Shown here in pieces: positions 1-64,000 of a stretch of 64,000 bases of DNA; position 1 is the stretch's first letter, and each line of letters begins with the position of its first letter. Source of the stretch: Polyangium mundeleinium (GTDB lineage Bacteria > Myxococcota_A > Polyangia > Polyangiales > Polyangiaceae); assembly GCF_028369105.1 (NCBI RefSeq), contig NZ_JAQNDO010000001.1, positions 3,465,001-3,529,000 on the forward strand. Reading direction: 5' to 3'. The notes under the pieces are model-generated. The model ran no database searches. It saw nothing but the letters and a program-made list of their open reading frames with translations, and was not told the DNA's origin. Position numbers and translations under genes: made by a program.

Positions 1-184
1 CCTTCGAAGCGCTCGTGTTGTCGCGGGCCTCGTCGAGGTCCGGGAACGGCGCTGTGCGGAGCACGATGGCGAGCACGATCACGGCCACGATGCCGGCCGC
101 GCCCGCGATCCCGAGCAGGACAGGGCGGGGCAGGGGCGCAGCGGAATCCGGGGCGCGACCGGGCGGCAAGCCGACGATGGTCAT
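1..184 (-). CDS. Partial N-terminus of a predicted membrane-anchored protein (runs off the window)
   Basis: On the minus strand an ATG at 184-182 opens a frame that stays open to the window edge (61 codons). The translation begins MTIVGLPPGRAP, and residues about 22-44 form a hydrophobic segment (VLLGIAGAAGIVAVIVLAIV) ending in Arg, followed by a polar stretch. This looks like a single-pass membrane anchor with a short cytoplasmic N-terminus. No Shine-Dalgarno is visible, but a TATCCT hexamer ends 11 nt before the ATG, as in other presumed leaderless genes of the window. The function cannot be told from 61 residues. Confidence 0.55.
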   Translation of the reverse strand, partial: MTIVGLPPGRAPDSAAPLPRPVLLGIAGAAGIVAVIVLAIVLRTAPFPDLDEARDNTSASK

Positions 185-195
185 GACGTGGGGAG

Positions 196-201
196 AGGAT
201 A
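196..201 (-). promoter_or_regulatory. TANNNT -10-like element (TATCCT)
   Basis: TATCCT on the minus strand lies 11 nt before the ATG at 184. It matches the TANNNT element seen close to start codons elsewhere in this window and suggests a leaderless or very short leader transcript. Confidence 0.4.
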
Positions 202-263
202 TCGGGCGGTGGCGGCGTCCCTCAACAGCCTGCGAGGCTTGTTCAGGGGGTGCTCGACGGCGT

Positions 264-362
264 TGCGCCGGGGTTTCACCCCGGACCCGACGAGGGGTTG
301 TCCACCCCTCGACCCGGACCAGGGCATGGCCCTGGACCTCTGGTGCAAAGGCCGCAATGCGG
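264..362 (+). repeat. Multi-hairpin dispersed repeat, copy A
   Basis: Between the partial gene and the TPR gene there is no ORF, but there are successive hairpins: CCGGGG-TTTCA-CCCCGG (268-284), GAGGGGT-TGTCC-ACCCCTC (292-310), CCAGGGC-ATG-GCCCTGG (319-335) and a small CCGCAATGCGG (352-362). The first three have the same order and linking sequence as copies B and C near 13.0 kb. It lies just after the stop codon of the TPR gene (395) and could act as a transcription terminator or mRNA stabiliser. Confidence 0.7.
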
Positions 363-394
363 TCGATGCAAAGGCGTCGTGGTTGGCCACCCGC

Positions 395-1420
395 TCAGAA
401 CGTCCCGCGGACGCCCAGGTGGGCTGGGCCGACGATGAGCTCGGTGTGCGCGGCTTCGGGCTTCTTGTCCTTCTTCAGGCTGAGCACGAAGAGCGTCGCG
501 CCTGCAGCCACGCCGACCGCGCCCACGATGAGGCCCACGTTGGCGACCGTCTGCTGCATCTTGCCCTTGTCGACGTCGCCTTGCCGATCCGCAGGACACG
601 GACCGCCGCAGGTCGCCTTGAGATCGTCGTACGTCGCATTCGACATCGAGCCGAAGACCGCGAACGTCACGAAGCCCGCGACGCCGAGCCCGCCGGCCGC
701 GAATGCGCCGATCCGCATCCCCGACATGCCCTTGCTGCCGGTCTCGCCGCCGGAGCCGCCGCCGCCGTTGCCGTCGCCGCTCCCATCGCCGCCGTCGCCG
801 GTCTTGCTGGTCGCGAAGCCGATCGACACCGTCTTCGACTCGCCTGCGGTCGTGGTGAGCGACTGCGACGCAGCCGGCTTCGTGCCGGACTCCAAGCGGA
901 TGTCCACGTTGCCGGGCATCGCGGGGAAGGGCTTGCCCCAGCGATCCTGGGGCACTTCGACCCCGCTGATGGTCAGGCGCGCGCCGCTCTCGGGCGTCGT
1001 CACGTCCACGCTCACGAGCGTCAGCTTCGTGTTGAGCTCGTCGCGCTCGACCTTCGCGGTCTCGCCCGTCTGCGCGTACTTCTCGCCGGCGGTTTGGGCC
1101 TCGGCCGTGACCTTCTCGAATTCGAGGTAGGCGTCGACGAGCTTGCCCATCTCCCGCAGACAGCGCGCCACGTAGAGGTGCGAGTTCGGGCTGTTCACCT
1201 TGGCGTACGAGGCGCGGAACTCCTCGATGGCCTTGTCGAACTTGCCGCTCTTGAACAGGTTCGAGCCGGCTTCGAACTTCTTCTTGGCTTCGGTGACGTC
1301 CGCTGCGGAGGGCGTTGCTGCCGCGGCGGGGGCTTGCGCATGGGCGTCGCTCGGCCCGAGGACCGAGAGCACGGGGAGAGCAACGAAGAGAGCTGCGATC
1401 GCGGTTGTTCTGGTTCGCAC
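395..1420 (-). CDS. TPR-repeat periplasmic/membrane protein
   Basis: A 341-residue protein. A GTG at 1420, 5 nt after the stop codon of the upstream kinase gene, is chosen because it gives a clean signal peptide (RTRTT, hydrophobic stretch, AHA-Q). Residues about 40-115 look like tetratricopeptide helices (KKKFEAGSNLFKSGKFDKA, SHLYVARCLREMG), then a beta-rich PEGA-like region. A Gly/Asp-rich linker (DGGDGSGDGNGGGGSGG) leads to two hydrophobic helices near the C-terminus. Such proteins commonly sit beside Ser/Thr kinases in myxobacteria. The tight spacing suggests co-transcription and translational coupling with the pseudokinase-kinase gene. A direct functional link is inference. Confidence 0.8.
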   Translation of the reverse strand: MRTRTTAIAALFVALPVLSVLGPSDAHAQAPAAAATPSAADVTEAKKKFEAGSNLFKSGKFDKAIEEFRASYAKVNSPNSHLYVARCLREMGKLVDAYLEFEKVTAEAQTAGEKYAQTGETAKVERDELNTKLTLVSVDVTTPESGARLTISGVEVPQDRWGKPFPAMPGNVDIRLESGTKPAASQSLTTTAGESKTVSIGFATSKTGDGGDGSGDGNGGGGSGGETGSKGMSGMRIGAFAAGGLGVAGFVTFAVFGSMSNATYDDLKATCGGPCPADRQGDVDKGKMQQTVANVGLIVGAVGVAAGATLFVLSLKKDKKPEAAHTELIVGPAHLGVRGTF

Positions 1421-1425
1421 GGCGC

Positions 1426-4400
1426 TCAGATTCCGGTGGGATCGAACTTGGTTGTTTTCTTGGTGGTCTTGGTCGTCTTGCTCGTCCCCGTGGACGGCGG
1501 ACGCACGGTCTTCGTCGTGTTGACGGCAGGCGCTTTCCATGTGGTCGGCGCCTTGTTCTCGCCGGCGGCCGCTTGGGTCGCCTCGGGCGCCGCGACGGCG
1601 GGCTCCTCGGCCTTCGGCTCCTCGGGTTTCGGCTCCTCGGGTTTCGGCGGCTCGGCCGTCGGCGTCGGCGTCGGCTCGGGTTGCTTCGCCTCCGTCGGCT
1701 GCGGCGGCGGCGTGGCTTGCGTCGTGGGCGCCTGCTCTGTCGTCGTGGGCGTCGGCTTTTCGGATTTGTCTCCGCCCGAGAGCGCCACGACGGCGCCGAT
1801 CGCGACCGCCGCGAACGCGCCGATGCCAATCACGATCCGCTTCTTCTTCTGCGACGCCTGCGCGGCGAGCAGGAGATCGTCGTCGTCCTTCGCGGCCGGC
1901 TGCGCGGTCGTGGGGCTCGGGATCGGCGCGCTCTGCAGCGTCTCGAGCCGCGGCACGGGCGGTGCGGCCGGTACGGCGGGGCTCGTCGCGCCGGCGTCGG
2001 CGAACACGGGGACGTCCACGGCCTCGTTGCCGGCCTTTGCGGCCGCTTCCGGCTTCGAGTCGACCTTCGGCTCGCTCGTCATCGGCGGCGGGATGCTCGC
2101 GCGATCCGCGGCGAGGTTCGCGTCGGCCGTGGCGATCGCGGCGCGCAGCTCCGCGGCGCGCTTCGCGTTTGCCTCGCCGATCACCTTGCGCACGAAGTCG
2201 GCGACGTCCTCGTCCGTGATCGGCGTACCGACCTGCGTCGAGACCTGATCGATCGCGCGCTGCATCTCGCCGGCCGTCGAGTAGCGCTTCGTCCGGTCCT
2301 TCTCGAGCGCCTTCAGGATCACCTTCTCGAAGTCCGCGTGGATGCTCGGGACGAGCTCGCGCGGCGGGATCGGGTCCTTCAGCGCGATGTTCTCCACGGT
2401 CTTGAACTCCGTCTCCCCGCGGAACGGGTGCAGGCCCGTGACCATCACGTAGAGCAGCACGCCGAGCGAGAAGAGATCGCTGCGGCGATCGAGCGGCAGG
2501 CCGCCGAGCTGCTCGGGCGAGAGATACGGCGTCTTGCCTTTGACGACGCCCTCGGCGCGCGTGACGTAGAGACGCCCGCGTGATTTCGCCACGCCGAAAT
2601 CGGCGATCTTCGCGAAGCCCGACGTCGAGATCAGGATGTTGCCCGGCGAGATGTCGCGGTGGACGAGATCGACCAGCGCGCCGTTGTCGTCACGCAGCTC
2701 GTGCGCGGCGTGCAGGCCTGCGCAGATCTGCGAGGCGAGGCGCAGGATGATGTTCTGCGGGATTCCGCCGAGCGTCTTCGCCGCCTTCTGCACCGTGCTG
2801 AGCGTGTCGCCCTCGACCCACTCCATCACGATATAGAGGATGTCGTCCTGCTCGCCGAGGTCGAAGATCTCCACCACGTTCGGGTGCCGGATCCGCGCCG
2901 CGACGCGCGCCTCGTCGAGGAACATCGTCTCGAAATCCGGATCGTCGGAGACGTCCGGCAACATCGTCTTGATCGCGACGGTCTTCTGGAAGCCACGCGA
3001 ACCCTGCAGACGCGCGGCCCAGACGGACGCCATGCCGCCCTTCGCCACGCGCAGGAGGATCTCGTAGCGCCCGAGCGTGCTGCCGGGCTTGAGGCGATCG
3101 AGCGCGGTCGCCTTCGTCCGCGAGACGGGCGCCTCGGAGCCGTCACTATCGGCTGGCGAAGGCCCGGTCGTCGGCGTCTTCGTGACGACCGTCGGCATCT
3201 CGGACTTCGTCACCACGACGTGCTCGGGTTTGTCCTCGGCCTTGGGCTCCTCGGCCTTGGATTCCTCGGGCTTCTTTGCCTCGGCCTTGGGCTCCTCGGC
3301 CTTGGGCTCTTCGGGCTTCTTCGCCTCGGCCTTGGGCTCCTCGGCCTTCGGCGCGTCCTTCACCTCGACCTTGAAGGCGTCCGCGTCGTCGTCGATCTCG
3401 ATGTCTTCGCCGGGCAGCGACTCTGCAACCGGCCGGACGGGCGGCGGCGGCTTGGGCACCTCGGGCTTCGCGCCGACCACCGGCGGGGTCGGGGGCTTCG
3501 GCATGCCCACGCCGGGCTTCGGCGGCGGCGGCGCGGCCTTTGCCGGCGGCGGCACGACCGGCTTCTTCGCCTCGGCGGCCGGGGCGACTTCGGGTTTGTC
3601 GGCCGGTTTGTCGGCCGGTTTGGCCGCGGCCTTCGCCTCCGCGGGCTCCTTCGCCTCGGCGGCCGGCTCGGCCTTCGTGACGGGCTTCGGCACGACCGCG
3701 GCCGCGGGCTTCGGCGGCTCGACGCCGCCCACGAGCGTCCGCTGGCGAGCCATCGGCTTCGGGGCGCCGAGCTTCGGCACGGTCGGGCCTGCGGCCTTGT
3801 CCTCCGCGGCGTCTTTTTTCTCGGCGGCGGGCGTGGCCACGGGCGCCGTCACGGTGGGCGCCTTCACGCCGAGCGGCGCCTTGCCGTTGGTCCCGGGCGC
3901 TGCGACACCGACGACCGTGGGCTGCGGCGGACGCGCGGCCGCAGCGGGGGCGGGCTTCGGTCCGGCGGCCGCGGCGGGCGCCACGGCGGGCGACGCGGCG
4001 GGCGCCACGGCCGGCGCGGCCGCCGGCTTCGACGCGAACTTCTCCACGAACGCGCCGACCTCTTCGGGCTTGGCGAGTTTGTCGGCCGATACGCTCCGGA
4101 GCGCCTGGAGCAGGCTGTCGAGCGACGCGCGTTTCGCCGGATCGCGCTCCATCGCCTTCGGGAGCGCTTCCTCCAGCGCGGTGGGAAGGCCCTCGATCAT
4201 CACGGACGAAAGCTCTTGGATCGGCCCGGAGAGGACCTTCTGCACGACGGCCGCTTCCATCTTGGAGGCGAAGAGCCGCTGCTTGGCGATGAGCTCCCAC
4301 AGGATCACGGCGGCGGCGAACACGTCGCCCTTCGGATCGATCGTGCCCGTCGGCCCGCCGGGCGTCGCGGCGCTCATGGCCTTCACGCGCTCGGGCGGCG

Positions 4401-4959
4401 CGTACGCGAGCCGATCCTGCTTCATGATCCCGTGCGGACCGAGCTTCGCGAGCGCCCGCGCCCAGCCGAATCCGCCGACGCGCGTCACGCCGTCCTTGCC
4501 CACTTGCACGTGGAACGGGCTCAGCTCGCCGTGCGCGATCGGCTCGCTCTGCGCGTGCGCCGCCGCCAGACCTTCGAGCATTTCGAGGCCGATGCGCAGC
4601 GCGATCGGGAGCGGGATTCCGGCCGTCTTCGCGTTCGTGACCAGCGAGGAAAGCGTCTCGCCTTCGAAGTGCTCTGCGACGACGAAGATCTCTCCGTCCC
4701 CGACGCCCGTCTCCACCGTCGGCACCACGTTCGCGTGCGTGAGCAGCTTGCCGTTCTTCGCATCGCGCAGGAACGCCTCGGCGACTTCCGGCTTCTTCGT
4801 CACGTGCTTGTGAAGGCGCAGCACGATGTAACTCTTCGTGCTTCCTTCCGTTTGGGCGAGCCAGGTGGACGCCACGCCACTGCCGGACATCTCCCGCGTC
4901 AACTCGTATTTCCCGAGCTTCGAAGCCGATCCAGTGGCAGTCTGAGGTTCGAGCGCCAT
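1426..4959 (-). CDS. Pseudokinase-kinase tandem Ser/Thr protein kinase, membrane anchored
   Basis: A 1177-residue protein with two kinase folds. Domain 1 (about 15-290) keeps the overall fold but has lost catalytic motifs: the VAIK position reads IVLRLHKH, the HRD loop reads AHGELSPFHV and the DFG position reads VGGFGWA, so it is a predicted pseudokinase. About 330 residues of Pro/Ala/Glu/Lys-rich linker follow. Domain 2 (about 626-900) is intact: AKGGMASVW glycine loop, VAIK lysine, VHRDISPGN catalytic loop, DFGVAKS and TPYLSPEQ. HRDxS in place of HRDxK is common in myxobacterial kinases. One transmembrane helix near 1037-1058 is followed by a Pro/Thr/Glu-rich tail, presumably periplasmic. 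The start ATG has TAGCAT 9 nt upstream and no Shine-Dalgarno. Confidence 0.9.
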   Translation of the reverse strand: MALEPQTATGSASKLGKYELTREMSGSGVASTWLAQTEGSTKSYIVLRLHKHVTKKPEVAEAFLRDAKNGKLLTHANVVPTVETGVGDGEIFVVAEHFEGETLSSLVTNAKTAGIPLPIALRIGLEMLEGLAAAHAQSEPIAHGELSPFHVQVGKDGVTRVGGFGWARALAKLGPHGIMKQDRLAYAPPERVKAMSAATPGGPTGTIDPKGDVFAAAVILWELIAKQRLFASKMEAAVVQKVLSGPIQELSSVMIEGLPTALEEALPKAMERDPAKRASLDSLLQALRSVSADKLAKPEEVGAFVEKFASKPAAAPAVAPAASPAVAPAAAAGPKPAPAAAARPPQPTVVGVAAPGTNGKAPLGVKAPTVTAPVATPAAEKKDAAEDKAAGPTVPKLGAPKPMARQRTLVGGVEPPKPAAAVVPKPVTKAEPAAEAKEPAEAKAAAKPADKPADKPEVAPAAEAKKPVVPPPAKAAPPPPKPGVGMPKPPTPPVVGAKPEVPKPPPPVRPVAESLPGEDIEIDDDADAFKVEVKDAPKAEEPKAEAKKPEEPKAEEPKAEAKKPEESKAEEPKAEDKPEHVVVTKSEMPTVVTKTPTTGPSPADSDGSEAPVSRTKATALDRLKPGSTLGRYEILLRVAKGGMASVWAARLQGSRGFQKTVAIKTMLPDVSDDPDFETMFLDEARVAARIRHPNVVEIFDLGEQDDILYIVMEWVEGDTLSTVQKAAKTLGGIPQNIILRLASQICAGLHAAHELRDDNGALVDLVHRDISPGNILISTSGFAKIADFGVAKSRGRLYVTRAEGVVKGKTPYLSPEQLGGLPLDRRSDLFSLGVLLYVMVTGLHPFRGETEFKTVENIALKDPIPPRELVPSIHADFEKVILKALEKDRTKRYSTAGEMQRAIDQVSTQVGTPITDEDVADFVRKVIGEANAKRAAELRAAIATADANLAADRASIPPPMTSEPKVDSKPEAAAKAGNEAVDVPVFADAGATSPAVPAAPPVPRLETLQSAPIPSPTTAQPAAKDDDDLLLAAQASQKKKRIVIGIGAFAAVAIGAVVALSGGDKSEKPTPTTTEQAPTTQATPPPQPTEAKQPEPTPTPTAEPPKPEEPKPEEPKAEEPAVAAPEATQAAAGENKAPTTWKAPAVNTTKTVRPPSTGTSKTTKTTKKTTKFDPTGI

Positions 4960-4968
4960 TGCGGTCGC

Positions 4969-4974
4969 ATGCTA
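4969..4974 (-). promoter_or_regulatory. TANNNT -10-like element (TAGCAT)
   Basis: TAGCAT on the minus strand ends 9 nt before the kinase ATG at 4959, with no Shine-Dalgarno between them. Part of the presumed leaderless promoter set. Confidence 0.45.
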
Positions 4975-5099
4975 TCAGGTTCGTAGAAGTCGGATCCAGC
5001 AAGCTTTTCAGGTTGCACGGCCGACGCCCCTCGCGCGCCACGAAGCTCGAAGCGCGCTGATTGCGGTAGCGAGGCACACGTTCAGCACTGGGCTCGCAA

Positions 5100-6527
5100 G
5101 TGACCATGTCGCCGGAGACGTTTCCCTCGCGTCCGCGCCTCGCCGAGCACGCTGTCGTCAGGCGACATCGCGTGGGCGACGAAGACTTCTGGGTCCTGCA
5201 CGATCAGCGCTCGGGCCTCGCGTATCGCCTCGGCGCGCGCGAGTGGGGATTGCTCGCGCAGGCCGACGGATCCCGTGATCTCGAAGGCATCGTCGCTGCG
5301 GCTTCACGCGCGTCCGCGTTCGCGAAGGTCGAGACGTTGCGCGCGTTCCTCGGCGCTCTTCACGCGGCCGGCCTGCTCGCCGAAGGTGTCGCGCCGCTGC
5401 CCGAGCCGAAGACCCGCGGCGCTTCTCGACCGCTCGATCCGCTGCCCGCCTTCTCCCTCGCGTGCGACGGCCGTGGGAGCTGCTGCCGTCTCTACGCCTC
5501 CGTGATCTTCCGGCCCGTCGAGGAGGCCTACGCCCGCGCGCTCTTGCCGCGCGTGCTCGACGCCGGGGATCACCCCGAACGCGCGTTCACGCCCCTGCAC
5601 GGATCCTCCGCCTGCGGCGCGACCTCCGTGCCGATCGTCGACGGCCGCTGCGCCTACCTCGACGACGGCGGCCTCTGCCGCCTGCACGCGGCGCAGGGCG
5701 CGCACGTAAAGCCGCTCGGGTGCCAGACATTTCCTGCGCTCTTCGTCGACGATGGTGAAGCCGTGCGTGTCGCGCCTGCCGTGGAGTGCGCCTGCGTGCT
5801 CGCGAGCGCGCTCGATCCCCGCCCGGAGGGCGCGTCGCTCGTGCCCGAGGGCGCGCGGAACTCCGCGGAGCTCGATGAGGGCATCCTGATCGTCGAGCTC
5901 CCGGAGACGGTGCTCCTCACGCCGGGCAAGCACGGCACGCGCGCCGATCTCGTTCGTTTCATGCGCGCCGTCGCCGAGGCCCCAGCGCCGATCGACACGG
6001 CACGCGCGCTCGCGGCCCTCGCGACTTCTGTCGAGACGTCGAGCCTCGATCCCGCGGCCGCAACGCGCGCCCTCGCCGCGCCCGCGCCCCTCGATGCCGA
6101 GTGCTTCCGTCCCTTCTTCGCCGCGCTCGCGCATCGCGCCTCCCGCCGCGCTCGCATCGACGCGACCTTCCGTGCCGAGCGTGATCTCGCGCGTCATGCC
6201 GTTCGCTGGATCGAGGCCACGTCCCGCGCGCTCGCCGAGGATCCGACCCTCGCCGCACCGGCCACGCCCACGCGCGCCCACGCCGAAGCCTTTTATCTGC
6301 GCGCGGGCGCGCACGCCTACCAGCTCGCCTCCAGCGATCTTCCTCTCGCGCATGCGCTCCGCGATCGCGCCGCGCGGCTCCTCCTCGCGCGCGCCTTGCC
6401 GCTCGTGATCACGCCGGACGAAGCGCGCGACGAGCCTGCGCTCGCGCATCCGCTCGCCCTTGTCGAGGCGACGCTCCGGGGCCATGGCCTCGACGCGTAC
6501 GCCCACGACGTGCCGGGCGCGGCGTAA
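5100..6527 (+). CDS. PqqD/RRE-like domain fused to CxxCxxCC (YkgJ-like) zinc/iron-chelating domain
   Basis: A 475-residue protein from a GTG at 5100; an ATG two codons later is equally possible. Residues about 12-95 resemble PqqD, the peptide-recognition (RRE) fold: RPRLAEHAVVRRH, then FWVLHDQRSGLAYRL, ADGSRDLEGIV and a helix ending in AAGLL. Next comes a Cys cluster typical of the YkgJ/FliB-like putative metal-chelating family: CDGRGSCCRLY, later CAYLDDGGLCRLH and LGCQTFPALF, plus ECACV. The C-terminal 250 residues are Ala-rich and helical with no recognised domain. A PqqC/TenA-like gene follows 61 nt downstream on the same strand. Whether the RRE-like part binds a peptide is unknown. Confidence 0.8.
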   Translation: MTMSPETFPSRPRLAEHAVVRRHRVGDEDFWVLHDQRSGLAYRLGAREWGLLAQADGSRDLEGIVAAASRASAFAKVETLRAFLGALHAAGLLAEGVAPLPEPKTRGASRPLDPLPAFSLACDGRGSCCRLYASVIFRPVEEAYARALLPRVLDAGDHPERAFTPLHGSSACGATSVPIVDGRCAYLDDGGLCRLHAAQGAHVKPLGCQTFPALFVDDGEAVRVAPAVECACVLASALDPRPEGASLVPEGARNSAELDEGILIVELPETVLLTPGKHGTRADLVRFMRAVAEAPAPIDTARALAALATSVETSSLDPAAATRALAAPAPLDAECFRPFFAALAHRASRRARIDATFRAERDLARHAVRWIEATSRALAEDPTLAAPATPTRAHAEAFYLRAGAHAYQLASSDLPLAHALRDRAARLLLARALPLVITPDEARDEPALAHPLALVEATLRGHGLDAYAHDVPGAA

Positions 6528-6588
6528 CGCGGCGATCGCGTGCACGCGATCGCTTCGACGTCATAACGGTTCGAGGAGGATCGAGCCC

Positions 6589-7329
6589 ATGACGATCGCG
6601 AGGGGGGACCGCGGGGTGCTCGTCGAGCGCCTGCTTTCCATCATGGATCAGAAGAACCACTGGGCCTGGCCGAAGCTCACGAAGCCGGGCCTCTCGCATG
6701 CCGCGCTCGCCGCGCACTTCCGCCACGAATACCGGACCTACGTGCGCGACTTTCCGGTGCTGCTCGCGCGTGTCCTCGGCCAGGGACCGCCCGACGACGT
6801 GCGCATCGCGCTCGCCGAAAACCTCTACGAAGAGCAGACCGGAAAGCAGAGCCTCGGCGTCCCGCACCCGGCCTTGTTCCTGGAGATGATCGACGGCCTC
6901 GGCATCGATCGCGCCTCGATCGAAGATCCCTCGATCCCCCTCGAACCCGAGGCCCTCACCTACCGCGCGATGCTCGACCGCGTCAGCGTGAGCGCGCCCT
7001 GGCAGATCGGCGCCGCGGTCCTCACCGTCTTCGTCGAGGGCAGCGTCCACGAGCGCGCCGAGCTCGAAGGTACACGGAAACTCCCGCCGATCGACGAGGT
7101 CATCCGGACGCACCCGATGGTCCTGCACTACGGCTGTCCCCCCGAGCGCATGCGCCTCACCCGCGCCCACCGCGCCGTCGAGGGGGGCCATCGCCGCGAC
7201 GCGTGGAACATGCTCCTCGCGCACGTCCCGCCGCAGAGCGACCTCGCCGCCTCGATCGTCGACGCCATGAACGAAGCCCTCACGCTCTGGCGCGCGTATC
7301 GCTCGGCCGTGGCGCGGCACCTCGTCTGA
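6589..7329 (+). CDS. TenA/PqqC-like haem-oxygenase-fold (HDO-type) metalloenzyme
   Basis: A 246-residue protein. The ATG at 6589 has a strong GAGGAGGA Shine-Dalgarno (6573-6580). The sequence fits the all-helical haem-oxygenase-like diiron oxidase/oxygenase superfamily (PqqC, TenA, CADD): HFRHEYRTYVRDFPVLLARV, then ENLYEEQTG with HPALFLEM, later VEGSVHERAE, and a final helix pair with EGGHRRDAWNML. The spaced Glu/His residues are suitable iron ligands. It follows the PqqD-like/CxxCxxCC gene and probably shares its transcript. The substrate is unknown; thiaminase or PQQ synthesis itself is unlikely because no other pqq or thiamin genes are adjacent. Confidence 0.8.
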   Translation: MTIARGDRGVLVERLLSIMDQKNHWAWPKLTKPGLSHAALAAHFRHEYRTYVRDFPVLLARVLGQGPPDDVRIALAENLYEEQTGKQSLGVPHPALFLEMIDGLGIDRASIEDPSIPLEPEALTYRAMLDRVSVSAPWQIGAAVLTVFVEGSVHERAELEGTRKLPPIDEVIRTHPMVLHYGCPPERMRLTRAHRAVEGGHRRDAWNMLLAHVPPQSDLAASIVDAMNEALTLWRAYRSAVARHLV

Positions 7330-7332
7330 CCC

Positions 7333-8493
7333 TCACCGCCCTTCGCCGGGGCTCGCCTCGTGCAGCGCTGCTTCGCGCGTGCGGCCCGCGGCGGCCTTCA
7401 CCGCATCCCCGACGGTCGCGTGGAGCTGGAGCGCCGCCCTCTGCCGCGTATCTTCCAGCGAGGGCAGCGACGCTACGGCGAAGAGCACGAGCGTCGCCGC
7501 GATCGTGATCCCCCCGAGGCGCCCGTGCGTGCTGCGCGCAGGTGGCCTCATCGACGAGCCGCGGGTCCGCGTGAACCCCGTCGACGACGACGGGTGCGCG
7601 CCCATGAAATCGGCGAACGCCTCCTCCAGCGCGAGCCGGAGCGATCGCGCGTCCGGATACCGCCGCCGCCGATCCTTCTCCAGGCACTTCGCCACGAGAC
7701 GCCGCGCGCCCTCCGGGACCCAGCCTGGCAGCGGGCCCGGCTCTTCCGTGAGCACCGCGTCGATCACCCCGTCCACGTCCGTCCCGTCGAACGGCGCCCG
7801 CCCCGCGAGCGCCTCGTACAGGACCGCCCCGAGCGCCCACAGATCCGCGCGCCCGTCCACGTCCTCCTCGCCGCGCGCCTGCTCCGGGCTCATGTACTGC
7901 GGGGTCCCGAGGCCCGGCGGCGTCCCCTCGTGCGCCGGCTCGTTCGGCTCGCTCGACCGGGCATACGCCGGGACGAACGGGGGGGGCAGGGGGCGCGCGC
8001 CCGTGGCCCGCGAGCTGCACCCGAAGTCGAGGAGCTTCGGCACGCGTCCTTCGCCTGGTACGTCCGCGAGGAAGATGTTCTCCGGCTTCACGTCCCGATG
8101 CACGATCCCCTGCGCGTGGATGGCCTCGAGCCCGCGACAAACCTCGATCGTGATCGACAGGGCCTCGGCGACGGGCAGCGGCTCGCGTGGGCGCAGCCGC
8201 GCGGCGAGCGTCTCGCCGCGAAGCAGCTCCATCACCAGGAAGCGCCGCTGCGGCGTGGCCTCGCCGGCGTCGAGGACACCCACGACGTTCGGATGGGAGA
8301 CCTGCGCGGCGATGTGCGCCTCGCGCACGAAACAGGGAGCCCTGGTGCCGTTGCTCTCGGGGGGTGAGAGCTTGAGCGCCACGTCGCGTCCGATCCGTTC
8401 GTCGCGCGCCCACCACACGGTCCCCATCCCGCCCGCGCCGATCGCCCGGATCAGCCGGTACCGCTCCCCCAACAGCTCGCCCGCTCGGGCCAT
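7333..8493 (-). CDS. Ser/Thr protein kinase with C-terminal membrane helix
   Basis: A 386-residue Hanks-type kinase. The start ATG at 8493 is chosen because a GGAGGGGGAG Shine-Dalgarno precedes it and the kinase domain begins right away (LGERYRLIRAIGAGGMGTVW). Motifs are intact: ALKL lysine, IVHRDVKPENIF, LLDFGCSS, GTPQYMSPEQA and ADLWALGAVLYE. A Pro-rich insert lies between DFG and APE (RPLPPPFVPAYAR region). After the kinase domain a single hydrophobic helix near 328-345 (ITIAATLVLFAVASLPS) leads to a 41-residue tail, so it is probably anchored in the inner membrane. It converges on the HDO-like gene with only 3 nt between stop codons. Confidence 0.92.
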   Translation of the reverse strand: MARAGELLGERYRLIRAIGAGGMGTVWWARDERIGRDVALKLSPPESNGTRAPCFVREAHIAAQVSHPNVVGVLDAGEATPQRRFLVMELLRGETLAARLRPREPLPVAEALSITIEVCRGLEAIHAQGIVHRDVKPENIFLADVPGEGRVPKLLDFGCSSRATGARPLPPPFVPAYARSSEPNEPAHEGTPPGLGTPQYMSPEQARGEEDVDGRADLWALGAVLYEALAGRAPFDGTDVDGVIDAVLTEEPGPLPGWVPEGARRLVAKCLEKDRRRRYPDARSLRLALEEAFADFMGAHPSSSTGFTRTRGSSMRPPARSTHGRLGGITIAATLVLFAVASLPSLEDTRQRAALQLHATVGDAVKAAAGRTREAALHEASPGEGR

Positions 8494-8564
8494 GCTCCCC
8501 CTCCGAAGGAGGCCGGCGGTTGCAGGAAACGCGCCTCCCGTTTCCCCGGGGAGAAGCGCGGCGT

Positions 8565-9803
8565 TTACGGGGGCAAACCGCGGAGGACGTGCGTCGCGAG
8601 CGACGTGCCGAGCTCCCGGTAGCCTCGTTGCGTCAGGTGCACGCCGTCGCCCGCCGCGCGCGCGGGCGACTCCGCAGCCCACGCCCGGATCGAGCCCTCG
8701 CCGCCCATGACGGCGTACGTGTCCCAGAAGCTGCACCCCGCTTGCCGCGCGCCCTCGCGGATCGCGTCACGAACGAGCGGCGTGCGTGCGCGCGTGTCGG
8801 CGCGATCCGTCGGCGCGAGCGCGAGGCAGTCCGTGTCGGGCGCGAAGCGACGGATGCGCTCCACGAGCCGCACGAGCCGCTGCGTGTACTTCACCGGATC
8901 CACGGCCACGTCGCCCGCCTCGTTCGTCCCGTACTCCAGCACGACGAGCGAAGGCTTCCGCCGGGCGACCTCGGCCCCGAAGCTCGCTTCATCCCAGGCG
9001 AGCGGCGTCCCGAACCGCGCCCCGTTGATCCCCAGCGTATCGAGCACCACGCCCGGCCGATCGGCTGGATCCGTCTCGATCACCACCCCGCAGATCTCGG
9101 GATTCCCGCGCGTGGGCACCACCTGCAGCGTCTCGCGCCCTTCGCTCACGAGCGTCAGGTGCCGCAGCTCGCCCGGCGGCTCGGTCGCGGTCGCGCGGAT
9201 CGTCGTCTTCGGCCCTGTGCCGAGCGAGACCTCGAACGCGTCGTCGGACGAGCGCAGCCGGTAACATACGTCCCACGACAGCCGGCTCGAGAGCCCTTCG
9301 TCCGTCACGTTCACCCGCGCCCTGCCGCTGCCGGCCGCGCCCGTCGTCACGACGCCCCCGAGCCCGAACACGCCGTCGCCCGTTCGTGACGATGCCGCCG
9401 GCACCTTCGGCCGGATCGTCCACTTGTCGTCGGTCGTGAGCTTCACGCCGTCGTGCCTGTATTGCTTCCAGCCGACGTGCACGAACCCCGGCCCGGCCTT
9501 GCCGAACCGCTTCTGCAGCACGTCGCGCAGCGCCCCGGTCCAGAAGTCCGCCTGCCCGTGGGAATCGCCGAGCCAGAGGATCCGCACGTGCGCCTTGCGA
9601 CCGCCCCGCGCGAGCTCGCGCAAGGCCGCCTGGAACCGCGAAAGCTCGGGCTCGCCCGCCGGGAGCGCGGGCGCCGGGGCCGCGGACGTGATCGCTTCCG
9701 GGATCCCCGTCTCGATCGGCGCGGCCGCGCTCGCCGACGCAGGAGGCGCGGGCGCTTCGGCGGACGCGGATGCCGACGCCGACGCGACGGGGCGCGACGG
9801 CAC
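8565..9803 (-). CDS. SGNH/GDSL-family hydrolase lipoprotein (start uncertain)
   Basis: At least 412 residues. SGNH motifs are visible: block I WLGDSHGQ with the nucleophile Ser, block III-like EYGTNEA, and the DGVHLT Asp-His pair near the C-terminus. These resemble secreted esterases/acetylesterases. The GTG at 9803 gives an Ala/Ser/Pro-rich N-terminus without a signal. The frame stays open upstream and reads WASALFTLVAAACGGEH, a convincing lipobox, but no ATG, GTG or TTG lies in frame before it; only a CTG at 9866 or an ATC codon is available. The true start is therefore probably unusual, overlapping or close to the end of the upstream SDR gene (9886). Likely an exported lipoprotein acting on an acylated cell-surface or environmental glycan (inference). 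Confidence 0.75.
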   Translation of the reverse strand: MPSRPVASASASASAEAPAPPASASAAAPIETGIPEAITSAAPAPALPAGEPELSRFQAALRELARGGRKAHVRILWLGDSHGQADFWTGALRDVLQKRFGKAGPGFVHVGWKQYRHDGVKLTTDDKWTIRPKVPAASSRTGDGVFGLGGVVTTGAAGSGRARVNVTDEGLSSRLSWDVCYRLRSSDDAFEVSLGTGPKTTIRATATEPPGELRHLTLVSEGRETLQVVPTRGNPEICGVVIETDPADRPGVVLDTLGINGARFGTPLAWDEASFGAEVARRKPSLVVLEYGTNEAGDVAVDPVKYTQRLVRLVERIRRFAPDTDCLALAPTDRADTRARTPLVRDAIREGARQAGCSFWDTYAVMGGEGSIRAWAAESPARAAGDGVHLTQRGYRELGTSLATHVLRGLPP

Positions 9804-9885
9804 CGGCCCAGCGTCGGCCGGCTGCCGATGTTCCCCGCCGCAGGCCGCGGCGACGAGCGTGAACAGAGCGCTTGCCCAGAGACCC

Positions 9886-11016
9886 TCAGGAGAACGGATC
9901 GTACACCTCCGCTTCGCCCCCCGGTGACGACGACGGCGGCCGCGGCGCCCGTCGCGCGTTGACGTGCTCGGCCACCTCGCGCACGAGCTCCTCGGCGTAC
10001 CCTTCGAACGGCGCGCACGTGATCCCCGTCCCCGCGAGCGCGCTCGTCGTGGCGCGCGCGTCGTACCGCACGCCCCGCGCGATCTGCTCCAGGAACGCCT
10101 TGGGGCTGCGCACGAAGCGCTCGATCCCCGGCGTGCGCAGGAGCATCGCCGCCGCGCTCGCAGGCACCTGCCGGAGCGCGCTGCCTCTCGCCGCGCGCGC
10201 GAGCACTTCGAAAAACCGCCGCGCCGAGATCGGGTGGGGATCCACGAGGTGGAACGTCTTGCCGCGCGCGCCCGGCATCCGCCCGAGCGCGCACGCCGCG
10301 CGGACCACGTAGTCCATCGACACCACGTGCACCGGTGCGTCGCCTCGTTGCGGCAGCGGCAGCGGGATCTCCGCCGGCGTCGTCAGCGCGAGCAGCGCCG
10401 CGAGGTGCAGCGCGTCGAGCCGATCGCCCGGCGCCGACGCCCCGACCACCGCCCCGGGCCGCACGATCACCGTCGGCACGTCCTTCGCGCGCCGGGCCAG
10501 CGCCTCGGCCCGCATTCGCGACCGCGCGGCCTCGTCGTGGAACTCCTGCCCCGCTTCCAGATCCTCCTCGTACACCACGCCTGTCCGGTCCCCGGACACG
10601 GCCGCCGTCGAGTGCACGACCAGAGCTTCGAGCGCGCTCGCCGCCCGCGCGAGCTCCAGGATCTCCGCCGTCGTCGCCACGTTTGCCCGCGCGGCCGTGG
10701 CCTCGTCCATCCCGACCCACGCCGCGTGCGCCGCGTGGTGGATCCGATCGACCTCCGAAGCGAGCTGCCGGTACTCCGCGCCCGAGAGCCCGAGATCCAT
10801 CGCCGCCGGATCGCCTTCGAGCACGCTCGTCCGCGCCGCGGCCTCCTCCCCGAGCGCGACGAGCGCCCGATCGGCCTCGGCCTTCTGCTCGGCGCGCACG
10901 ACCACGTACACGAACGCGCGTGGGTTCGTGGAGAGCACGTGCTCGGTGATCCGCTGCGCGTAGAGCGAAGGGAACCCGTTGATCAGCACGACCTCGTCGT
11001 GACCAGGGCGGGGCAC
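9886..11016 (-). CDS. SDR-like NAD(P)-binding protein (male-sterility/thioester-reductase-like), catalytic residues degenerate
   Basis: A 376-residue protein starting at GTG 11016, with TAAGCT 6 nt upstream. The Rossmann fold is recognisable (VVLINGFPSLYAQRI, VYVVVRAEQ, IHHAAHAAW, NVATTAEILELA, VVHSTAAVSG, TVIVRPGAVVG), resembling the NAD-binding domain of fatty acyl/thioester reductases. The usual GxxGFLG reads INGFPSLYAQ. The YxxxK catalytic pair is absent: the expected position reads EAARSRMRAEAL. It may therefore bind a nucleotide without normal SDR redox chemistry, or use other residues. It reads directly into the SGNH hydrolase gene. Confidence 0.75.
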   Translation of the reverse strand: MPRPGHDEVVLINGFPSLYAQRITEHVLSTNPRAFVYVVVRAEQKAEADRALVALGEEAAARTSVLEGDPAAMDLGLSGAEYRQLASEVDRIHHAAHAAWVGMDEATAARANVATTAEILELARAASALEALVVHSTAAVSGDRTGVVYEEDLEAGQEFHDEAARSRMRAEALARRAKDVPTVIVRPGAVVGASAPGDRLDALHLAALLALTTPAEIPLPLPQRGDAPVHVVSMDYVVRAACALGRMPGARGKTFHLVDPHPISARRFFEVLARAARGSALRQVPASAAAMLLRTPGIERFVRSPKAFLEQIARGVRYDARATTSALAGTGITCAPFEGYAEELVREVAEHVNARRAPRPPSSSPGGEAEVYDPFS

Positions 11017-11022
11017 GTACCG

Positions 11023-11028
11023 AGCTTA
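11023..11028 (-). promoter_or_regulatory. TANNNT -10-like element (TAAGCT)
   Basis: TAAGCT on the minus strand ends 6 nt before the GTG at 11016. The intervening CGGTAC leaves no room for a ribosome binding site, so transcription would be expected to start at or next to the start codon. Confidence 0.5.
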
Positions 11029-11077
11029 CCGCATGCGAACCACGTCGACCGGGGTGAAACGGGCGGGCAATTCGTAC

Positions 11078-11083
11078 TAGCCT
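11078..11083 (+). promoter_or_regulatory. TANNNT -10-like element (TAGCCT)
   Basis: TAGCCT ends 11 nt before the ATG at 11095. It forms a divergent pair with the minus-strand element at 11023-11028, so the SDR-like gene and the lipoprotein gene share a 78-nt promoter region. Confidence 0.45.
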
Positions 11084-11094
11084 GGCGACGTACG

Positions 11095-12933
11095 ATGAGC
11101 GCCTACGCCTCGCCCCTCCGCGGACGTCCTCGACGTGCCGTGACTCGTCTCGCCCGCGGGCTCCTTTTTGCCGTCGCCCTCGCGCTTCCCGCGACCCTCG
11201 CGGGTTGCAAGGGGGAGCAACCTCCGCCGCCGCAGAAGGTCGCGCCCCTGGAGCCGATCCCCGCGCCGGCCGGCCACCTCGCCGACGTCTTCGTCCCGAA
11301 CCCCGACGAGGCCTGGGCCAAGGCCCGCGCAGCCGTGGGCGGGCCCGCGCTTTTTCTCCCTTCGAACGCGAGCAACCTCGCGGTCACGTTCCTCGGCTTG
11401 CCGCTCGCCGTCTCGGCCGAGATCGACGGCAACCTCCCGCTCGTCGGCGCCCTCGTCGAGCGCCCCGGCGGAGGCCGCCCGCGCACGGCGATGGGCATCC
11501 ACGTGCGCGACGCGGGCAAGGTCGAGGGCTTGCTCGTGAAGGGCGAAAACGCACGCTTCCAGATCCGCGTCGACGAGAAGACCTCCATCACCCTCCTCGA
11601 ACCCAAGGACGGCGGCGCGCGCGCAGTCGCGATCGGCCTGCTCGGCAACTACCTCCTCTTCGCGCAAGACGCGGCAGATCTGCTCGAGGTCGGCCCGTAC
11701 GTCGTGCGGACCTTGCCCACGGCGAAGATGCCGAAGGCCGACGTCGCCTTCGAGCTGCCGCGCGAGGCGCTCGGCGGCCCGATCGAAAAGGGCCTGCGCT
11801 TGAGCTGGGAGAGCCTTCGTCCCCGCCCGCGCCCCAGCGCGACCGCCGACGGCGCCAAAGCGCCCACGCCGGTCCCGAGCCCGTTGAACGGTCTCATGGA
11901 CGCGCTCCTCGGCATCCTCGTCGAGCTCGACCACGCGCGCGTCACCCTCGACTTCGACGACCACGCAGCGCACCTGCGCCTCCTCGGCACGCCGCGCGAG
12001 GGCTCCGAAGGCGCCGCGAACATCGCCGCGATGACCGTCGGGGATCCACGCCGCCTGCTCGAATTGCCGGCCGACACCGACATCGCGATCTACCTGCAAG
12101 ACAGCGCAAAATCGCGCACGGCCGACGCAAAGAAATACGCGGACGCCCTCGCAGGCGCGATCGGCAAAGACATCCCGGAGGACGATCGCGCCGCCCTCTC
12201 CGCCGCGCTCGTCGCCCTCGCCGAGGCCCGCGGCGACGCGTTCACAGCCGGCGTCTCGCTCCTCTCCACCGGCCCCGCCATGTACGCGCGCAGCGACGTC
12301 GCCGACGAAGGCAAGCTCGACGCAGCCCTCGGCAACCTCCTCGGCCTCGCCAAACGAAAGAGCTTCGCCACGTGGCTCGGCCAGAACGAGATGGACGTCA
12401 GCACGAGCAAGACCGTCCTCGAAAACCTCCCAGGCGACATTCGTCGCATCCGCCTGACGCGCGTCGAAAACAAGGACAACAAGGGCAAGAAGGACGAAAA
12501 AGCGAGCAAGGACCGGAAAGACAAACCCAGCAAGGAAGGCGACAAGCCCGCCGCGCCCCTGGAGGGCGTGCCGAACAACATCGACGTCCTCTACACGCTC
12601 GGCAAAGACGGCCTCATCCTCGCAGCCGGCTACGACGCCAAAGCCGCATTCCGGGCCATCCTCGACGCGCCGGGCAAGGAAAACCTCTCCGGCCGCGCCG
12701 AGGCAAAAACCGCCGTCGGAGCCGTCGGCGACAAGACAGCATTCGTCGCCTTCGTGGACCCTTTGCGCCTCCTGAATCGCCGCGCAGGCAAAGCAGACCT
12801 CGGCCCGAGCGCGCCCGTCGTCTTCGCCCTCGGCAAGGGCGGAGAAGGCGTCGGGGCAAACGATCCGTGGATGCGCCTCGACATCGCAAACCTCGCCATT
12901 CAAGAACTCGTCAAGCGCCGCGGCGCGCTCTAG
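11095..12933 (+). CDS. Large secreted lipoprotein of unknown function
   Basis: A 612-residue protein. The ATG at 11095 begins a signal peptide with an Arg-rich n-region (RGRPRRAVTRLAR), a hydrophobic core and the lipobox ATLAGC, so it is a predicted lipoprotein. The body alternates beta-strand-like and helical segments without a domain I recognise. A Lys/Asp-rich, very hydrophilic linker (NKDNKGKKDEKASKDRK) lies at about 460-490. The C-terminal part (DKTAFVAFVDPLRLL) resembles the opening of the domain (HLADVFVPNPDEAWAK), which may reflect a duplicated fold. It is transcribed divergently from the SDR-like gene, and its stop codon is followed by the inverted multi-hairpin repeats. Confidence 0.8.
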   Translation: MSAYASPLRGRPRRAVTRLARGLLFAVALALPATLAGCKGEQPPPPQKVAPLEPIPAPAGHLADVFVPNPDEAWAKARAAVGGPALFLPSNASNLAVTFLGLPLAVSAEIDGNLPLVGALVERPGGGRPRTAMGIHVRDAGKVEGLLVKGENARFQIRVDEKTSITLLEPKDGGARAVAIGLLGNYLLFAQDAADLLEVGPYVVRTLPTAKMPKADVAFELPREALGGPIEKGLRLSWESLRPRPRPSATADGAKAPTPVPSPLNGLMDALLGILVELDHARVTLDFDDHAAHLRLLGTPREGSEGAANIAAMTVGDPRRLLELPADTDIAIYLQDSAKSRTADAKKYADALAGAIGKDIPEDDRAALSAALVALAEARGDAFTAGVSLLSTGPAMYARSDVADEGKLDAALGNLLGLAKRKSFATWLGQNEMDVSTSKTVLENLPGDIRRIRLTRVENKDNKGKKDEKASKDRKDKPSKEGDKPAAPLEGVPNNIDVLYTLGKDGLILAAGYDAKAAFRAILDAPGKENLSGRAEAKTAVGAVGDKTAFVAFVDPLRLLNRRAGKADLGPSAPVVFALGKGGEGVGANDPWMRLDIANLAIQELVKRRGAL

Positions 12934-12950
12934 TCTCGAGGGGACGCCTC

Positions 12951-13075
12951 GCCGGGGCGCTGCCCCGGGCCCCGCGGGGGCTGTTCGCCCCTCGACCCGA
13001 ACCAGGGCCAGCCCTGGACCTTTGGTGGAAGAACTGCGCGGTGCGCAGTTCTTCCAACGGGCCGGTGGCAAGACC
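12951..13075 (+). repeat. Multi-hairpin dispersed repeat, copy B
   Basis: Hairpins in order: CCGGGG-CGCTG-CCCCGG (12952-12968), a GGGG...CCCC stem around 12977-12991, CCAGGG-CCAG-CCCTGG (13002-13017), and a perfect 13-bp stem with a 3-nt loop at 13027-13055. The downstream flank GCCGGTGGCAAGACC is shared with copy C. Linker sequence and hairpin order match copy A. Confidence 0.8.
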
Positions 13076-13159
13076 ATGGAGGTGCGTCTCAAGCTGGCGA
13101 CGCGAACGTTGCCGGTTGAACCTGCAGCGCCGCGGCCTTGGTTGGCAGGGTCGTTTGCG

Positions 13160-13285
13160 GTCTTGCCAGCGGCTGTTCGATGAACTGCGCGGAGCGCAGT
13201 TCATCGACCCCGAGTCCAGCGCTTGCGCTGGTCCGGGTCCAGGGGCGGACAGCCCCGGTGGGGTCTGGGGCAAAGCCCCAGCGCA
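13160..13285 (-). repeat. Multi-hairpin dispersed repeat, copy C (inverted)
   Basis: Read on the minus strand this repeats copy B: TGGGG-CTTTG-CCCCA (13266-13280), GGGGC...GCCCC (13242-13256), CCAGCGC-AA-GCGCTGG (13216-13231), then a perfect 12-bp stem with a 3-nt loop (13179-13205) and the flank GCCGCTGGCAAGACC. Copies B and C are head to head around an 84-nt centre (13076-13159). They fill the 366 nt between two convergent genes and could form a large cruciform or a bidirectional terminator. Confidence 0.8.
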
Positions 13286-13299
13286 GCGCCCTCGCTACG

Positions 13300-14424
13300 T
13301 CAACGCTGCGTCGCCGCTGCGTCCCGTTCCTTTGCGTTTCGCACGCAGCGAAACCCCAGCCCCGGCACCTTGTACGTCCAGATTGCCCCGCCTCGGAAGG
13401 CGGCGAGGATCCCGCGGCCGCTCCGGTTCCATCCGCCGCCGCGCACGACCCGCGTCCCGATGTTTGCTCGTTCGTGTACCGGATCGACCTCGTCCTTGCC
13501 TGAATACGGCACGTAACTATCGATCACCCATTCCCACACGTTCCCGGCGAGGTCGTGGATGGGCCCGTTGGGCCAGATTTTATCCCCTTTGCGGTGCGTC
13601 CCCACCTTCGAGGGCCCGCCGCCGTGGCAGCCGCTGTCGCCGCCTGGCGAGACCAGGATGGACTGCGTGAAATCGGTGTGCTCGCACGTCGGCTCCTCCT
13701 CGCCCCAGGGCCATGACCGGCCGTCGCCCCCTGTCGCCGCCCACTCCCATTGCGCCTCGGTCGGCAGCCGCTTCCCGTATTGCTCGCAATAGTACTTCGA
13801 CATTGGATAATCGACGAGGTTCACCGGGTAGTCTGGCTTGTCGGGGTACGTGATCCACCGATCCGTACGCTGCGGCGCCTTGCAGCCTTTCTCCTCGACG
13901 CATTTCTTCATGGCGCCGGCCGTCACCTCGGTCTGGTCCATGCAGAACGGCTTCGTCAGGACCACCTTGTGCGGCAGGTCCGCGCGCCCCTTGCCGTGAT
14001 AGCCCGATTTTCGGTTGCCGAACCCGTAGGCCGACAGGTTCTTGCCCATCGTGAACCCTGCGGGCCCCGTCGCGGGCACGTACACCTCGCCCTTGGGACA
14101 AGCCGGCGCGCACGCGCCTGCCTCGCAATGCTCGATGTCGAGGCACGTCTTCACGGCCTCCGGCGCGCGCCCCGCCCCGGTGCAACGCACCACGCCCTCG
14201 CCCTCGCAGGCGAGCGCCCCCTCCGCCTTCCCCGCGCAGGGGCCGGTCTCTGGAGGCGCTGCCGCCGGGGTCGCCGTCGCTTCGGCGTCTGCGACCTGGC
14301 CGCTGTCCTTCGTCGAGGGGTCTCCGCCACTGTGTTCTGCGTCGTCCTCGTCACCCGGCAGCTGGGCGCAACCGGCGAGGGCCGCGAGGGCAGGGAGCAA
14401 GACGAGGACGCTGCGGCGGATCAC
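13300..14424 (-). CDS. Lipoprotein with formylglycine-generating-enzyme (SUMF1/FGE-sulfatase) fold
   Basis: A 374-residue protein. GTG at 14424; signal peptide with lipobox LAALAGC, then an acidic/Ala-rich linker. A short Cys-rich stretch follows (TGPCAGKAEGALACEGEG, HCEAGACAPACPKGE). From about residue 120 the FGE-sulfatase fold is clear: FTMGKN, KPFCMDQTEVTAGA, RLPTEAQWEWAATGG, WPWGEEEPTC, DLAGNVWEWV, VVRGGGWN and GFRCVRN. Secreted FGE-like domains without the copper/Cys catalytic pair are common in myxobacteria and often have structural or binding roles, so enzymatic formylglycine generation is not claimed. TAAGGT lies 7 nt before the GTG, and a 21-bp repeat array lies upstream. Confidence 0.88.
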   Translation of the reverse strand: MIRRSVLVLLPALAALAGCAQLPGDEDDAEHSGGDPSTKDSGQVADAEATATPAAAPPETGPCAGKAEGALACEGEGVVRCTGAGRAPEAVKTCLDIEHCEAGACAPACPKGEVYVPATGPAGFTMGKNLSAYGFGNRKSGYHGKGRADLPHKVVLTKPFCMDQTEVTAGAMKKCVEEKGCKAPQRTDRWITYPDKPDYPVNLVDYPMSKYYCEQYGKRLPTEAQWEWAATGGDGRSWPWGEEEPTCEHTDFTQSILVSPGGDSGCHGGGPSKVGTHRKGDKIWPNGPIHDLAGNVWEWVIDSYVPYSGKDEVDPVHERANIGTRVVRGGGWNRSGRGILAAFRGGAIWTYKVPGLGFRCVRNAKERDAAATQR

Positions 14425-14431
14425 CGACCGG

Positions 14432-14437
14432 ACCTTA
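14432..14437 (-). promoter_or_regulatory. TANNNT -10-like element (TAAGGT)
   Basis: TAAGGT on the minus strand ends 7 nt before the GTG at 14424. The spacer CCGGTCG has no Shine-Dalgarno. It sits between the start codon and the 21-bp repeat array. Confidence 0.5.
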
Positions 14438-14498
14438 CCCGCTCGCCCCGCGCGATCGCAAACGTTCCGCGCCCGCGGTCACTCCCCTGCTCCAGGAG

Positions 14499-14708
14499 GT
14501 GATTCCCCCCCTCCGGAACGTCGACCCCCGTATCCGACTTCACATTCCCCCCCTCCCCGGAAGTGATCCCCCTGCTCCCGGAAGTGATCCCCCTGCTCCC
14601 GGACGTGATCCCCCGTGACCGGTCTCACAATCCCCGGCTCCCAGGACGTGATCCCCCAGGGGGATCGTTCTCTGGAGCAGGGGGATCCCTTCTTTGAGCG
14701 GGGGATCA
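14499..14708. repeat. Iteron-like array of about 21-bp units, eight direct plus three inverted
   Basis: Cores related to GTGATCCCCC begin at 14499, 14520, 14541, 14563, 14584, 14605, 14626 and 14648, a constant 21-22 bp step. Units at 14563, 14584 and 14605 are nearly identical (GTGATCCCCCTGCTCCCGGA); those at 14520, 14541 and 14626 are degenerate. From 14659 the motif continues inverted (GGGGGATC at 14659, 14680 and 14700). The array fills the gap between the stop codon of the Cys-rich lipoprotein gene (14771) and the FGE-like lipoprotein promoter. A 21-bp step places every core on the same DNA face, as for operator or enhancer arrays. Open frames across it are a by-product of the repeat. 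Confidence 0.75.
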
Positions 14709-14770
14709 TGGTTTCCGACCCCGGCGACCTCCGCCGTGGCGCCGGTGCACGACGTCGAGCCCGGCGTCCG

Positions 14771-15409
14771 TCACGGACAATCTTGCGGGCACGGCATCGG
14801 CTCGTTCGGGTCGCAGACCCCGTCGCCGCAGGTCGCCTCCGGGCAGTCGTCGGGGCAGGACGCGGGCGTCTCGATTCCCACGCAGGCCCCGTCGCCGCAG
14901 ACGCTGCTCCCGAAGCACGACCCTTCGTGGCAGACCTGGAGCACGAGCGTGCAATCGAACGTCATCCACGACCCGCCGTCGGACGCGCAGACCTTCGCCA
15001 CGTTCCCCTCGCACATCTTCGTGTTCGGCGCGCAGACGGGCTCGCAGTCCTCGGGGCAGGATGCGAACGTCTCGCCGCCGCCGCACGCCTCGTCGCCGCA
15101 CGCCTCGCTCGGCATGCATGCCCCCTCGGCGCACGTCTCGCTCGGCACACACGCCCCTTCGGCGCAGACGAGGCCCTCGGTCGCGCAATCGATGCTCTCC
15201 CGCGATTGCCCGTCGGCCGCGCACGTCTCCGCGACCGTGCCCTTGCAGGTCTTGCTGCTCGGCGTGCAGAGCGTCGGGCAGCTCGGCACGCACCCGTCCT
15301 GATCGCCGCTCTCGACCTTGCCGCAGCCCGCGCCGAGGAGCACCAGCGCCGCGAAGACGACCGTCCCGAGGCGGCCCACCCCGTCCCGTCCGCGCAGCCC
15401 CCGGCTCAC
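14771..15409 (-). CDS. Cys-rich lipoprotein with CGDGxC repeats
   Basis: A 212-residue protein from a GTG at 15409 that overlaps the TGA of the endonuclease III gene. The N-terminus (SRGLRGRDGVGRLGTVVF) leads to the lipobox VLLGAGC. The rest is a chain of small disulfide-type modules: two of the form KTCKGTVAETCAADGQS/KMCEGNVAKVCASDG, then ACGDEACGGGETFASCPEDC, VCGDGACVGIETPASCPDDC and TCGDGVCDPNEPMPCPQDC. Such CGDGxC...E..xxCPxDC modules are frequent in secreted myxobacterial proteins and probably act as rigid spacers or binding domains. Co-transcription with nth is likely from the overlap, but a functional tie is not expected. Confidence 0.82.
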   Translation of the reverse strand: MSRGLRGRDGVGRLGTVVFAALVLLGAGCGKVESGDQDGCVPSCPTLCTPSSKTCKGTVAETCAADGQSRESIDCATEGLVCAEGACVPSETCAEGACMPSEACGDEACGGGETFASCPEDCEPVCAPNTKMCEGNVAKVCASDGGSWMTFDCTLVLQVCHEGSCFGSSVCGDGACVGIETPASCPDDCPEATCGDGVCDPNEPMPCPQDCP

Positions 15410-16044
15410 ACGTCGTTCCTCGGGCACACGTCGGAGAACATGCAATCGCCGCATTGGGGAGCCTTGGCCGTGCACGTGTACCTCCCGTGCAGCACCATCG
15501 CCGGGCCGAACTTCGTCCAGCGCGCCTCGGGCACCATGTGCATGAGATCCCGCTCGATCGCCTCGGGTTTTTCCTGCGTCGTGAGCCCCATCCGCTGGCT
15601 CACGCGCGCGACGTGCGTGTCCACGATGATGCCCGAGGCAATGTCCCACGCATTGTTCAGCACCACGTTCGCCGTCTTCCGCGCGACCCCGCGCAGCGCC
15701 GTGAGCTCTGCCATCGTCTGCGGCACCTCGCCCCCGTGCCGCTCGCAGAGCGCGCGGCACGTCTCCTGAACGGCCTTCGCTTTTTGCCGATAAGCGCCCG
15801 TCGGCTGCAAGATCTGCTCGAGCTCCTCCGTGTTCGCCTCGGCATAGTCCTTCGCCGTGCGGTATTTCGGGAAGAGCGTCTTCGTCACCTTGTTCACGCG
15901 CACGTCGGTGCATTGCGCGGCGAGGATCGTGGCGATGAGCAGCTCGAGCGGCGTCGTCCAGTCGAGCTCGTAACGAGCGTCCGGAAACTTCTCCTGGAGC
16001 CGCTCGAGCACCGTCGACATCGCGACCTCGCCAGACCTTGCCAT
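15406..16044 (-). CDS. nth: Endonuclease III (DNA glycosylase/AP lyase)
   Basis: A 212-residue protein, close to the family's usual 210-220. It removes oxidised pyrimidines in base excision repair. The ATG at 16044 is chosen for its AAGGAGGT Shine-Dalgarno; a downstream ATG at 16020 would also work. Diagnostic features: LELLIATILAAQCTD, the helix-hairpin-helix LRGVARKTANVVL with the catalytic Lys, VDTHVARVSQR with the catalytic Asp, and a C-terminal 4Fe-4S Cys pattern C-x6-C-x2-C-x5-C (CTAKAPQCGDCMFSDVC). It is followed by an overlapping lipoprotein gene. Confidence 0.97.
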   Translation of the reverse strand: MARSGEVAMSTVLERLQEKFPDARYELDWTTPLELLIATILAAQCTDVRVNKVTKTLFPKYRTAKDYAEANTEELEQILQPTGAYRQKAKAVQETCRALCERHGGEVPQTMAELTALRGVARKTANVVLNNAWDIASGIIVDTHVARVSQRMGLTTQEKPEAIERDLMHMVPEARWTKFGPAMVLHGRYTCTAKAPQCGDCMFSDVCPRNDV

Positions 16045-16082
16045 GCGAATGACCTCCTTCGTCCTCCGTGAGGACGAACCCG

Positions 16083-16088
16083 AGCCTA
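16083..16088 (-). promoter_or_regulatory. TANNNT -10-like element (TAGGCT) upstream of nth
   Basis: TAGGCT on the minus strand ends 38 nt before the nth ATG. Here the gene also has a strong Shine-Dalgarno, the leadered counterpart of the start-proximal elements. Confidence 0.3.
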
Positions 16089-16132
16089 CCCGAATCGAAT
16101 GGCCCTGGCGAGACCCGAATCTCACGGCTCGG

Positions 16133-17383
16133 TCATTGCTTGTCCGACAATCGCGCGAGGGCCAGGAACACCGGCACCGTGAGCACACGGATCCCGTACG
16201 CCCGCGCCTTCTGGCTCTTCGCCGTGAGCGAATGCGGATCGTCGATCACCAGCACGTCGAGTTTTTTCGTGACGGACCCCTGCACACGGAGCCCCGCCGC
16301 CACCGCCCGCGCTTCGAGCGCGGCCTTCGACGGCTCGCCGTCCCCGGAAAAACAGATCGACGTCTCCGGCCGGAGCGGCCGCGTCGATCCCGGCAAAGGC
16401 GCCGCCGCCCCGCTCCGCGCCGCCACGAGCGCCTGATCGACCGAATCCGCGGGCAACCCGAGGAGCCGCGCGACCCGCGCGAGATCCGAGGCCCCGAGGC
16501 CCCCCGAGAGATCCCCCGCGAGCGCCGCCCGCGCGACGCCCGTCAAATAAGCCCGATGCGCCGCGACGATATCCCCGCGCAAGAGCCCCGCGCCCTCCAC
16601 GTGCCGCCGCGCGACGTCCGCCTTTTCCTCGGTGACGCGCCGATCTTCGAGGATCTCGTCGAGCACCGGAAAATATCCCTCGACGCTCCCGTTCGACGTC
16701 CCCTCGGGCAAACCCTCCACCATCACGCCGAGCGGCGACGGCTCCGCCGAGGCCTGCGCCTCGCCCCGCGCGGCGATCCGCGACGGACCTTCGATCACCG
16801 GCCACGCCACGTCCGCCGCGATCGCGAGCTCCCTCTCGTACGACGTGCGCCAGAAGCCCGTCTTGTTCAGCCCCGCGAACACCCCCGCGGCCGCGCGCGC
16901 GTCGTCGAGCGCCCGGTGCTCGTGCCCGCCGTCGACGCCGAGCGCCTTGCAGCACGACGAGAGCCGATACTCCCCGAGGCCCGGCAAGACCCGCATCGCG
17001 AGCTCGCGCGTGCACAGCCGCGGCGCGTCGGGCAGCACGAGCCCGAGCCGACCAAGCTCCTCGGCGAGGAACGCGAGATCGAATCTCACGTTGTGCCCCA
17101 CGAGCACCGCGCCTTCGAGGTACCGCACGAGCTCGGAGAGCACCTCCGAAAACCGCGGCGCGCCCGCGAGATCCTCCACGCCGAGCCCGTGAATGTGCGT
17201 CGCGCCCGGATTCCGCTCGGGGTTCACCAGCGTCGAAAGCTCCCCGAGCACCCGGCCTTCCGCGTCCGTGCGGACGACGGCGACCTCGACGATCCGATCC
17301 GTCTTCCATCGCAGCCCGGTCGTCTCGACGTCCACCACCGCGAATCCATGGGGAAACGAAGCTCGTCGTTCGGCACTATCCAT
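16133..17383 (-). CDS. DnaQ-like 3'-5' exonuclease (DEDDh) with C-terminal BRCT domain
   Basis: A 416-residue protein from an ATG at 17383. Residues about 12-180 form a DEDDh exonuclease: Exo I VVDVETTGL, Exo II GHNVRFDLAFL, Exo III EHRALDDARAA. This matches epsilon-subunit-type proofreading or DinG-like exonuclease domains. A helical central region follows. The last 80 residues (ICFSGDGEPSKAALEARAVA, VTKKLDVLVIDDP, YGIRVLTVPVFL) form a BRCT module like that of NAD-dependent ligase. The exonuclease-BRCT pairing suggests a role at DNA ends or nicks during repair. TAGGGT lies 13 nt before the ATG. It stands upstream of nth on the same strand, 89 nt away. Confidence 0.9.
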   Translation of the reverse strand: MDSAERRASFPHGFAVVDVETTGLRWKTDRIVEVAVVRTDAEGRVLGELSTLVNPERNPGATHIHGLGVEDLAGAPRFSEVLSELVRYLEGAVLVGHNVRFDLAFLAEELGRLGLVLPDAPRLCTRELAMRVLPGLGEYRLSSCCKALGVDGGHEHRALDDARAAAGVFAGLNKTGFWRTSYERELAIAADVAWPVIEGPSRIAARGEAQASAEPSPLGVMVEGLPEGTSNGSVEGYFPVLDEILEDRRVTEEKADVARRHVEGAGLLRGDIVAAHRAYLTGVARAALAGDLSGGLGASDLARVARLLGLPADSVDQALVAARSGAAAPLPGSTRPLRPETSICFSGDGEPSKAALEARAVAAGLRVQGSVTKKLDVLVIDDPHSLTAKSQKARAYGIRVLTVPVFLALARLSDKQ

Positions 17384-17396
17384 CGCGATCCGCGCG

Positions 17397-17402
17397 ACCC
17401 TA
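17397..17402 (-). promoter_or_regulatory. TANNNT -10-like element (TAGGGT)
   Basis: TAGGGT on the minus strand ends 13 nt before the exonuclease ATG at 17383, with no Shine-Dalgarno in the spacer. Confidence 0.4.
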
Positions 17403-17497
17403 GCACCTCCGCGCGGGCGAGGATAGCGCCAGGAATGGCTCACCTTTCCGGGTTCCGTCCCGCGGACCTCCATGATATTCGCTGTCCAATCAGGGAC

Positions 17498-19546
17498 ATG
17501 CGGACCTCGCCCCTCCTCGCCGCCGCGCTCCTCGTTGCACCCCTCGCCGCGGCGGGGTGCTCTTCCTGCGGGAAAAGCACCTCCGGCCCCGCGCCCGAGG
17601 CCACGTCCTCCGCGGCGCCCGGCCCGGCCGATTCCGCCGCCGCGCCGCCCCCGAAGGCGAAGACGCCCGCAGCGAGCCGGCAAGGCAACGTCGTCGCGCG
17701 GAGCCCGGCCGAAGACCTCCTCTACGTCGCCGACGAGGATGGAAGCGCGCTCCACCTCGTCGAGCTCCCGTTCGACAAGGAAAAACCTACGCGGACCGTG
17801 CCGCTCCCGGGCCGACCCGCGCAGATCGTGGCGCGGGACGGCGAGGTGCTCGTCACGATCCGGGATCCGGGCCTGCTCCTCGTGATGCGGCCCGATCCCG
17901 AGAAGGTCCTCGTGGAATCGGCGCGGATCGCCTTGCCCGCCGACGCCTGGGGCCTGGCGATCACGAAAGACGAGAAGACCGCGCTCGTCTCGTCCGCGTG
18001 GACGCACAAGGTCTCCGGCGTCGACCTCGCCACGAAAAAGGTCCGCTTCACTGTCGACGTCGCCCGCGAGCCGCGCGGCATCGCCATTGCCGCGGACGGC
18101 TCGCGCGCCTACGTGAGCCACCTCGTCGGCGCCTCCCTCACGCGGCTCGACGGAATCGGCAGCGAGAAACCCACGGTCAAGCGCGTCAGCCTCCCCGCCG
18201 CGCCGCTCCGCCTTCCGTACGAAACCACGCGCGCCGAGGAGGCCTCCCTCGGGTATGCCCTCACGCTCTCGCCCGACGAACGCAGGCTTTACGTCGCGCG
18301 CCACGCGCTCGGCGCCACGGGCGTCGAGGCCTGGTATGGCATGCCCACGGTCGACGTCTTGCTCCCGCGCGACGATTCGCCGCTCGCGCCCCGACGCAAG
18401 CAGCCCCCGGTCAACGGGACGCATTTCAATACGATTCCGGCCGAGGATCCGACCCTCGACCTCCGGCCCGGCGACATCGTCCAGCCGCGCGCCATGGTCT
18501 ATCGCTCCACGACGCGCACGCTCCTCGTCCTTGGCGAGGGTAGCCTCACCTTGTCCGAGCTCGACGCGACTTCGATCGACCCCTCGGCGCTGGTCCGGAA
18601 AAAACATCCCCTGCACGACGAGGGGGCGAACGGCGGCGGCCTTGCGTGCGCCGCACCGAGTGGGCTCGCGCTCTCCTCCGACGAGCGCAAAGCCTACGTG
18701 TATTGCCGCTCCACGAATGCGCTCGCCGTCTTCACGTTCCCCGACCCCAAGGCCGACGTCAAATCCAGCGTCGTCCGCATTCCGCTCGGCAAGGGCCCCG
18801 ACGACGCCCTCGCCGCCGAGGGGCGCCGCCTCTTTTACGACGCGCAGGACACCCTCGTGAGCGGCGGCCTCGGCTGCGCGGGCTGTCACCCCGAGGGCCG
18901 CGACGACGGGTTTACGTGGAGCGAGTTCGCCCCGGTGGACGAGGACACGAACGCCACGTTCGTCGCGAATGGCGGCACCCTCAACCCGGGTGCGGCCCGC
19001 CAAACGCCCATGCTCGCCGGCCGTGTCGCCGCCCAGGGCCCTTATGGCTGGCACGGCGAGAGCGAGACCCTCGTCGATCGCATCCTCGCGGGCTTCGCCC
19101 TGCATCGCTGGGACGAGCGGCACGTCGTCGACAAGCAGACCGCGCGCCCGCGGGCGCTCGCGATCGCCGCCTTCCTCCGCAGCGGCCTCGTCCCTCCGCC
19201 GCGTGAAAAGACCGAGCCCTCGGACGTGGAGAAGCGCGGCAAGGCCGTCTTCGAGAGCGCCGAGACCGGCTGCAAATCGTGCCATGCCGGGGCCGAGCAC
19301 ACCGATCGTGTCCCCATGCCGCTGCCCCGCATGACGGTCCGCGCGGGGTACAACGACGAAAAGAACAACAACAAATACAAGACCCCGTCGCTGCTCTTCG
19401 TCGGCGGCACGGCTCCGTATTTCCACGATGGCAGTTTCGCCACGCTCGAAGAGCTCATCGACAAGAACGACGACCGCATGGGCAAGACGAACCAGCTCTC
19501 CGCCGAGGACAAGGCCGCCCTCGTGGCCTATTTGAGGACGTTATGA
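17498..19546 (+). CDS. Beta-propeller lipoprotein with two c-type haem sites (cytochrome c peroxidase-like C-terminus)
   Basis: A 682-residue protein. ATG at 17498; lipobox PLAAAGC. Residues about 60-440 look like YVTN-type propeller blades (LLYVADEDGSALHLVEL, AYVSHLVGASLTRL, LTLSPDERRLYVARH). Two haem-attachment sites follow: CAGCH at about 460-464 and CKSCH at about 592-596. The rest resembles di-haem peroxidase/MauG-like domains (TPMLAGR, HGESETLVDRI, KYKTPSLLFVGGTAPYFHDGS, ELIDKNDDRMG). Probably an exported electron-transfer or oxidising lipoprotein. It heads a four-gene operon in which every junction is a 4-nt start/stop overlap. Confidence 0.88.
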   Translation: MRTSPLLAAALLVAPLAAAGCSSCGKSTSGPAPEATSSAAPGPADSAAAPPPKAKTPAASRQGNVVARSPAEDLLYVADEDGSALHLVELPFDKEKPTRTVPLPGRPAQIVARDGEVLVTIRDPGLLLVMRPDPEKVLVESARIALPADAWGLAITKDEKTALVSSAWTHKVSGVDLATKKVRFTVDVAREPRGIAIAADGSRAYVSHLVGASLTRLDGIGSEKPTVKRVSLPAAPLRLPYETTRAEEASLGYALTLSPDERRLYVARHALGATGVEAWYGMPTVDVLLPRDDSPLAPRRKQPPVNGTHFNTIPAEDPTLDLRPGDIVQPRAMVYRSTTRTLLVLGEGSLTLSELDATSIDPSALVRKKHPLHDEGANGGGLACAAPSGLALSSDERKAYVYCRSTNALAVFTFPDPKADVKSSVVRIPLGKGPDDALAAEGRRLFYDAQDTLVSGGLGCAGCHPEGRDDGFTWSEFAPVDEDTNATFVANGGTLNPGAARQTPMLAGRVAAQGPYGWHGESETLVDRILAGFALHRWDERHVVDKQTARPRALAIAAFLRSGLVPPPREKTEPSDVEKRGKAVFESAETGCKSCHAGAEHTDRVPMPLPRMTVRAGYNDEKNNNKYKTPSLLFVGGTAPYFHDGSFATLEELIDKNDDRMGKTNQLSAEDKAALVAYLRTL

Positions 19547-20124
19547 AGCGCCGCTCGCGGTTCCCTGCCTTCGCCGCGATCGCGCTCCTGTCGAGCGTCG
19601 CCTCGCCCGAGGACGTGCCCGCCGCCGCCTCCACGGACGACGCGGGCGCGGACGCCGCTGCGGCGCCGCCCGCGGAGGCGCTCCCGTTCCTCGGCCCCGT
19701 CCCCGCCGAGAAATCGAAGCCGCCCACGGTCGTCGAGTGGGGCGCCGCCAAGAACCTCGAAGCGCCGATCGGCCCCACCGTCTGCACCCTGCGCCGGGTG
19801 CGGGAATGGCTCCGCTTCCGCTGTGAGGTGATGAACTCGAACAGCATCGACCTCGTCACGGGCAATTCGAACGACGTCTTTTTCTCCGTGAAGCAGGGCG
19901 GCGGCGAGTGCATCCGTGATGCCGAGGGCGAGGCCTGCTGGGATGCCATCGAGGCCGTCTTCCCGCTCCGCCGCGGCGATCGGCGCTTCTTCCAGATCAC
20001 GCAGCGAACGGGCGGGGGGTATTACATGCCGGGCAGCGGGCCCATGGTCCAGACCTACGTCGTCCTCTCCGAGATGTGGGTCGAGGACGAACCCGGCCCG
20101 ATCGTCACGGTCTCCACCTTGTGA
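19543..20124 (+). CDS. Secreted protein of unknown function
   Basis: A 193-residue protein. ATG at 19543 overlaps the previous stop codon (ATGA). The N-terminus is a signal peptide (KRRSRFPAFAAIALLSSVA), followed by an Ala/Asp/Pro-rich linker and a compact domain of about 130 residues with conserved-looking Cys pairs (PTVCTLRRVREWLRFRCEV, GECIRDAEGEACWD). No family is recognised. Its place between a diheme lipoprotein and a serine hydrolase lipoprotein suggests a shared periplasmic or surface role. Confidence 0.75.
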   Translation: MKRRSRFPAFAAIALLSSVASPEDVPAAASTDDAGADAAAAPPAEALPFLGPVPAEKSKPPTVVEWGAAKNLEAPIGPTVCTLRRVREWLRFRCEVMNSNSIDLVTGNSNDVFFSVKQGGGECIRDAEGEACWDAIEAVFPLRRGDRRFFQITQRTGGGYYMPGSGPMVQTYVVLSEMWVEDEPGPIVTVSTL

Positions 20125-21371
20125 GCACGTTCATGCGCTCCATTTGCGCCACGCTTTTCGTAGGGCTTCTCGCCCTCGCCGGTTGCTCGTCCCCAGGCGC
20201 CGGCGATTCCACGCCCGTCGTCCTCCAGGGCCCGCCCCCGTTCGCCGTAAAACCTCGGACCGAATGGCCCACGCGGGCCTGGACCACGGCGGATCCCGCG
20301 TCCGTGGGCATCGATCCGGCCGCGCTGAAGAAGCTCGACGACTACCTCTTCGCGCGCCACGGCGACGACGTCGATCGCAAGGGACAACGCACAAATGCGT
20401 TCGTCCTGGTGAAAGACGGCAAGCTCGTCTTCGAGCATTACGCCCGCGGCACCACGGCCGAGACGTCGCTGCTCACGTGGTCGGTGTCGAAGAGCTTCGT
20501 CAACACCCTGATCGGGATCGCGGCCCTGGAAGGGCGCTTCAAGGTCGACGACCCCGCGGGCAAGTATTACACGGCGCTCGGCCCGGACAAACAGAACGTC
20601 CGGCTCACCGATCTGCTCCGCATGAGCTCGGGGATCGACTGGAACGAGACCTACGAGGCTTCCCCGGTCTTCTCTTCGGTCATGGCCATGCTCTACACGC
20701 GCGGCCAGGACGACATGCCTCGTTTCGTCGCCGGGCACGGCCTCGCCCATGCCCCGGGCACGCACTGGAGTTATTCGAGCGGCGACACGAACCTCCTCCT
20801 CGCGGCCTTGCGCGCCACGATGTCGGACGCGGAGTACGCCTCGTACCCGTGGAAGGCGCTCTTCGAGCCCCTCGGCATGACGAGCGCCCGCTTCGAGCGC
20901 GACGGCGCCGGCAACTTCGTCGGCTCCTCGTACCTCTACGCGAACGCCCGCGACCTCGCGAAATGGGGCCTGCTCTACCTCGCCGACGGCGTATGGGACG
21001 GCAAGCGCCTCCTGCCGGAGGGCTGGGTCGCCTACACGCTCACGATGGCCCCGGCCTACTATACGACCGACGTCCCGCCGCCGTTATGGGAAGACAACCC
21101 CGGGGCCCAGGTCTACCTGAACGCCGGGGATCCCAAGCGGAACATCCCGCGCCCCTGGCCCGCCGCGCCGCCCGACACCTTCGCGGCCCTCGGCCATTGG
21201 GGCAAGTCGATCTTCGTGATTCCCTCGCTCGACCTCGTCGCCGTGCGCATGGGCGATGACCGCGAGTACGGCTGCTCCGCCCACGTGCAGAAGAACTGCG
21301 TGCCCGATCGCGAAAAAGCCTTCACGAAGGGGTATTACCTCGAGCTGCTCTCCGGGCTGGTGAAGCGATGA
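20121..21371 (+). CDS. Serine hydrolase lipoprotein of the beta-lactamase/class C esterase family
   Basis: A 416-residue protein. GTG at 20121 overlaps the previous stop (GTGA); an ATG at 20133 is the alternative. Lipobox LLALAGC. Family motifs: SxxK as TWSVSKSF (nucleophile Ser plus Lys), LTDLLRMSSGIDW, the Tyr motif HWSYSSGDTN, and a C-terminal HWGKS in place of KTG. Such proteins (EstB-, DD-peptidase- or 6-aminohexanoate hydrolase-like) cleave esters or amides; the substrate is unknown. It is the third gene of the operon. Confidence 0.88.
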   Translation: MSTFMRSICATLFVGLLALAGCSSPGAGDSTPVVLQGPPPFAVKPRTEWPTRAWTTADPASVGIDPAALKKLDDYLFARHGDDVDRKGQRTNAFVLVKDGKLVFEHYARGTTAETSLLTWSVSKSFVNTLIGIAALEGRFKVDDPAGKYYTALGPDKQNVRLTDLLRMSSGIDWNETYEASPVFSSVMAMLYTRGQDDMPRFVAGHGLAHAPGTHWSYSSGDTNLLLAALRATMSDAEYASYPWKALFEPLGMTSARFERDGAGNFVGSSYLYANARDLAKWGLLYLADGVWDGKRLLPEGWVAYTLTMAPAYYTTDVPPPLWEDNPGAQVYLNAGDPKRNIPRPWPAAPPDTFAALGHWGKSIFVIPSLDLVAVRMGDDREYGCSAHVQKNCVPDREKAFTKGYYLELLSGLVKR

Positions 21372-21706
21372 AGCGGGCCAAGCGCATCCTGAAGATCGTC
21401 GGCGTGGGCCTCGGCGTGATCGTCGGCCTCGTCGCGCTCTTCGTCGCCTGGAACTGGAAGGCCCTCTCCGCGTTCCCGTCGCTGCCGGCGGGGTACGAGG
21501 CGAAAGAGCTCTGCTCCTGCCTCTTCGTCGAGGGCCGGCCGCAGCCGGATTGCGAGGGGTTCATCCGCCAGACCGTCGTCCCGATCGACGGCCGCTCCTT
21601 CGACATGGAGGGCAAGGCGGTCACCGTCACCGCGCTCTGGAACACGCGCCGCGCGCATTACGTCGCAGAGCGGTTCGGCTGCGTGATCGACGGGGCAGGG
21701 AAGTAA
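21368..21706 (+). CDS. Small membrane-anchored protein of unknown function
   Basis: A 112-residue protein whose ATG overlaps the previous stop (ATGA). A Lys/Arg-rich N-terminus (KRAKRILK) precedes one transmembrane helix (VGVGLGVIVGLVALFVAW). The 80-residue exported part contains three close Cys (ELCSCLF and PDCEGF) and one more near the end (FGCVI). No family is recognised. It ends the operon and converges on the next minus-strand gene with 2 nt between stop codons. Its constant association with a serine hydrolase gene would be testable. Confidence 0.7.
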   Translation: MKRAKRILKIVGVGLGVIVGLVALFVAWNWKALSAFPSLPAGYEAKELCSCLFVEGRPQPDCEGFIRQTVVPIDGRSFDMEGKAVTVTALWNTRRAHYVAERFGCVIDGAGK

Positions 21707-21708
21707 CT

Positions 21709-23052
21709 CTATTTGCCCTTGGGCGCGGCAGGCGCCGTGGCCTTCGCCCCGCACCCGAGCCGCATGGCGAACGACTTCGTCCCCGCCGTGTACGCCACCC
21801 AGATCGTATTCGCGTCCGCCGCGGCGGCGTGCAATTCGAGCACCTGCCCCGGATAGGCCGCCACCTCTTGCGCTTCGATCGCGCCGCTCCCGCCGAGCGT
21901 CGCGATCTCCAGCACCTGCGGCGAGCCCGGCTCCTTCGTCTCGGGCCGCGTGTACACCGCGAACGTTTCCCCGCACGCCGACGCCGCGGCCACGGGCGCC
22001 GTATCGAGCCCGTTCGGGTACTCGAGCGTCTTGATCTTCGCCTTCCCGTTCCAGTCGACGAGAATGTCGTGGAGGGCGAACCCTTTCTCCGTGGCGAGCG
22101 GCAAAAGCGCTGCCGCGGAGTTGCCCGCGCGCACCCCCACGAGCTCCGGATATCCCTCGGGCGGACCGCCCACGAACACCACGTCGTCGGCCGCGAGCGC
22201 CGTTGTCTTCTCGCGGATCTCGAAGCGCCGCGCGTGCACCGGCGTCATCGCCGACCGCGCGTCGAGCCACATCGCGATCGCTTGCCCCTCGCCGACAGGC
22301 ACGAGCGAAATCGACGTCGCCCCCGAACCCTCGGGCGACAGATCCAGCACGCCGCCCCCCTCGACCCACAATCGCCCGTGCCGCTCCGCATTCCGCGCAT
22401 TGGGCGCTGCCATGTACGCCACCGCGTCGCGCCCGCTCGTGCGCAGCGCCGAAGGGCTCGTTCCCGGCACCGCGTCGTTCGCCACGATCTCCGGCGCGCC
22501 GAGTTTCCCCTCGGCGTCGAGCGCGCTCCGCACGAGCCCCGACCCTTCGACCCAGTACGTGTGCATCACCCCCGAGGCATCCTCGGCGACGGCCACCTTC
22601 CCGCGTGGCCATTTCCGCGCGCGCTCCGGCTCGCTCGGCCCGGGCGCGGGGCCGTCGGGCCCGAACAGGGTCACCTGCGCTGCATTGCCCGAGAGCCGCC
22701 AGACGATGCCCTTCGAGAAGACCGTCGCCGCCCCACCCACTGCGATCGGCTGCTCCGGCCCGTCGATGAGGAACCGCGCGCCGGTCTTCGGCTTGCGCTT
22801 GGTCGTCGCGCCCCCGCCCGCGAGCGCGGCCGATCCCGCGGGCCCCGCCGATCCCGCGGGCGCGGCCGACCCCGCGGGCGCCTCGTCCGCGTCCGGAGCC
22901 GCGCTCGGCGTCGCGAGCGGCTCGGCGCTCGCCGAAGGCGGCGCCTGCGGCAACGGCTTGTCCTTTTTCGGGGGAGGGCGCCGGCACCCCGCGCCCGCGA
23001 GCACGAGCGCCACGAACGTGATTCCCACGAGCGCCCTCGGCGCGAAACCCAT
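21709..23052 (-). CDS. Secreted lipoprotein, probable beta-propeller
   Basis: A 447-residue protein. The ATG at 23052 is chosen because GGAAGGA lies just upstream and the signal peptide then reads MGFAPRALVGITFVALVL with lipobox LAGAGC. A TTG at 23091 overlapping the peptidase stop codon is possible but less likely. A Pro/Ala/Gly linker (about 25-95) precedes a series of strand-rich segments (GVMHTYWVEGSGLVRSAL, GRLWVEGGGVLDLS, QAIAMWLDARS, TIWVAYTAGTKS) suggestive of a propeller. It lies 29 nt downstream of the metallopeptidase gene, so the two are probably co-transcribed. Confidence 0.78.
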   Translation of the reverse strand: MGFAPRALVGITFVALVLAGAGCRRPPPKKDKPLPQAPPSASAEPLATPSAAPDADEAPAGSAAPAGSAGPAGSAALAGGGATTKRKPKTGARFLIDGPEQPIAVGGAATVFSKGIVWRLSGNAAQVTLFGPDGPAPGPSEPERARKWPRGKVAVAEDASGVMHTYWVEGSGLVRSALDAEGKLGAPEIVANDAVPGTSPSALRTSGRDAVAYMAAPNARNAERHGRLWVEGGGVLDLSPEGSGATSISLVPVGEGQAIAMWLDARSAMTPVHARRFEIREKTTALAADDVVFVGGPPEGYPELVGVRAGNSAAALLPLATEKGFALHDILVDWNGKAKIKTLEYPNGLDTAPVAAASACGETFAVYTRPETKEPGSPQVLEIATLGGSGAIEAQEVAAYPGQVLELHAAAADANTIWVAYTAGTKSFAMRLGCGAKATAPAAPKGK

Positions 23053-23081
23053 CCCGTCCTTCCGGGGGGCGCCCTCGCGCT

Positions 23082-24434
23082 TCAAGGACAAACCTGCTCG
23101 GACGGCACCATCTCGCTGCGGAGCCAGGCCGTCGCGCAGGCCGTGGCGTCATACCCGCCCACCGATTTGATGAAGTCGAGCAGGTCCTGGAAATGCGCGG
23201 CCTTTCCCTTGTACTTCAGGAAAAACGATTTGAACGACTGGTCGAGCTTCGTCTTGCCCATCTTCGCCTCCAGCGCGCGGAAGAAAAACGCGCCTTTCAT
23301 GTAGGCGATGTCCCCGAAGAGCTGATCCTTCAGGAGATCGACCACGCCGCAGCCCTCGGGCCAGGCGATCTTCGGCGCGGTGCCGGCCATCGCCGTGTTC
23401 AGGCGCGTCGTGTAATGGGACCAGACCTTCATGCCCTCGTCCGCGCCCATCACCTCCGTGATCGCCCGCGCTTCGAGGTAACTCACGGTGCCCTCGGAGA
23501 GCACGAAATCCTCCCAGCAGGCCGGGCGCACGCCGTCGCCGAACCAGCCGTGCGCCGCCTCGTGCGCCTGGATCCACGGGTCGCCCATGGCGAGCGTCGA
23601 GACGTGCCAGAGCGGGTGGTGCTCCATGCCCCCGTACGCGCCCGCTCCCCAGTCCACCGCAATGGCGCCCGCCTCGTTGCCGAACGGATAGCCGCCGAGC
23701 ATCGTCTCGTAAAAGTTCATGATGTCGACCAGGTCGGCCGTCCCTTTTTGCGCGTCCGTCCCGCCGCCCGGCAGGTAATAGGCCACGAGCTTCGTCCCCT
23801 GGAACGTCGTCCCCACGTCGAGCTTCGTGTAGCTCCCCGTCGCCCAGGCGATCTGGTAGGACGGCGCGTCGATCGCGATCGCGGACGGATACACCGTGGT
23901 CATACCCTGGGGCGTGCCCGTGATCGTGAGCGTGAACGTCGTTCCGTCCGCGGGATCGGAATGGCACGGGAAGAGATTGCCGCAGAAGTAGGGCCAGACG
24001 AGCGTCGAGCCTTTCGCCATGAGCCCTTCGAACTGCGCTTGCTCCTTGAACGTGTAATCGATCGTGATCTGCGCGGAGCCCTGCGACCTGGGCACGCCGA
24101 CGTCGAGCTGGCCCTGCGTGAGCGTCCATTTCAGCGGACCTTCGGCGCGCGACACGCCCTGGATTTCGAGCCCCGCCGCCTCGAACGACGCGCCCGTGTC
24201 CTCCAGCGAGCCCGCGAGATCGATCACCGCGCTCCCGGTCATCGTCGAAAGATCCACGGTGAGCGCCGTCTTCTGGATGTTGCGGTCGAGGTTTGCCGAC
24301 GGCTCGGGGGGCGGCTCGATCGGCGTCCCCGTGCTGCTCGTGCTGTTGTTTTCGCCTTCGTCCTTGGCGCAGCCGAGGGCCGCGAGGGCCACAAACCCGA
24401 TCCCGACGAGCCTCGCGTGTCGACCGATCCGCAT
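23082..24434 (-). CDS. M1-family (gluzincin) metallopeptidase lipoprotein
   Basis: A 450-residue protein. ATG at 24434 has GGAGG 8 nt upstream. Lipobox LAALGC. An N-terminal beta domain is followed by the catalytic core: exopeptidase-like YGGMEHHP (cf. GAMEN) and HEAAHGWFGD, the zinc site HEXXH at about 291-295 with the third ligand Glu exactly 18 residues later (LSEGTVSY). The C-terminal helical repeat domain of full aminopeptidase N is short here. Predicted zinc aminopeptidase acting at the cell surface. Divergent from vgrG cassette 1. Confidence 0.92.
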   Translation of the reverse strand: MRIGRHARLVGIGFVALAALGCAKDEGENNSTSSTGTPIEPPPEPSANLDRNIQKTALTVDLSTMTGSAVIDLAGSLEDTGASFEAAGLEIQGVSRAEGPLKWTLTQGQLDVGVPRSQGSAQITIDYTFKEQAQFEGLMAKGSTLVWPYFCGNLFPCHSDPADGTTFTLTITGTPQGMTTVYPSAIAIDAPSYQIAWATGSYTKLDVGTTFQGTKLVAYYLPGGGTDAQKGTADLVDIMNFYETMLGGYPFGNEAGAIAVDWGAGAYGGMEHHPLWHVSTLAMGDPWIQAHEAAHGWFGDGVRPACWEDFVLSEGTVSYLEARAITEVMGADEGMKVWSHYTTRLNTAMAGTAPKIAWPEGCGVVDLLKDQLFGDIAYMKGAFFFRALEAKMGKTKLDQSFKSFFLKYKGKAAHFQDLLDFIKSVGGYDATACATAWLRSEMVPSEQVCP

Positions 24435-24574
24435 GTGTTGCCTCCGTACCAGCATGGGATGATCCATGCCACGAGGAGAGCGTGTCAAGGCCGCGAGCGT
24501 CAGGAATTTTCCGCTACCTCTGCGAGCGTTCTTTCCGGGCGGTGCCCCTTTACGACCGGCACGGGCCCATGCTC

Positions 24575-24580
24575 TACTCT
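24575..24580 (+). promoter_or_regulatory. TANNNT -10-like element (TACTCT) before vgrG-1
   Basis: TACTCT ends 25 nt before the vgrG ATG, and a GGAG ribosome binding site lies in the spacer. This would be a leadered transcript for cassette 1. The 171-nt divergent region (24435-24605) shows no other clear motif. Confidence 0.35.
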
Positions 24581-24605
24581 CGCACCACGTGCCGGAGCGT
24601 GAGCG

Positions 24606-26972
24606 ATGAGCGAGATCTTCACCTTCTTGTCCACCGCCTTCCCCCCGACGGCGCAGGTCACGGCTTTCAAGGGGCGGGAGGCCATTTCGCGGACCTATGA
24701 ATTCGACATCGCGTTGAAGCTCACGGGGCTCGACGTCGACGTCGCCGCCGCGGTCGGAGCCCGCGGCACGCTGAACATCGATCGGGGCCTCGGCGCGCCG
24801 CCGTTCGTTTTCCACGGGATCCTGGCGTCCGTCGAGCTCGTGAACGATTACGGCGCGTACGGACTTTATCTCGCGCGGCTCGTCCCGACGTACTGGCAGC
24901 TCACGTTGACGCGGCACAGCCGCATCTTCACGGACGCGAGCATCCCCGACATCATCGAGGCCCTCTTGAAAGAGGGCGGGCTTGGGGCGAACGATTACCG
25001 GATCTCGCTCTGGAACGAGTACACGAAGCTCGAGCACGTTTGCCAGTATCGCGAGAGCAATTACGATTTCATTGCCCGGCTCGCCGAGCGTGAGGGCATC
25101 TACTTCTACTTCGAACAGGGCGAGGATCACGAGGTCCTGGTCTTCACGGATACGCGTTCGGCGCACAAGAAGCTCGCGCCGAAGCCGGTGAAGTATTTCC
25201 CGGCGCCGCCCGGCGACGTCTCGGCGGGTGAGTCGATCCGCTCGTTCCGGTGCCGCTCGAACGCGCTGCCCGGCCGCGTGAAGGTGACGGATTACAACTA
25301 CCTGAAGCCGAGCCTGGAGGTCAAAGGCAGCGCCGAGCTCTCGGGCAAGGGCGATATCGTGCTTTACGGCGAGAACGTGAAGACGCCGGGGGAGGGCACG
25401 CGGTACGCCTCGATTCGCGCCGAGGAGATCGCGGCGCGGCAGACGGTGTACACGGGCACAGGCCCGCAGTTCTATCTGCGGCCGGGGTACGTGTTCATGC
25501 TCGAAGAGCACCCGCGGCTCGCGTTCAACAGCGAGTACCTCACGATCGAGATCGAGCACGTCGGCAATCAATCGGCGAGCGGCGAGGACATGGTGATGCT
25601 CTTCGGGGAGGAGGCGCCCACGAAGGAGACATACCTCGCCACGGTGCACGCGATCCCGCACGCGACGCAGTTCCGCGCCGAGCGCAAGACGCCCTGGCCG
25701 CGCATCGACGGTGTGGTCGACGGCGTCGTCGACGGCACGGCGGCGAGCCCGTATGCGCAGATCGACGGGCACGGCCGCTACAAGGTGAACATCTTCTTCG
25801 ACGAGGGCGACGCGATCGACGGCTCGCGCTCCACGTGGGTGCGCATGCTCCAGCCGCACGGCGGCACCGTCGAGGGGCAACATTTCCCGCTGCGCAAGGG
25901 CACCGAGGTCCACCTCGTGTTCCTCGGCGGCGACCCGGATCGCCCCGTGATCGCGGGCGCCGCGCACAACGCCGAGACGCCGAGCGTGGTGACGCAAAAC
26001 AATTACACGAAGAACCTGATCCGCACGGGGTCGAACAACTACATCGAGATGGAGGATCTCCTCGGCTCGACGCACGTGCACATCTACGCGCCGAAGCTCA
26101 ACTCCTCGCTCCACCTCGGCGCCGGCGCCTACAACTTCGACCTCCGCACCGACGGAAGCGGCCACATTTACACGGGCGTGAACCTCGACGTCGACGTGAT
26201 GGCGAACAAGACCGAGGACGTCCACGGCACCATCACCGAGATGTACGAAGGTCCGTTCACGACGACGGTCACGAACCCCGTCACGCAGACCTACAATGCG
26301 ACGCTCGACGAGACGGTCGAGGGCGCGGTCACGGTCCGTTACAACAACATCCTCGACCTCCAGGTCGCGAGCACGACGACCCAGGTCTACAAGGCCGTCG
26401 TCGATTTGAACGTGCACGGGACGAACACCGAGCGCTTCCACAGCACCTACGACGAGACGGTGCACGGGAAGATGACGGGGATCTACCTCGGCACGCGGTT
26501 CCAGGGCGTGACGGGCGAGGACAAACTCTTCGTCGACGGCAACCAGGACATCCACGTCACTGGGCCCTCGGTGGAGAAGATCGACGGCACCTACGACCTC
26601 ACGGTCAAGGGCGACATGACCACGTCGATCAACGGCAACCAGAAGATCTCGACGCAGGGCCCGGTCGAGTGGTTCAAGGCGGCCGAGTTCTCCGGCTTCA
26701 CGCATGGGGCCACGTTCTCGGGCCACCTCGGGTTTTCGCTCGGCTGGTTTGCCGGCGGGCAGGTCTCGCTCTTCGGCGGCATCAAAGTCGACATCACGGC
26801 GGCCGTCGCGCTCGCGCTCACGCTCGGGCCCTCGATCAGCATCTCGCCCGTCGCCATGGACATGAAGGCGACGAACTTGAATGCGCTTGGCCTCAAGCTC
26901 CAGGCGATCGGCAACAAGCTCGAGGCCAAGGGCCTGAGCCTCGGCGTCGCTGGTTTGCACGTCAACACCTGA
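24606..26972 (+). CDS. vgrG: Type VI secretion spike protein VgrG (cassette 1)
   Basis: A 788-residue VgrG (TssI). Residues 1-350 form the gp27-like hub (LTGLDVDVAAAVGARGTLNI, RIFTDASIPDIIEALL, CQYRESNYDFIARLAEREGI). About 357-460 is the gp5 OB-fold (TPWPRIDGVVDG, GRYKVNIFFDEGD, MLQPHGG, FLGGDPDRPVIAG). About 470-695 is beta-helix needle sequence. The last 95 residues are an unusual hydrophobic extension (VKVDITAAV-type segments such as DITAAVALALTLG) rather than a known toxin. It heads a cassette of adaptor, pentapeptide and PAAR-like genes. No core T6SS genes lie nearby, so it must be loaded by a machine encoded elsewhere. A paralogue lies at 52637. Confidence 0.95.
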   Translation: MSEIFTFLSTAFPPTAQVTAFKGREAISRTYEFDIALKLTGLDVDVAAAVGARGTLNIDRGLGAPPFVFHGILASVELVNDYGAYGLYLARLVPTYWQLTLTRHSRIFTDASIPDIIEALLKEGGLGANDYRISLWNEYTKLEHVCQYRESNYDFIARLAEREGIYFYFEQGEDHEVLVFTDTRSAHKKLAPKPVKYFPAPPGDVSAGESIRSFRCRSNALPGRVKVTDYNYLKPSLEVKGSAELSGKGDIVLYGENVKTPGEGTRYASIRAEEIAARQTVYTGTGPQFYLRPGYVFMLEEHPRLAFNSEYLTIEIEHVGNQSASGEDMVMLFGEEAPTKETYLATVHAIPHATQFRAERKTPWPRIDGVVDGVVDGTAASPYAQIDGHGRYKVNIFFDEGDAIDGSRSTWVRMLQPHGGTVEGQHFPLRKGTEVHLVFLGGDPDRPVIAGAAHNAETPSVVTQNNYTKNLIRTGSNNYIEMEDLLGSTHVHIYAPKLNSSLHLGAGAYNFDLRTDGSGHIYTGVNLDVDVMANKTEDVHGTITEMYEGPFTTTVTNPVTQTYNATLDETVEGAVTVRYNNILDLQVASTTTQVYKAVVDLNVHGTNTERFHSTYDETVHGKMTGIYLGTRFQGVTGEDKLFVDGNQDIHVTGPSVEKIDGTYDLTVKGDMTTSINGNQKISTQGPVEWFKAAEFSGFTHGATFSGHLGFSLGWFAGGQVSLFGGIKVDITAAVALALTLGPSISISPVAMDMKATNLNALGLKLQAIGNKLEAKGLSLGVAGLHVNT

Positions 26973-27002
26973 GCAGAGCGTTTTCTAGCGAGATCCTCGC
27001 GC

Positions 27003-29651
27003 GTGAAGATCCTGAAGCCTCTCCGGCTCTCCTTCGTGCACCGCACCTTCGAGCACAAGCGGCGGTGCCTCTTCGTGCCCACGGTCATGGCGCTCTTCCC
27101 GTTCGATTCGCCGAAATCGATCGGGACCGAGGTCGACCTCTGGAAGATGGCGGGCAAGGAGCTCGGCCGGTTCGGCGTGCTCGACCATTGCATGTGGAAG
27201 CCGCGGGGCGAGCTGCTCGTCACGGGGCATTGCTATCCGCCGGGCAAAAAAGAGGCACCCTACGCGCACGTAAAAGTCTCGCTCGGGACGATCGACAAGA
27301 CGTTGTACATCATCGGCGACCGCACCTGGGGCCTCATGGGCCCGAGTGATCCGGCCCCGTTCACGAAGATGCCCATCGACTGGGCGCACGCGTTCGGCGG
27401 CGAGAAATACCCGCAGAACCCGGTCGGCAAGGGCCTCGCGCCGATCAAGACCGAGTCCGGCCAAACGAGCCACCCGCTGCCGAACGTCGAGGATCCGCGG
27501 CACGTCGTGAAATCGAAGGGCGACCGCCCCGAGCCGGCGGGCCTCGGGCCCTTTGATCTCACCTGGCCCCATCATTTCGCGAAGATGGGGACGTACGACA
27601 AGAAATGGCTGGAGGAGCAGTTCCCCGGCTTCGCGCTCGACACCGATTTCGGGGTCTTCAACGTCGCGCCGCCGGATCAGCGCCTCGAAGGGTTTTTCCG
27701 GGGCGACGAGGCGTTCCGGATCGAGAACATGCACCCGGACGAGAGCGTGATCGAGTCGCAGCTCCCCGGCGTGGTGGCGCGTTGCTTCTTGCAGCTCTCG
27801 CCGGAGAAGGGCGACGATCTCGTCGAGGTCCCGCTGCACCTCGAAACGGTGCAGCTCTTCCCGCACCTCGGGCGCGGCATCGTGATGTTCCGGGGCCTGC
27901 ACGAGATCGAGGAGCCCGACGCCTCCGACGTGCGGGTCGCCATGGCGGCGCTCGAAGACCTCGGCGACGAGCCGAAGCCGCGCGCCCATTACGAGCAGGT
28001 CTTCGCGCAGCGGATGGATCGCAAGAATGCGCACCTGCACATCCTGCGCGATCCCGACCTCATGCCGCGCAGCCTCGCCACGGCCCCGAAGGCCGCGCCG
28101 GTCCTCGCGGACGAGTACGATCAGGCCATCGAGCAGGAGATGCTCGTCCTGAAGAATGCACGGCGCAAGGCGCAGGCCGAGCTCGACCGCGGCCGCGAGC
28201 GCGCGATTGCGATGGGCGCGGACCCGGAGACGCTGCCGCGACAAACCATCCCGCCCGAGGAAGAGGTGCCGAGCCTCGACGACCTGCCGGCGTACGTCGA
28301 TCGGATGAACACCGAGGCGGACAAGCAAAAGGCCGAGGCCGAGAAGAAGCAGGCGGAGGCCGAGCAGAAGGTACGCGCGATGTGCGCGGCGCAGGGCCTC
28401 GATTACGACGAGATCATCAAGAAGGCGCGGCGCGAGAAGACGGGCCCGCCCAAGTTCAGCGCCGAGAAGGAAATCGAGAAGCTGCGCGACATGGCGGAGC
28501 TTTCGAAGAACGCGGGGGTCGAGCTCCCGGGAGTCGCCGAAAAGCTCGCGGATCCGGGGCTTCTCGACCAGTTGCGCAAGGCCGAGGAGCAGGTCCACAC
28601 GGCGTACCGGATCGCGGCGCACCACGCCGAGGCGCCGGCGCCGATGGAGCCGGAGGAGAGCGAGCGGGCGCGGGCCGACATCCGGCGCGCTTATGCGACG
28701 GGCGAGAAGCTCGCGCGGCGTGATTTCTCGGGCGCGGATCTTTCGGGCATCGATCTCTCGGGCGCGGATCTCGAAGAGGTCTACCTCGAAGGCGCGAACC
28801 TGACGGGCGCGAACCTGACGGGCGCGAAGCTCGATCGCGCGGTGCTCGCGCGGGCGAACCTCACGAATGCGCGCCTCGCGCTCTCCTCGCTGCGCGAGGC
28901 GAACCTCGGGCGCGCGCGGCTCGAAGGCGCCGATTTCGAGGGCGCGGACCTCTCGGGCGCGACGCTGCACGAGACCGACGCGGCGGGCGCGAAGCTGCTC
29001 GGCGTGCTGCTCGACGGCGCGCTCCTGATCGAGCTGCGGCTCGAAGGCGCCGATCTCTCGGGTGCGCGTGGCGAAAAGCTTTTTTTCGTCAAGTGTGACC
29101 TCCACGGCGTCCGCTGGGCGGGCGCGAGGCTCGGGAAATCGAGCTTCATCGAGTCGAATCTGGCCGACGCCGATTTCACGGGCGCCGATCTCACGTCGTG
29201 CACGTTCGTGGGCGTGACCGCGGACGGGGCGCGGTTCGACGGCGCGACGCTCGAAAACGTGCGCGTCGTGCACGGCTCGACGATGGAGCGGACGAGCTTC
29301 AAGGGCGCGAAGCTCCCGGGCTCGAACCTGCGCGGGGCGAGGCTGCAATCGTCCGATTTCACGGAGGCGACGATCTCGAAGAGCGACCTCTCCGAGGCGG
29401 ATCTGCGCGGGGCGAGCCTTGCGCGCGTGATCGCGGTGGATTCGCGCTTCGTCGGGACGGACCTCCGCAACGCGCAATGCGTCTCGGCGAACCTCATGCT
29501 CGGGATCCTGCACAAGGCGCGCCTCGCGGGCGCCGATTTCACGGGCGCGAACCTCTTCGCGGCGGATCTGCTCCGCGCCGTGGGGGATGACGAGACGCGC
29601 TTCGATCAGGCGAACCTGAAGCGCGTCGTGCACCAGAGGTCGGCCCGATGA
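27003..29651 (+). CDS. DUF2169 adaptor domain fused to a pentapeptide-repeat beta-helix
   Basis: An 882-residue protein from a GTG at 27003. Residues 1-330 are DUF2169 (KPLRLSFVHRTFEHKRR, YIIGDRTWGL, MPIDWAHAFGGEKYPQNPVG), a family found beside VgrG/PAAR genes and shown in Agrobacterium to act as an effector-loading adaptor. About 370-560 is charged and coiled-coil-like (EADKQKAEAEKKQAEAEQK) and contains GPPKFSAEKE. From about 570 to the end lie some 60 pentapeptide repeats of the A(D/N)LxG type (ADLSGIDLSGADL), predicted to fold as a right-handed quadrilateral beta-helix. Its paralogue is at 55014. Likely part of the spike-tip cargo or loading complex (inference). Confidence 0.9.
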   Translation: MKILKPLRLSFVHRTFEHKRRCLFVPTVMALFPFDSPKSIGTEVDLWKMAGKELGRFGVLDHCMWKPRGELLVTGHCYPPGKKEAPYAHVKVSLGTIDKTLYIIGDRTWGLMGPSDPAPFTKMPIDWAHAFGGEKYPQNPVGKGLAPIKTESGQTSHPLPNVEDPRHVVKSKGDRPEPAGLGPFDLTWPHHFAKMGTYDKKWLEEQFPGFALDTDFGVFNVAPPDQRLEGFFRGDEAFRIENMHPDESVIESQLPGVVARCFLQLSPEKGDDLVEVPLHLETVQLFPHLGRGIVMFRGLHEIEEPDASDVRVAMAALEDLGDEPKPRAHYEQVFAQRMDRKNAHLHILRDPDLMPRSLATAPKAAPVLADEYDQAIEQEMLVLKNARRKAQAELDRGRERAIAMGADPETLPRQTIPPEEEVPSLDDLPAYVDRMNTEADKQKAEAEKKQAEAEQKVRAMCAAQGLDYDEIIKKARREKTGPPKFSAEKEIEKLRDMAELSKNAGVELPGVAEKLADPGLLDQLRKAEEQVHTAYRIAAHHAEAPAPMEPEESERARADIRRAYATGEKLARRDFSGADLSGIDLSGADLEEVYLEGANLTGANLTGAKLDRAVLARANLTNARLALSSLREANLGRARLEGADFEGADLSGATLHETDAAGAKLLGVLLDGALLIELRLEGADLSGARGEKLFFVKCDLHGVRWAGARLGKSSFIESNLADADFTGADLTSCTFVGVTADGARFDGATLENVRVVHGSTMERTSFKGAKLPGSNLRGARLQSSDFTEATISKSDLSEADLRGASLARVIAVDSRFVGTDLRNAQCVSANLMLGILHKARLAGADFTGANLFAADLLRAVGDDETRFDQANLKRVVHQRSAR

Positions 29652-30700
29652 ACCGCGAAGAGCTCGTCGCGCTCGTGAAGAGCGGGGAGATCGTCAGCGA
29701 GATCGATCTCTCCGGGCTCGATCTCTCGGGCGCCGACCTCTCGGGCGGCATCTTCGAGAAGGTCGCGCTCAAAGGCGCGAACCTCGCGGGCGCTCGCTTC
29801 AAGGAGAGCGTGCTTTGCGGCTGCGATCTTTCCGAGGCGAACCTCGAAGGGGCGAACCTGCACCACGCCTCCGTCCTCGAATCGAAGCTCACGGGCGCGA
29901 ATTTGAAGAAGATTTACGCGCCGATCGCGCGCTTCGTCGAGTCGAACCTCGCGGGCGCGGATCTCTCGGGGTCGAACCTGCTCACGGTGTTCTTCGTCGA
30001 GTGTGATCTCTCGGGCGCCTCGCTCGCCGAGGTCACCTTCGATCGCGGCGCGCTCGTCGACGCGAAGGTCGACGGGCTCGATTTGCGGGGCAGCCTCGTG
30101 AAGCAATCGGTCATCGCGAAGACGGATTTGCGCAAGACATTGATCACGAAGACCCGCTTCGAGATCGCGGTGCTGCACGAATCGGTGCTCGCGGGCATGG
30201 ATCTCTCGGGGATGGATCTCGGCTGCACGCAGTTCGTGGACGCGGACCTCGCGGGCGCGGATCTCTCGGGGGCGAACCTCGAACAATGCAATTTCAAGGG
30301 CGCGGATCTGCGCGGCGCGAAGCTCGAAAAGGCGCGGGCGCCGAAGGCCATGTTCGCCGCGGCGAAGCTCGAAGGGGCGATTCTCTCGGGCGCGATGCTG
30401 CGCGAGACGCTCTTCGTGGAGGCGCTGGCGACGGGCGCGAATTTCGAGAAGGCGGACCTCGAGCTTTCGGTGTTCGTCCGCGCCACGTGCGTGGGCGCGC
30501 GCTTCGGCGGGGCCACGCTCTCGTATGCGGATTTCTCGAATGCGGACATCTCGCGCGCCGATTTCGCGGGCGCGAACATGCTGCGGACGCGGCTCCATCG
30601 CGTGAAGGACGACGACGCGACGTTCGGGCTCGCCCGGAAGATCGCGCTCGGCGACGACGCGGAGCTCGCCGAGGCGGAAGGGTTCTTGCCGGCCTCGTGA
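29648..30700 (+). CDS. Pentapeptide-repeat protein (cassette 1)
   Basis: A 350-residue protein; the ATG overlaps the previous stop (ATGA), so it is translationally coupled. After about 15 residues it is almost entirely pentapeptide repeats (DLSGLDLSGADLSGG, ANLEGANLHHASV, ADLAGADLSGANL), ending in a short non-repeat cap (RVKDDDATFGLARKIALGDD). Predicted rod-like beta-helix. No enzymatic domain is present, so it may be a structural extension of the spike, a chaperone or an immunity factor. Paralogue at 57692. Confidence 0.9.
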   Translation: MNREELVALVKSGEIVSEIDLSGLDLSGADLSGGIFEKVALKGANLAGARFKESVLCGCDLSEANLEGANLHHASVLESKLTGANLKKIYAPIARFVESNLAGADLSGSNLLTVFFVECDLSGASLAEVTFDRGALVDAKVDGLDLRGSLVKQSVIAKTDLRKTLITKTRFEIAVLHESVLAGMDLSGMDLGCTQFVDADLAGADLSGANLEQCNFKGADLRGAKLEKARAPKAMFAAAKLEGAILSGAMLRETLFVEALATGANFEKADLELSVFVRATCVGARFGGATLSYADFSNADISRADFAGANMLRTRLHRVKDDDATFGLARKIALGDDAELAEAEGFLPAS

Positions 30701-30752
30701 TCGAGGCGGGTTTTCGAGGCGCGGAGCTTAGGGAGAGGGCACGGAGAACGAC

Positions 30753-31406
30753 ATGAACGGCAATCTCGCGAGAAAGCTCGATGAGCTCGAGGCATACCAG
30801 GTCATGGGCACGGTCGTGCACGCCGAGCCCGGGCTCTTCATCGTCCGCACGGGCCGCGGCGACATGCGGGCGCGGCGCGCGACGAGCTGCCTCGTCGAGC
30901 CGCGGATCGACGATTTCGTCCTCGTGGCCGGCGCCCCGAGTGGCGCGGCGTGGGTCCTCGCCGTGCTGGAGCGCGAAGAGGGCGCGGGTGCGTCGCTCGC
31001 TTGCGACGGGGATCTCGAAATCAAGGTGCCGGAGGGCCGCGTGCGCGTGGCCTCGAAGGAGGGCATCGACCTCGTCTCGCAGAAGGACGTCTCGGTCCTC
31101 GCCGACGGCGTGCGCGTGCACGCGGCGACCGGCAGCGTGGTGATGGACAGCCTCTCGTACCTCGGCGGGCTCGTGCGGAGCGAGATCGGCAAGTTGCGCC
31201 ACGAGGGCGGCATCGTCGAGCGCGTCGTCGAGCGCGTGAGCGAGCGGGTGAAGCGCTCGTTCCGCAAGGTGGAAGAGGTCGATCAGGTCAAGGCCGAGCG
31301 GATCGATTATTCTGCGAAGCAGGTCATGAGCCTTCGCGCGGAGAACGCCATCGTCACCGCCGAGGAGCTCGTGAAGATGGACGGCGAGCAGATTCATCTC
31401 GGGTGA
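30753..31406 (+). CDS. DUF3540 domain protein (T6SS-associated, cassette 1)
   Basis: A 217-residue protein, ATG at 30753 with CGGAGA upstream. It fits DUF3540: an N-terminal small beta domain (MGTVVHAEPGLFIVRTGRGD, ARRATSCLVEPRIDDFVLV, AWVLAVLER), followed by repeated short strands (VRVASKEGIDLVSQKDVSVL) like the needle of VgrG, then a helix (VVERVSERVKRSFRKVEEVD) and a closing beta segment (DGEQIHLG). The OB-like plus beta-helix plan suggests a VgrG-like mini-spike. Paralogue at 58764. Confidence 0.88.
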   Translation: MNGNLARKLDELEAYQVMGTVVHAEPGLFIVRTGRGDMRARRATSCLVEPRIDDFVLVAGAPSGAAWVLAVLEREEGAGASLACDGDLEIKVPEGRVRVASKEGIDLVSQKDVSVLADGVRVHAATGSVVMDSLSYLGGLVRSEIGKLRHEGGIVERVVERVSERVKRSFRKVEEVDQVKAERIDYSAKQVMSLRAENAIVTAEELVKMDGEQIHLG

Positions 31407-31436
31407 GCGAACACCGGGGCAGGGAGGAGGCGCGTC

Positions 31437-31829
31437 ATGTTCGGAAATTCGCAATTGGGCGGTGTGAACCTCGGGTTTCCGGACGTGTGCCTCACGCCCA
31501 TGCCGGTCCCGGTGCCGATCCCGTATCCGAACGTGTCCTTCGGCCCGCTCGGCTTCCCGCCCTCGTTCAACGTCCTCTGGATGTGCACGCCGGCGCATCA
31601 CCTCCTGACGACGCCGCTCATTTCGATCGGTGACACGCCGGGCATCGCGATGGGCGTGGCCTCGGGCATGATCATGTCGCCGACGCGGCCCATCACCGGG
31701 GCCTTCACCGTGCTCGTCAATGGCATTCCAGCGACGCGCATGACGAGCTTCAACATCCAGAACAACACGAACTGTCCCGGCCTCGCGATCGTGCCCGCGC
31801 AGGTCAAGGTGCTCCTGCTCGCGCCCTAG
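31437..31829 (+). CDS. DUF4150 PAAR-like spike tip protein (cassette 1)
   Basis: A 130-residue protein; ATG at 31437 after AGGGAGGAGG. It belongs to the DUF4150/PAAR-like family: LGFPDVCLTPMPVPVPIPYPN at the N-terminus, SIGDTPGIAMGVASGMI in the middle, and TRMTSFNIQNNTNCPG near the end. PAAR-like proteins sharpen the VgrG spike and carry or recruit effectors. This one has no toxin extension, so any cargo must be separate. Paralogue at 59429. Confidence 0.92.
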   Translation: MFGNSQLGGVNLGFPDVCLTPMPVPVPIPYPNVSFGPLGFPPSFNVLWMCTPAHHLLTTPLISIGDTPGIAMGVASGMIMSPTRPITGAFTVLVNGIPATRMTSFNIQNNTNCPGLAIVPAQVKVLLLAP

Positions 31830-31858
31830 GCCGCGAGCTCTTCACCACCTGGTTCGTC

Positions 31859-33972
31859 TTGGAGATCCGCTCGTTTTGCCCATTCCCTGCGGCGGCCTTC
31901 GTCTGGGAGGCCGCGCTGGGGGTGCATTCGCTCACGATCCTCGTCAAAGCGACGTTTCTGCTCGTACACGGGGCCGAGGCGACGGTCGCGCCGGCGCAGG
32001 ACGAGCCTTCGGGGGATGTCACCTGGGAGAACGAGCCGGGCGCGTCGTTGCGCTTCGCCACCGATTTCGCGCCGCTCAAGCCACGCACGGACGTGCTCGT
32101 CGTCGGGCACGCGTTCGCGCCCAAAGGCGCGCCCGTCACGGAGCTGTCGTGCCGCATCGAAATGGGCGAGTTCGCGAAGGGGCTGCGCCTCGTCGGGGAT
32201 CGGCGATTCACGTCCGGGCCCGAGGGCCTCGCGGCGGGGCCGCCGGCCGCCTTCACGCGAATGCCGCTTCGGTATGAGCGCGCGGCGCGCGGGGAGGGGA
32301 ATCCGGTCGGGATCGATCTCGCGGCGCCGCCGTCGCGCGACGCGATGGCCGTGGCGAACGTGGTCGCATCCGCGGGACAAACCCCGGGCCTCGGCCCGCT
32401 CGCGCCGGGATGGCCGCAGCGGCGGCGGCTCGTGTCCGACGAGGGACATCGGTGGGCGACGACCGCGCGCGGCGAGGAGCCGGGCCCGGCGCCCGAGGGG
32501 TTCGATTTCGGGTTTTTCCAGGCCGCGCCGTCCGATCAGCAGATCCCGCTCCTGCGCCCCGGCGCGACGCTCGTGCTCGAACATCTGCATCCGACGCTGG
32601 AGCGGGTCGAAACACGGTTGCCGGCGGCGCGGCCGCAGGCCTTTCGGATCGATCCCAAGACGGGCCGGGTCAGCGAGATCGCGCTGCGTTGTGATACGCT
32701 CACGATCGACACGGATCGGGGGCGTTTGGTGCGGCAAGGCGGCTCGCTCGAGGACGTCGCGGGCGCGCCGGAGTTACATCCGCTCGAAAGGAGGCACGAT
32801 ACGCGGCCGATCGGGCAGGTGCGATCGGGCGGCACCACGAGCGGCTCCGCGTCCGCGAAGGCCCCGGCCTTGCCCTTCCGACCTGCTGCGCCCGGCGCGC
32901 CGGCTGCGCCCGCCGCGCCGCCGCGCCCCGCATTGCCGTTCGGCAGCGGCACGGTGCATGTGGGGGCGCCCGCAGTGGTCATTCGTCCCGCCACGCCGTT
33001 CGAGCGGTCGTCCGTGCCTCCCCCGCCGCCGGCGCCTGTCCCTGCCAAACTCGAGGAAGAGCTCGACATCGAGCCGGATCCGCCGACGCCGGCGCGGCCC
33101 TCTGCACCCCCGCCGTCCGGGCGGGTCCTCCCGTTCGGCAGCGTGACGCTCGGGCCTTCGACCGAGCCACCGAAGGTTTCTCTCCCGCCACACCCTTTCC
33201 CGCGGCGCCGCCGCGCCCGCAGACCGGAGAGGCGCCGCGGGTCTTGCCGAGCGCGGGATTGCCCTTCGTGAAGGCGGAGGCCGCGCCGCCGTCCTCGCCT
33301 GCGCCAGCGTCCGTGCCGCCGCCGGCGTCCGTGCCCCTGCCTCCGCCAGCGCCCGTGCCTGCGAGCGCCGTGCCCGTTCCTTTTTCGCCGAAGGACGCCG
33401 TCAAACCCGCGCTCGTCACGCTGCCGACGATTCCCCTCGAACCCAAGCCGCCCGAGCCCGAGCAGGGGGAGCCCGCATTGCCGGGAGCCGCGCTGCTCTT
33501 GCCGCTCCCGCTCGAGAAATATGCCTCGATTGCGGCGGAAATCGCCGGGCCCACCGTGGACGTCGGCGTGACGCTCCGCCGGCACGGGCTCGACGAGGAG
33601 AAATGGGCGCGCATCCAGGCCGAGAGCACGGCCATCATCGCGGAAGACGCCGGGCGCGCGGACGGCGCGCTGCTCGAAGCCTTCGATCGGATCTACGTCG
33701 CGCGCATGGAAGCGCTCGGCCGGAAGGTCGACGTGCAGGGGCACGCGCGCCTCTCGGTCGCGGCGGCGCACGGGAAGCTGTCGCGGTGCCTGGAAGAGCT
33801 TGGCCTCGGGCGGGCCGATCTCATGCCGCTGCGGCGCTCGCTCGGGCGGAGGGCGGCGAAGGATCCGGCCTTCGCGGCGGAGCTGCGTGCTGCGACGGAG
33901 GTCGAACGCGCGGCCTCGCCGCCGCCGGAGGTGGGGCTCTTCAAGCCGCCGCGGCGGAAGCGGGATTCGTGA
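31859..33972 (+). pseudogene. Second DUF2169 protein, interrupted by a one-base frameshift near 33.2 kb
   Basis: From a TTG at 31859 the frame encodes DUF2169 (EIRSFCPFPAAAFVWEAALG, LRLVGDRRF, FTRMPLRYERAARGEGNPVG), then a Pro/Ala linker with PFGS motifs. At about 33170-33240 this frame turns into an Arg-rich tail and stops at 33271. The next frame continues the linker seamlessly (SPATPFPAAPPRPQTG, VLPSAGLPFVKAE) into a helical C-terminal domain (LEKYASIAAEIAGP, LSRCLEELGLGRADLMPLRR) ending at 33972. A single missing base restores a reading frame of about 704 residues. This is either a real mutation or a sequencing error. No other DUF2169 protein here has this C-terminal domain. Confidence 0.75.
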
Positions 33973-34659
33973 GCGACGACGGTACGCGGACCGCGGCGCC
34001 GCTCGTCTGGTGCGAAGCCGGCCTCGTCGCGCGGGTCGCGCCGGATCGTGTGCTCGTGCGTGAGCCGGGCGGGAGGATCCACGAGCACGGCCTTGCGCCG
34101 TCGTGGATCGCGGCGGCGCTGGATCCGACGGGTGATCTCGTGCTCGCGGACGGCGAGCGGGTGCTCCACGCCGACGGGCGTGTGGCCTTGCTCGATGAGC
34201 GCGCGCATCTCGGGGCACCGGACGTGCTATGGATCCGTGGGGTGGCATCAGCGCGGGTTCGAGATTCGACCGTTCGACGAGACGAACAAGCAGCTTGGCC
34301 GAGGCGAATGCTGGCCGACCGATTTCGATGATCGGGGGACCGTGTCGATTGCAATCGACAGTACGGCCGCGTGGTACGTCTCCGTCCGGCCGGACGGCGA
34401 GGGGGATTGCGTGGCGCTGGCCCCGGACACGTATCGTAGCTTCAGCGGCGCCCTGTGTCTCGGGCCCGGGAGCGTGGACGTGGCGGGGGATGGGACGTTC
34501 GCCTGGCTCACGGGCGAGGCCGTCCTGGTGCGCTGGGACGAGGAGGAGCAGGCGGAGTTCGCCGTGACGAACCCGCAATCCGTCGCGTTATCACGCGACG
34601 GAAGGGAGGTCGCGTGGCTCGACGCGGCGGGCGAGCTTCATGTGAGGCTGGTGCGGTAG
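33969..34659 (+). pseudogene. Propeller-like protein of unknown function, interrupted by a frameshift in a G4 run
   Basis: A GTG at 33969 overlaps the previous stop (GTGA). The first frame reads APLVWCEAGLVARVAPDRVL, GDLVLADGERVLHADGRVAL and DVLWIRG, then loses sense. After 34242 the sense continues one base later (WHQRGFEIRPFDETNKQ, WYVSVRPDGEGDCVALAP, DGTFAWLTGEAVLVRW) to 34659. Removing one G from GGGG at 34239-34242 gives one 229-residue protein with repeated W/G/D strand motifs, propeller-like. It is the last gene of cassette 1 and has no counterpart in cassette 2. Role unknown. Confidence 0.7.
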
Positions 34660-34695
34660 GCGCGGATCGGGGCGCGAAGGCGCGCGCGGTGGGCC

Positions 34696-35757
34696 TCAGG
34701 GCTTCGCCGGCGTGGTTTTCATGTCGACGCGGCTCCGAACGATCCGCGGGGGCGTGGTGTCGACGTCGAGCCGCGAAACGACGAGGTACTGCAAGGACGG
34801 CCGCTGCGCGCGCGCGAGGAGGAGTTTGCCGAGGAAGTCCCGCAGGGCGGGCTTCGCGCCGAGATCCAGGGCTTCCACGGATTTCCAGGCCGCGACTGCG
34901 CCCTTCACGCACGGCTCCTTCGCGCCCGCGGGGATCGGCTCGCAGACGAGCACGACGCAGTTCATCCCGAGCCCGAGGCACGTCCGGTGGATCGTGGCGT
35001 CGTCGGTCGCATCGTTGGCGGACGAGACGAGCGGAATCGTGGTCTTCGTGTCGACCTTGCCGCGCGCGAGGTAGAGCAGCCCGACGGGGTTGTGCGCGCC
35101 GTGGCTCTCCAGCCAGGCGAATGGCTCCGTCGCGCTCGCGATCGTGTTCGGGGCCCCGGAGGCGAGGCCGAGCAGCATCGGGCTCGACACGACGTTCCGC
35201 GCCCGTAGCAAATCGGCAGGATGGCTCTTTTTGCTGGTCGCGCTCGGCGGGGGCGGAATGCGGACGCCGCCCGTGACGGGCGCTTCGCCTGCGTGATCGT
35301 CGTCCTCGTCCCCGTCGCTCGGGCCCACGTTCGAGAGGATCTCCATCGAGACATCGACGCCGAGCTCCGCGAGGTCGCCCGCGTGGCCTTCGGCCTTGGC
35401 GCCTGCGTTCATCGCCTCTTCGACGAGGCCGCCGCCGCCCTCGGGGCCGTGCATGCCGGGCAGCGGCCCTTTCGCGCCCGCGCGCATGCCGTCGTCGCCG
35501 AGCGAGCCGAGCTTTCCACCTCCACGCATGCCGTCATCGGCGAGCGAGCCGAGCTTTCCGCCGCCGCGCAGGCCGTCGTCGGCGAGGGATCCCGCGCGGC
35601 CGAGGCCTCGCGCAGCGTCGTCGCCGAGCATCGCGCCTTTCGCGCCGACCTTCGCGCAATCGTCGCCGGCCCGCGCGACGAACATGCCGATCGCCGCGAG
35701 CACGGCCGCAAATCCCCCCATCTTCTTGCCGCTGCTGCCCTCGTCCTCTCCGCTCAC
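34696..35757 (-). CDS. Repeat-containing protein of unknown function beside cassette 1
   Basis: A 353-residue protein. GTG at 35757 has GGGAGGT just upstream. A short polar start is followed by a hydrophobic stretch (MGGFAAVLAAIGMFVA). Then come imperfect 15-16-residue repeats (SLADDGLRGGGKLG, SLADDGMRGGGKLG, SLGDDGMRAGAKG). The C-terminal 200 residues look globular (NVVSSPMLLGLASGAP, ATEPFAWLESHGAHNPVGLL, TIHRTCLGLGMNCVVLVCE). No family is recognised. It converges on cassette 1 with 36 nt between stop codons. A role linked to the secretion cassette is possible but unsupported beyond position. Confidence 0.75.
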   Translation of the reverse strand: MSGEDEGSSGKKMGGFAAVLAAIGMFVARAGDDCAKVGAKGAMLGDDAARGLGRAGSLADDGLRGGGKLGSLADDGMRGGGKLGSLGDDGMRAGAKGPLPGMHGPEGGGGLVEEAMNAGAKAEGHAGDLAELGVDVSMEILSNVGPSDGDEDDDHAGEAPVTGGVRIPPPPSATSKKSHPADLLRARNVVSSPMLLGLASGAPNTIASATEPFAWLESHGAHNPVGLLYLARGKVDTKTTIPLVSSANDATDDATIHRTCLGLGMNCVVLVCEPIPAGAKEPCVKGAVAAWKSVEALDLGAKPALRDFLGKLLLARAQRPSLQYLVVSRLDVDTTPPRIVRSRVDMKTTPAKP

Positions 35758-35785
35758 GAAGACCTCCCGCCTTGGTTTGGCCGCG

Positions 35786-35791
35786 ATGATA
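35786..35791 (-). promoter_or_regulatory. TANNNT -10-like element (TATCAT)
   Basis: TATCAT on the minus strand ends 28 nt before the GTG at 35757, with a Shine-Dalgarno between them (leadered type). The divergent plus-strand element at 35853-35858 lies 61 nt away. Confidence 0.3.
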
Positions 35792-35852
35792 CCGAGGGGC
35801 CCGCCGCAGGCAATCCCCCCGGGCAACTCCTTGCAAACGCGACGGTTCTGGG

Positions 35853-35858
35853 TACCCT
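35853..35858 (+). promoter_or_regulatory. TANNNT -10-like element (TACCCT)
   Basis: TACCCT ends 10 nt before the ATG at 35869. The spacer CCGCGCCACC has no ribosome binding site, consistent with a leaderless transcript. Confidence 0.4.
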
Positions 35859-35868
35859 CCGCGCCACC

Positions 35869-36924
35869 ATGGCCGTCATCACCGTCCTCGGCGCCGGCAT
35901 GATGGGCAGCGCGTTTTGCGTGCCGCTCGTCGATCGCGGGCACGACGTGCGCCTCGTCGGCACGCATCTCGACGCCACGATCATCGAGAGCCTGCGTGCA
36001 CGTGGGCTTCACCCGACGCTGAAGCTCGATCTGCCCGCTTCCATCCGGCCGTTCTTCGCGGCCGAGCTCGAAGAAGCCGTCCGCGGCGCGGACATCCTCG
36101 CGTTCGGCGTGAGCTCGGCGGGCATTCGCTGGGCCACGGAGACGATCGCGACCCACGCGCGGCCCGGCTTGCCGCTCGTGATGATCACGAAGGGGCTCGA
36201 GCTCGACGGCGAGGCCGGCCGGCTGATGGTGCTTCCCGACGTGGTTCGGTGCGGTTTGCCCGAGGAGGTGCGGGCGAGCGTGTCGCCGGCGGCCGTCGCG
36301 GGGCCGTGCATCGCGGGGGAGCTCGCGCGGCGCGTGCCGACGTCCGTCGTGGTGACGGGGAGGGACGGCGAGGCGCTCGACAGGCTCGCGAGCGCGCTCC
36401 GCGGCCCTTATTATCACGTTTTTCCGTGCGCTGACGTGATCGGCGCCGAGGTCTGCGCGGCGCTCAAGAATGCGTACGCGATGGGCGTCGCGCTCGGCGC
36501 GGGCCTGCACGAGAAGAACGGCGGCGCGCCCGGGAGCGTGGCGATGCACAACTGGGAGAGCGCCGTGTTCGCGCAGGCCATTCGCGAGATGATGCGGGTC
36601 ATCACGATGCTCGGCGGTGATGCGATGACGGCCACGGGGCTCCCCGGCGTGGGGGATCTCGACGTCACGATGAATGGCGGCCGCACGGGTCGGTTTGGTC
36701 GGCTGCTCGGGCTCGGGATCGGCGCGCGCGAGGCCGTCGCGCGGATGGAAGGCGCCACGCTCGAATGCCTGGAGATCCTCGACGTCATGCGCCGGGCCTT
36801 GCCCGCGTACGAGGCCCGGGGTGAGCTCGGCCCGGGAGAATTGCCGCTCCTGCGAAAGCTGATTGCCATCGCGCTCGAGGACGCGCCGGTGGAGATGCCG
36901 TTCGATTCGTTTTTCGGGGTCTGA
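35869..36924 (+). CDS. NAD(P)-dependent glycerol-3-phosphate dehydrogenase-like enzyme
   Basis: A 351-residue protein. An N-terminal Rossmann domain (VLGAGMMGSAFCVPL, VRLVGTHLD) is followed by the GpsA-type helical domain with AALKNAYAMGVALGAGLHE containing the expected catalytic Lys, and GVGDLDVTMNGGRTGRFG. It reduces dihydroxyacetone phosphate or a related polyol phosphate. It is not the standard GpsA, since the substrate-region sequence THLD...HPTLKLDLP differs. The FGGY kinase starts 2 nt downstream, so the pair probably handles a sugar alcohol: phosphorylation by the kinase, then oxidation here, or the reverse. Exact substrate unknown. Confidence 0.88.
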   Translation: MAVITVLGAGMMGSAFCVPLVDRGHDVRLVGTHLDATIIESLRARGLHPTLKLDLPASIRPFFAAELEEAVRGADILAFGVSSAGIRWATETIATHARPGLPLVMITKGLELDGEAGRLMVLPDVVRCGLPEEVRASVSPAAVAGPCIAGELARRVPTSVVVTGRDGEALDRLASALRGPYYHVFPCADVIGAEVCAALKNAYAMGVALGAGLHEKNGGAPGSVAMHNWESAVFAQAIREMMRVITMLGGDAMTATGLPGVGDLDVTMNGGRTGRFGRLLGLGIGAREAVARMEGATLECLEILDVMRRALPAYEARGELGPGELPLLRKLIAIALEDAPVEMPFDSFFGV

Positions 36925-36926
36925 CG

Positions 36927-38498
36927 ATGCAGGCGGGGGACGACGCGCTTTTCCTGGGGATCGATTGCAGCACGACGGCGTGCAAGGCCATCGCGTGGGA
37001 CCGGGAGGGCCGCGCCGTCGCGGAGGGCCGCGCGCCGATCCCGCTCTCGAACCCGGCGCCGGACGCGTGGGAGCAAGATGCGCGGACCTGGTGGGAGGCC
37101 CTCGCCCTCGCGACACGCGAGGTGGCTCATGCGCTCGGGGACCGGGGCGCGCGGCGGATCCGGGCGATCACGATCACGCACCAGCGGGAGACGTTCGTCC
37201 TGACAGACGAGCGCGGCGAGCCGTTGCATCCCGCGCTCGTGTGGATGGACGCGCGCTGCCGGGCGGAGGTCGCGGTGCTCGCGGCGAAGGTGGGGGAGGC
37301 GCGCCTGCACGAGATTTCGGGCAAGTTCCCCTGCACGACACCCTCGCTCTACAAGTTGCTCCACCTGCGCAACCGGATCGCGCCGCACCTCGCCTCGCGT
37401 CCCGTGCGGATGCTCGATGTGCACGCCTTTCTCGCCCACCGGCTCACGGGCCGGCTGGTCACGTCCGTGGCGAGCGCGGATCCCACGGGCCTCGTGGACA
37501 TGGCGGCGCGGGGTTTTTCCGCGGAGATCCTTGAATGGGCAGGTTTGTCCGCGTCGGAGGTCCCCGCGCTCGCCGAGCCGGGCGAGCGGATCGGCGAGGT
37601 GAGCGGTGAGGTGGCCGCGGACCTGGGGATCGAGGCGGGGATCCCGGTGTTTGCAGGCGCAGGGGATGGGCAGGCCGCGGCGCTCGGCGCGGGCGTCGTG
37701 GGGCCGGGCGTGATGTATCTGAACCTCGGCACGGCCATCGTGTCGGGGGTCATTGCGCGGGAGTACCGCACGGATCGGGCCTTCCGGACGATGATGGCGG
37801 CGACGCCGGGCGCGTTCCTGTACGAGACCGATCTGAAAGGCGGGACGTTCACGCTCACCTGGCTCGCGCGTTTGCTCGGCGGGGACGCGGAGGCGTCGTC
37901 GTCGACGCTGGCCGCGCTCGAACGGGACGCGGAGGGCCTTCCGCCGGGCGCGGACGGGCTCGTGCTCGTGCCGTACTTCCACGGCGTCATGAATCCCTAC
38001 TGGGACGACGCGGCGACGGGCCTCCTGCTCGGGTTCTCCGGCGGGCAGGGGCCGGCGCATCTGTACCGGGCGATTCTTGAAGGCATCGCGCTCGAACAGC
38101 GATTGCACACGGACGGCGTGGAGCGGGCGTCGGGGCCGATCAAGGAGCTCCGCGTGATGGGCGGCGGCTCGCGCAGCGCGCTCTGGTGCCAGATCCTGGC
38201 GGATGTCCTCGACAAACCCATCGTGCGGGCGGGGACGAGCGAAGCGACGTCGCTCGGCGCGGGGATCCTGGCAGCGGCAGGGGCGGGGGCGTTTGCGGGA
38301 ATCGAGGAGGCGGCCGCGGCGATGACGTCGCGCGGCGAGGTGTTCGTCCCCGGGGAGCGGCGAGGGGTGTACGAGCGGCTTTACCGCGAGGTGTACGTGG
38401 GGCTGTATCCGGCGCTTTCGGGCGCGATGGGGCGATTGGCGCAGATCCGGGAGAGCGCGCGGTCGCTCACTCGTCCCACGCGACACGAAAACTCGTGA
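36927..38498 (+). CDS. FGGY-family carbohydrate kinase (xylulokinase/glycerol kinase-like)
   Basis: A 523-residue protein. ATG at 36927. It has the two actin-like domains of FGGY kinases: GIDCSTTACKAIAWD (phosphate 1), ITHQRETFVLTD, LVWMDARCRAE, GAGDGQAAALGAGVV with the catalytic Asp, MYLNLGTAIVSG, and RVMGGGSRSALWCQILAD (adenosine motif). Length and motifs agree best with xylulose- or glycerol-type kinases. It phosphorylates a sugar or polyol at the expense of ATP. Co-transcribed with the dehydrogenase-like gene. Its 3' end overlaps the convergent egtB gene by 32 nt. Confidence 0.92.
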   Translation: MQAGDDALFLGIDCSTTACKAIAWDREGRAVAEGRAPIPLSNPAPDAWEQDARTWWEALALATREVAHALGDRGARRIRAITITHQRETFVLTDERGEPLHPALVWMDARCRAEVAVLAAKVGEARLHEISGKFPCTTPSLYKLLHLRNRIAPHLASRPVRMLDVHAFLAHRLTGRLVTSVASADPTGLVDMAARGFSAEILEWAGLSASEVPALAEPGERIGEVSGEVAADLGIEAGIPVFAGAGDGQAAALGAGVVGPGVMYLNLGTAIVSGVIAREYRTDRAFRTMMAATPGAFLYETDLKGGTFTLTWLARLLGGDAEASSSTLAALERDAEGLPPGADGLVLVPYFHGVMNPYWDDAATGLLLGFSGGQGPAHLYRAILEGIALEQRLHTDGVERASGPIKELRVMGGGSRSALWCQILADVLDKPIVRAGTSEATSLGAGILAAAGAGAFAGIEEAAAAMTSRGEVFVPGERRGVYERLYREVYVGLYPALSGAMGRLAQIRESARSLTRPTRHENS

Positions 38499-39747
38499 AC
38501 GCGTACGGATACGTCCGTCGGTACCAGTTGCGGAAGCTCGGGCGGAGCAGTGTCTTGTCGGTGGCCCACGAGGCACCGAACACGACGTCATGCTCGGCGT
38601 CGAAGAAATCCGCGGAGTAGCCGGGGTACGTCCGGGCGTACGGGACGAACCCGGGCAGGGGTGAGAAAGGCGTGCTCGTCCATTCCCAGCCATTGCCGAC
38701 GAGCTCTTCCACGCCCCACGCATTCGCCCCAGCCGGATGCGCGCCCGTGGGCGAGGGGGAAAACCGGGCGAAATCGAAATTGCCGTGGCAGGGCGCAGGC
38801 GCGGCGTCGCCCCAGGGATAGGGTCTGCGAGCGCCGTCCGGGGCCGTGTAGGCGGCGCGGCAGAGCTCGGCCTCCGTGGGCAGCCGGCCGCCGTGGTGCG
38901 CGCAATAGGCCCGCGCCTGCTCGCCCGAGACCTGCACGGGCCACCCTTTCGCGACGTCGAAGGGCACGGGGCCGAACACCGTCTTGACGAACAGGCGAGC
39001 GCCTCTAGGAATCCATGAGCGGGGCAGGAGCGACGGGGGATCGCCGCTCGCTCGGAGGAACACGAGCCAATCGAGGTTGCGCACGGGCAGAGAATCCAGG
39101 GAGAAGGCGCCGACGGAGACGTGGGTCCTGCCAAACTCGTTGTCCCAGCCGAACGGGATCTCGTCCCAGGCGGCCCCGACGACGGCGTCGCCCGCAGGGA
39201 TGCGGATGCGCTCGGCGGCGCGGCCTTCGCCGGATGCGGGCGGAGCCATGCGCGCAGGGCGCGGGATCAGGCCTGCGCGGCACTCCGCGAACATGTAGAG
39301 CAGCGTCTCCTGGTGCATGAGCTCGTGCTCGACGACGAGGTGCAGGATGCGCGCGTTCGCGCAGAGCGGGTCGTCCGCGCGGCCGAGGGCCTCGCCGATC
39401 CGCGCGCGGACGGCGCGGCGCGCCTCGTCGCGATAGGCGAGCACGGCGGAGACGGAGGGCCACTTCGAAAGGGCCGTCCGGCGCGCGCTCGTCTCGTCCT
39501 TGGGATCGATGCCCCGTTCGAAGAGGACGTCGAAGGCCTCGTCGAGGTGCCCCGCCCCGAGCACGCCCCGGCCTATCTGGTTCCAGGCGAACGCCGGGAG
39601 GTGGCCGAGGTAGAACAGGAAGGGGTGGCGCAGGCCGATCGGCCGTTCGAGCAGGGCCTCCCGAGGGAGCAGGCTGAACAGGAGGTCCGTGCGCTGGTAG
39701 GTCGTGTCGAGTTTTTCTTTCCAGAACGATTCGAGGGGCAGGGTCAC
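38467..39747 (-). CDS. egtB: Ergothioneine biosynthesis sulfoxide synthase EgtB
   Basis: A 426-residue non-haem iron enzyme that joins Cys or gamma-Glu-Cys to hercynine with O2 to give the sulfoxide precursor of ergothioneine. The N-terminal DinB-like helical domain supplies the iron ligands: His49 (YLGHLPAFAWNQ) and HELMHQE (His141, His145). The C-terminal FGE-like domain has RLPTEAELCRAAY, YPWGDAAPAP, GNGWEWTSTPF and FRNWYRRTYPYAFTSFR. The GTG start overlaps the egtD stop codon (GTGA). Convergent 32-nt overlap with the FGGY kinase gene. With EgtD this suffices for the first two steps; the final EgtE-type lyase is not adjacent. Confidence 0.95.
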   Translation of the reverse strand: MTLPLESFWKEKLDTTYQRTDLLFSLLPREALLERPIGLRHPFLFYLGHLPAFAWNQIGRGVLGAGHLDEAFDVLFERGIDPKDETSARRTALSKWPSVSAVLAYRDEARRAVRARIGEALGRADDPLCANARILHLVVEHELMHQETLLYMFAECRAGLIPRPARMAPPASGEGRAAERIRIPAGDAVVGAAWDEIPFGWDNEFGRTHVSVGAFSLDSLPVRNLDWLVFLRASGDPPSLLPRSWIPRGARLFVKTVFGPVPFDVAKGWPVQVSGEQARAYCAHHGGRLPTEAELCRAAYTAPDGARRPYPWGDAAPAPCHGNFDFARFSPSPTGAHPAGANAWGVEELVGNGWEWTSTPFSPLPGFVPYARTYPGYSADFFDAEHDVVFGASWATDKTLLRPSFRNWYRRTYPYAFTSFRVAWDE

Positions 39748-40739
39748 GAACGACGCCTCCGGACGAGGGCGAGGGCGAAGAGGTCGGCCGGGTCGGTGTA
39801 CCAGCGGTCGGTCGTGAGGCCGGCCTCGCCGGCGGAAGCCTCGAGCGAGGCGCGCGTGAACTTGCAGGAGAGCTCGGTGCGGATCTCGGCGCCCTTGTCG
39901 AAGGCGAGCCGGAGGTCGAGCCCGTCGAGGCGGACCGCGTTCTTGCGCGTCGCGACGAGGCGCATTTCGATCCAGGCGTTCTTCTGGTCGTAGAAAGCCC
40001 GGTGCCGGAAGGCCGACGGATCAAAATTCCCCGCGAACCGCCGGTTGAGGACGGAGAGCACGTTCAGGTTGAAGGCCGCCGTGACGCCCTCGGGGTCGTC
40101 GTACGCGGCTTCGAGCCGGGCCGGATCCTTGACGAGATCCACGCCGACGAGCAGCGCGTCCGCGTCATTCATGCGCTGCGCGAGGTCGCCGAGGAACGAG
40201 CGGCGCTCGTCCGGGTGCAGGTTGCCCACGGTGCCGGCGAAAAACACGACGAGGCGCCCGCCCGCGGGGCCGAGGCGACCGAGATCGGTCATGAAATTGC
40301 CGACGACGCCGCGGAACACGAACGCCGGGTAATCGGCGGAGAGGCGATCGATCGACTGGAGCAAGAAGAGCTCGTTGATGTCGAGCATGGTGCAGGTGAC
40401 GGAAGGACCGTCCGCCCGCAGGGCATCGAGCAAGATCCGGATTTTCCGGCCCGCGCCGCTGCCGAGCTCGACGAGGTGGTGTGGACGCGCGTGCGCGACG
40501 ATATCCGCGGCGGCGCGCTCCAGGATCGAGATCTCCGTGCGGGTCTGGTAATACACGGAGAGCCCGGTGATGCGCTCGAAGAGCTCGCTCCCGGTGTCGT
40601 CGTAAAGGTAACGCGCCGGGATTTCCGGGAGCTCCTGGAGCAGGCTCGCGCGGAGCGCCGCGCCCTCGTCGATGAGGCGCGTGGAGGAGCGGGGCGCGAG
40701 GTCTTCGGGCGCGTCCTTTCTGACAGGCGATCCGTCCAT
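39744..40739 (-). CDS. egtD: L-histidine N-alpha-methyltransferase EgtD
   Basis: A 331-residue SAM-dependent methyltransferase that trimethylates histidine to hercynine. Characteristic sequences: PEIPARYLYDDTGSELFERI, YYQTRTEISIL, LVELGSGAGRKIRILLDAL (SAM motif I), MLDINELFL, VVFFAGTVGNLHPDE and LLVGVDLVKDPARLEAAYDD. ATG at 40739 with GGAGGG 8 nt upstream. First gene of the egtDB pair. The 62 nt to the next gene (40740-40801) contain a GCCCGCGGGC palindrome and no ORF. Confidence 0.96.
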   Translation of the reverse strand: MDGSPVRKDAPEDLAPRSSTRLIDEGAALRASLLQELPEIPARYLYDDTGSELFERITGLSVYYQTRTEISILERAAADIVAHARPHHLVELGSGAGRKIRILLDALRADGPSVTCTMLDINELFLLQSIDRLSADYPAFVFRGVVGNFMTDLGRLGPAGGRLVVFFAGTVGNLHPDERRSFLGDLAQRMNDADALLVGVDLVKDPARLEAAYDDPEGVTAAFNLNVLSVLNRRFAGNFDPSAFRHRAFYDQKNAWIEMRLVATRKNAVRLDGLDLRLAFDKGAEIRTELSCKFTRASLEASAGEAGLTTDRWYTDPADLFALALVRRRRS

Positions 40740-40801
40740 TCGCGAAACCCTCCAGCGCCCGCGGGCGGGAGCCCGAGCGCCGGGCGTGATGCGCCGTTTG
40801 C

Positions 40802-43800
40802 TCAGGACACCAGCGTCGAAGCGGGCGCAGCGGGGGGATGCGAAAGCCATTCCTCGGCGCGAACGAGGAGGGTCACGTGGGTCGGAATTCGTTCGAGGAA
40901 GGTTTGGCGAAGGAGCGGATCCGGGATTCGGGTCGCCCGCGCGAAAAGATCGGAGCGCGCTTCGAGCACGGCCGCGCGCGCCTCCTCGGCCCGGCCGAGG
41001 GCGCGGAGGGCATCCACGCGCGCGAGGACGAGGTGATCGTGACCAAAGTGGTACATGCCGCGCCGCGCGCTCTCGGTGAGCGCTGGCTCGGCGAGCGCGA
41101 GGGCCTCGGCCGGGCGGCCCTCGGCGAGCGCGAGGCCGGCCAGGATGCCCGCGAGCGCCGCGCGCGCGAAGGGTAGGTTTTGCACGAGCGGTTCCAGGGC
41201 GAGCGCGCGGGACCGAGCCGCCGCGAGGAAGCCCGCGGCGAGCGCCGCCTCCGCGAGCAGGAGCGCGGCGTTGAGGGCGACAGCGCGTTCGCCGCGCGCC
41301 TCGGCCTCCTGGTACACGGCCGTGCAGGGCTCGATCGCGTCGGCCGGGCGGCCCCGGAGCACGAGCACGCGGCCGAGGTACGTGCGCGACGCGAGCGCCA
41401 TCATGCTGCCCGGCTCGGCGCCTTGCATGGCGCGCGTGAGGGCGGCCTCGGCCTGCTCGAAGGCGCCGAGGTAAGACCAATCGAGGCCGACGTGCATCTG
41501 CACATAGGGGCCATACCGCCGATCGCTCGCGGCCTCGAAATGGGCGAGGGCCTCGCGATCGAGGGCGAGCGCGGCTGCGAAGTCGCGCGGGACGTAGCGC
41601 AGCCAGAAGGCGCGGGTCATTTTCACCCAACCCGCCGCGGAGGGCTCGTGGTCGAGGAAGGGGGTCGTGACCTCTTCGAGGCGCGCGAGGTGCGTCTCGG
41701 CGAGCTCGCGCTGGGCCCCGAGCAGGTAGGGCATGATCGCCACGCTGTAGGCCCAGGCGAACGCGGGGATCGCGGCGCGCTCGGGGGTCACGCGGGCGAG
41801 GTCGCGGACGAACGCGGCGCGGGCCTCGGGTTGGTTCGCGAGCAGGGGGCTCGTGATCGCGCTGCCGAGCGCGCGCAGATGGCTCGTCGTGCCCGGCGTG
41901 GCCAGGGCGAGCGTGGCCTCGGCCGAGGCGAAGGCTTGCGCCCAATCGCCGTTCCAGGCCCAGGCGTCGGTCTGGATCGCCCGGAGCGCGGCCGCCCGGT
42001 CCCCCGCGGCGCCGAGGGCGAGGCCACGCTGGGCGAGGGCGAGCGCGGCTTCGTCGTCGCCCGCCCCGAGCGCATGCTGCGCGGCGCGCTCGTAATGGGG
42101 AATCGCCCGCGCCCCGTCGCCGCCGCGATCGAAATGCTCGGCGAGGATCTTCGGGTCCCATTCGCCGTGGGCCTCGAGCCAATCGCCGGCGAGCCTGTGG
42201 CCGAGGGCGCGATCACGATCGGTGAGCATCGCATACGCGCCCTCGCGCAGGAGCATGTGCCGGAAGGCGAGCGCCTCCTCGCCGGCGAGGCGGCTGTCCC
42301 GCCGCGCGACGAGGATCTCGCGTTCGACGAGCGAGGCGAGCACGGCCGCGAGCGCGTCGTCGTCCGGCGCGTCGTCGCCGAGCAGGGCCGGAATGCCGCC
42401 ATGAAAGAAGGATTCGCCGAAGATGCTCGCCGCCCGAAGGACACGCCGCGCCGGTGGATCGAGCGCGCCGAGCCGCGCCTCGATCATGCCGAGCACGGTC
42501 TCGGGCAAGACGCCGCCGCGCCCCTCGGCCACGGCCCGCACGAGCTCTTCCAGATAAAAGGGATTGCCCGCGGCGCGCTCGACGAGCGCGTCGATCAGCT
42601 CCGCGGGCGTCTCCTCGCCGAGGGCGTGGCGCGTGAGGCGAGCGCTCGCCTTGCGCGGCAGCTCCGCGAGCCGCACCTCGTGCGCTCGATCCCCGAAGAG
42701 GCGCGGGAACATCGTGAGGGCCTCGGGGCGCGCGGCGGCGAGGAGCAGGAAGGGGCGATGGCCAAGCTCGCGCATGGCCGCGTCGAGCAGGCGCAAGGAG
42801 ACGGCGTCGCCCCATTGCACATCCTCGAGCGCGACGACGACGGGATGTTTGCGTGTCATCGCCGCGAGCAGATCCACGACGGCCCCGCGCACGTGATCCT
42901 TCATGAGCGCCGGGCTCTGCCGCGCGGCGCGCAGGCGCGGGCTCGCCTCGTCGGGCAAGGGGAGGCCGATGAGCTCGGCGACGAGCTCGGTGACACGCGC
43001 GGCATCCGAGGCGGAGACGTATTTGCCGACGAACGCGGCGAGCCGCGCGCGGCCCTCGTGGGGCGCACCCGAGAGCGCGCCGAGGAGCGTGGAGCCGAGC
43101 AGCGAATAGGGAGACCCCTGGCCGAGCAGATCGCCGTGCCCGCGGGCCACGAGGACGTCCGGGCGATCTTGTCGGATGCGCGTGACGAGCTCCGCGAGCA
43201 GGCGCGATTTGCCGGCGCCCGCCGCGCCGACGAGGAGCACGGCCGAGGGGCGCTCTTCCTCGATCGCCGCGTCGACGAGATCACGCACCATACGAAGCTC
43301 GCGGTCGCGGCCGACGAACGGACTCGGCCTGCCGAGCAGCGTGCGCGCGGCCTCGCCGGAGGTGCGCTCCACGACGAGGCGGTGGCCATCCGGCAAGCTC
43401 GTGACGTCGAAGCGCGCGTCGAGCAGGGCGCGGGTGACGTCGTCGATGCGGATGCCGAGGACCTCACCCCCCGGGCCCCTCTGCCCATCTTGGAGCGCGG
43501 GCGTTTCCCGTTCGAGCAGGGCCGCGACACGATCGACGACCTCGCCGACGGGCAAGCGCGCAGAGGCCTCCGCGCGGCCCGTCGCGAGCGCGATGGCCGC
43601 GTCGGGGAGGATCGCGCGCAGCCGCAAGGCCGCGCGGGCCGCGCGCGCGGCGCGATCCGTGGGCTCTCCGGCGCCGAGCAACGTGACCACGAGCGCGCCG
43701 TTGCGCAGCTTGTCGACACGCGCGCCGAGCGGGGCGACCTCGTGCCGCACCGCCGCCACGACGTCAGCCTGCGAGCGCTGCGTGGAGGCTTGCGCGTCGA

Positions 43801-44749
43801 GCGCGCCGCTCACGGGGTCGCGGTGGAGGGCCAGGATCGAGACGAACCGCGCCTCCACGTCGGTCAGGCCCATCGCTGCGGGTTCGTCCGCGATCGTGGG
43901 GACCTCGCCCGTCTCCTCGGTGCCGAGCGCCTCGATCGCGGCGAGCTCGGCTTCGAGGGCGGGGCCGTTCGCCGGGCGTGACGCGGCTTTTTTCGCGAGC
44001 AGGCGCGCCATCAGCGCGTCGAGCCGTGGGGGGAGGTCGGGCCGTGCTTCGGCGAGGCGCGGGGCCTCTTCGAGCAGGAGCTTGGCGAAGAGGGCCATGA
44101 GGTTCTCGGCCTGGAAGGGCGCGCGGCCCGTGAGGCACTCGTAGAGCACGGCGCCGAGCGAGAAGACGTCCGCGCGCGCGTCGATCGGCGTGCCGTCGCC
44201 GCTCGCCTGCTCGGGGGCCATGTACCCCGGCGTGCCCAGGAGCACGCCCGACCGCGTGAGCTTGCGCGACGTGTTCCCGAACTGCGCGAGGCCAAAATCC
44301 ACGAGCTTCACGCCCTCGATCGTGCGGCCGACGAGCATGAGGTTCGTCGGCTTGACGTCGCGATGCACGATGCCCCGCGCGTGCGCCGCGCCGAGCCCCG
44401 CGGCCACGCGGCGCGCGAGGAGCAGGCTCTCCTCCAGCGTGAGCGGCCCCCGCGCGAGCCGCGCGGCGAGGTCCTCGCCTTCCAGCCACTCCATCACGAG
44501 GTAGGGAAACCCTGCCTCGGAGAGCCCGTGCGTCACGTAACGGACGACGTGCGGATGCGAGAGCTCGGCGAGCGCGCGGGCCTCGATGTCGAAGCGTCGT
44601 GTCGCGTCCGAGGCGGGCTGGTGGATGACCTTGAGCGCGACGGGCAGGCTCGTCGTGCGGTCGTGCGCGCGGTAGACGGCGCCCATGCCGCCTGCGCCGG
44701 CGCGGTGCTCGATCACGAAGCGTCCGGCGACGACCTCGCCGCGGTTCAT
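40802..44749 (-). CDS. Ser/Thr kinase - degenerate cyclase-like domain - AAA ATPase - TPR regulator
   Basis: A 1315-residue regulator. Kinase 8-270 is intact (GAGGMGAVY, VALKVI, IVHRDVKPTNLML, LVDFGLAQF, GTPGYMAPEQA). About 320-490 resembles a class III nucleotide cyclase homology domain lacking clear catalytic metal residues (VEARFVSILALHRD, DKLRNGALVVTLLG, LATGRAEASARLPVGEVVDR). About 515-850 is a STAND/AAA ATPase: FVGRDRELRMVRDLVD, Walker A GAAGAGKSR, Walker B VVVALEDVQW. The rest is TPR helices. This plan matches the PknK and kinase/cyclase fusion family. The ATG overlaps the stop of the upstream paralogue (ATGA). Likely a cytoplasmic signal integrator. Confidence 0.9.
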   Translation of the reverse strand: MNRGEVVAGRFVIEHRAGAGGMGAVYRAHDRTTSLPVALKVIHQPASDATRRFDIEARALAELSHPHVVRYVTHGLSEAGFPYLVMEWLEGEDLAARLARGPLTLEESLLLARRVAAGLGAAHARGIVHRDVKPTNLMLVGRTIEGVKLVDFGLAQFGNTSRKLTRSGVLLGTPGYMAPEQASGDGTPIDARADVFSLGAVLYECLTGRAPFQAENLMALFAKLLLEEAPRLAEARPDLPPRLDALMARLLAKKAASRPANGPALEAELAAIEALGTEETGEVPTIADEPAAMGLTDVEARFVSILALHRDPVSGALDAQASTQRSQADVVAAVRHEVAPLGARVDKLRNGALVVTLLGAGEPTDRAARAARAALRLRAILPDAAIALATGRAEASARLPVGEVVDRVAALLERETPALQDGQRGPGGEVLGIRIDDVTRALLDARFDVTSLPDGHRLVVERTSGEAARTLLGRPSPFVGRDRELRMVRDLVDAAIEEERPSAVLLVGAAGAGKSRLLAELVTRIRQDRPDVLVARGHGDLLGQGSPYSLLGSTLLGALSGAPHEGRARLAAFVGKYVSASDAARVTELVAELIGLPLPDEASPRLRAARQSPALMKDHVRGAVVDLLAAMTRKHPVVVALEDVQWGDAVSLRLLDAAMRELGHRPFLLLAAARPEALTMFPRLFGDRAHEVRLAELPRKASARLTRHALGEETPAELIDALVERAAGNPFYLEELVRAVAEGRGGVLPETVLGMIEARLGALDPPARRVLRAASIFGESFFHGGIPALLGDDAPDDDALAAVLASLVEREILVARRDSRLAGEEALAFRHMLLREGAYAMLTDRDRALGHRLAGDWLEAHGEWDPKILAEHFDRGGDGARAIPHYERAAQHALGAGDDEAALALAQRGLALGAAGDRAAALRAIQTDAWAWNGDWAQAFASAEATLALATPGTTSHLRALGSAITSPLLANQPEARAAFVRDLARVTPERAAIPAFAWAYSVAIMPYLLGAQRELAETHLARLEEVTTPFLDHEPSAAGWVKMTRAFWLRYVPRDFAAALALDREALAHFEAASDRRYGPYVQMHVGLDWSYLGAFEQAEAALTRAMQGAEPGSMMALASRTYLGRVLVLRGRPADAIEPCTAVYQEAEARGERAVALNAALLLAEAALAAGFLAAARSRALALEPLVQNLPFARAALAGILAGLALAEGRPAEALALAEPALTESARRGMYHFGHDHLVLARVDALRALGRAEEARAAVLEARSDLFARATRIPDPLLRQTFLERIPTHVTLLVRAEEWLSHPPAAPASTLVS

Positions 44750-47244
44750 GAGCGCGCGCCGCCTTGCTTCCGCGCGAGCGCCTGAGCCGCGTCTCCCTCG
44801 CTGCCCGCGAGCGCCGTGGCGCGCACGCCCGAGCCCGCGAGCCAGCGCTCCGCGAGCGCCTGACCTCGCCGGAGGTCCGCCTCCGTCGACGTCGCCAGGA
44901 ACGCCTCGCGCAGCATGGGCAGGCTGAACGCGTACTCCGTGTCGTTCGGGGCGCTGCTCGTCCGTCGCCGCGTGATGATCTCCCGCTTCGCGAGATCCCC
45001 GAGCATCGAGCGCACCTGCGTGACGTCCGTATCCCCACCGAGCAGCGTGACGGCCGCGCCCTCCCAGAACGTGACGCCGACGAGCGCCGCGGCGCGGAGC
45101 AAGCGCCGCGCGGCAGGGACGAGCTCGGCGATCGTGGACCCGTGCACGGCGAGCAGCGCCTCCGGCGTCACACCCTCCTCCGCGCCGCGCGCGAGCTCCT
45201 GCAAAAAGAGCGGGTGACCCTCGGATCGTTGCGCGAGCGCGGCGAGCGCTTCCTCGTCCCTGTCGGGCCCGAGCGCGAGGCGCAAAAACTCGCGTGAGGC
45301 CCGCTGCGAGAGCGTCCCCAGGCGGATCTCCTGCACGCTCCGGCGCGCGAAGAGCCCCGGCGCGCGGTCTCGCACCTCGGGCCGCGCGAGCGCGAGCACG
45401 CCGAACGGCCGGTCCGAAAGCTCGCCGAGCGCCTGATCCACGAGCGCGAGCGAGGCCGCGTCCGCCCACTGCACTTCATCGAGCACGAGCAAGAGCGGCC
45501 CCGCCTCCGTGCGTGCCCGGAGGACGTCGAGCGCCCGCTCCTCGAAGCGGCTCGCGGCGCCTGCGTCGGGCGCGGCCGCGAGGGCCCGGATCGTCGGCTC
45601 GATCATCCCGAACTCGGCGGTGTTGCTCCCGGGTCGCCCGAAGCCGATCACGAGATCGGGGCGGGTCGCCCGGAGCGCGCGGATCACCTCTTGCGCGAGG
45701 CGTGTCTTGCCGAGCCCCGCCGGCGCGACCACGAGCGCGGCCGAGGCGCGCGGCTCGTCGAGCCCTTCTTCGAGCAGATCGAGCACGACCGCGAGCTCGC
45801 CCTTGCGGCCCGTGAACACGCAGGGCTGCCCGAGCAGCGGACACGGCTCGCCGAGATCGTCCCGCTCGCGGCGGAGGCGCGCGTCGTCGGCGGGGCCTTC
45901 GATCTCGAACCGCGCGGGCAAGAGGGCTTGCGTCCGATCATCGATACGCACCCCGAACGCGGGCGCGCGGCACGTGCGCTTCAGCAGAGCGAGCGCGCGC
46001 TCGACCACCTCGGGGGCCGGCAAATCCCGCCGCGCATCGGATCGGCCCGTGACGAGCGAGACTCGAAACCCGAGCAGGATCTCGGCGATCTCCAGGGCGC
46101 AACGCGCCGCGCGCACCGGCCCATCCGCGGACCCGTCGAGCGAGAGCAAGAGCGTGCCCGAAGCGAGCTCCGCGGGCGAGGCGCCGTGCCGCCGCGCGAT
46201 GACCCGCACGTCGTCCCAGGACGAACGAGGGAGCTGCGTGCGCAACGTGGGGCTCGAAGGCCGGATCGCAGCCTCCACGGCGGGCGCGGCGACGACCGCG
46301 CAGACGAGGCGATGCTCGCGATCGCTGATCCCCTCGGGCAAGGCCGGCACGACGGAGATCCTTTCACCTCCAACGGTGTCGATGCCTTCGAGGGCGCGCA
46401 GCACCTCGGCCCCGTCGGCAGGTCGGGCCTCGGCCACGCGCGAGAGCATCCGCGCGACGAGCGTGTCGAGCGCCCGCGGCACCTCCGGCTGGATCGAACG
46501 GACGCGCGGCGCATCTTCGAGCAGGAGCCGCGCGAGGATGGCCATGACACCTTCGCCCTCGAACGCGGGTTTGCCCGTCAAGCACTCGAAGAGAAGCGCG
46601 CCGAGGGAAAACACGTCGGCGCGTGCATGGACACGTCCTCGCAAGCCCTGGGCCTGTTCGGGCGCCATGTACCCAGGCGTGCCAAGGACGCTCCCGGTGC
46701 GCGTGAGCCTCGCGCCGTTCGAGGCGGCCTGCGCGAGGCCGAAATCGAGGACCTTGGCGGCCTCGGGGACACCCCCGACGAGGAAGACGTTGCTCGGCTT
46801 GACGTCACGGTGGACGATCCCGCGCGCGTGGGCCGCGGCGAGCGCCGAGGCGACGCGGATCCCGAGGCCCACGGCCTCGGCCTGCGTGAGGTGCCCTTCG
46901 ACGAGGCGTGACGCGAGGCTCCTGCCTTCCAGCCATTCCATGACGAGCCAAGGCGCCCCCGAGGGCGCGGCCCCGTGCGCGACGTAACGCACGATATGGG
47001 GATGGCCGAGCTCGGCGAGGATCTTGGCCTCGTGATCGAAGCGGCGGATGGCCTCGGCGTCGTGCTGTGCGAGGACCTTGATGGCCACGGGCGCACGCGT
47101 GACGCGGTCGTGGCCGCGGAACACCGAGCCCATGCCCCCCGTGCCGGCGATACGCTCGAGGACGAAACGACCGCCGACCACGTCTCCAGGCTGCACGGCG
47201 AGAGGATGCCGACGCCGCGCGGGATAGGCAAGCGGCTCCGCCAC
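44746..47244 (-). CDS. Ser/Thr kinase - cyclase-like - AAA ATPase regulator, TPR-less paralogue
   Basis: An 832-residue paralogue of the next gene. The GTG at 47244 is used; a later GTG just before PGDVVGGRFVLE is possible. Kinase about 24-290 (GTGGMGSVF, VAIKVL, IVHRDVKPSNVFL, VLDFGLAQA, GTPGYMAPEQA); cyclase-like region about 310-460 (VCAVVAAPAVEA, GTLLLSLDGSADGPVRAARC, VSLVTGRSDARRDLPAPEVV); ATPase about 475-800 (VFTGRKGELAVVLDLLEEG, Walker A APAGLGKTR, Walker B LLLVLDEVQWAD). The TPR region of its neighbour is absent. A tandem duplication followed by loss of the TPR part is likely. The region before its start codon is a 42-bp minisatellite. Confidence 0.9.
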   Translation of the reverse strand: MAEPLAYPARRRHPLAVQPGDVVGGRFVLERIAGTGGMGSVFRGHDRVTRAPVAIKVLAQHDAEAIRRFDHEAKILAELGHPHIVRYVAHGAAPSGAPWLVMEWLEGRSLASRLVEGHLTQAEAVGLGIRVASALAAAHARGIVHRDVKPSNVFLVGGVPEAAKVLDFGLAQAASNGARLTRTGSVLGTPGYMAPEQAQGLRGRVHARADVFSLGALLFECLTGKPAFEGEGVMAILARLLLEDAPRVRSIQPEVPRALDTLVARMLSRVAEARPADGAEVLRALEGIDTVGGERISVVPALPEGISDREHRLVCAVVAAPAVEAAIRPSSPTLRTQLPRSSWDDVRVIARRHGASPAELASGTLLLSLDGSADGPVRAARCALEIAEILLGFRVSLVTGRSDARRDLPAPEVVERALALLKRTCRAPAFGVRIDDRTQALLPARFEIEGPADDARLRRERDDLGEPCPLLGQPCVFTGRKGELAVVLDLLEEGLDEPRASAALVVAPAGLGKTRLAQEVIRALRATRPDLVIGFGRPGSNTAEFGMIEPTIRALAAAPDAGAASRFEERALDVLRARTEAGPLLLVLDEVQWADAASLALVDQALGELSDRPFGVLALARPEVRDRAPGLFARRSVQEIRLGTLSQRASREFLRLALGPDRDEEALAALAQRSEGHPLFLQELARGAEEGVTPEALLAVHGSTIAELVPAARRLLRAAALVGVTFWEGAAVTLLGGDTDVTQVRSMLGDLAKREIITRRRTSSAPNDTEYAFSLPMLREAFLATSTEADLRRGQALAERWLAGSGVRATALAGSEGDAAQALARKQGGARS

Positions 47245-47492
47245 CCCCCTCGTCCGAGCCCCCGATCTCGGCGGAGCCTCACGCCCAAGCCTCCCCCGAA
47301 CTCCCGACCTCGGCGGAGGCTCACGTGCGAGCCTTCACGGAGGTCCCGACCTTGGCGGAGGCTCGCGTGCGAGCCTTCACGGAGGTCCCGACCTTGGCGG
47401 AGGCTCGCGTGCGAGCCTTCACGGAGGTCCCGACCTTGGCGGACCTTCGCCCGTGGGCCTCCGGGGAGGTCTCGACCTTGGCGGAGCCTCAG
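47241..47492 (+). repeat. 42-bp minisatellite filling the space before the tandem kinase genes
   Basis: Six successive 42-bp units start at 47241, 47283, 47325, 47367, 47409 and 47451. The units from 47325 and 47367 are essentially identical (GTGCGAGCCTTCACGGAGGT...), the one from 47409 differs only near its end, and the outer three are degenerate. Unit junctions form the palindrome GGCTCGC-GT-GCGAGCC, and each unit contains GGTCCCGACC. The array begins at the GTG of the kinase gene (47242-47244) and ends on the stop codon of the next gene (47489-47491), so the whole intergenic stretch is repeat. The plus-strand open frame through it (RAFTEVPTLAEAR repeats) is considered fortuitous. Confidence 0.85.
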
Positions 47493-48229
47493 CCTTCGCC
47501 CGCGGCGGGCTCCGGCTTCTTCGTCCGCGCGGCGGCGGCTTGCTCGCGCATCGCTTGCAGCTCGTCCAGGTAGCTGAAGACACGCGCCTCCAGGTCCCTG
47601 GGCAGGGCCGGGTCTTCCTCGATCTCGTCGACGAGCGCGGCGCGGAACCTCGACAGCAAGCCGAGCGTCGCCGAGCGCACCTTGATGGCGGGCGCGCTCA
47701 GGCCATCGTTGCCCACGAGGGAGCGGTTGTGCAGGAGCTTGTCGAGGCCCTCGCCGGCCTCGACGAACGAGCTGGCCCAGTCGTACAGGGTCGCGCCGAC
47801 GGGGAAGGGGACCCCGATCGATTGCAGCTCGGCTTTGCGGGAATCGAGCGCGTGGCGTTTGCGGGAGGCGGCGGCGGCCTCGTCCGCGTACGAGGCGCGG
47901 AGCGTGGAGAGCCTCGGCACGAAGGCGTCGCGGACCCCTTGCGCTGATTCTTTCAGGGCAGCGGGGGCCGTGGGCAGGCGCAGCAGGGCCTCGGTGAGGT
48001 AATAGATCGCCTCGCCGAACCCGTCGTGCTCGTCGTCCTTGTCGCCGAGCTGCTGCGCGAGGGGACGGCCGCCGCGCATGGCCTCGGGCAGCGCCTCGAC
48101 CTGGGCCTGCTGCTTGGCGAGCATCTTTGCGTAGATTTTCCCGGTGCCGGAGAGCAGGAGGTCGTCCTTGCGTTCCGTCGCGAGGTTGCGGAGCACGAGG
48201 AGAAGATCCCCGAGATTGAGGTGGCGCAT
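47489..48229 (-). CDS. Helical protein of unknown function
   Basis: A 246-residue protein from an ATG at 48229. Almost entirely alpha-helical and charged: LGDLLLVLRNLATERKDDLL, KMLAKQQAQVEALPEAM, RKRHALDSRKAELQSIGVPF, VFSYLDELQAMREQAAAAR. No signal peptide, membrane segment or known domain. It lies upstream of the tandem kinase genes on the same strand, separated only by the minisatellite, and may share their transcript. No clear Shine-Dalgarno or TANNNT was found. Confidence 0.75.
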   Translation of the reverse strand: MRHLNLGDLLLVLRNLATERKDDLLLSGTGKIYAKMLAKQQAQVEALPEAMRGGRPLAQQLGDKDDEHDGFGEAIYYLTEALLRLPTAPAALKESAQGVRDAFVPRLSTLRASYADEAAAASRKRHALDSRKAELQSIGVPFPVGATLYDWASSFVEAGEGLDKLLHNRSLVGNDGLSAPAIKVRSATLGLLSRFRAALVDEIEEDPALPRDLEARVFSYLDELQAMREQAAAARTKKPEPAAGEG

Positions 48230-48290
48230 ACGGGGGAAGAGGACACCTGGCGCGGGGCGGATGTCAAGATGAACGTGAGGGGTCGCGAGG

Positions 48291-48296
48291 TATGCT
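48291..48296 (+). promoter_or_regulatory. TANNNT -10-like element (TATGCT)
   Basis: TATGCT overlaps an upstream in-frame ATG (48292) and ends 7 nt before the ATG at 48304. This favours 48304 as the real, leaderless start of the acetyltransferase. Confidence 0.4.
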
Positions 48297-48303
48297 TGCG
48301 TCG

Positions 48304-48843
48304 ATGTCGCCGCCCATCACCTTCCGCCCCCTCACCGCCGCCGATTTCCCCTTGCTGCACACCTGGCTCTCGCGGCCCCACATCGCCGAATGGTGGCAGC
48401 CCACGCCGACCCTCGACGAGCTCCGCGACGAGTACCTCCCGTGCCTCGCCGACGCGGCCACCTTGCCGCTCGACGCCCCGGCCGGCCTCATCCCGTACCT
48501 CGCGTGCGAGGACGGCCAGCCGTTCGCCTTCATCCAGGCGTATCGGGTCATGGCGACCCAGGCCGACGGCTGGTGGCTTACCGAGACCGACCCCTATGCG
48601 CTCGGCATCGACCAATCCATCGCCGACCCTGATCGAATCGGCAAAGGCCTCGGCACCCGCATGATCCGCGCGTTTCTCGAGGTTCTGTTCGCCGACCCGC
48701 GCGTGACCAAGGTGCAGACCGATCCCGAACCGACGAATGCGCGCGCCGTGGCTTGTTATCGCAAGGCAGGCTTCCGTGACGTGGCGGTGGTCGAGACGCT
48801 GGATGGGCCGGCGCTCTTGATGAACGTCCACCGCTCCGCCTGA
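48304..48843 (+). CDS. GNAT acetyltransferase of the AAC(6')-Ib type
   Basis: A 179-residue protein (183 if the ATG at 48292 is used). The whole length aligns by eye with aminoglycoside 6'-N-acetyltransferase Ib: FRPLTAADFPLLHTWLSRPH then IAEWWQPTPTLDELRDEYLP, PYLACEDGQPFAFIQAYRV, GWWLTETDPYALGIDQSIA, GKGLGTRMIRAFLEVLF with the acetyl-CoA loop, KVQTDPEPTNARAVACYRKA and LDGPALLM. It transfers acetyl from acetyl-CoA to an amine; whether aminoglycosides are natural substrates is unknown. It is monocistronic, with no integron or transposon signs nearby and ordinary GC, so it looks native. Related siderophore-type acetyltransferases share this fold. Confidence 0.85.
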   Translation: MSPPITFRPLTAADFPLLHTWLSRPHIAEWWQPTPTLDELRDEYLPCLADAATLPLDAPAGLIPYLACEDGQPFAFIQAYRVMATQADGWWLTETDPYALGIDQSIADPDRIGKGLGTRMIRAFLEVLFADPRVTKVQTDPEPTNARAVACYRKAGFRDVAVVETLDGPALLMNVHRSA

Positions 48844-48853
48844 GCCCGCTCCG

Positions 48854-49306
48854 TCACCCGACCGCTGCCCCAGGGCCTCGCCCGGCGTCCCCTCGCCGCG
48901 CGGGGCGCGCGCGCCGTTCGGCTTCGATCCACGCGAGCGCCTCGCGCTCGTCCGCGAGGAAGGCGAACGGGACGTGGGTCTCGTGGCGCCAGAACAGGCG
49001 CACGGCCTTGAGGGCCAGCGTGGCGAGGACGCGCTGCGGGAAGCCGCCGCCGATGAGCACGATGCCGCGCAGAAACGCGCGGGCGTCTCGCTCCGAGAGG
49101 AGGCGCCGGGCCTCCGGCGCGATGCCGTCGAGGTGCGTGAGGTCGACGAGCCAGAAGATCGGGCCCCGCTCGGCGTGGCGCTCGATCACGTCGAGCGCGA
49201 GCGCGAATTCGTCGCGGGAGATGGGGCCGACGGCGATGGTGTGAAGCAGATCGGGCGCCTCGAAACGATGGCGGTGCGTGCCGACGCGCTCCCAGGTATC
49301 GTCCAT
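48854..49306 (-). CDS. STAS/SpoIIAA-like small protein
   Basis: A 150-residue protein; ATG at 49306 preceded by GGAAGGTGAGAG. The pattern (HRHRFEAPDLLHTIAVGPIS, FALALDVIERHAERGPIFWL, VDLTHLDGIAPEARRLL, RGIVLIGGGFPQRVLATL, PFAFLADEREALAWIE) fits the STAS-like fold used in anti-sigma-antagonist and related proteins. A phosphorylatable Ser at the usual DxS position is not obvious. It converges on the acetyltransferase gene. Partner unknown. Confidence 0.7.
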   Translation of the reverse strand: MDDTWERVGTHRHRFEAPDLLHTIAVGPISRDEFALALDVIERHAERGPIFWLVDLTHLDGIAPEARRLLSERDARAFLRGIVLIGGGFPQRVLATLALKAVRLFWRHETHVPFAFLADEREALAWIEAERRARPARRGDAGRGPGAAVG

Positions 49307-49369
49307 GCAGCTCTCTCACCTTCCTCTTTGCCGGGACGCGCGCAAGTCCCACGAGGACCAGGCCCGAAC

Positions 49370-50254
49370 ATGAGCCGATCCGCTTATGCGTACGCCCGTC
49401 ATCTCGCGCCCATCCTCGTCGCGCTTTCCACGCTGAGCCCGAAGCCCGCGCCGTGGCTGCTCGCCGGCGCTGCGCTCCTCATCACCTTCGTCCCGCCCGA
49501 CCTACGCCGCGTCGCCGCGGCGTATCGGGCCAAGGAGCCCATGGACCGCGGTGCTGTCCATCGCTCCCTCGGCTTCATCACCGCGGCTCTCGTGCTCGGC
49601 GGCGTGGGCTTTTCTCTGAAGAGCCCGGCGTCGGATTTCGCCACGCCCACGGCTGCGCTGGGCGTGCTCATGCTCCTCGCCACCCTGCTGGGTCTCGACA
49701 GCCCTTCGCTCGTGGAGGCGCTCGCGGTCGCCACGCCCACTGCGGAAGAACAGGCGCTCCTGCGCCCCACGGGTTTTTCGGACAGCCTGGCGGGGAGAGC
49801 CGAGCGGGAGCGGGTTGCCAGGGACGTGGAGGTGCGAGGGGAAGGGGCGCTCGCTATGTACGCGGTGATGCTGATCCTCGAATCGTCCGCCGCGCTCTTC
49901 GCGGGAATGGTGTTCGTGGTGATCGCGCTCGCCGGCGGCGCAGGTTCGGGGTGGGCGTGGCAAGGCGGCGGCGCGTTTGTGCTCGCCTTCGTCGCGTCGG
50001 GCGCGGCGGTCTCTCGGATTGCGTCTGCGGACGAAGGAAACCCTCTCACGCCGTTCGGCGGCGTGTTCCTCGTCGCGTTCGTGGGGGTCATGATCGCGGT
50101 GTCGAACGGGTGGAAAACGACGCTCGTGGGCGCGCCGATGGTCGTGCTCGCGATGCTGCTCACCATCATCCGACCCGTGAATCACCGCCGGGCGTGTGAC
50201 GTCGTGTTTTGCCTCGGCGCGATTGCGACGGGCGTGGGGGTCCTCTTGGTCTGA
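49370..50254 (+). CDS. Multi-pass membrane protein of unknown function
   Basis: A 294-residue protein, ATG at 49370. About eight hydrophobic helices are visible (HLAPILVALSTL, WLLAGAALLITFV, LGFITAALVLGGVGF, LGVLMLLATLLGL, MYAVMLILESSAALFAGMVF, GGGAFVLAFVASGAAVS, FLVAFVGVMIAVS, VVLAMLLTIIRPV). A soluble loop of about 50 residues lies mid-protein (RPTGFSDSLAGRAERER). No transporter motif is recognised. Divergent from the STAS-like gene with 63 nt between start codons. Confidence 0.72.
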   Translation: MSRSAYAYARHLAPILVALSTLSPKPAPWLLAGAALLITFVPPDLRRVAAAYRAKEPMDRGAVHRSLGFITAALVLGGVGFSLKSPASDFATPTAALGVLMLLATLLGLDSPSLVEALAVATPTAEEQALLRPTGFSDSLAGRAERERVARDVEVRGEGALAMYAVMLILESSAALFAGMVFVVIALAGGAGSGWAWQGGGAFVLAFVASGAAVSRIASADEGNPLTPFGGVFLVAFVGVMIAVSNGWKTTLVGAPMVVLAMLLTIIRPVNHRRACDVVFCLGAIATGVGVLLV

Positions 50255-50363
50255 AACGTCGGGCCTGGATTCCTCTATCGCGCGGCGATCCAGACGACCT
50301 CGTCGGCGGGCTTCTCGGCCGAGCGCTGCTTCGGGCTTGATTCGAGCTCAAAGGTTCAGGAAC

Positions 50364-52091
50364 ATGCGGTCCATGCGTAGCTTCGCTTGCGCGGGATGGC
50401 TCCTCGTCTCGTCGTCGCTCCTCGCCTGCGGCGGAGGCGGCTCCTCCGAAAGCGGCGCGGGCGCCGGGAATCCGCCCACCGATCCTGCCCTCGATGCGGT
50501 GATCCAGGAAGGCCTCAAGGCGTTCCGCAAGCCGGGCGTGCGAGGCGCTTGTGCAGGTTGCCACTCGCCGGATGGAATCGATATCGCGGCGATCGACTAT
50601 GACGAGGCCACGATTCGCCGCCGCGCCGAGGCCGATCAGGTGGGCGCCGAGGAGACGGACGCCATCGTCGCGATGATCGACGCGCTGCGGAAAAAACACG
50701 CGATCGTGCCGGTGTCGAAGGCCGCGTACCGGCCGTACCAGCCGGGCGGCGAGGTCCTCGGCGAGCTGCCGCCCGAGGGCGAGATGGATTCGTACGAGCG
50801 CCGCGAAGCGCGCGACCGCGTGTTTCTCGCGTCGCTCGAAGAGCAGAAGCTCCGGATTCTCGACGGCGCCATCGACAGCATCGACAAGGCCGCGGCCGTG
50901 GCGGACGAGCTCGACGCGATCGACCTCCGCAAGCTCCGCGTGGGTATCCCCTTCGATCGCTGGTCCGAGGATCCCTTCAACACGCCGGCCGGCCTGCCGC
51001 CGTTCGAGAGCGTGGCCGAGTGGATCCCCTGGCATGCGCAGCGGCCGATCCTGGGGATGGACGAGGCCTGGTATGCAATCGTCGACGACTACCTCGCCGA
51101 TCCGGCCGACGAGGGGAAGTTCTGGCGATTCTACGACGCGATCGACGAGATGACCGAGCCCGACGCCTGGAACGGCGGCGCCGACGAGCCCGGGATCGCC
51201 TGGAATCGCGAGAAATGGAAGAGCGTGCAGATCGCGCAGCACATGCTCTTCCGCATGAGGACCGACGAATACCCGAACGTGTGGCACGGGTCCGAGCCGC
51301 CGAGCGAGACGACGGGGCCCACGGAATCGGCGCGCAACCGCGCCATCGATCGCAATCCGATCTGGCACGTGGGCGACATCATCCGGGTGAACCCTTTGCA
51401 TTGCACGGGCGCGAGCACCTGCATCGAGCTGCCCGATTTCTCCGACGTGCCCGAGGACGAGGACATCCGCGAGCTCCAGACCGACGTGATCCAGCAATCG
51501 TGGTTCTGGACCGCGTGGGAGTACGACGCGCCCCTGCTCATCGCCGGCAACGGCATTCCTTCGATCGACGGCGATTATTTCCTGTCCACGTTGATGAACC
51601 GATACGCGATCCACCACGGCTTCCTCATGGCGAAGGGGATGGTCGCGAAGGCGCGCGCGCCGCTCGGCTGGCTCAACGCGAAGGCGCCGGACCGGGATCG
51701 GAACAAGGAGGACCACAACGCGGCGGGGCACGGCAAATGGGCGAGCCCGCGGCCGTTCCTCCTCACGCGCCAGCTCGAAGGGACGCGGCACGTCGTGGGC
51801 GATCCGGCGCGGCAGCCGGCGCATACACGCATGGTGACGAATGCGATCCGGATGGGGCTCTACCTGATGAAAAAGGAGCTCGACGCGCCGAACCCGACGG
51901 TCTTCGACAAGGAGAGCACGCTCAAGAAGCTTGCGATCCTGAAGAGCTGGTTCCACGACGGAGAATGGGACGATCCGCTCTACAACACGGGCATCGATCC
52001 GCTGATCGACGAGCTCGTGGGCAAGGTCGCGGCCGCGACGGAGATCAAGGACCCGAGCATTCAGTTTCCCGACGCGAGCGACATCCAGTAG
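50364..52091 (+). CDS. c-type cytochrome lipoprotein of unknown function
   Basis: A 575-residue protein. ATG at 50364; signal peptide with lipobox SSLLAC followed by Gly/Ser. One haem site, CAGCH, lies at about 63-67 (GACAGCHSPDGIDIAAIDYD). The remaining 500 residues are rich in Trp, Tyr, Asp and Glu (EWIPWHAQRPILGMDEAWY, NREKWKSVQIAQHML, NPIWHVGDIIRVNPLHC, SWFWTAWEYDAPLL) and do not match a family I know. Predicted periplasmic or outer-membrane monohaem protein. The 109 nt upstream show no clear promoter. Confidence 0.8.
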   Translation: MRSMRSFACAGWLLVSSSLLACGGGGSSESGAGAGNPPTDPALDAVIQEGLKAFRKPGVRGACAGCHSPDGIDIAAIDYDEATIRRRAEADQVGAEETDAIVAMIDALRKKHAIVPVSKAAYRPYQPGGEVLGELPPEGEMDSYERREARDRVFLASLEEQKLRILDGAIDSIDKAAAVADELDAIDLRKLRVGIPFDRWSEDPFNTPAGLPPFESVAEWIPWHAQRPILGMDEAWYAIVDDYLADPADEGKFWRFYDAIDEMTEPDAWNGGADEPGIAWNREKWKSVQIAQHMLFRMRTDEYPNVWHGSEPPSETTGPTESARNRAIDRNPIWHVGDIIRVNPLHCTGASTCIELPDFSDVPEDEDIRELQTDVIQQSWFWTAWEYDAPLLIAGNGIPSIDGDYFLSTLMNRYAIHHGFLMAKGMVAKARAPLGWLNAKAPDRDRNKEDHNAAGHGKWASPRPFLLTRQLEGTRHVVGDPARQPAHTRMVTNAIRMGLYLMKKELDAPNPTVFDKESTLKKLAILKSWFHDGEWDDPLYNTGIDPLIDELVGKVAAATEIKDPSIQFPDASDIQ

Positions 52092-52141
52092 CGCGTCGGA
52101 TCGTTGGGCACGGCACGCTTGTGTGGGGGGGCGCGCACCTG

Positions 52142-52147
52142 TAGTCT
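52142..52147 (+). promoter_or_regulatory. TANNNT -10-like element (TAGTCT)
   Basis: TAGTCT lies 12 nt before a GTG at 52160 and 21 nt before the ATG at 52169, so it fits either start of the next small gene. Confidence 0.3.
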
Positions 52148-52168
52148 ACGCGCCCGCAGGTGGACGGG

Positions 52169-52555
52169 ATGACTTCTACGACAATCGCGTGGATCGTGGG
52201 CATGACCCTCTTAATCGCCTTTTTCGTATGGGCGGTGAGGGATTTCGGCAAGTTCAACGCGAAGCGCGAGCGCGTCTTCCGCGAGGGCCTGCGCGGCGAG
52301 GGCACGATCGTCGGCGTGACGGACGGCCTCGCGCGCAGGGGGTATGATCGTGAGGTGGTGCTCACGCTCGACGTCGTCTTGCCGGGACGGCCTGTTTCCC
52401 GGGCGGAGGCGCGTGTCTTCGCGGGCCAGGTGAAGGCGCGCGAGCTCGTACCGGGGGCCCGCCTGCCCGTGCTCGTGGATCCGGTCGACGCTTCGCGCGT
52501 CGTGGTCGATCCGGCGACCGGGCTCGCGACTTCGGATCTTTCGCTTCCCCGCTGA
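52169..52555 (+). CDS. Small single-pass membrane protein (DUF3592-like)
   Basis: A 128-residue protein. The ATG at 52169 is chosen with AGGTGGA upstream; a GTG three codons earlier is the alternative. One N-terminal membrane helix (TIAWIVGMTLLIAFFVWAV) is followed by a small beta domain (GLRGEGTIVGVTDGLARRGY, VVLTLDVVLPGRPVSRAEAR, ARLPVLVDPVDASRVVVDP), the layout of DUF3592-type proteins. Function unknown. It lies 81 nt upstream of vgrG-2 and may or may not belong to that cassette. Confidence 0.72.
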   Translation: MTSTTIAWIVGMTLLIAFFVWAVRDFGKFNAKRERVFREGLRGEGTIVGVTDGLARRGYDREVVLTLDVVLPGRPVSRAEARVFAGQVKARELVPGARLPVLVDPVDASRVVVDPATGLATSDLSLPR

Positions 52556-52583
52556 ACGTCTCCCGCGCGCTCGCGCATTTGGA

Positions 52584-52589
52584 TATACT
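52584..52589 (+). promoter_or_regulatory. -10-like element TATACT before vgrG-2
   Basis: TATACT, 5 of 6 matches to TATAAT, ends 47 nt before the vgrG-2 ATG. It would give a leader of about 40 nt carrying a hairpin. Confidence 0.4.
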
Positions 52590-52599
52590 GACGCTCCTT

Positions 52600-52616
52600 G
52601 AAGCCCGCCGGGCTTC
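52600..52616 (+). promoter_or_regulatory. Hairpin in the vgrG-2 leader
   Basis: GAAGCCC-GCC-GGGCTTC is a perfect 7-bp stem with a 3-nt loop, 20 nt before the ATG and just before the AAGGA ribosome binding site. It has no U-tract, so a classical intrinsic terminator is unlikely. It could limit access to the ribosome binding site or stabilise the leader. Confidence 0.4.
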
Positions 52617-52636
52617 CTCGCTTGAAGGAACAAACC

Positions 52637-54985
52637 ATGTCCGACCTCATCACGTTCTCCTCGAGTGGCTTGCCGGATGACGTTCGCGTGGTGGGTTTCC
52701 GCGGACGGGAGTGGATCTCGAGGCCGTACCGATTCGAGATCTTCCTCGTGACGAAGGGCGAGGACGGCGAGGGCGTCGATCTCGGCGACGCCCTCGGCGC
52801 CAAGGCGCAGCTCGTGCTCGACCGCGCCGACGACCGGCTGCCCCCGTATGTGTTTGCGGGAATCCTCGCGGGGATCGAACTCCTGCACGAGACGGACGGG
52901 CAGGCGCTGCTGCGCGCGACGATGGTCCCGCGGCTATGGGAGCTCTCGCTCGCGCGGCACAGCCGGGTCTTCACGAACATGAGCATCCCGGAGATCCTGC
53001 AAGCGGTGCTGGAGGAGCACGGCATCTCGGGCGACGCGCTGGAGCTGCGGCTCGGCAGCTACGAGAAAGAGGCGCACGTCTGTCAGTATCGCGAGACGGA
53101 CCTCGATTTCGTCTCGCGGTGGATGGAGCGCGAAGGCATTTATTATTTCTTCGCGCACGAAGAGGGCGGCGAGAAGCTCGTGCTCTGCGACAACATGGCC
53201 TACGAGGACGAGCCGATCGGGGTGCCCATCCGGTATTACCCGCAGACCGGCGCGGACGGGAGCGCGCGCGCCTCGTTCCGGTCGTTTCGCAGCGCCCACG
53301 TCTCGCTGCCCGCCTCCGTGAAGCTCACGGATTACGAATACACGAAACCCGGCCTCGACGTCTCGGGCAAGGCCACGATCTCGCAGCAAGGATCGGCCGA
53401 GGTCGTCCAGTACGGCGACCGGTTCTTCACGCCCGCGGCCGGCGCGCGTCTCGCCAAGCTGCGCGCAGAGGAGTCCAAGGCGCGGCAGATCGTGTTCCAG
53501 GCGGCGGGGACCCGCACGCACCTCCACGTGGGCAAGGCGTTCGAGCTGGAGGATCATCCGCGCGCCAAATTCAATGACCGGTACCTCGCGATCGAGGTGT
53601 CGCACCACGCCAACCAGGCGGCGGGCCTCTCGCATTTCCGGAAGCTCATCGATCTCCCGTACGACGAGGTGTATTTCGTCGATGTCCTCGCGATCCCGGC
53701 AAGCGTCCAGTTCCGGGCGGAGTCGCGCGTGCCCTGGCCGCGCATCCACGGCTTCGAGAACGGCGTCGTCGACGGCGCGGCGGAGAGCGAGTACGCGCAG
53801 ATCGACGATATGGGGCGGTACAACATCAAGCTCCATTTCGACGAAGGCACGAACAAGGACGGCAAGGCGTCGACGTACGTGCGCATGATGCAGCCCCACG
53901 GCGGCGGCATCGAGGGATTTCACTTTCCGCTGCGGAAGGGCACCGAGGTCATCGTGAGCTTCCTGGGCGGTGATCCCGACCGCCCCGTCATCTCGGGCGT
54001 CGTGCCCAATGCGCTCACGCCGAGCCCGGTCACGAGCGGCAATCACACGAAAAACGTCATCCAGACGGGCGGGCGCAATCGCTGGGAGCTCGAGGACAAG
54101 GCGGGCCAGCAGCGCATCACGATGTCGACGCCCTACGCGAACACGTACATCCGCATGGGCTCGCCGAACAATGACCACGAGATGATCCTGAAGACGGATC
54201 AGCGTGGTCTCTGGCACACGTGTCAATCGACGGATCACATCGTCGGCACGTGGCAGAACATCGAGGTCGGCACGTACCAGACGGAGTCGATTGGTACGTA
54301 CTACCAGATGCAGGTGGGCGGTTACAAGGAAGAGAGCGTCACCGGATACGTCAAGGAGACGTACGGCTCGACGAAGGACGAGAACGTGACCGGGAAGGTC
54401 ACCGAGACATGGCCTGAGCAGGAGACGACGGTCTCGGGGCTCCGCAAGCAGCACGTGGGAACGCTCGACGTGGACGTCGACAACGATTCCACGCTCGACA
54501 TCGGCGGCAACCAGACGATCAACGTGACGGGCGACCGCACGCTGAACGTGACGGGCAATCGCAATGACGTGGTCGTGGGCAACGTGACGGTGAACGTCAC
54601 GCAGAACTACACGCAGAACGTCACGTCGAACATGAACGTCCTCGTGCTCGCGAGCCGCACGGAGACGGTCGCGGGCGAGGACAAGAGCATCTTCGGCGGG
54701 CCCGAGGCGAAGATCACGATGGGCCCGACCCTCGATTACGTGCTCCTGAACAAGAACGAGGGCGTCATCGGGTTGCATACCGAGACGAACGTGGGCGCCA
54801 AGATCGAGGTCTTCGTCGGCGCGAAGGTCGCCTTGCTCGCCGCGGCGAACTTCGAGATCGGGGCGTCGATCACCTTCGACGCGGTCCCCTTCAAGTGCAA
54901 GGCGGTCCAGACGAAGGCCGAGGCCATCATGAACTGGGTCGGCTGCAATGCGATCAACATCCTCTCCGGGATGAAGATCATCTGA
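52637..54985 (+). CDS. vgrG: Type VI secretion spike protein VgrG (cassette 2)
   Basis: A 782-residue VgrG paralogous to the one at 24606 over its whole length. ATG at 52637 with AAGGA 8 nt upstream. Hub domain about 1-355 (RGREWISRPYRFEIFLVTK, RVFTNMSIPEILQAVLEEHG, CQYRETDLDFVSRWMEREGI); OB-fold about 360-460 (VPWPRIHGFENGVVDG, GRYNIKLHFDEGT, MMQPHGG, SFLGGDPDRPVISG); beta-helix about 470-690 with regular T/V/N-rich strands (GNQTINVTGDRTLNVTGN). The last 90 residues again form a hydrophobic extension (GAKVALLAAANFEIGASITF), not a known toxin. First gene of cassette 2. Confidence 0.95.
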   Translation: MSDLITFSSSGLPDDVRVVGFRGREWISRPYRFEIFLVTKGEDGEGVDLGDALGAKAQLVLDRADDRLPPYVFAGILAGIELLHETDGQALLRATMVPRLWELSLARHSRVFTNMSIPEILQAVLEEHGISGDALELRLGSYEKEAHVCQYRETDLDFVSRWMEREGIYYFFAHEEGGEKLVLCDNMAYEDEPIGVPIRYYPQTGADGSARASFRSFRSAHVSLPASVKLTDYEYTKPGLDVSGKATISQQGSAEVVQYGDRFFTPAAGARLAKLRAEESKARQIVFQAAGTRTHLHVGKAFELEDHPRAKFNDRYLAIEVSHHANQAAGLSHFRKLIDLPYDEVYFVDVLAIPASVQFRAESRVPWPRIHGFENGVVDGAAESEYAQIDDMGRYNIKLHFDEGTNKDGKASTYVRMMQPHGGGIEGFHFPLRKGTEVIVSFLGGDPDRPVISGVVPNALTPSPVTSGNHTKNVIQTGGRNRWELEDKAGQQRITMSTPYANTYIRMGSPNNDHEMILKTDQRGLWHTCQSTDHIVGTWQNIEVGTYQTESIGTYYQMQVGGYKEESVTGYVKETYGSTKDENVTGKVTETWPEQETTVSGLRKQHVGTLDVDVDNDSTLDIGGNQTINVTGDRTLNVTGNRNDVVVGNVTVNVTQNYTQNVTSNMNVLVLASRTETVAGEDKSIFGGPEAKITMGPTLDYVLLNKNEGVIGLHTETNVGAKIEVFVGAKVALLAAANFEIGASITFDAVPFKCKAVQTKAEAIMNWVGCNAINILSGMKII

Positions 54986-55013
54986 GCGCGGATCCGCTCG
55001 TGCGAGGTCGCCC

Positions 55014-57695
55014 TTGAAGATCGTCAAACCGCAGCGTCTCGGCCTGCTGACGCATACGTTCGAGAATGACGGGCAGTCGTTTTTCGTGCTCACGGCGATG
55101 GCGTATTTCGCCTTCGACGCGCCGAACAAGCTGCTGCACGAGGTCGCGCTCTGGACGATGATCCCCGAGGAGCTCGGCGCGGATACGCCCTTCGACACGG
55201 GGATGACGAAGACACGCGGCGAGGTGGTCGTGACGGGCAAGGCCCACGCGCCCGCCGGCGCGAAGGTCCCGGCGCGGGCCGTGAAGCTGCGCGTCTTGCG
55301 CGGCGAGCGCGCGCTCGTCGACAAGGAGCTCTACGTCATCGGTGACCGGCGCTGGGAGCTCGGGGGGCCCACGGCGCCCGAGCCGTTCAGCGAGATGCCC
55401 GTCACCTGGGATCGCGCCTTCGGCGGCGCCGGATTCGAGTGGAATCCGATCGGCAAGGGGTTTGCCCCGACAGAGGCGAACGGAAAGCAGGTGCACCTGC
55501 TGCCGAACCTGGAGGACCCGAAGCGCCTCGTCACGAAAAAGGGCGACCGTCCCCAGCCCGTCGGTTTGGGTCCCGTCGACCAGACCTGGCCGCAGCGAAT
55601 GCGCAAGGCAGGCACGTACGACGCGGAGTGGCTCGAGACGCGCTTCCCGGGCGTGGCGGCCGATATCGACTGGACGTTTTACAACGTGGCGCCCGAGGAT
55701 CAGCAGATCGAGAAGTATTTCACGGGGAGCGAGGTCTTCGAGGTGCACGGGATGCACCCGGAGCGCCCGACGTCCAGCGTGCGCCTCCCCGAGCTGCGCG
55801 CCCGGCTTTTCATCGTGCAGCGGACGAAGGACGGCGAGGAGCTGCGCGAGGCCGCGTCGCGGATCGATACGGTGTGGCTTTTCCCGAACAAGGAGCGTGG
55901 CGTCGCCATTTTCCGCGGGGTGCTCGAGATCGCGGAGGACGACGCGGCTGACGTGCTGCACGTCATTGCGGCCTTCGAGCGCCCCGGCGAGGTGCGGCCC
56001 ACGTCGCATTACCTCTCCGTGCTGGAGAAGCGGAAGGACAAGAAGCGCGGGGCCATGCACGCGCTCGTCGACGCGGACCTCATGCCGGTGCCGCCGGAGG
56101 GCGAGGAGGCCCCCTCCGACGAGGATTGGAACGACATGGTCGCGGTCGCGAGGACCGAGGGCCTGATGCAGAAGCGGCTCGAAGCGCGGGCCGACAAGCA
56201 GATCGCGGCGGCGCGCGCGGAGATCGTCGCCGCGGGGCTCGACCCGTCGGCGCTCGACGCGGAGGTCGCGAAGAAGCGCGAGCCACCGCCAAAGGACGTG
56301 AACGAGCTCGTCGCGGTCTTCGATCGCGCGGAGAAGGAGGCGGAGGAGGCCCGCAAACAAGCGGAGACGTCGCTCGCCGAGCTCGAGGCCGAGGCGCGGC
56401 AGGCGCTCGGCACCCTCGGGGTCGATTACGAGGCGGCGGTCCGGAAGTCGAAGGAGAAGGGCGGAGGGCCTCCGAAGTTTTCCGCGGAGAAAGAGCTCGA
56501 CGGGCTACGCGCAATGGTCGAGCTCGGCAAGAACGCGGGCACCCCGCTGAAGGACGCCGAGGCGAAGCTCGCGAGCCCAGAGTTCGTCGCGGCGCTGCAC
56601 GAGACGGAGCGGCGGCTTTTCGAGGCGTACCGGCGTTACACCCACCTCTTCCCGCCGGCCAGCGGGCAAGACGAGGAGGGGAACCGGGCGCTCCGCGCGG
56701 CACTCGAAGAGGCGCGCGCCAAGGGGGAGAGTTTGGCGGGGCGTGATTTCACGGGCGCCGATCTCTCGGGGATCGACCTCTCGGGGATGAACCTGCACCG
56801 AGCATTGCTGGAGAAGGTGAACCTCGCGGGCGCGAATCTGAGCGGCGCGGACCTCACGGACGCGACGCTGGCGCGGGCGACGCTCGACGGGGCGAACCTC
56901 TCGGGCGCGAAGCTCCGCGGCGCGAACCTCGGCCAGGCGCGGCTGCGGGAGACGCGGCTCGACGGCGGGATCGATTTCACGGGCGCCGTCTTCTACCAGG
57001 CCGACCTCGGCGGCGCGAAGCTCCGCGGCGCGTCGCTCGTCTCGGCGCAGTTGCTCGAGACGAAGCTCGACGGCGTCGACTTCGGCGGGGCGAAGATCGA
57101 CAAGGCGTTGTTCCTGAAATCGAGCCTCGCAGGCGCGAGTTTTACGAATGCGTCGCTCGTCGAAGCGATTTTCCTGGAGGTCGGGCTCGACGGGGCGAAG
57201 TTCGCCGCGGCGACGCTGACGGACGCGACGTTCGTGAAGGCAAAGGGGCAAGGCGTCTCGTTCGCGGGCGCGAGCCTCCAGGGAGCGCGGATCGTGCTCG
57301 AATGCGCATTTCCACAGGCCGATTTCCGCGGGGCGCGGTTCCGGCGCACGTGCATGCGCGGCGTGGCCTTCCCGGGGGCCGATTTCACGGGCGCCGAGAT
57401 GCCGGAGGTCGATCTCTCCGAGTGTGATCTCTCGGGCGCGAAGATGCGCGGCGTGCAGGCGGACGGGAGCCTGTTCATCCGGACCGATCTCTCGAATGCG
57501 GACCTCGTGGCCGCGACCATGAAGATGGCGATCCTGCAGAAAGCGAAGCTCCACGGCACGGATCTCCGGGGCGCGAACCTGTTCCGGAGCGATATGGCCA
57601 AGGTCAAGCTCGACGCGAAGACGAACGTGAAGGACGCCCTCGTCACGCAGGCCCGCGTGATCCCCGAGCGGCGCAAACGGGAGGGGACGTCGTGA
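55014..57695 (+). CDS. DUF2169 adaptor domain fused to a pentapeptide-repeat beta-helix (cassette 2)
   Basis: An 893-residue paralogue of the protein at 27003, from a TTG at 55014 (KIVKPQRLGLLTHTFENDG) with GAGGT upstream. DUF2169 about 1-340 (YVIGDRRWELGGP, MPVTWDRAFGGAGFEWNPIG, PQPVGLGPVDQTWPQRM). The charged coiled-coil linker about 370-560 again contains GPPKFSAEKE. Pentapeptide repeats run from about 577 to 885 (RDFTGADLSGIDLSGMNL, ANLSGADLTDATLARATL). Conservation of linker and repeat length between the two cassettes argues for a defined structural job rather than random duplication. Confidence 0.9.
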   Translation: MKIVKPQRLGLLTHTFENDGQSFFVLTAMAYFAFDAPNKLLHEVALWTMIPEELGADTPFDTGMTKTRGEVVVTGKAHAPAGAKVPARAVKLRVLRGERALVDKELYVIGDRRWELGGPTAPEPFSEMPVTWDRAFGGAGFEWNPIGKGFAPTEANGKQVHLLPNLEDPKRLVTKKGDRPQPVGLGPVDQTWPQRMRKAGTYDAEWLETRFPGVAADIDWTFYNVAPEDQQIEKYFTGSEVFEVHGMHPERPTSSVRLPELRARLFIVQRTKDGEELREAASRIDTVWLFPNKERGVAIFRGVLEIAEDDAADVLHVIAAFERPGEVRPTSHYLSVLEKRKDKKRGAMHALVDADLMPVPPEGEEAPSDEDWNDMVAVARTEGLMQKRLEARADKQIAAARAEIVAAGLDPSALDAEVAKKREPPPKDVNELVAVFDRAEKEAEEARKQAETSLAELEAEARQALGTLGVDYEAAVRKSKEKGGGPPKFSAEKELDGLRAMVELGKNAGTPLKDAEAKLASPEFVAALHETERRLFEAYRRYTHLFPPASGQDEEGNRALRAALEEARAKGESLAGRDFTGADLSGIDLSGMNLHRALLEKVNLAGANLSGADLTDATLARATLDGANLSGAKLRGANLGQARLRETRLDGGIDFTGAVFYQADLGGAKLRGASLVSAQLLETKLDGVDFGGAKIDKALFLKSSLAGASFTNASLVEAIFLEVGLDGAKFAAATLTDATFVKAKGQGVSFAGASLQGARIVLECAFPQADFRGARFRRTCMRGVAFPGADFTGAEMPEVDLSECDLSGAKMRGVQADGSLFIRTDLSNADLVAATMKMAILQKAKLHGTDLRGANLFRSDMAKVKLDAKTNVKDALVTQARVIPERRKREGTS

Positions 57696-58747
57696 ACCGC
57701 GAGGAACTTTTGCGCCGCATCGAGGGCGAGGACGTCATCGAGAAGGTTTGGCTCTCCGGGGAAGACCTCTCCGGGATCGACCTCTCCGGCGCCATTTTCG
57801 AGAACGTGAAATTCGTCGGGACGAACCTGTCCGGCGCGAACCTGAAGGAGGCCGCGTTCCTCGGCTGCGATTTCGGGAACGCGAACCTCGGGTCGGCGGC
57901 GATGCGGCACGCGATCTTCAACGAGTGCGAGCTGCCGGCGGCGAAGCTCGACGGGGCGGATCTCGCGGCGACGAAGTTCAATGCGTCGAACCTGGAGGAG
58001 GCCTCGCTGCGCGGGGCGAAGCTCGTCGCGACCATGTTCGTGGACGGCAAGCTCGACGACGCATCGTTCGCGGGCGCGACGCTCGACAAGGCGAACATCC
58101 TGAGCACGAGCACGCAGCGCATCTCGCTCGAAGGCGCGGTCCTCGAGCGCGCGAACGTGCTGCATTGTGATCTCTCGAAGGCGAAGCTCGAGGGCGCGCG
58201 TTTTCACATGGCGGTCCTCATCGGCTGCGACCTGTCCGGACAATCGCTCGCGGGGCTCGACCTCGCGAAGACGCAGTTCATGGACGCGAACCTCAAGCGC
58301 GCCGATCTCTCCAAGGCGCGGTGCAACAACTGCAATTTCAAGGGCGCGAACCTCGAAGAGGCGAAGCTCGACGGGGCGCGCCTCGAACAGGCGCTCTTCG
58401 CGGAGGCAAAGATGGTGAAGGCGAGCCTGCGCGGGGCGAACCTGAGCCAGGCGATGCTCGTCGACCTCGACGCGCCCGGCGCCGATTTCCGGGACGTGAA
58501 GGCGCAGATGTCGGTCTGGCAGAAGTCGCGCCTCGTGGGCGCGACGTTCCAGGGCGCCGAGCTCCATTACGCTGATTTTTCGTACGCCGACGTGAGCGCC
58601 GCCGCGTTCCAGGGCGCCACGTTGTTCCGGGCGCGCTTCCACCGCGTGAAGGAGGAAGCGACGACGTTCGGGCCGAGCCGCGCCGTCGCGCTCGGCGACG
58701 ACGTCGAGCTCGCGAAGGCCGAGGATTACAAGTCGTCTCATCGATGA
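57692..58747 (+). CDS. Pentapeptide-repeat protein (cassette 2)
   Basis: A 351-residue paralogue of the protein at 29648, with almost the same length. The GTG overlaps the previous stop (GTGA). It opens NREELLRRIEGEDVIEKVWL and is then pentapeptide repeats to about residue 310 (EDLSGIDLSGAIFENV, ANLKEAAFLGCDF, ADLSKARCNNCNF), ending with the same cap as its paralogue (RVKEEATTFGPSRAVALGDD). A DNA-gyrase-mimic role as in Qnr proteins is possible for any pentapeptide protein but is not favoured by this context. Confidence 0.9.
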   Translation: MNREELLRRIEGEDVIEKVWLSGEDLSGIDLSGAIFENVKFVGTNLSGANLKEAAFLGCDFGNANLGSAAMRHAIFNECELPAAKLDGADLAATKFNASNLEEASLRGAKLVATMFVDGKLDDASFAGATLDKANILSTSTQRISLEGAVLERANVLHCDLSKAKLEGARFHMAVLIGCDLSGQSLAGLDLAKTQFMDANLKRADLSKARCNNCNFKGANLEEAKLDGARLEQALFAEAKMVKASLRGANLSQAMLVDLDAPGADFRDVKAQMSVWQKSRLVGATFQGAELHYADFSYADVSAAAFQGATLFRARFHRVKEEATTFGPSRAVALGDDVELAKAEDYKSSHR

Positions 58748-58763
58748 TCGGAGAGCGAGAGCC

Positions 58764-59417
58764 ATGCGAAACCTAGCGACGAAACAGAGACCCTCGGACC
58801 TGGCGACGGAGCTCGCGGGCGAAGTCCTCCGCGTGGAAGGTGCCGTCTTTTTCGTGCGGGCCGACGGCGCCGTGCACGAGGCGCGGCGGGCGGCGAGCTG
58901 CCTGCTCGAACCGGTGGTGGGGGATCGGGTGCTGCTCGCGGCGATCGGCGACGGATCGTCCTACGTGCTCGCCGTGCTCGAACGCGCGGAGGGCGCATCC
59001 GCGACGCTCTCGGTCGAGGGGGATTGCGCGCTGCGGCTGCCGAACGGGCGGCTCTCGGTGACGACCGCGAAGGGCGTCGGGGTCGTCTCCGCGGGGGACA
59101 TCTCCATGGTCGCGCCCGCCGTCGAGGTGAAAGCGGCGGAGGGCACGTTTGGCCTCGGCCGCTTGACCGTCGTCGGCAAGGAGCTGCTCGCCGAGATCGC
59201 GTCCGCGAAGACCAAGGTCGGCGCGCTCGACGTCGTGGCGGAGCGGGTGATGCAGCAGGTGAAGCGCGCCTACCGGTTCGTCGAGGAAATGGATCAGCTC
59301 CGGGCGAAGCGGGTCGATTACACGGCCGAGAAGAGCATGCACCTCCACGGCGAGAACACGCTGATGACGGCCGACGGGCTGGTCAAGCTCGACGGCGAGC
59401 ACATTCACATGGGTTAA
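58764..59417 (+). CDS. DUF3540 domain protein (cassette 2)
   Basis: A 217-residue paralogue of the protein at 30753, with identical length. ATG at 58764 with GGAGAG upstream. Shared features: ARRAASCLLEPVVGDRVLLA, SYVLAVLERAEGASATL, strand-rich middle (RLSVTTAKGVGVVSAGDISM), a helix AERVMQQVKRAYRFVEEMDQ, and the ending LDGEHIHMG. Presumed component of the spike assembly, between the pentapeptide gene and the PAAR-like tip gene. Confidence 0.88.
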   Translation: MRNLATKQRPSDLATELAGEVLRVEGAVFFVRADGAVHEARRAASCLLEPVVGDRVLLAAIGDGSSYVLAVLERAEGASATLSVEGDCALRLPNGRLSVTTAKGVGVVSAGDISMVAPAVEVKAAEGTFGLGRLTVVGKELLAEIASAKTKVGALDVVAERVMQQVKRAYRFVEEMDQLRAKRVDYTAEKSMHLHGENTLMTADGLVKLDGEHIHMG

Positions 59418-59428
59418 GGGGACCTGCC

Positions 59429-59821
59429 ATGTTCGCGAATACGCAGATGATGGGAATGGACCTCGGCTTTCCGGACGTGTGCCTCACGCCCACGCCCGCG
59501 CCCGTGCCCATTCCTTATCCCAACATCCAGATGGGGCCGATGACCGTCCCCGCGGCCTACCATTGCCTGATGATGTGCGCGCCTGCGCACAACATGTTCT
59601 CGACCGGGGTGATGAGCATGGGCGATACGCCGGGCATCGCGCTCGGCGTCGCGAGCGGAATGGTGATGGGGCCGCGCCGCCACGTGACGGGCGCGTTCAC
59701 GTGCCTCGTCGGCGGAGCGCCCGTCACGCGCATGACGAGCGCGGCGATCCAGAACAACACGAATTGCCCAGGGATGAGGATCGTGCCGAGCCAGGTGCAG
59801 GTGCTCGTCCTCTCTCCGTGA
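59429..59821 (+). CDS. DUF4150 PAAR-like spike tip protein (cassette 2)
   Basis: A 130-residue paralogue of the protein at 31437. ATG at 59429 after AAGGGGAC. Shared motifs: LGFPDVCLTPTPAPVPIPYP, MGDTPGIALGVASGMVMG, ITRMTS-like VTRMTSAAIQNNTNCPG. No effector domain is attached. The stop codon overlaps the start of the next gene. Confidence 0.92.
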   Translation: MFANTQMMGMDLGFPDVCLTPTPAPVPIPYPNIQMGPMTVPAAYHCLMMCAPAHNMFSTGVMSMGDTPGIALGVASGMVMGPRRHVTGAFTCLVGGAPVTRMTSAAIQNNTNCPGMRIVPSQVQVLVLSP

Positions 59822-60567
59822 AACGCGTGGCGCGTCCCTACACCGTCCGTATCGCATCCCCCGCGCGCGCTCGCCGAGCAGGAACGACGGCCCTCGCCGG
59901 ACTCGCGGCGGCCGCCGTATGCGTGAGCTTCGTGGTGCCGGCGCGGGCCGAGCTCCCCGGCGTCGAAGATCGCCGGTATGGCCTCGGCAGCGTGAACATG
60001 TTCCTGCGGTACGCGCAGGTCCGCGACCCCGAGGCCGCGCGGGATCTGTCGGGCCTGTTCATGGGCGGGCTCTCCGCGCGTGCCTTGTATGGCAAGCGGC
60101 TCGCCTATGCGTTTGGCCTGGGGCTCGAGCTCGGCGCGGGCGGGGCGCCGGGCTTTGGCTTCGGGTTCGAGTTGTATCCAGCCGGCGTCGCGGTCGCGAT
60201 CGGGCCGTCGGGGTATTTCGGGATTTTCACCGGCATCGGCGTGAACGGCGTGACGGCGCGCGTGCCCATGACGCTCGTGCTCCCGACCGAAATCCGGCTG
60301 GAGCTCGACGTCACGGAGCGCGCGCGGCTCGGCGCGCTCTTCGCGGTGAACTGGACCCCGGCGGATGACGTGCGGCAAACCCGCGCGGGGATGAGCCCGT
60401 TCGTCGACGAGACCACGATGGCCCTCACGGCGCGGTTCGGCAAGACGTTCGAGAAATACGGCACGCTGATGGGCCGCGGGTATTTCTTTCGCCTGGAGCG
60501 GCGCGAGCTGATGCGGACCGTGTTCCTCGGGTTCACATTCGGCTGGGAGCTCGACGCGGCGAAATGA
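59818..60567 (+). CDS. Secreted or outer-membrane protein at the end of cassette 2
   Basis: A 249-residue protein. GTG at 59818 overlaps the DUF4150 stop (GTGA), so it is coupled to the cassette. A signal peptide (TTALAGLAAAAVCVSFVV, PARA-E) is followed by Gly/aromatic-rich alternating strands (RLAYAFGLGLELGAGGAPGF, GPSGYFGIFTGIGVNGVTAR, FLGFTFGWELD at the end). The terminal aromatic-containing strand suggests an outer-membrane beta-barrel. It is unlike anything in cassette 1. It could protect against, or assist, the cassette's effector (inference). Confidence 0.75.
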   Translation: MKRVARPYTVRIASPARARRAGTTALAGLAAAAVCVSFVVPARAELPGVEDRRYGLGSVNMFLRYAQVRDPEAARDLSGLFMGGLSARALYGKRLAYAFGLGLELGAGGAPGFGFGFELYPAGVAVAIGPSGYFGIFTGIGVNGVTARVPMTLVLPTEIRLELDVTERARLGALFAVNWTPADDVRQTRAGMSPFVDETTMALTARFGKTFEKYGTLMGRGYFFRLERRELMRTVFLGFTFGWELDAAK

Positions 60568-61254
60568 TCAGCGATCGTCGAAGCCGAGCCGGCCCGGGTT
60601 GACCGGCAAGATCAACGCCGGCGGCCACCAATCCACGCCGATCGTCAATCCCAGGATGTGCAGCTCCACGCCCTCCCGCAGGCCGAGCTTCACGCCGGCG
60701 ATCCACGTCTCGACCTGCAGGCCCGTGCCGCCGCTCGTTTGCGAGATCCCGATCGGCCCCCGATAATCCTTGCCGATGGCCGTCGACGGCAGGTCGACCG
60801 GGATCTTGCAGCGCCGGAGCATCTGATCCACGTAGGTATTGCTGTTCGGGCCGGGGATCGGCCAGTAATCGGGGTGCTCCTCGTTGTACCGCGGCGTCTC
60901 CTCGTCGAGGCATTCGACGATCTTCCGGATCGAGATTCGATCCCCCTCGACGAGCCCGTGCAGCGCCACGTCCCCCTCGCCGAAGTACTCCAGCGGCTGC
61001 GACGTCGGTTCCTTGAAGGCCCGCGAAAGCAGCTCGTACCGGAGCAGCGTGCCCTGGTCCGCGACGTTCGCCACGATCCACGCGTGCCGCGCCACCATCG
61101 TGATCGGCTCGGGCATCTCGCCGCTGAGCACGGCGACGTAAGGCTTGTCCGCGGCGGGCAAGGTGGTCGGGCGCCGCAAGACGACACAACCCGCGCTCGA
61201 CGTGAGCGCGGCCGCGGCGAGCGCGACGTGGGCGAGGAGGCCGGCTTTGTTCAC
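60568..61254 (-). CDS. DUF3750-type lipoprotein
   Basis: A 228-residue protein from a GTG at 61254 overlapping the thiM stop codon (GTGA). Signal peptide with lipobox TSSAGC. The body matches DUF3750 in its hallmark PGPNSNTYVDQMLRRC with a Cys downstream, plus TMVARHAWIVAN and LPSTAIGKDYRGPIG. The biochemical role of the family is not known to me. Convergent with cassette 2, with no gap between stop codons. Confidence 0.82.
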   Translation of the reverse strand: MNKAGLLAHVALAAAALTSSAGCVVLRRPTTLPAADKPYVAVLSGEMPEPITMVARHAWIVANVADQGTLLRYELLSRAFKEPTSQPLEYFGEGDVALHGLVEGDRISIRKIVECLDEETPRYNEEHPDYWPIPGPNSNTYVDQMLRRCKIPVDLPSTAIGKDYRGPIGISQTSGGTGLQVETWIAGVKLGLREGVELHILGLTIGVDWWPPALILPVNPGRLGFDDR

Positions 61255-62048
61255 GTCAACCTCACGCGCGCGAGGGCGGCTTCGTCGAGTTGGTACAGGG
61301 CGTCGAGCAGGTTCATTTGCAGGCTGCCAGGGCCGGCGCTGCGTGCTGCGGCGATCTCACCCGCGACGCCGATCACGGCCATGGCGTGCGCGGAGGCGAC
61401 GAGCGGATCGGGCTCCACCGCGAGGAAGGCCCCGACAAGCGCGCTCGCCGTGCATCCGAGGCCCGTCACCCGCGGCATCATGGGGTGGCCGTTACGAACG
61501 GCGAGCAGCTTGTCGCCGTCGGTCACGTAATCGACGGCGCCGCTCACCACGACCACGCATTTGTAGGTCTGCGCGAGCTGCCGCGCCGGCTCGATCGCGG
61601 CTTGCGACGGGTCGGTGCTGTCGACGCCGCGCGTGTGCTTCGAGCTCACGGCCGCGAGGGCGAGGACCTCGGAGGCGTTCGCCCGGATGACCGTGGGCCC
61701 GATCTGGGCGAGCTGATCCGAGACGCGCGTCCGGAGCGGCGTGGCGCCGACCCCGACCGGATCGAGCACCCACGGTTTGTCGAGCTCGTTCGCGCGTGTG
61801 GCGCAGAGGCGCATCGCCGTGATCCACGGCGCCGAGAGCGTCCCGATGTTGATCACGAGCGACGCGGCGATGGCCACGAATTCCTCGACCTCCTCGGCTG
61901 CGTGCACCATCGCCGGCGCGGCGCCGAGCGCGAGGAGGGCGTTCGCCGTGGTGTTCATCACGACGTAATTGGTGATGTTGTGCACGAGCGGTTGGCCCGT
62001 CCGGACCTTTTGCACCGATTCCCAGACTGCGCGTGCGTGATTCCCCAT
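61251..62048 (-). CDS. thiM: Hydroxyethylthiazole kinase ThiM
   Basis: A 265-residue enzyme that phosphorylates 4-methyl-5-(2-hydroxyethyl)thiazole for thiamin salvage. Ribokinase-like features: PLVHNITNYVVMNTTANALL, GAAPAMVHAAEEVEEF, INIGTLSAPWITAM, VLDPVGVGATPLRT, VIRANASEVLALA, and the active-site VTGLGCTASALVGAFLAV with the expected Cys. ATG at 62048. No THI-element/TPP riboswitch was recognised in the 76 nt upstream. It lies between sdaA and the DUF3750 gene on one strand; no thiE or thiD is in the window. Confidence 0.95.
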   Translation of the reverse strand: MGNHARAVWESVQKVRTGQPLVHNITNYVVMNTTANALLALGAAPAMVHAAEEVEEFVAIAASLVINIGTLSAPWITAMRLCATRANELDKPWVLDPVGVGATPLRTRVSDQLAQIGPTVIRANASEVLALAAVSSKHTRGVDSTDPSQAAIEPARQLAQTYKCVVVVSGAVDYVTDGDKLLAVRNGHPMMPRVTGLGCTASALVGAFLAVEPDPLVASAHAMAVIGVAGEIAAARSAGPGSLQMNLLDALYQLDEAALARVRLT

Positions 62049-62074
62049 GGCCTGCTCTCTGCTCGAAGGGCCGA

Positions 62075-62103
62075 TCTTTGGGACAATCGGGGACGTCTGT
62101 CAA
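62075..62103 (-). promoter_or_regulatory. Possible sigma-70-type promoter for thiM
   Basis: On the minus strand TTGACA (62103-62098) is followed after 17 nt by CAAAGA (62080-62075). The -35 is perfect but the -10 is weak. It lies 27 nt before the thiM ATG. Confidence 0.3.
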
Positions 62104-62124
62104 CCTAGAGCGCCGCTCGATGTT

Positions 62125-63549
62125 CTAGCATTCGGGAATGCCGACGCTCACGTCGATGCCGGTGTCGAGCGGTGCTTCGAGCACGTGCACGGCGAGGCCG
62201 CCGCGCGCGGTCTCCTTGTACTTCTCCTTCATGTCGGCGCCCGTGTCCCGCATCGTCTTGATGACCTTGTCGAGGGCCACGAAATGGCGGCCGTCGCCGC
62301 GGAGCGAAAGGCGCGCGGCCTGGATCGCCTTGATCGCGGCCATCGCGTTGCGCTCGATGCAAGGCACCTGCACGAGGCCGCCGATCGGATCACAGGTGAG
62401 GCCGAGGTTGTGCTCCATCGCGATCTCGGCCGCGTTCTCCACGTGCGCGGGGCTGCCGCCGAGCACCTCGCAGAGCGCGCCCGCCGCCATCGAGCAGGCC
62501 GAGCCCACCTCGCCCTGACAACCCACGTCCGCGCCGCTGATCGAGGCGTTCTCCTTGTAAAGCAGCCCGATCGCCCCCGCCGTGAGGAAAAAACGCACGA
62601 CGCCGTCGTCCGTCGAGTGGGGAATGAACCTGCGGTAATAATGCAAGACCGCCGGGATGATCCCCGCCGCGCCGTTCGTCGGGGCCGTGACCACGCGCCC
62701 GCCGGCGGCGTTCTCCTCGCTCACCGCGAGTGCGTAGAGGCTCACCCAATCCATCGCCGTCAGCGGGTCGCGCAGGCCCGCCTCGGGGTTTTCGAGCAGA
62801 TTCCGGTAGAGCCCCGGCGCGCGCCGCTGGACGTGCAAGCCCCCCGGCAGCGTGCCCTCCGTGCGCAGGCCGCGCTGCACGCAGGCCTGCATGACCTGCC
62901 AGATCCGCAAGAGCCCCGCCCGCGTCTCGGCCTCGGGCCGGAAGATCGACTCGTTCGCGAGCATCAGGTCGCTGATGGAGAGCCCGCGCGTGGCGCAGGA
63001 CGCGAGCAGCTCCGAGGCCGTGCGGAACGGGTAGGGAAACCCGGCGCTCGGGGCTTCTTTCGGCGCGTCGCCGCCCGCCTCGGGGTCGTCGACGACGAAG
63101 CCACCACCGACCGAATAATAGACGCGCGTGTCGAGGACCTCGCCGTCCGCGTTCGTCGCGGTGAATCGCATCCCGTTCGGGTGAAACGGCAGCGTCTTGC
63201 GGGAGAAGAGGATCTGCGAGGGGAGCGCGAAATGGATCTCCTTCTGGCCGAGCAGGGCGAGGCGGCCCGTGGAGCGGACGGCGCTCACGAGCGCCTCGAC
63301 GCGCTCGACGTCGACCCCGTCGGGTGTCTCGCCGAGGAGGCCGAGGATCACGGCCTTGTCGCTGCCGTGGCCCTTGCCCGTCGCGCCGAGCGAGCCGAAG
63401 AGCTCGGCCTTCACCTGGGCCGTTCGCTCGAACGCGCCTCGCTGCGCGAGCCCCAGGGCAAACGTGCGCGCGGCCCGCATCGGCCCCACGGTGTGCGAGC
63501 TCGACGGTCCGATGCCGATCTTGAACAGATCGAAGGTGCTGATGGTCAT
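62125..63549 (-). CDS. sdaA: L-serine ammonia-lyase (4Fe-4S serine dehydratase)
   Basis: A 474-residue single-chain enzyme converting L-serine to pyruvate and ammonia. The N-terminal beta domain starts [20 protein letters not shown] and includes [20 protein letters not shown]. The catalytic alpha domain has [38 protein letters not shown] and [20 protein letters not shown], which supply the Cys ligands of the labile 4Fe-4S cluster. ATG at 63549 with TACACT 9 nt upstream and no Shine-Dalgarno, so leaderless transcription is likely. thiM follows 76 nt downstream. Confidence 0.96.
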
Positions 63550-63558
63550 CGCGGCCGG

Positions 63559-63564
63559 AGTGTA
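63559..63564 (-). promoter_or_regulatory. TANNNT -10-like element (TACACT)
   Basis: TACACT on the minus strand ends 9 nt before the sdaA ATG; the spacer CCGGCCGCG has no ribosome binding site. Confidence 0.45.
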
Positions 63565-63607
63565 CTCCCACCGCGCGCCCCTCGCCTGGCGAAGCGCGGG
63601 GAGGTGC

Positions 63608-63613
63608 TACAGT
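63608..63613 (+). promoter_or_regulatory. TANNNT -10-like element (TACAGT)
   Basis: TACAGT ends 43 nt before the ATG of the small lipoprotein gene at 63657 and faces away from the sdaA element at 63559-63564. Confidence 0.3.
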
Positions 63614-63656
63614 CGCGCCCGCGCGGACGGGGCTGCTCCGCCGCGCCCTTCCCGTG

Positions 63657-63941
63657 ATGAAGATACTTCCGACCTTCCCGTGTTTGCTCGTCGCCCTCGT
63701 GACGGCCGCTTGCGCCGCCGAGCCCCCCCAAACCTTCCGGCCCGCGTCGCCCGCGAACCCCGCGGCCGCGCCGGCGAAGCGGCCCTCCGTGGGCGCCGTG
63801 CTCGCCGCGACAGACCCGCTCGAAGCGCGCGTCTGCGCCGAGGGCGCCCCGTGCGTCCTTCCCGGCGCCCCGGCCGCGAAGGCGCCGCCCGCGGAGCACA
63901 GTGGGCACGGCGGGCATCAACATCACCACCACGGACCGTGA
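63657..63941 (+). CDS. Small lipoprotein with His-rich C-terminus
   Basis: A 94-residue protein from an ATG at 63657; a GTG directly before it is also possible. Lipobox LVTAAC. A Pro/Ala-rich linker and two Cys (ARVCAEGAPCVLPG) lead to a His-rich end (EHSGHGGHQHHHHGP), a likely Cu, Ni or Zn binding tail. Small His-tailed periplasmic lipoproteins often accompany metal-handling genes. The next gene starts 13 nt downstream on the same strand and may be the partner, but it runs off the window. Confidence 0.7.
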   Translation: MKILPTFPCLLVALVTAACAAEPPQTFRPASPANPAAAPAKRPSVGAVLAATDPLEARVCAEGAPCVLPGAPAAKAPPAEHSGHGGHQHHHHGP

Positions 63942-63954
63942 GGTAGGCGCATCC

Positions 63955-64000
63955 ATGACGAGCTCCCGTGTTTTCGGTGGTTTTTCCGTACTGCTCGTTT
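63955..64000 (+). CDS. Partial N-terminus of a predicted exported protein
   Basis: An ATG at 63955 with GAGGT 11 nt upstream opens a frame to the window end, MTSSRVFGGFSVLLV, which looks like the start of a signal peptide or membrane helix. It is probably the second gene of an operon with the His-rich lipoprotein. Too short for a functional call. Confidence 0.4.
   Translation, partial: MTSSRVFGGFSVLLV

Follow-up and report, generated by a model that had tools for sequence, protein, structure and literature searches.

Layout of the array and its neighbouring genes

The array lies in a window of 64,000 nucleotides from the soil bacterium Polyangium mundeleinium, which covers positions 3465001-3529000 of the 13.25-Mb genome (G000), in the gap between two lipoprotein-like genes. 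The features of the locus are as follows, in window coordinates.

13300..14424, minus strand: FGE-sulfatase domain lipoprotein-like gene, adjoining the array (PF03781, E 6.6e-34)
14483..14684, plus strand: conserved phased element, 202 bp here, found in the same place in five Polyangium species
14484..14657, plus strand: 85-bp four-unit duplication inside the direct half (TRF period 85, 2.0 copies, score 213; lags 85, 21, 64, 42 and 43)
14499..14657, plus strand: eight direct C-rich cores, those at 14520, 14541 and 14626 degenerate (sequence read, pattern shuffles)
14653..14663, no strand: inversion axis, where a C-run meets a G-run, CCCCCAGGGGG (sequence read)
14659..14709, minus strand: three inverted cores, at 14659, 14680 and 14700 (sequence read, pattern shuffles)
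14771..15404, minus strand: Cys-rich lipoprotein-like gene on the other side of the array, its start estimated by eye
15406..16032, minus strand: endonuclease III-like gene, nth (HhH-GPD, PF00730, E 7.2e-24)

Read directly from the window, the direct cores are GTGATTCCCC at 14499, GTCGACCCCC at 14520, CACATTCCCC at 14541, GTGATCCCCC at 14563, 14584, 14605 and 14648, and CACAATCCCC at 14626, and the inverted G-rich cores GGGGGATC stand at 14659, 14680 and 14700. The order of eight direct and then three inverted cores proposed in the initial annotation is borne out by this reading, by pattern shuffles and by TRF, and the proposed two helical turns per unit also hold, the steps being 21-22 bp on the direct side and 21 and 20 bp on the inverted side. 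The direct cores are less alike than had been described, since five are GTGATCCCCC or one mismatch away from it and the other three are degenerate. Likewise, the first core does stand at 14499, where the array had been said to start, but the conserved element begins earlier, at about 14483. That no gene accounts for the array agrees with the absence of any open frame through it in the window.

With at most one mismatch, GTGATCCCCC matches 20 times in the window against a shuffle mean of 5.82, and none of 100 shuffles reaches 20, although the array holds only 7 of these matches; the triple C-run pattern at the array spacing matches four times, always within the array, versus 0.00 in shuffles. 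TRF calls the array twice, once as a 21-bp repeat (score 111) and once as the 85-bp four-unit repeat listed above. A Pfam scan of eight neighbouring proteins gave matches in three (FGE, HhH-GPD and HlyD-type) and none in five, with no replication or partition domain in any of them. Elsewhere in the window lie a second array of different sequence (47261-47491, period 42 bp, 5.5 copies, TRF score 273) and two stretches with many repeats of 15-bp period (28722-30553 and 56752-58454), which we take to resemble pentapeptide-repeat coding sequence.

A repeat family at matching sites in Polyangium

Comparison of six Polyangium genomes, namely the window genome, G001, Polyangium fumosum DSM 14668 (G003) and Polyangium sp. 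6x1, y55x31 and 15x6 (G002, G004 and G005), shows that the window array belongs to a Polyangium family with conserved sequence, spacing and site. Members were found by the triple C-run pattern and by a sequence-only model built from 18 array ends, and the matching of sites across species rests on shared flanks. Of the five matching sites, B is occupied in three of the six genomes (G000, G003 and G004) and the others in five.

Site A: between the FGE-like gene and nth; the window array; 5 of 6 genomes
Site C: linker of a TonB-like protein, read as coding; 5 of 6 genomes
Site D: ahead of a gene; 5 of 6 genomes, G002 and G004 added by follow-up reading of loci
Site E: end of a low-complexity protein beside a HlyD-type gene, read as coding; 5 of 6 genomes

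The term TonB-like is our own reading of the site C protein, for which the Pfam scan gave no match. The family element is roughly 200 bp long and consists, by eye, of about 4-10 direct 21-bp units, followed by an inverted axis and 1-3 units facing back; the C-run/G-run axis is present in all 21 array ends compared. At site A the element measures 201 or 202 bp in all five species, and at site E the number of direct units, counted by eye, is 4 in G000 and about 9 in the other four genomes.

The sixth genome, G001, holds no family array among the model matches listed (E to ~0.65), its best match having an E of 0.24 and the triple pattern scoring 0. Its nth and FGE genes flank a stretch without an array, and its site C gene is present, but a phased C-run array was not seen in the linker by eye, no formal alignment being made. 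The site A gap in G001 (L113, ~1170-1470) is occupied by a stretch similar to window positions ~12900-13260, where GAACTGCGC/GCGCAGTTC palindromes were noticed by eye. At the window locus, similarity to G002, G004 and G005 ends near the array edge facing the Cys-rich lipoprotein-like gene, and G003 aligns through. Between-species similarity breaks at one array edge in some pairs at loci A, B and D (window, L092 and L089; the right edge at A and B, the left at D), as if genes had been gained or lost there. A related array in G004 (L168, G004:C53, ~587013-587195), the only such case among the model matches listed, encodes a Ser/Pro/Thr repeat in the early part of a protein whose start is signal-like.

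An array free of open frames, which in the window genome ends some 60 bp upstream of the FGE start and is there in five of six Polyangium genomes, would suit a regulatory array that serves the FGE-like lipoprotein gene alone, as its operator or upstream activator, in line with the initial annotation. However, the same family has four further loci, with different neighbours, of which two are read as coding, and the distance between array and gene at site A is about 36 bp longer in two of the five species (G002 and G004). An FGE-specific operator is consequently improbable and was dropped as the main reading. The same array at unrelated sites with no link to promoters had been named as the outcome that would speak for a selfish repeat; the distribution found largely corresponds to this, except that the sites are few and common to the species rather than many and scattered.

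The spacing pattern matched 10 of 59 genomes, the window genome included, with five of the six in the genus and five from outside; among the outside matches, L025-L027 were read and are unlike the family, L024 and L032 being left out of the reading. Eleven matching stretches comprise five from Polyangium and six others (L048, L050, L053, L054, L056 and L058) with two- to three-unit runs, coding-like by eye, which were set aside unannotated. Three triple C-run matches outside the matching sites, on G003:C118, G003:C201 and G005:C200, were left uncounted, and a backward control pattern gave 0 to 6 matches per genome. A wider search, with E up to 0.01, matched 20 of 108 genomes, with five in Polyangium and 15 among the 102 from outside it. 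One locus each was read for 11 of these 15, leaving out L157-L159 and L163-L167; by eye, six (L149, L150, L151, L153, L155 and L161) share the family grammar and five (L152, L154, L156, L160 and L162) do not. Two more 21-bp arrays with other units (L171 and L172) were excluded from the family count.

Constraint on the DNA sequence

The key test of constraint is site C, because the array is coding there. The site C array is conserved at the DNA rather than the protein level: over five species, fourfold third-base identity is 409/427 (0.96) in the array and 1189/1571 (0.76) in the rest of the gene, while amino-acid identity is 537/670 (0.80) in the array versus 2417/2646 (0.91) outside (for G005 the first part of the gene is lacking, as the contig begins within it). 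None of 183 outside blocks of equal length, which overlap one another, reaches the third-base value of the array. The third-base excess is evident in the codons for Pro (138/140 in the array versus 248/369 outside), Thr (50/50 versus 87/120) and Arg (32/32 versus 76/107) and is smaller in those for Ser, Gly and Lys. Val codons reverse the trend (21/27 versus 112/131), which counts against the protein-binding platform considered below.

At site A, array identity exceeds that of the fourfold sites in FGE for all 10 species pairs and in nth for 9 of the 10, with the array segments cut by rule, from the start motif to a fixed length beyond the axis, and the fourfold sites taken from stop-to-stop frames of unequal length. 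The excess over nth is small and the G000-G005 pair is reversed, which likewise speaks against such a platform. The elements of G000 and G003 are 1 bp longer than the others; the aligner placed the extra base at the end, but an internal 1-bp indel is likely, since the last step in both is 22 bp. Constraint at the DNA level across the family is what would be shown by a multi-site binding array, to which the locus had originally been likened.

The inverted axis

The C-run/G-run axis could form a stem, and its true register pairs best, at 69.8% compared with 38.2-62.2% when slid, as a transcribed hairpin, a terminator or a repeat RNA would lead one to expect. Yet the same 69.8% of paired cells across the axis stands against a shuffled mean of 70.6%, with 396 of 500 shuffles at least as high, so that no covariation above shuffles is present in the 18 of 21 array ends aligned (alignment A1 omits three rows from site C). 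Compensating changes do not maintain the pairing across the axis beyond the invariant C-run/G-run core; the core itself is uninformative for covariation in either direction. Given the best pairing at the true register, the palindromic core may have a role as such, a point against the platform considered below. Rfam, at the gathering threshold, gave no match within the window, and an RNA hairpin was rejected on the grounds of the missing covariation and the missing Rfam match. Finally, opposite strands are coding at two of the sites, the C-rich one at C and the G-rich one at E. This speaks against a role at the RNA level, and an element of that kind is very improbable.

Traces of dispersal

The occurrence of the family at unrelated loci with a common variant unit (GTATCC..A...ACA, recognized by eye at loci A-D) implies past dispersal. 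Since direct repeats facing an inverted set resemble the multiple terminal repeats of IS21-type elements, the array might be the remnant of a mobile element that dispersed a single time and then ceased to move, either a MITE or the ends of an IS21-type element that lost its interior. The only IS21-type transposase match in the window genome (L009, G000:C1:4434569-4435435) carries two 23-bp spaced terminal repeats, which differ from the array in sequence as well as length, and resident IS21-type ends were rejected for this reason, as far as this one genome is concerned. Matching tips, CCCCTGCTCC and GGAGCAGGGG, were seen by eye at loci A and B, but no clear target duplication was apparent by eye. 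The pattern is absent from viral contigs and phage records gave no blastn match, and a phage origin was rejected on these results; plasmid matches are short and weak, with a best E of 3. Orthologous site A arrays are 0.78-0.93 identical, compared with 78% between A and B within G000, so that identity gives no age order of the copies. Taken with the evidence on both sides, a mobile remnant appears a poor candidate.

A helical step in unrelated tandem arrays

The period test took in arrays 60 bp or longer, leaving aside periods divisible by three because coding repeats swamp them, and counted a period as near if it deviated by no more than 1 bp from n x 21.4 bp. In the discovery set, G000, 8 of 16 arrays are near (58 stretches of 20 kb and the window, 1.224 Mb, window array included); 58 of 60 grid stretches were used, the other two being left out because they hold loci C and D, where arrays were already known. 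The counts are 4 of 5 in G003 and 3 of 3 in G001 (400 kb each, drawn from few long contigs and not at random), whereas Nonomuraea gerenzanensis (500 kb), the one organism that forms an informative period control, has 2 of 25. Sinorhizobium pSymB (250 kb) yielded no qualifying array. A step of about 21.35 was noted before the G003 and G001 data, whereas the tested value of 21.4 and the 1-bp tolerance were fixed afterwards, and the uniform-period null is crude. In the discovery set, vector strength has its best step at 20.56 bp (0.635), with 0.541 at 21.33 and 0.512 at 21.5; because it is not sharply peaked at 21.4, the helical step is known only as about 21 bp.

Four of the eight discovery-set misses come from a single locus, L191. 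This locus (G000:C1:4512272-4532271) consists of complex repeats of one sequence family, with periods of 68, 70, 98 and 229, off the 21-bp step. The Polyangium units are mostly unrelated, the 24 arrays falling into 19 sequence clusters, of which 13 have a near member. Only 4 of 113 arrays in the discovery set have no open frame through them (periods 21, 85, 44 and 43), so that most noncoding labels rest on period and not on annotation. The wider step pattern can be separated from the GTGATCCCCC family, because G001 shows the pattern and has no family.

The recurrence of a roughly two-turn spacing in unrelated arrays of the sampled stretches hints at a shared DNA-level rule, as judged from their periods. 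The main rival to a protein-binding platform is a duplication process, sensitive to helical phase, by which Polyangium would make minisatellites with a step of about two turns wherever they are tolerated; the GTGATCCCCC family would be one that spread to several sites without serving any function. The near periods of unrelated, frame-breaking arrays and their spread over 13 of 19 clusters would be expected from such a process, as would the placement of the coding arrays, which by eye lie in low-complexity parts of proteins that bear a signal peptide or a membrane anchor. It leaves unexplained the third-base conservation at site C, the axis at every locus and the near-constant length at site A, and is on balance somewhat unlikely. 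A broader proposal, that noncoding tandem arrays in Polyangium have unit lengths locked to two-turn helix steps whatever their sequence and that the GTGATCCCCC arrays are conserved, functional members, is rather unlikely. If true, it would point to a chromatin-like protein that reads DNA periodicity along long rows or to a duplication machinery that measures helical turns, neither of which is reported in bacteria among the open-licence literature matches listed; nor do the same matches include a report of helically phased tandem arrays from myxobacteria.

A model of the array as a DNA platform

The best explanation, to which we give a rough probability of 0.45, is that the array is a platform for a putative protein that binds one helical face and serves local chromosome structure rather than the FGE-like gene as a dedicated operator. 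In this model a putative sequence-specific DNA-binding protein would occupy the C-rich cores in a row along one helical face, the inverted end would set polarity or a boundary, and the array might then act as a multi-protein platform for bridging, looping or bending of the chromosome. The platform is suggested by the presence of the same family at the matching loci A-E, by the third bases kept at site C while the amino acids vary more, by array identity above the fourfold sites of FGE and nth at site A, where length is held at 201-202 bp, and by the lack of covariation across the axis. Against it stand the similar spacing in arrays of unrelated sequence, which one sequence-specific protein does not explain, and the varying number of units at site E.

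A generator that makes arrays and selection that keeps the GTGATCCCCC family may both be true together. Should the arrays bind a protein, they would provide a ready bait for a factor that organises the chromosome or acts in regulation in large myxobacterial genomes, and should the helical step be a product of mutation, the birth of bacterial minisatellites would become directly testable, with step size as a measurable fingerprint.

Comparison with known systems

The array shares features with several known kinds of repeats. First, iteron and multi-operator arrays likewise consist of helically phased direct repeats, about 20-22 bp long, with their cores on one face of the helix; in contrast, the Polyangium family numbers about five copies in each genome, of which two are read as coding, and the eight scanned neighbours carry no replication or partition domain. 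Next, the multiple terminal repeats of the IS21 family are short direct repeats that face an inverted set and have a G-run in the unit, as here, whereas the local IS21-type repeats are 23 bp long and of other sequence, and the Polyangium array has many more units. REP/BIME and other short dispersed repeats are also small elements with inverted parts at several sites, but the Polyangium family is of low copy number, occupies sites common to the species and contains a long direct array. Finally, Borg tandem repeats are described as lying both between and inside genes, the genic ones with unit lengths divisible by three and often in extracellular or membrane proteins (PMC9879509). The Polyangium arrays are similarly both intergenic and genic, although the Borg repeats are characterized as perfect and rapidly evolving (PMC9879509), whereas the arrays described here are imperfect, occupy sites shared between species and keep a step near 21 bp.
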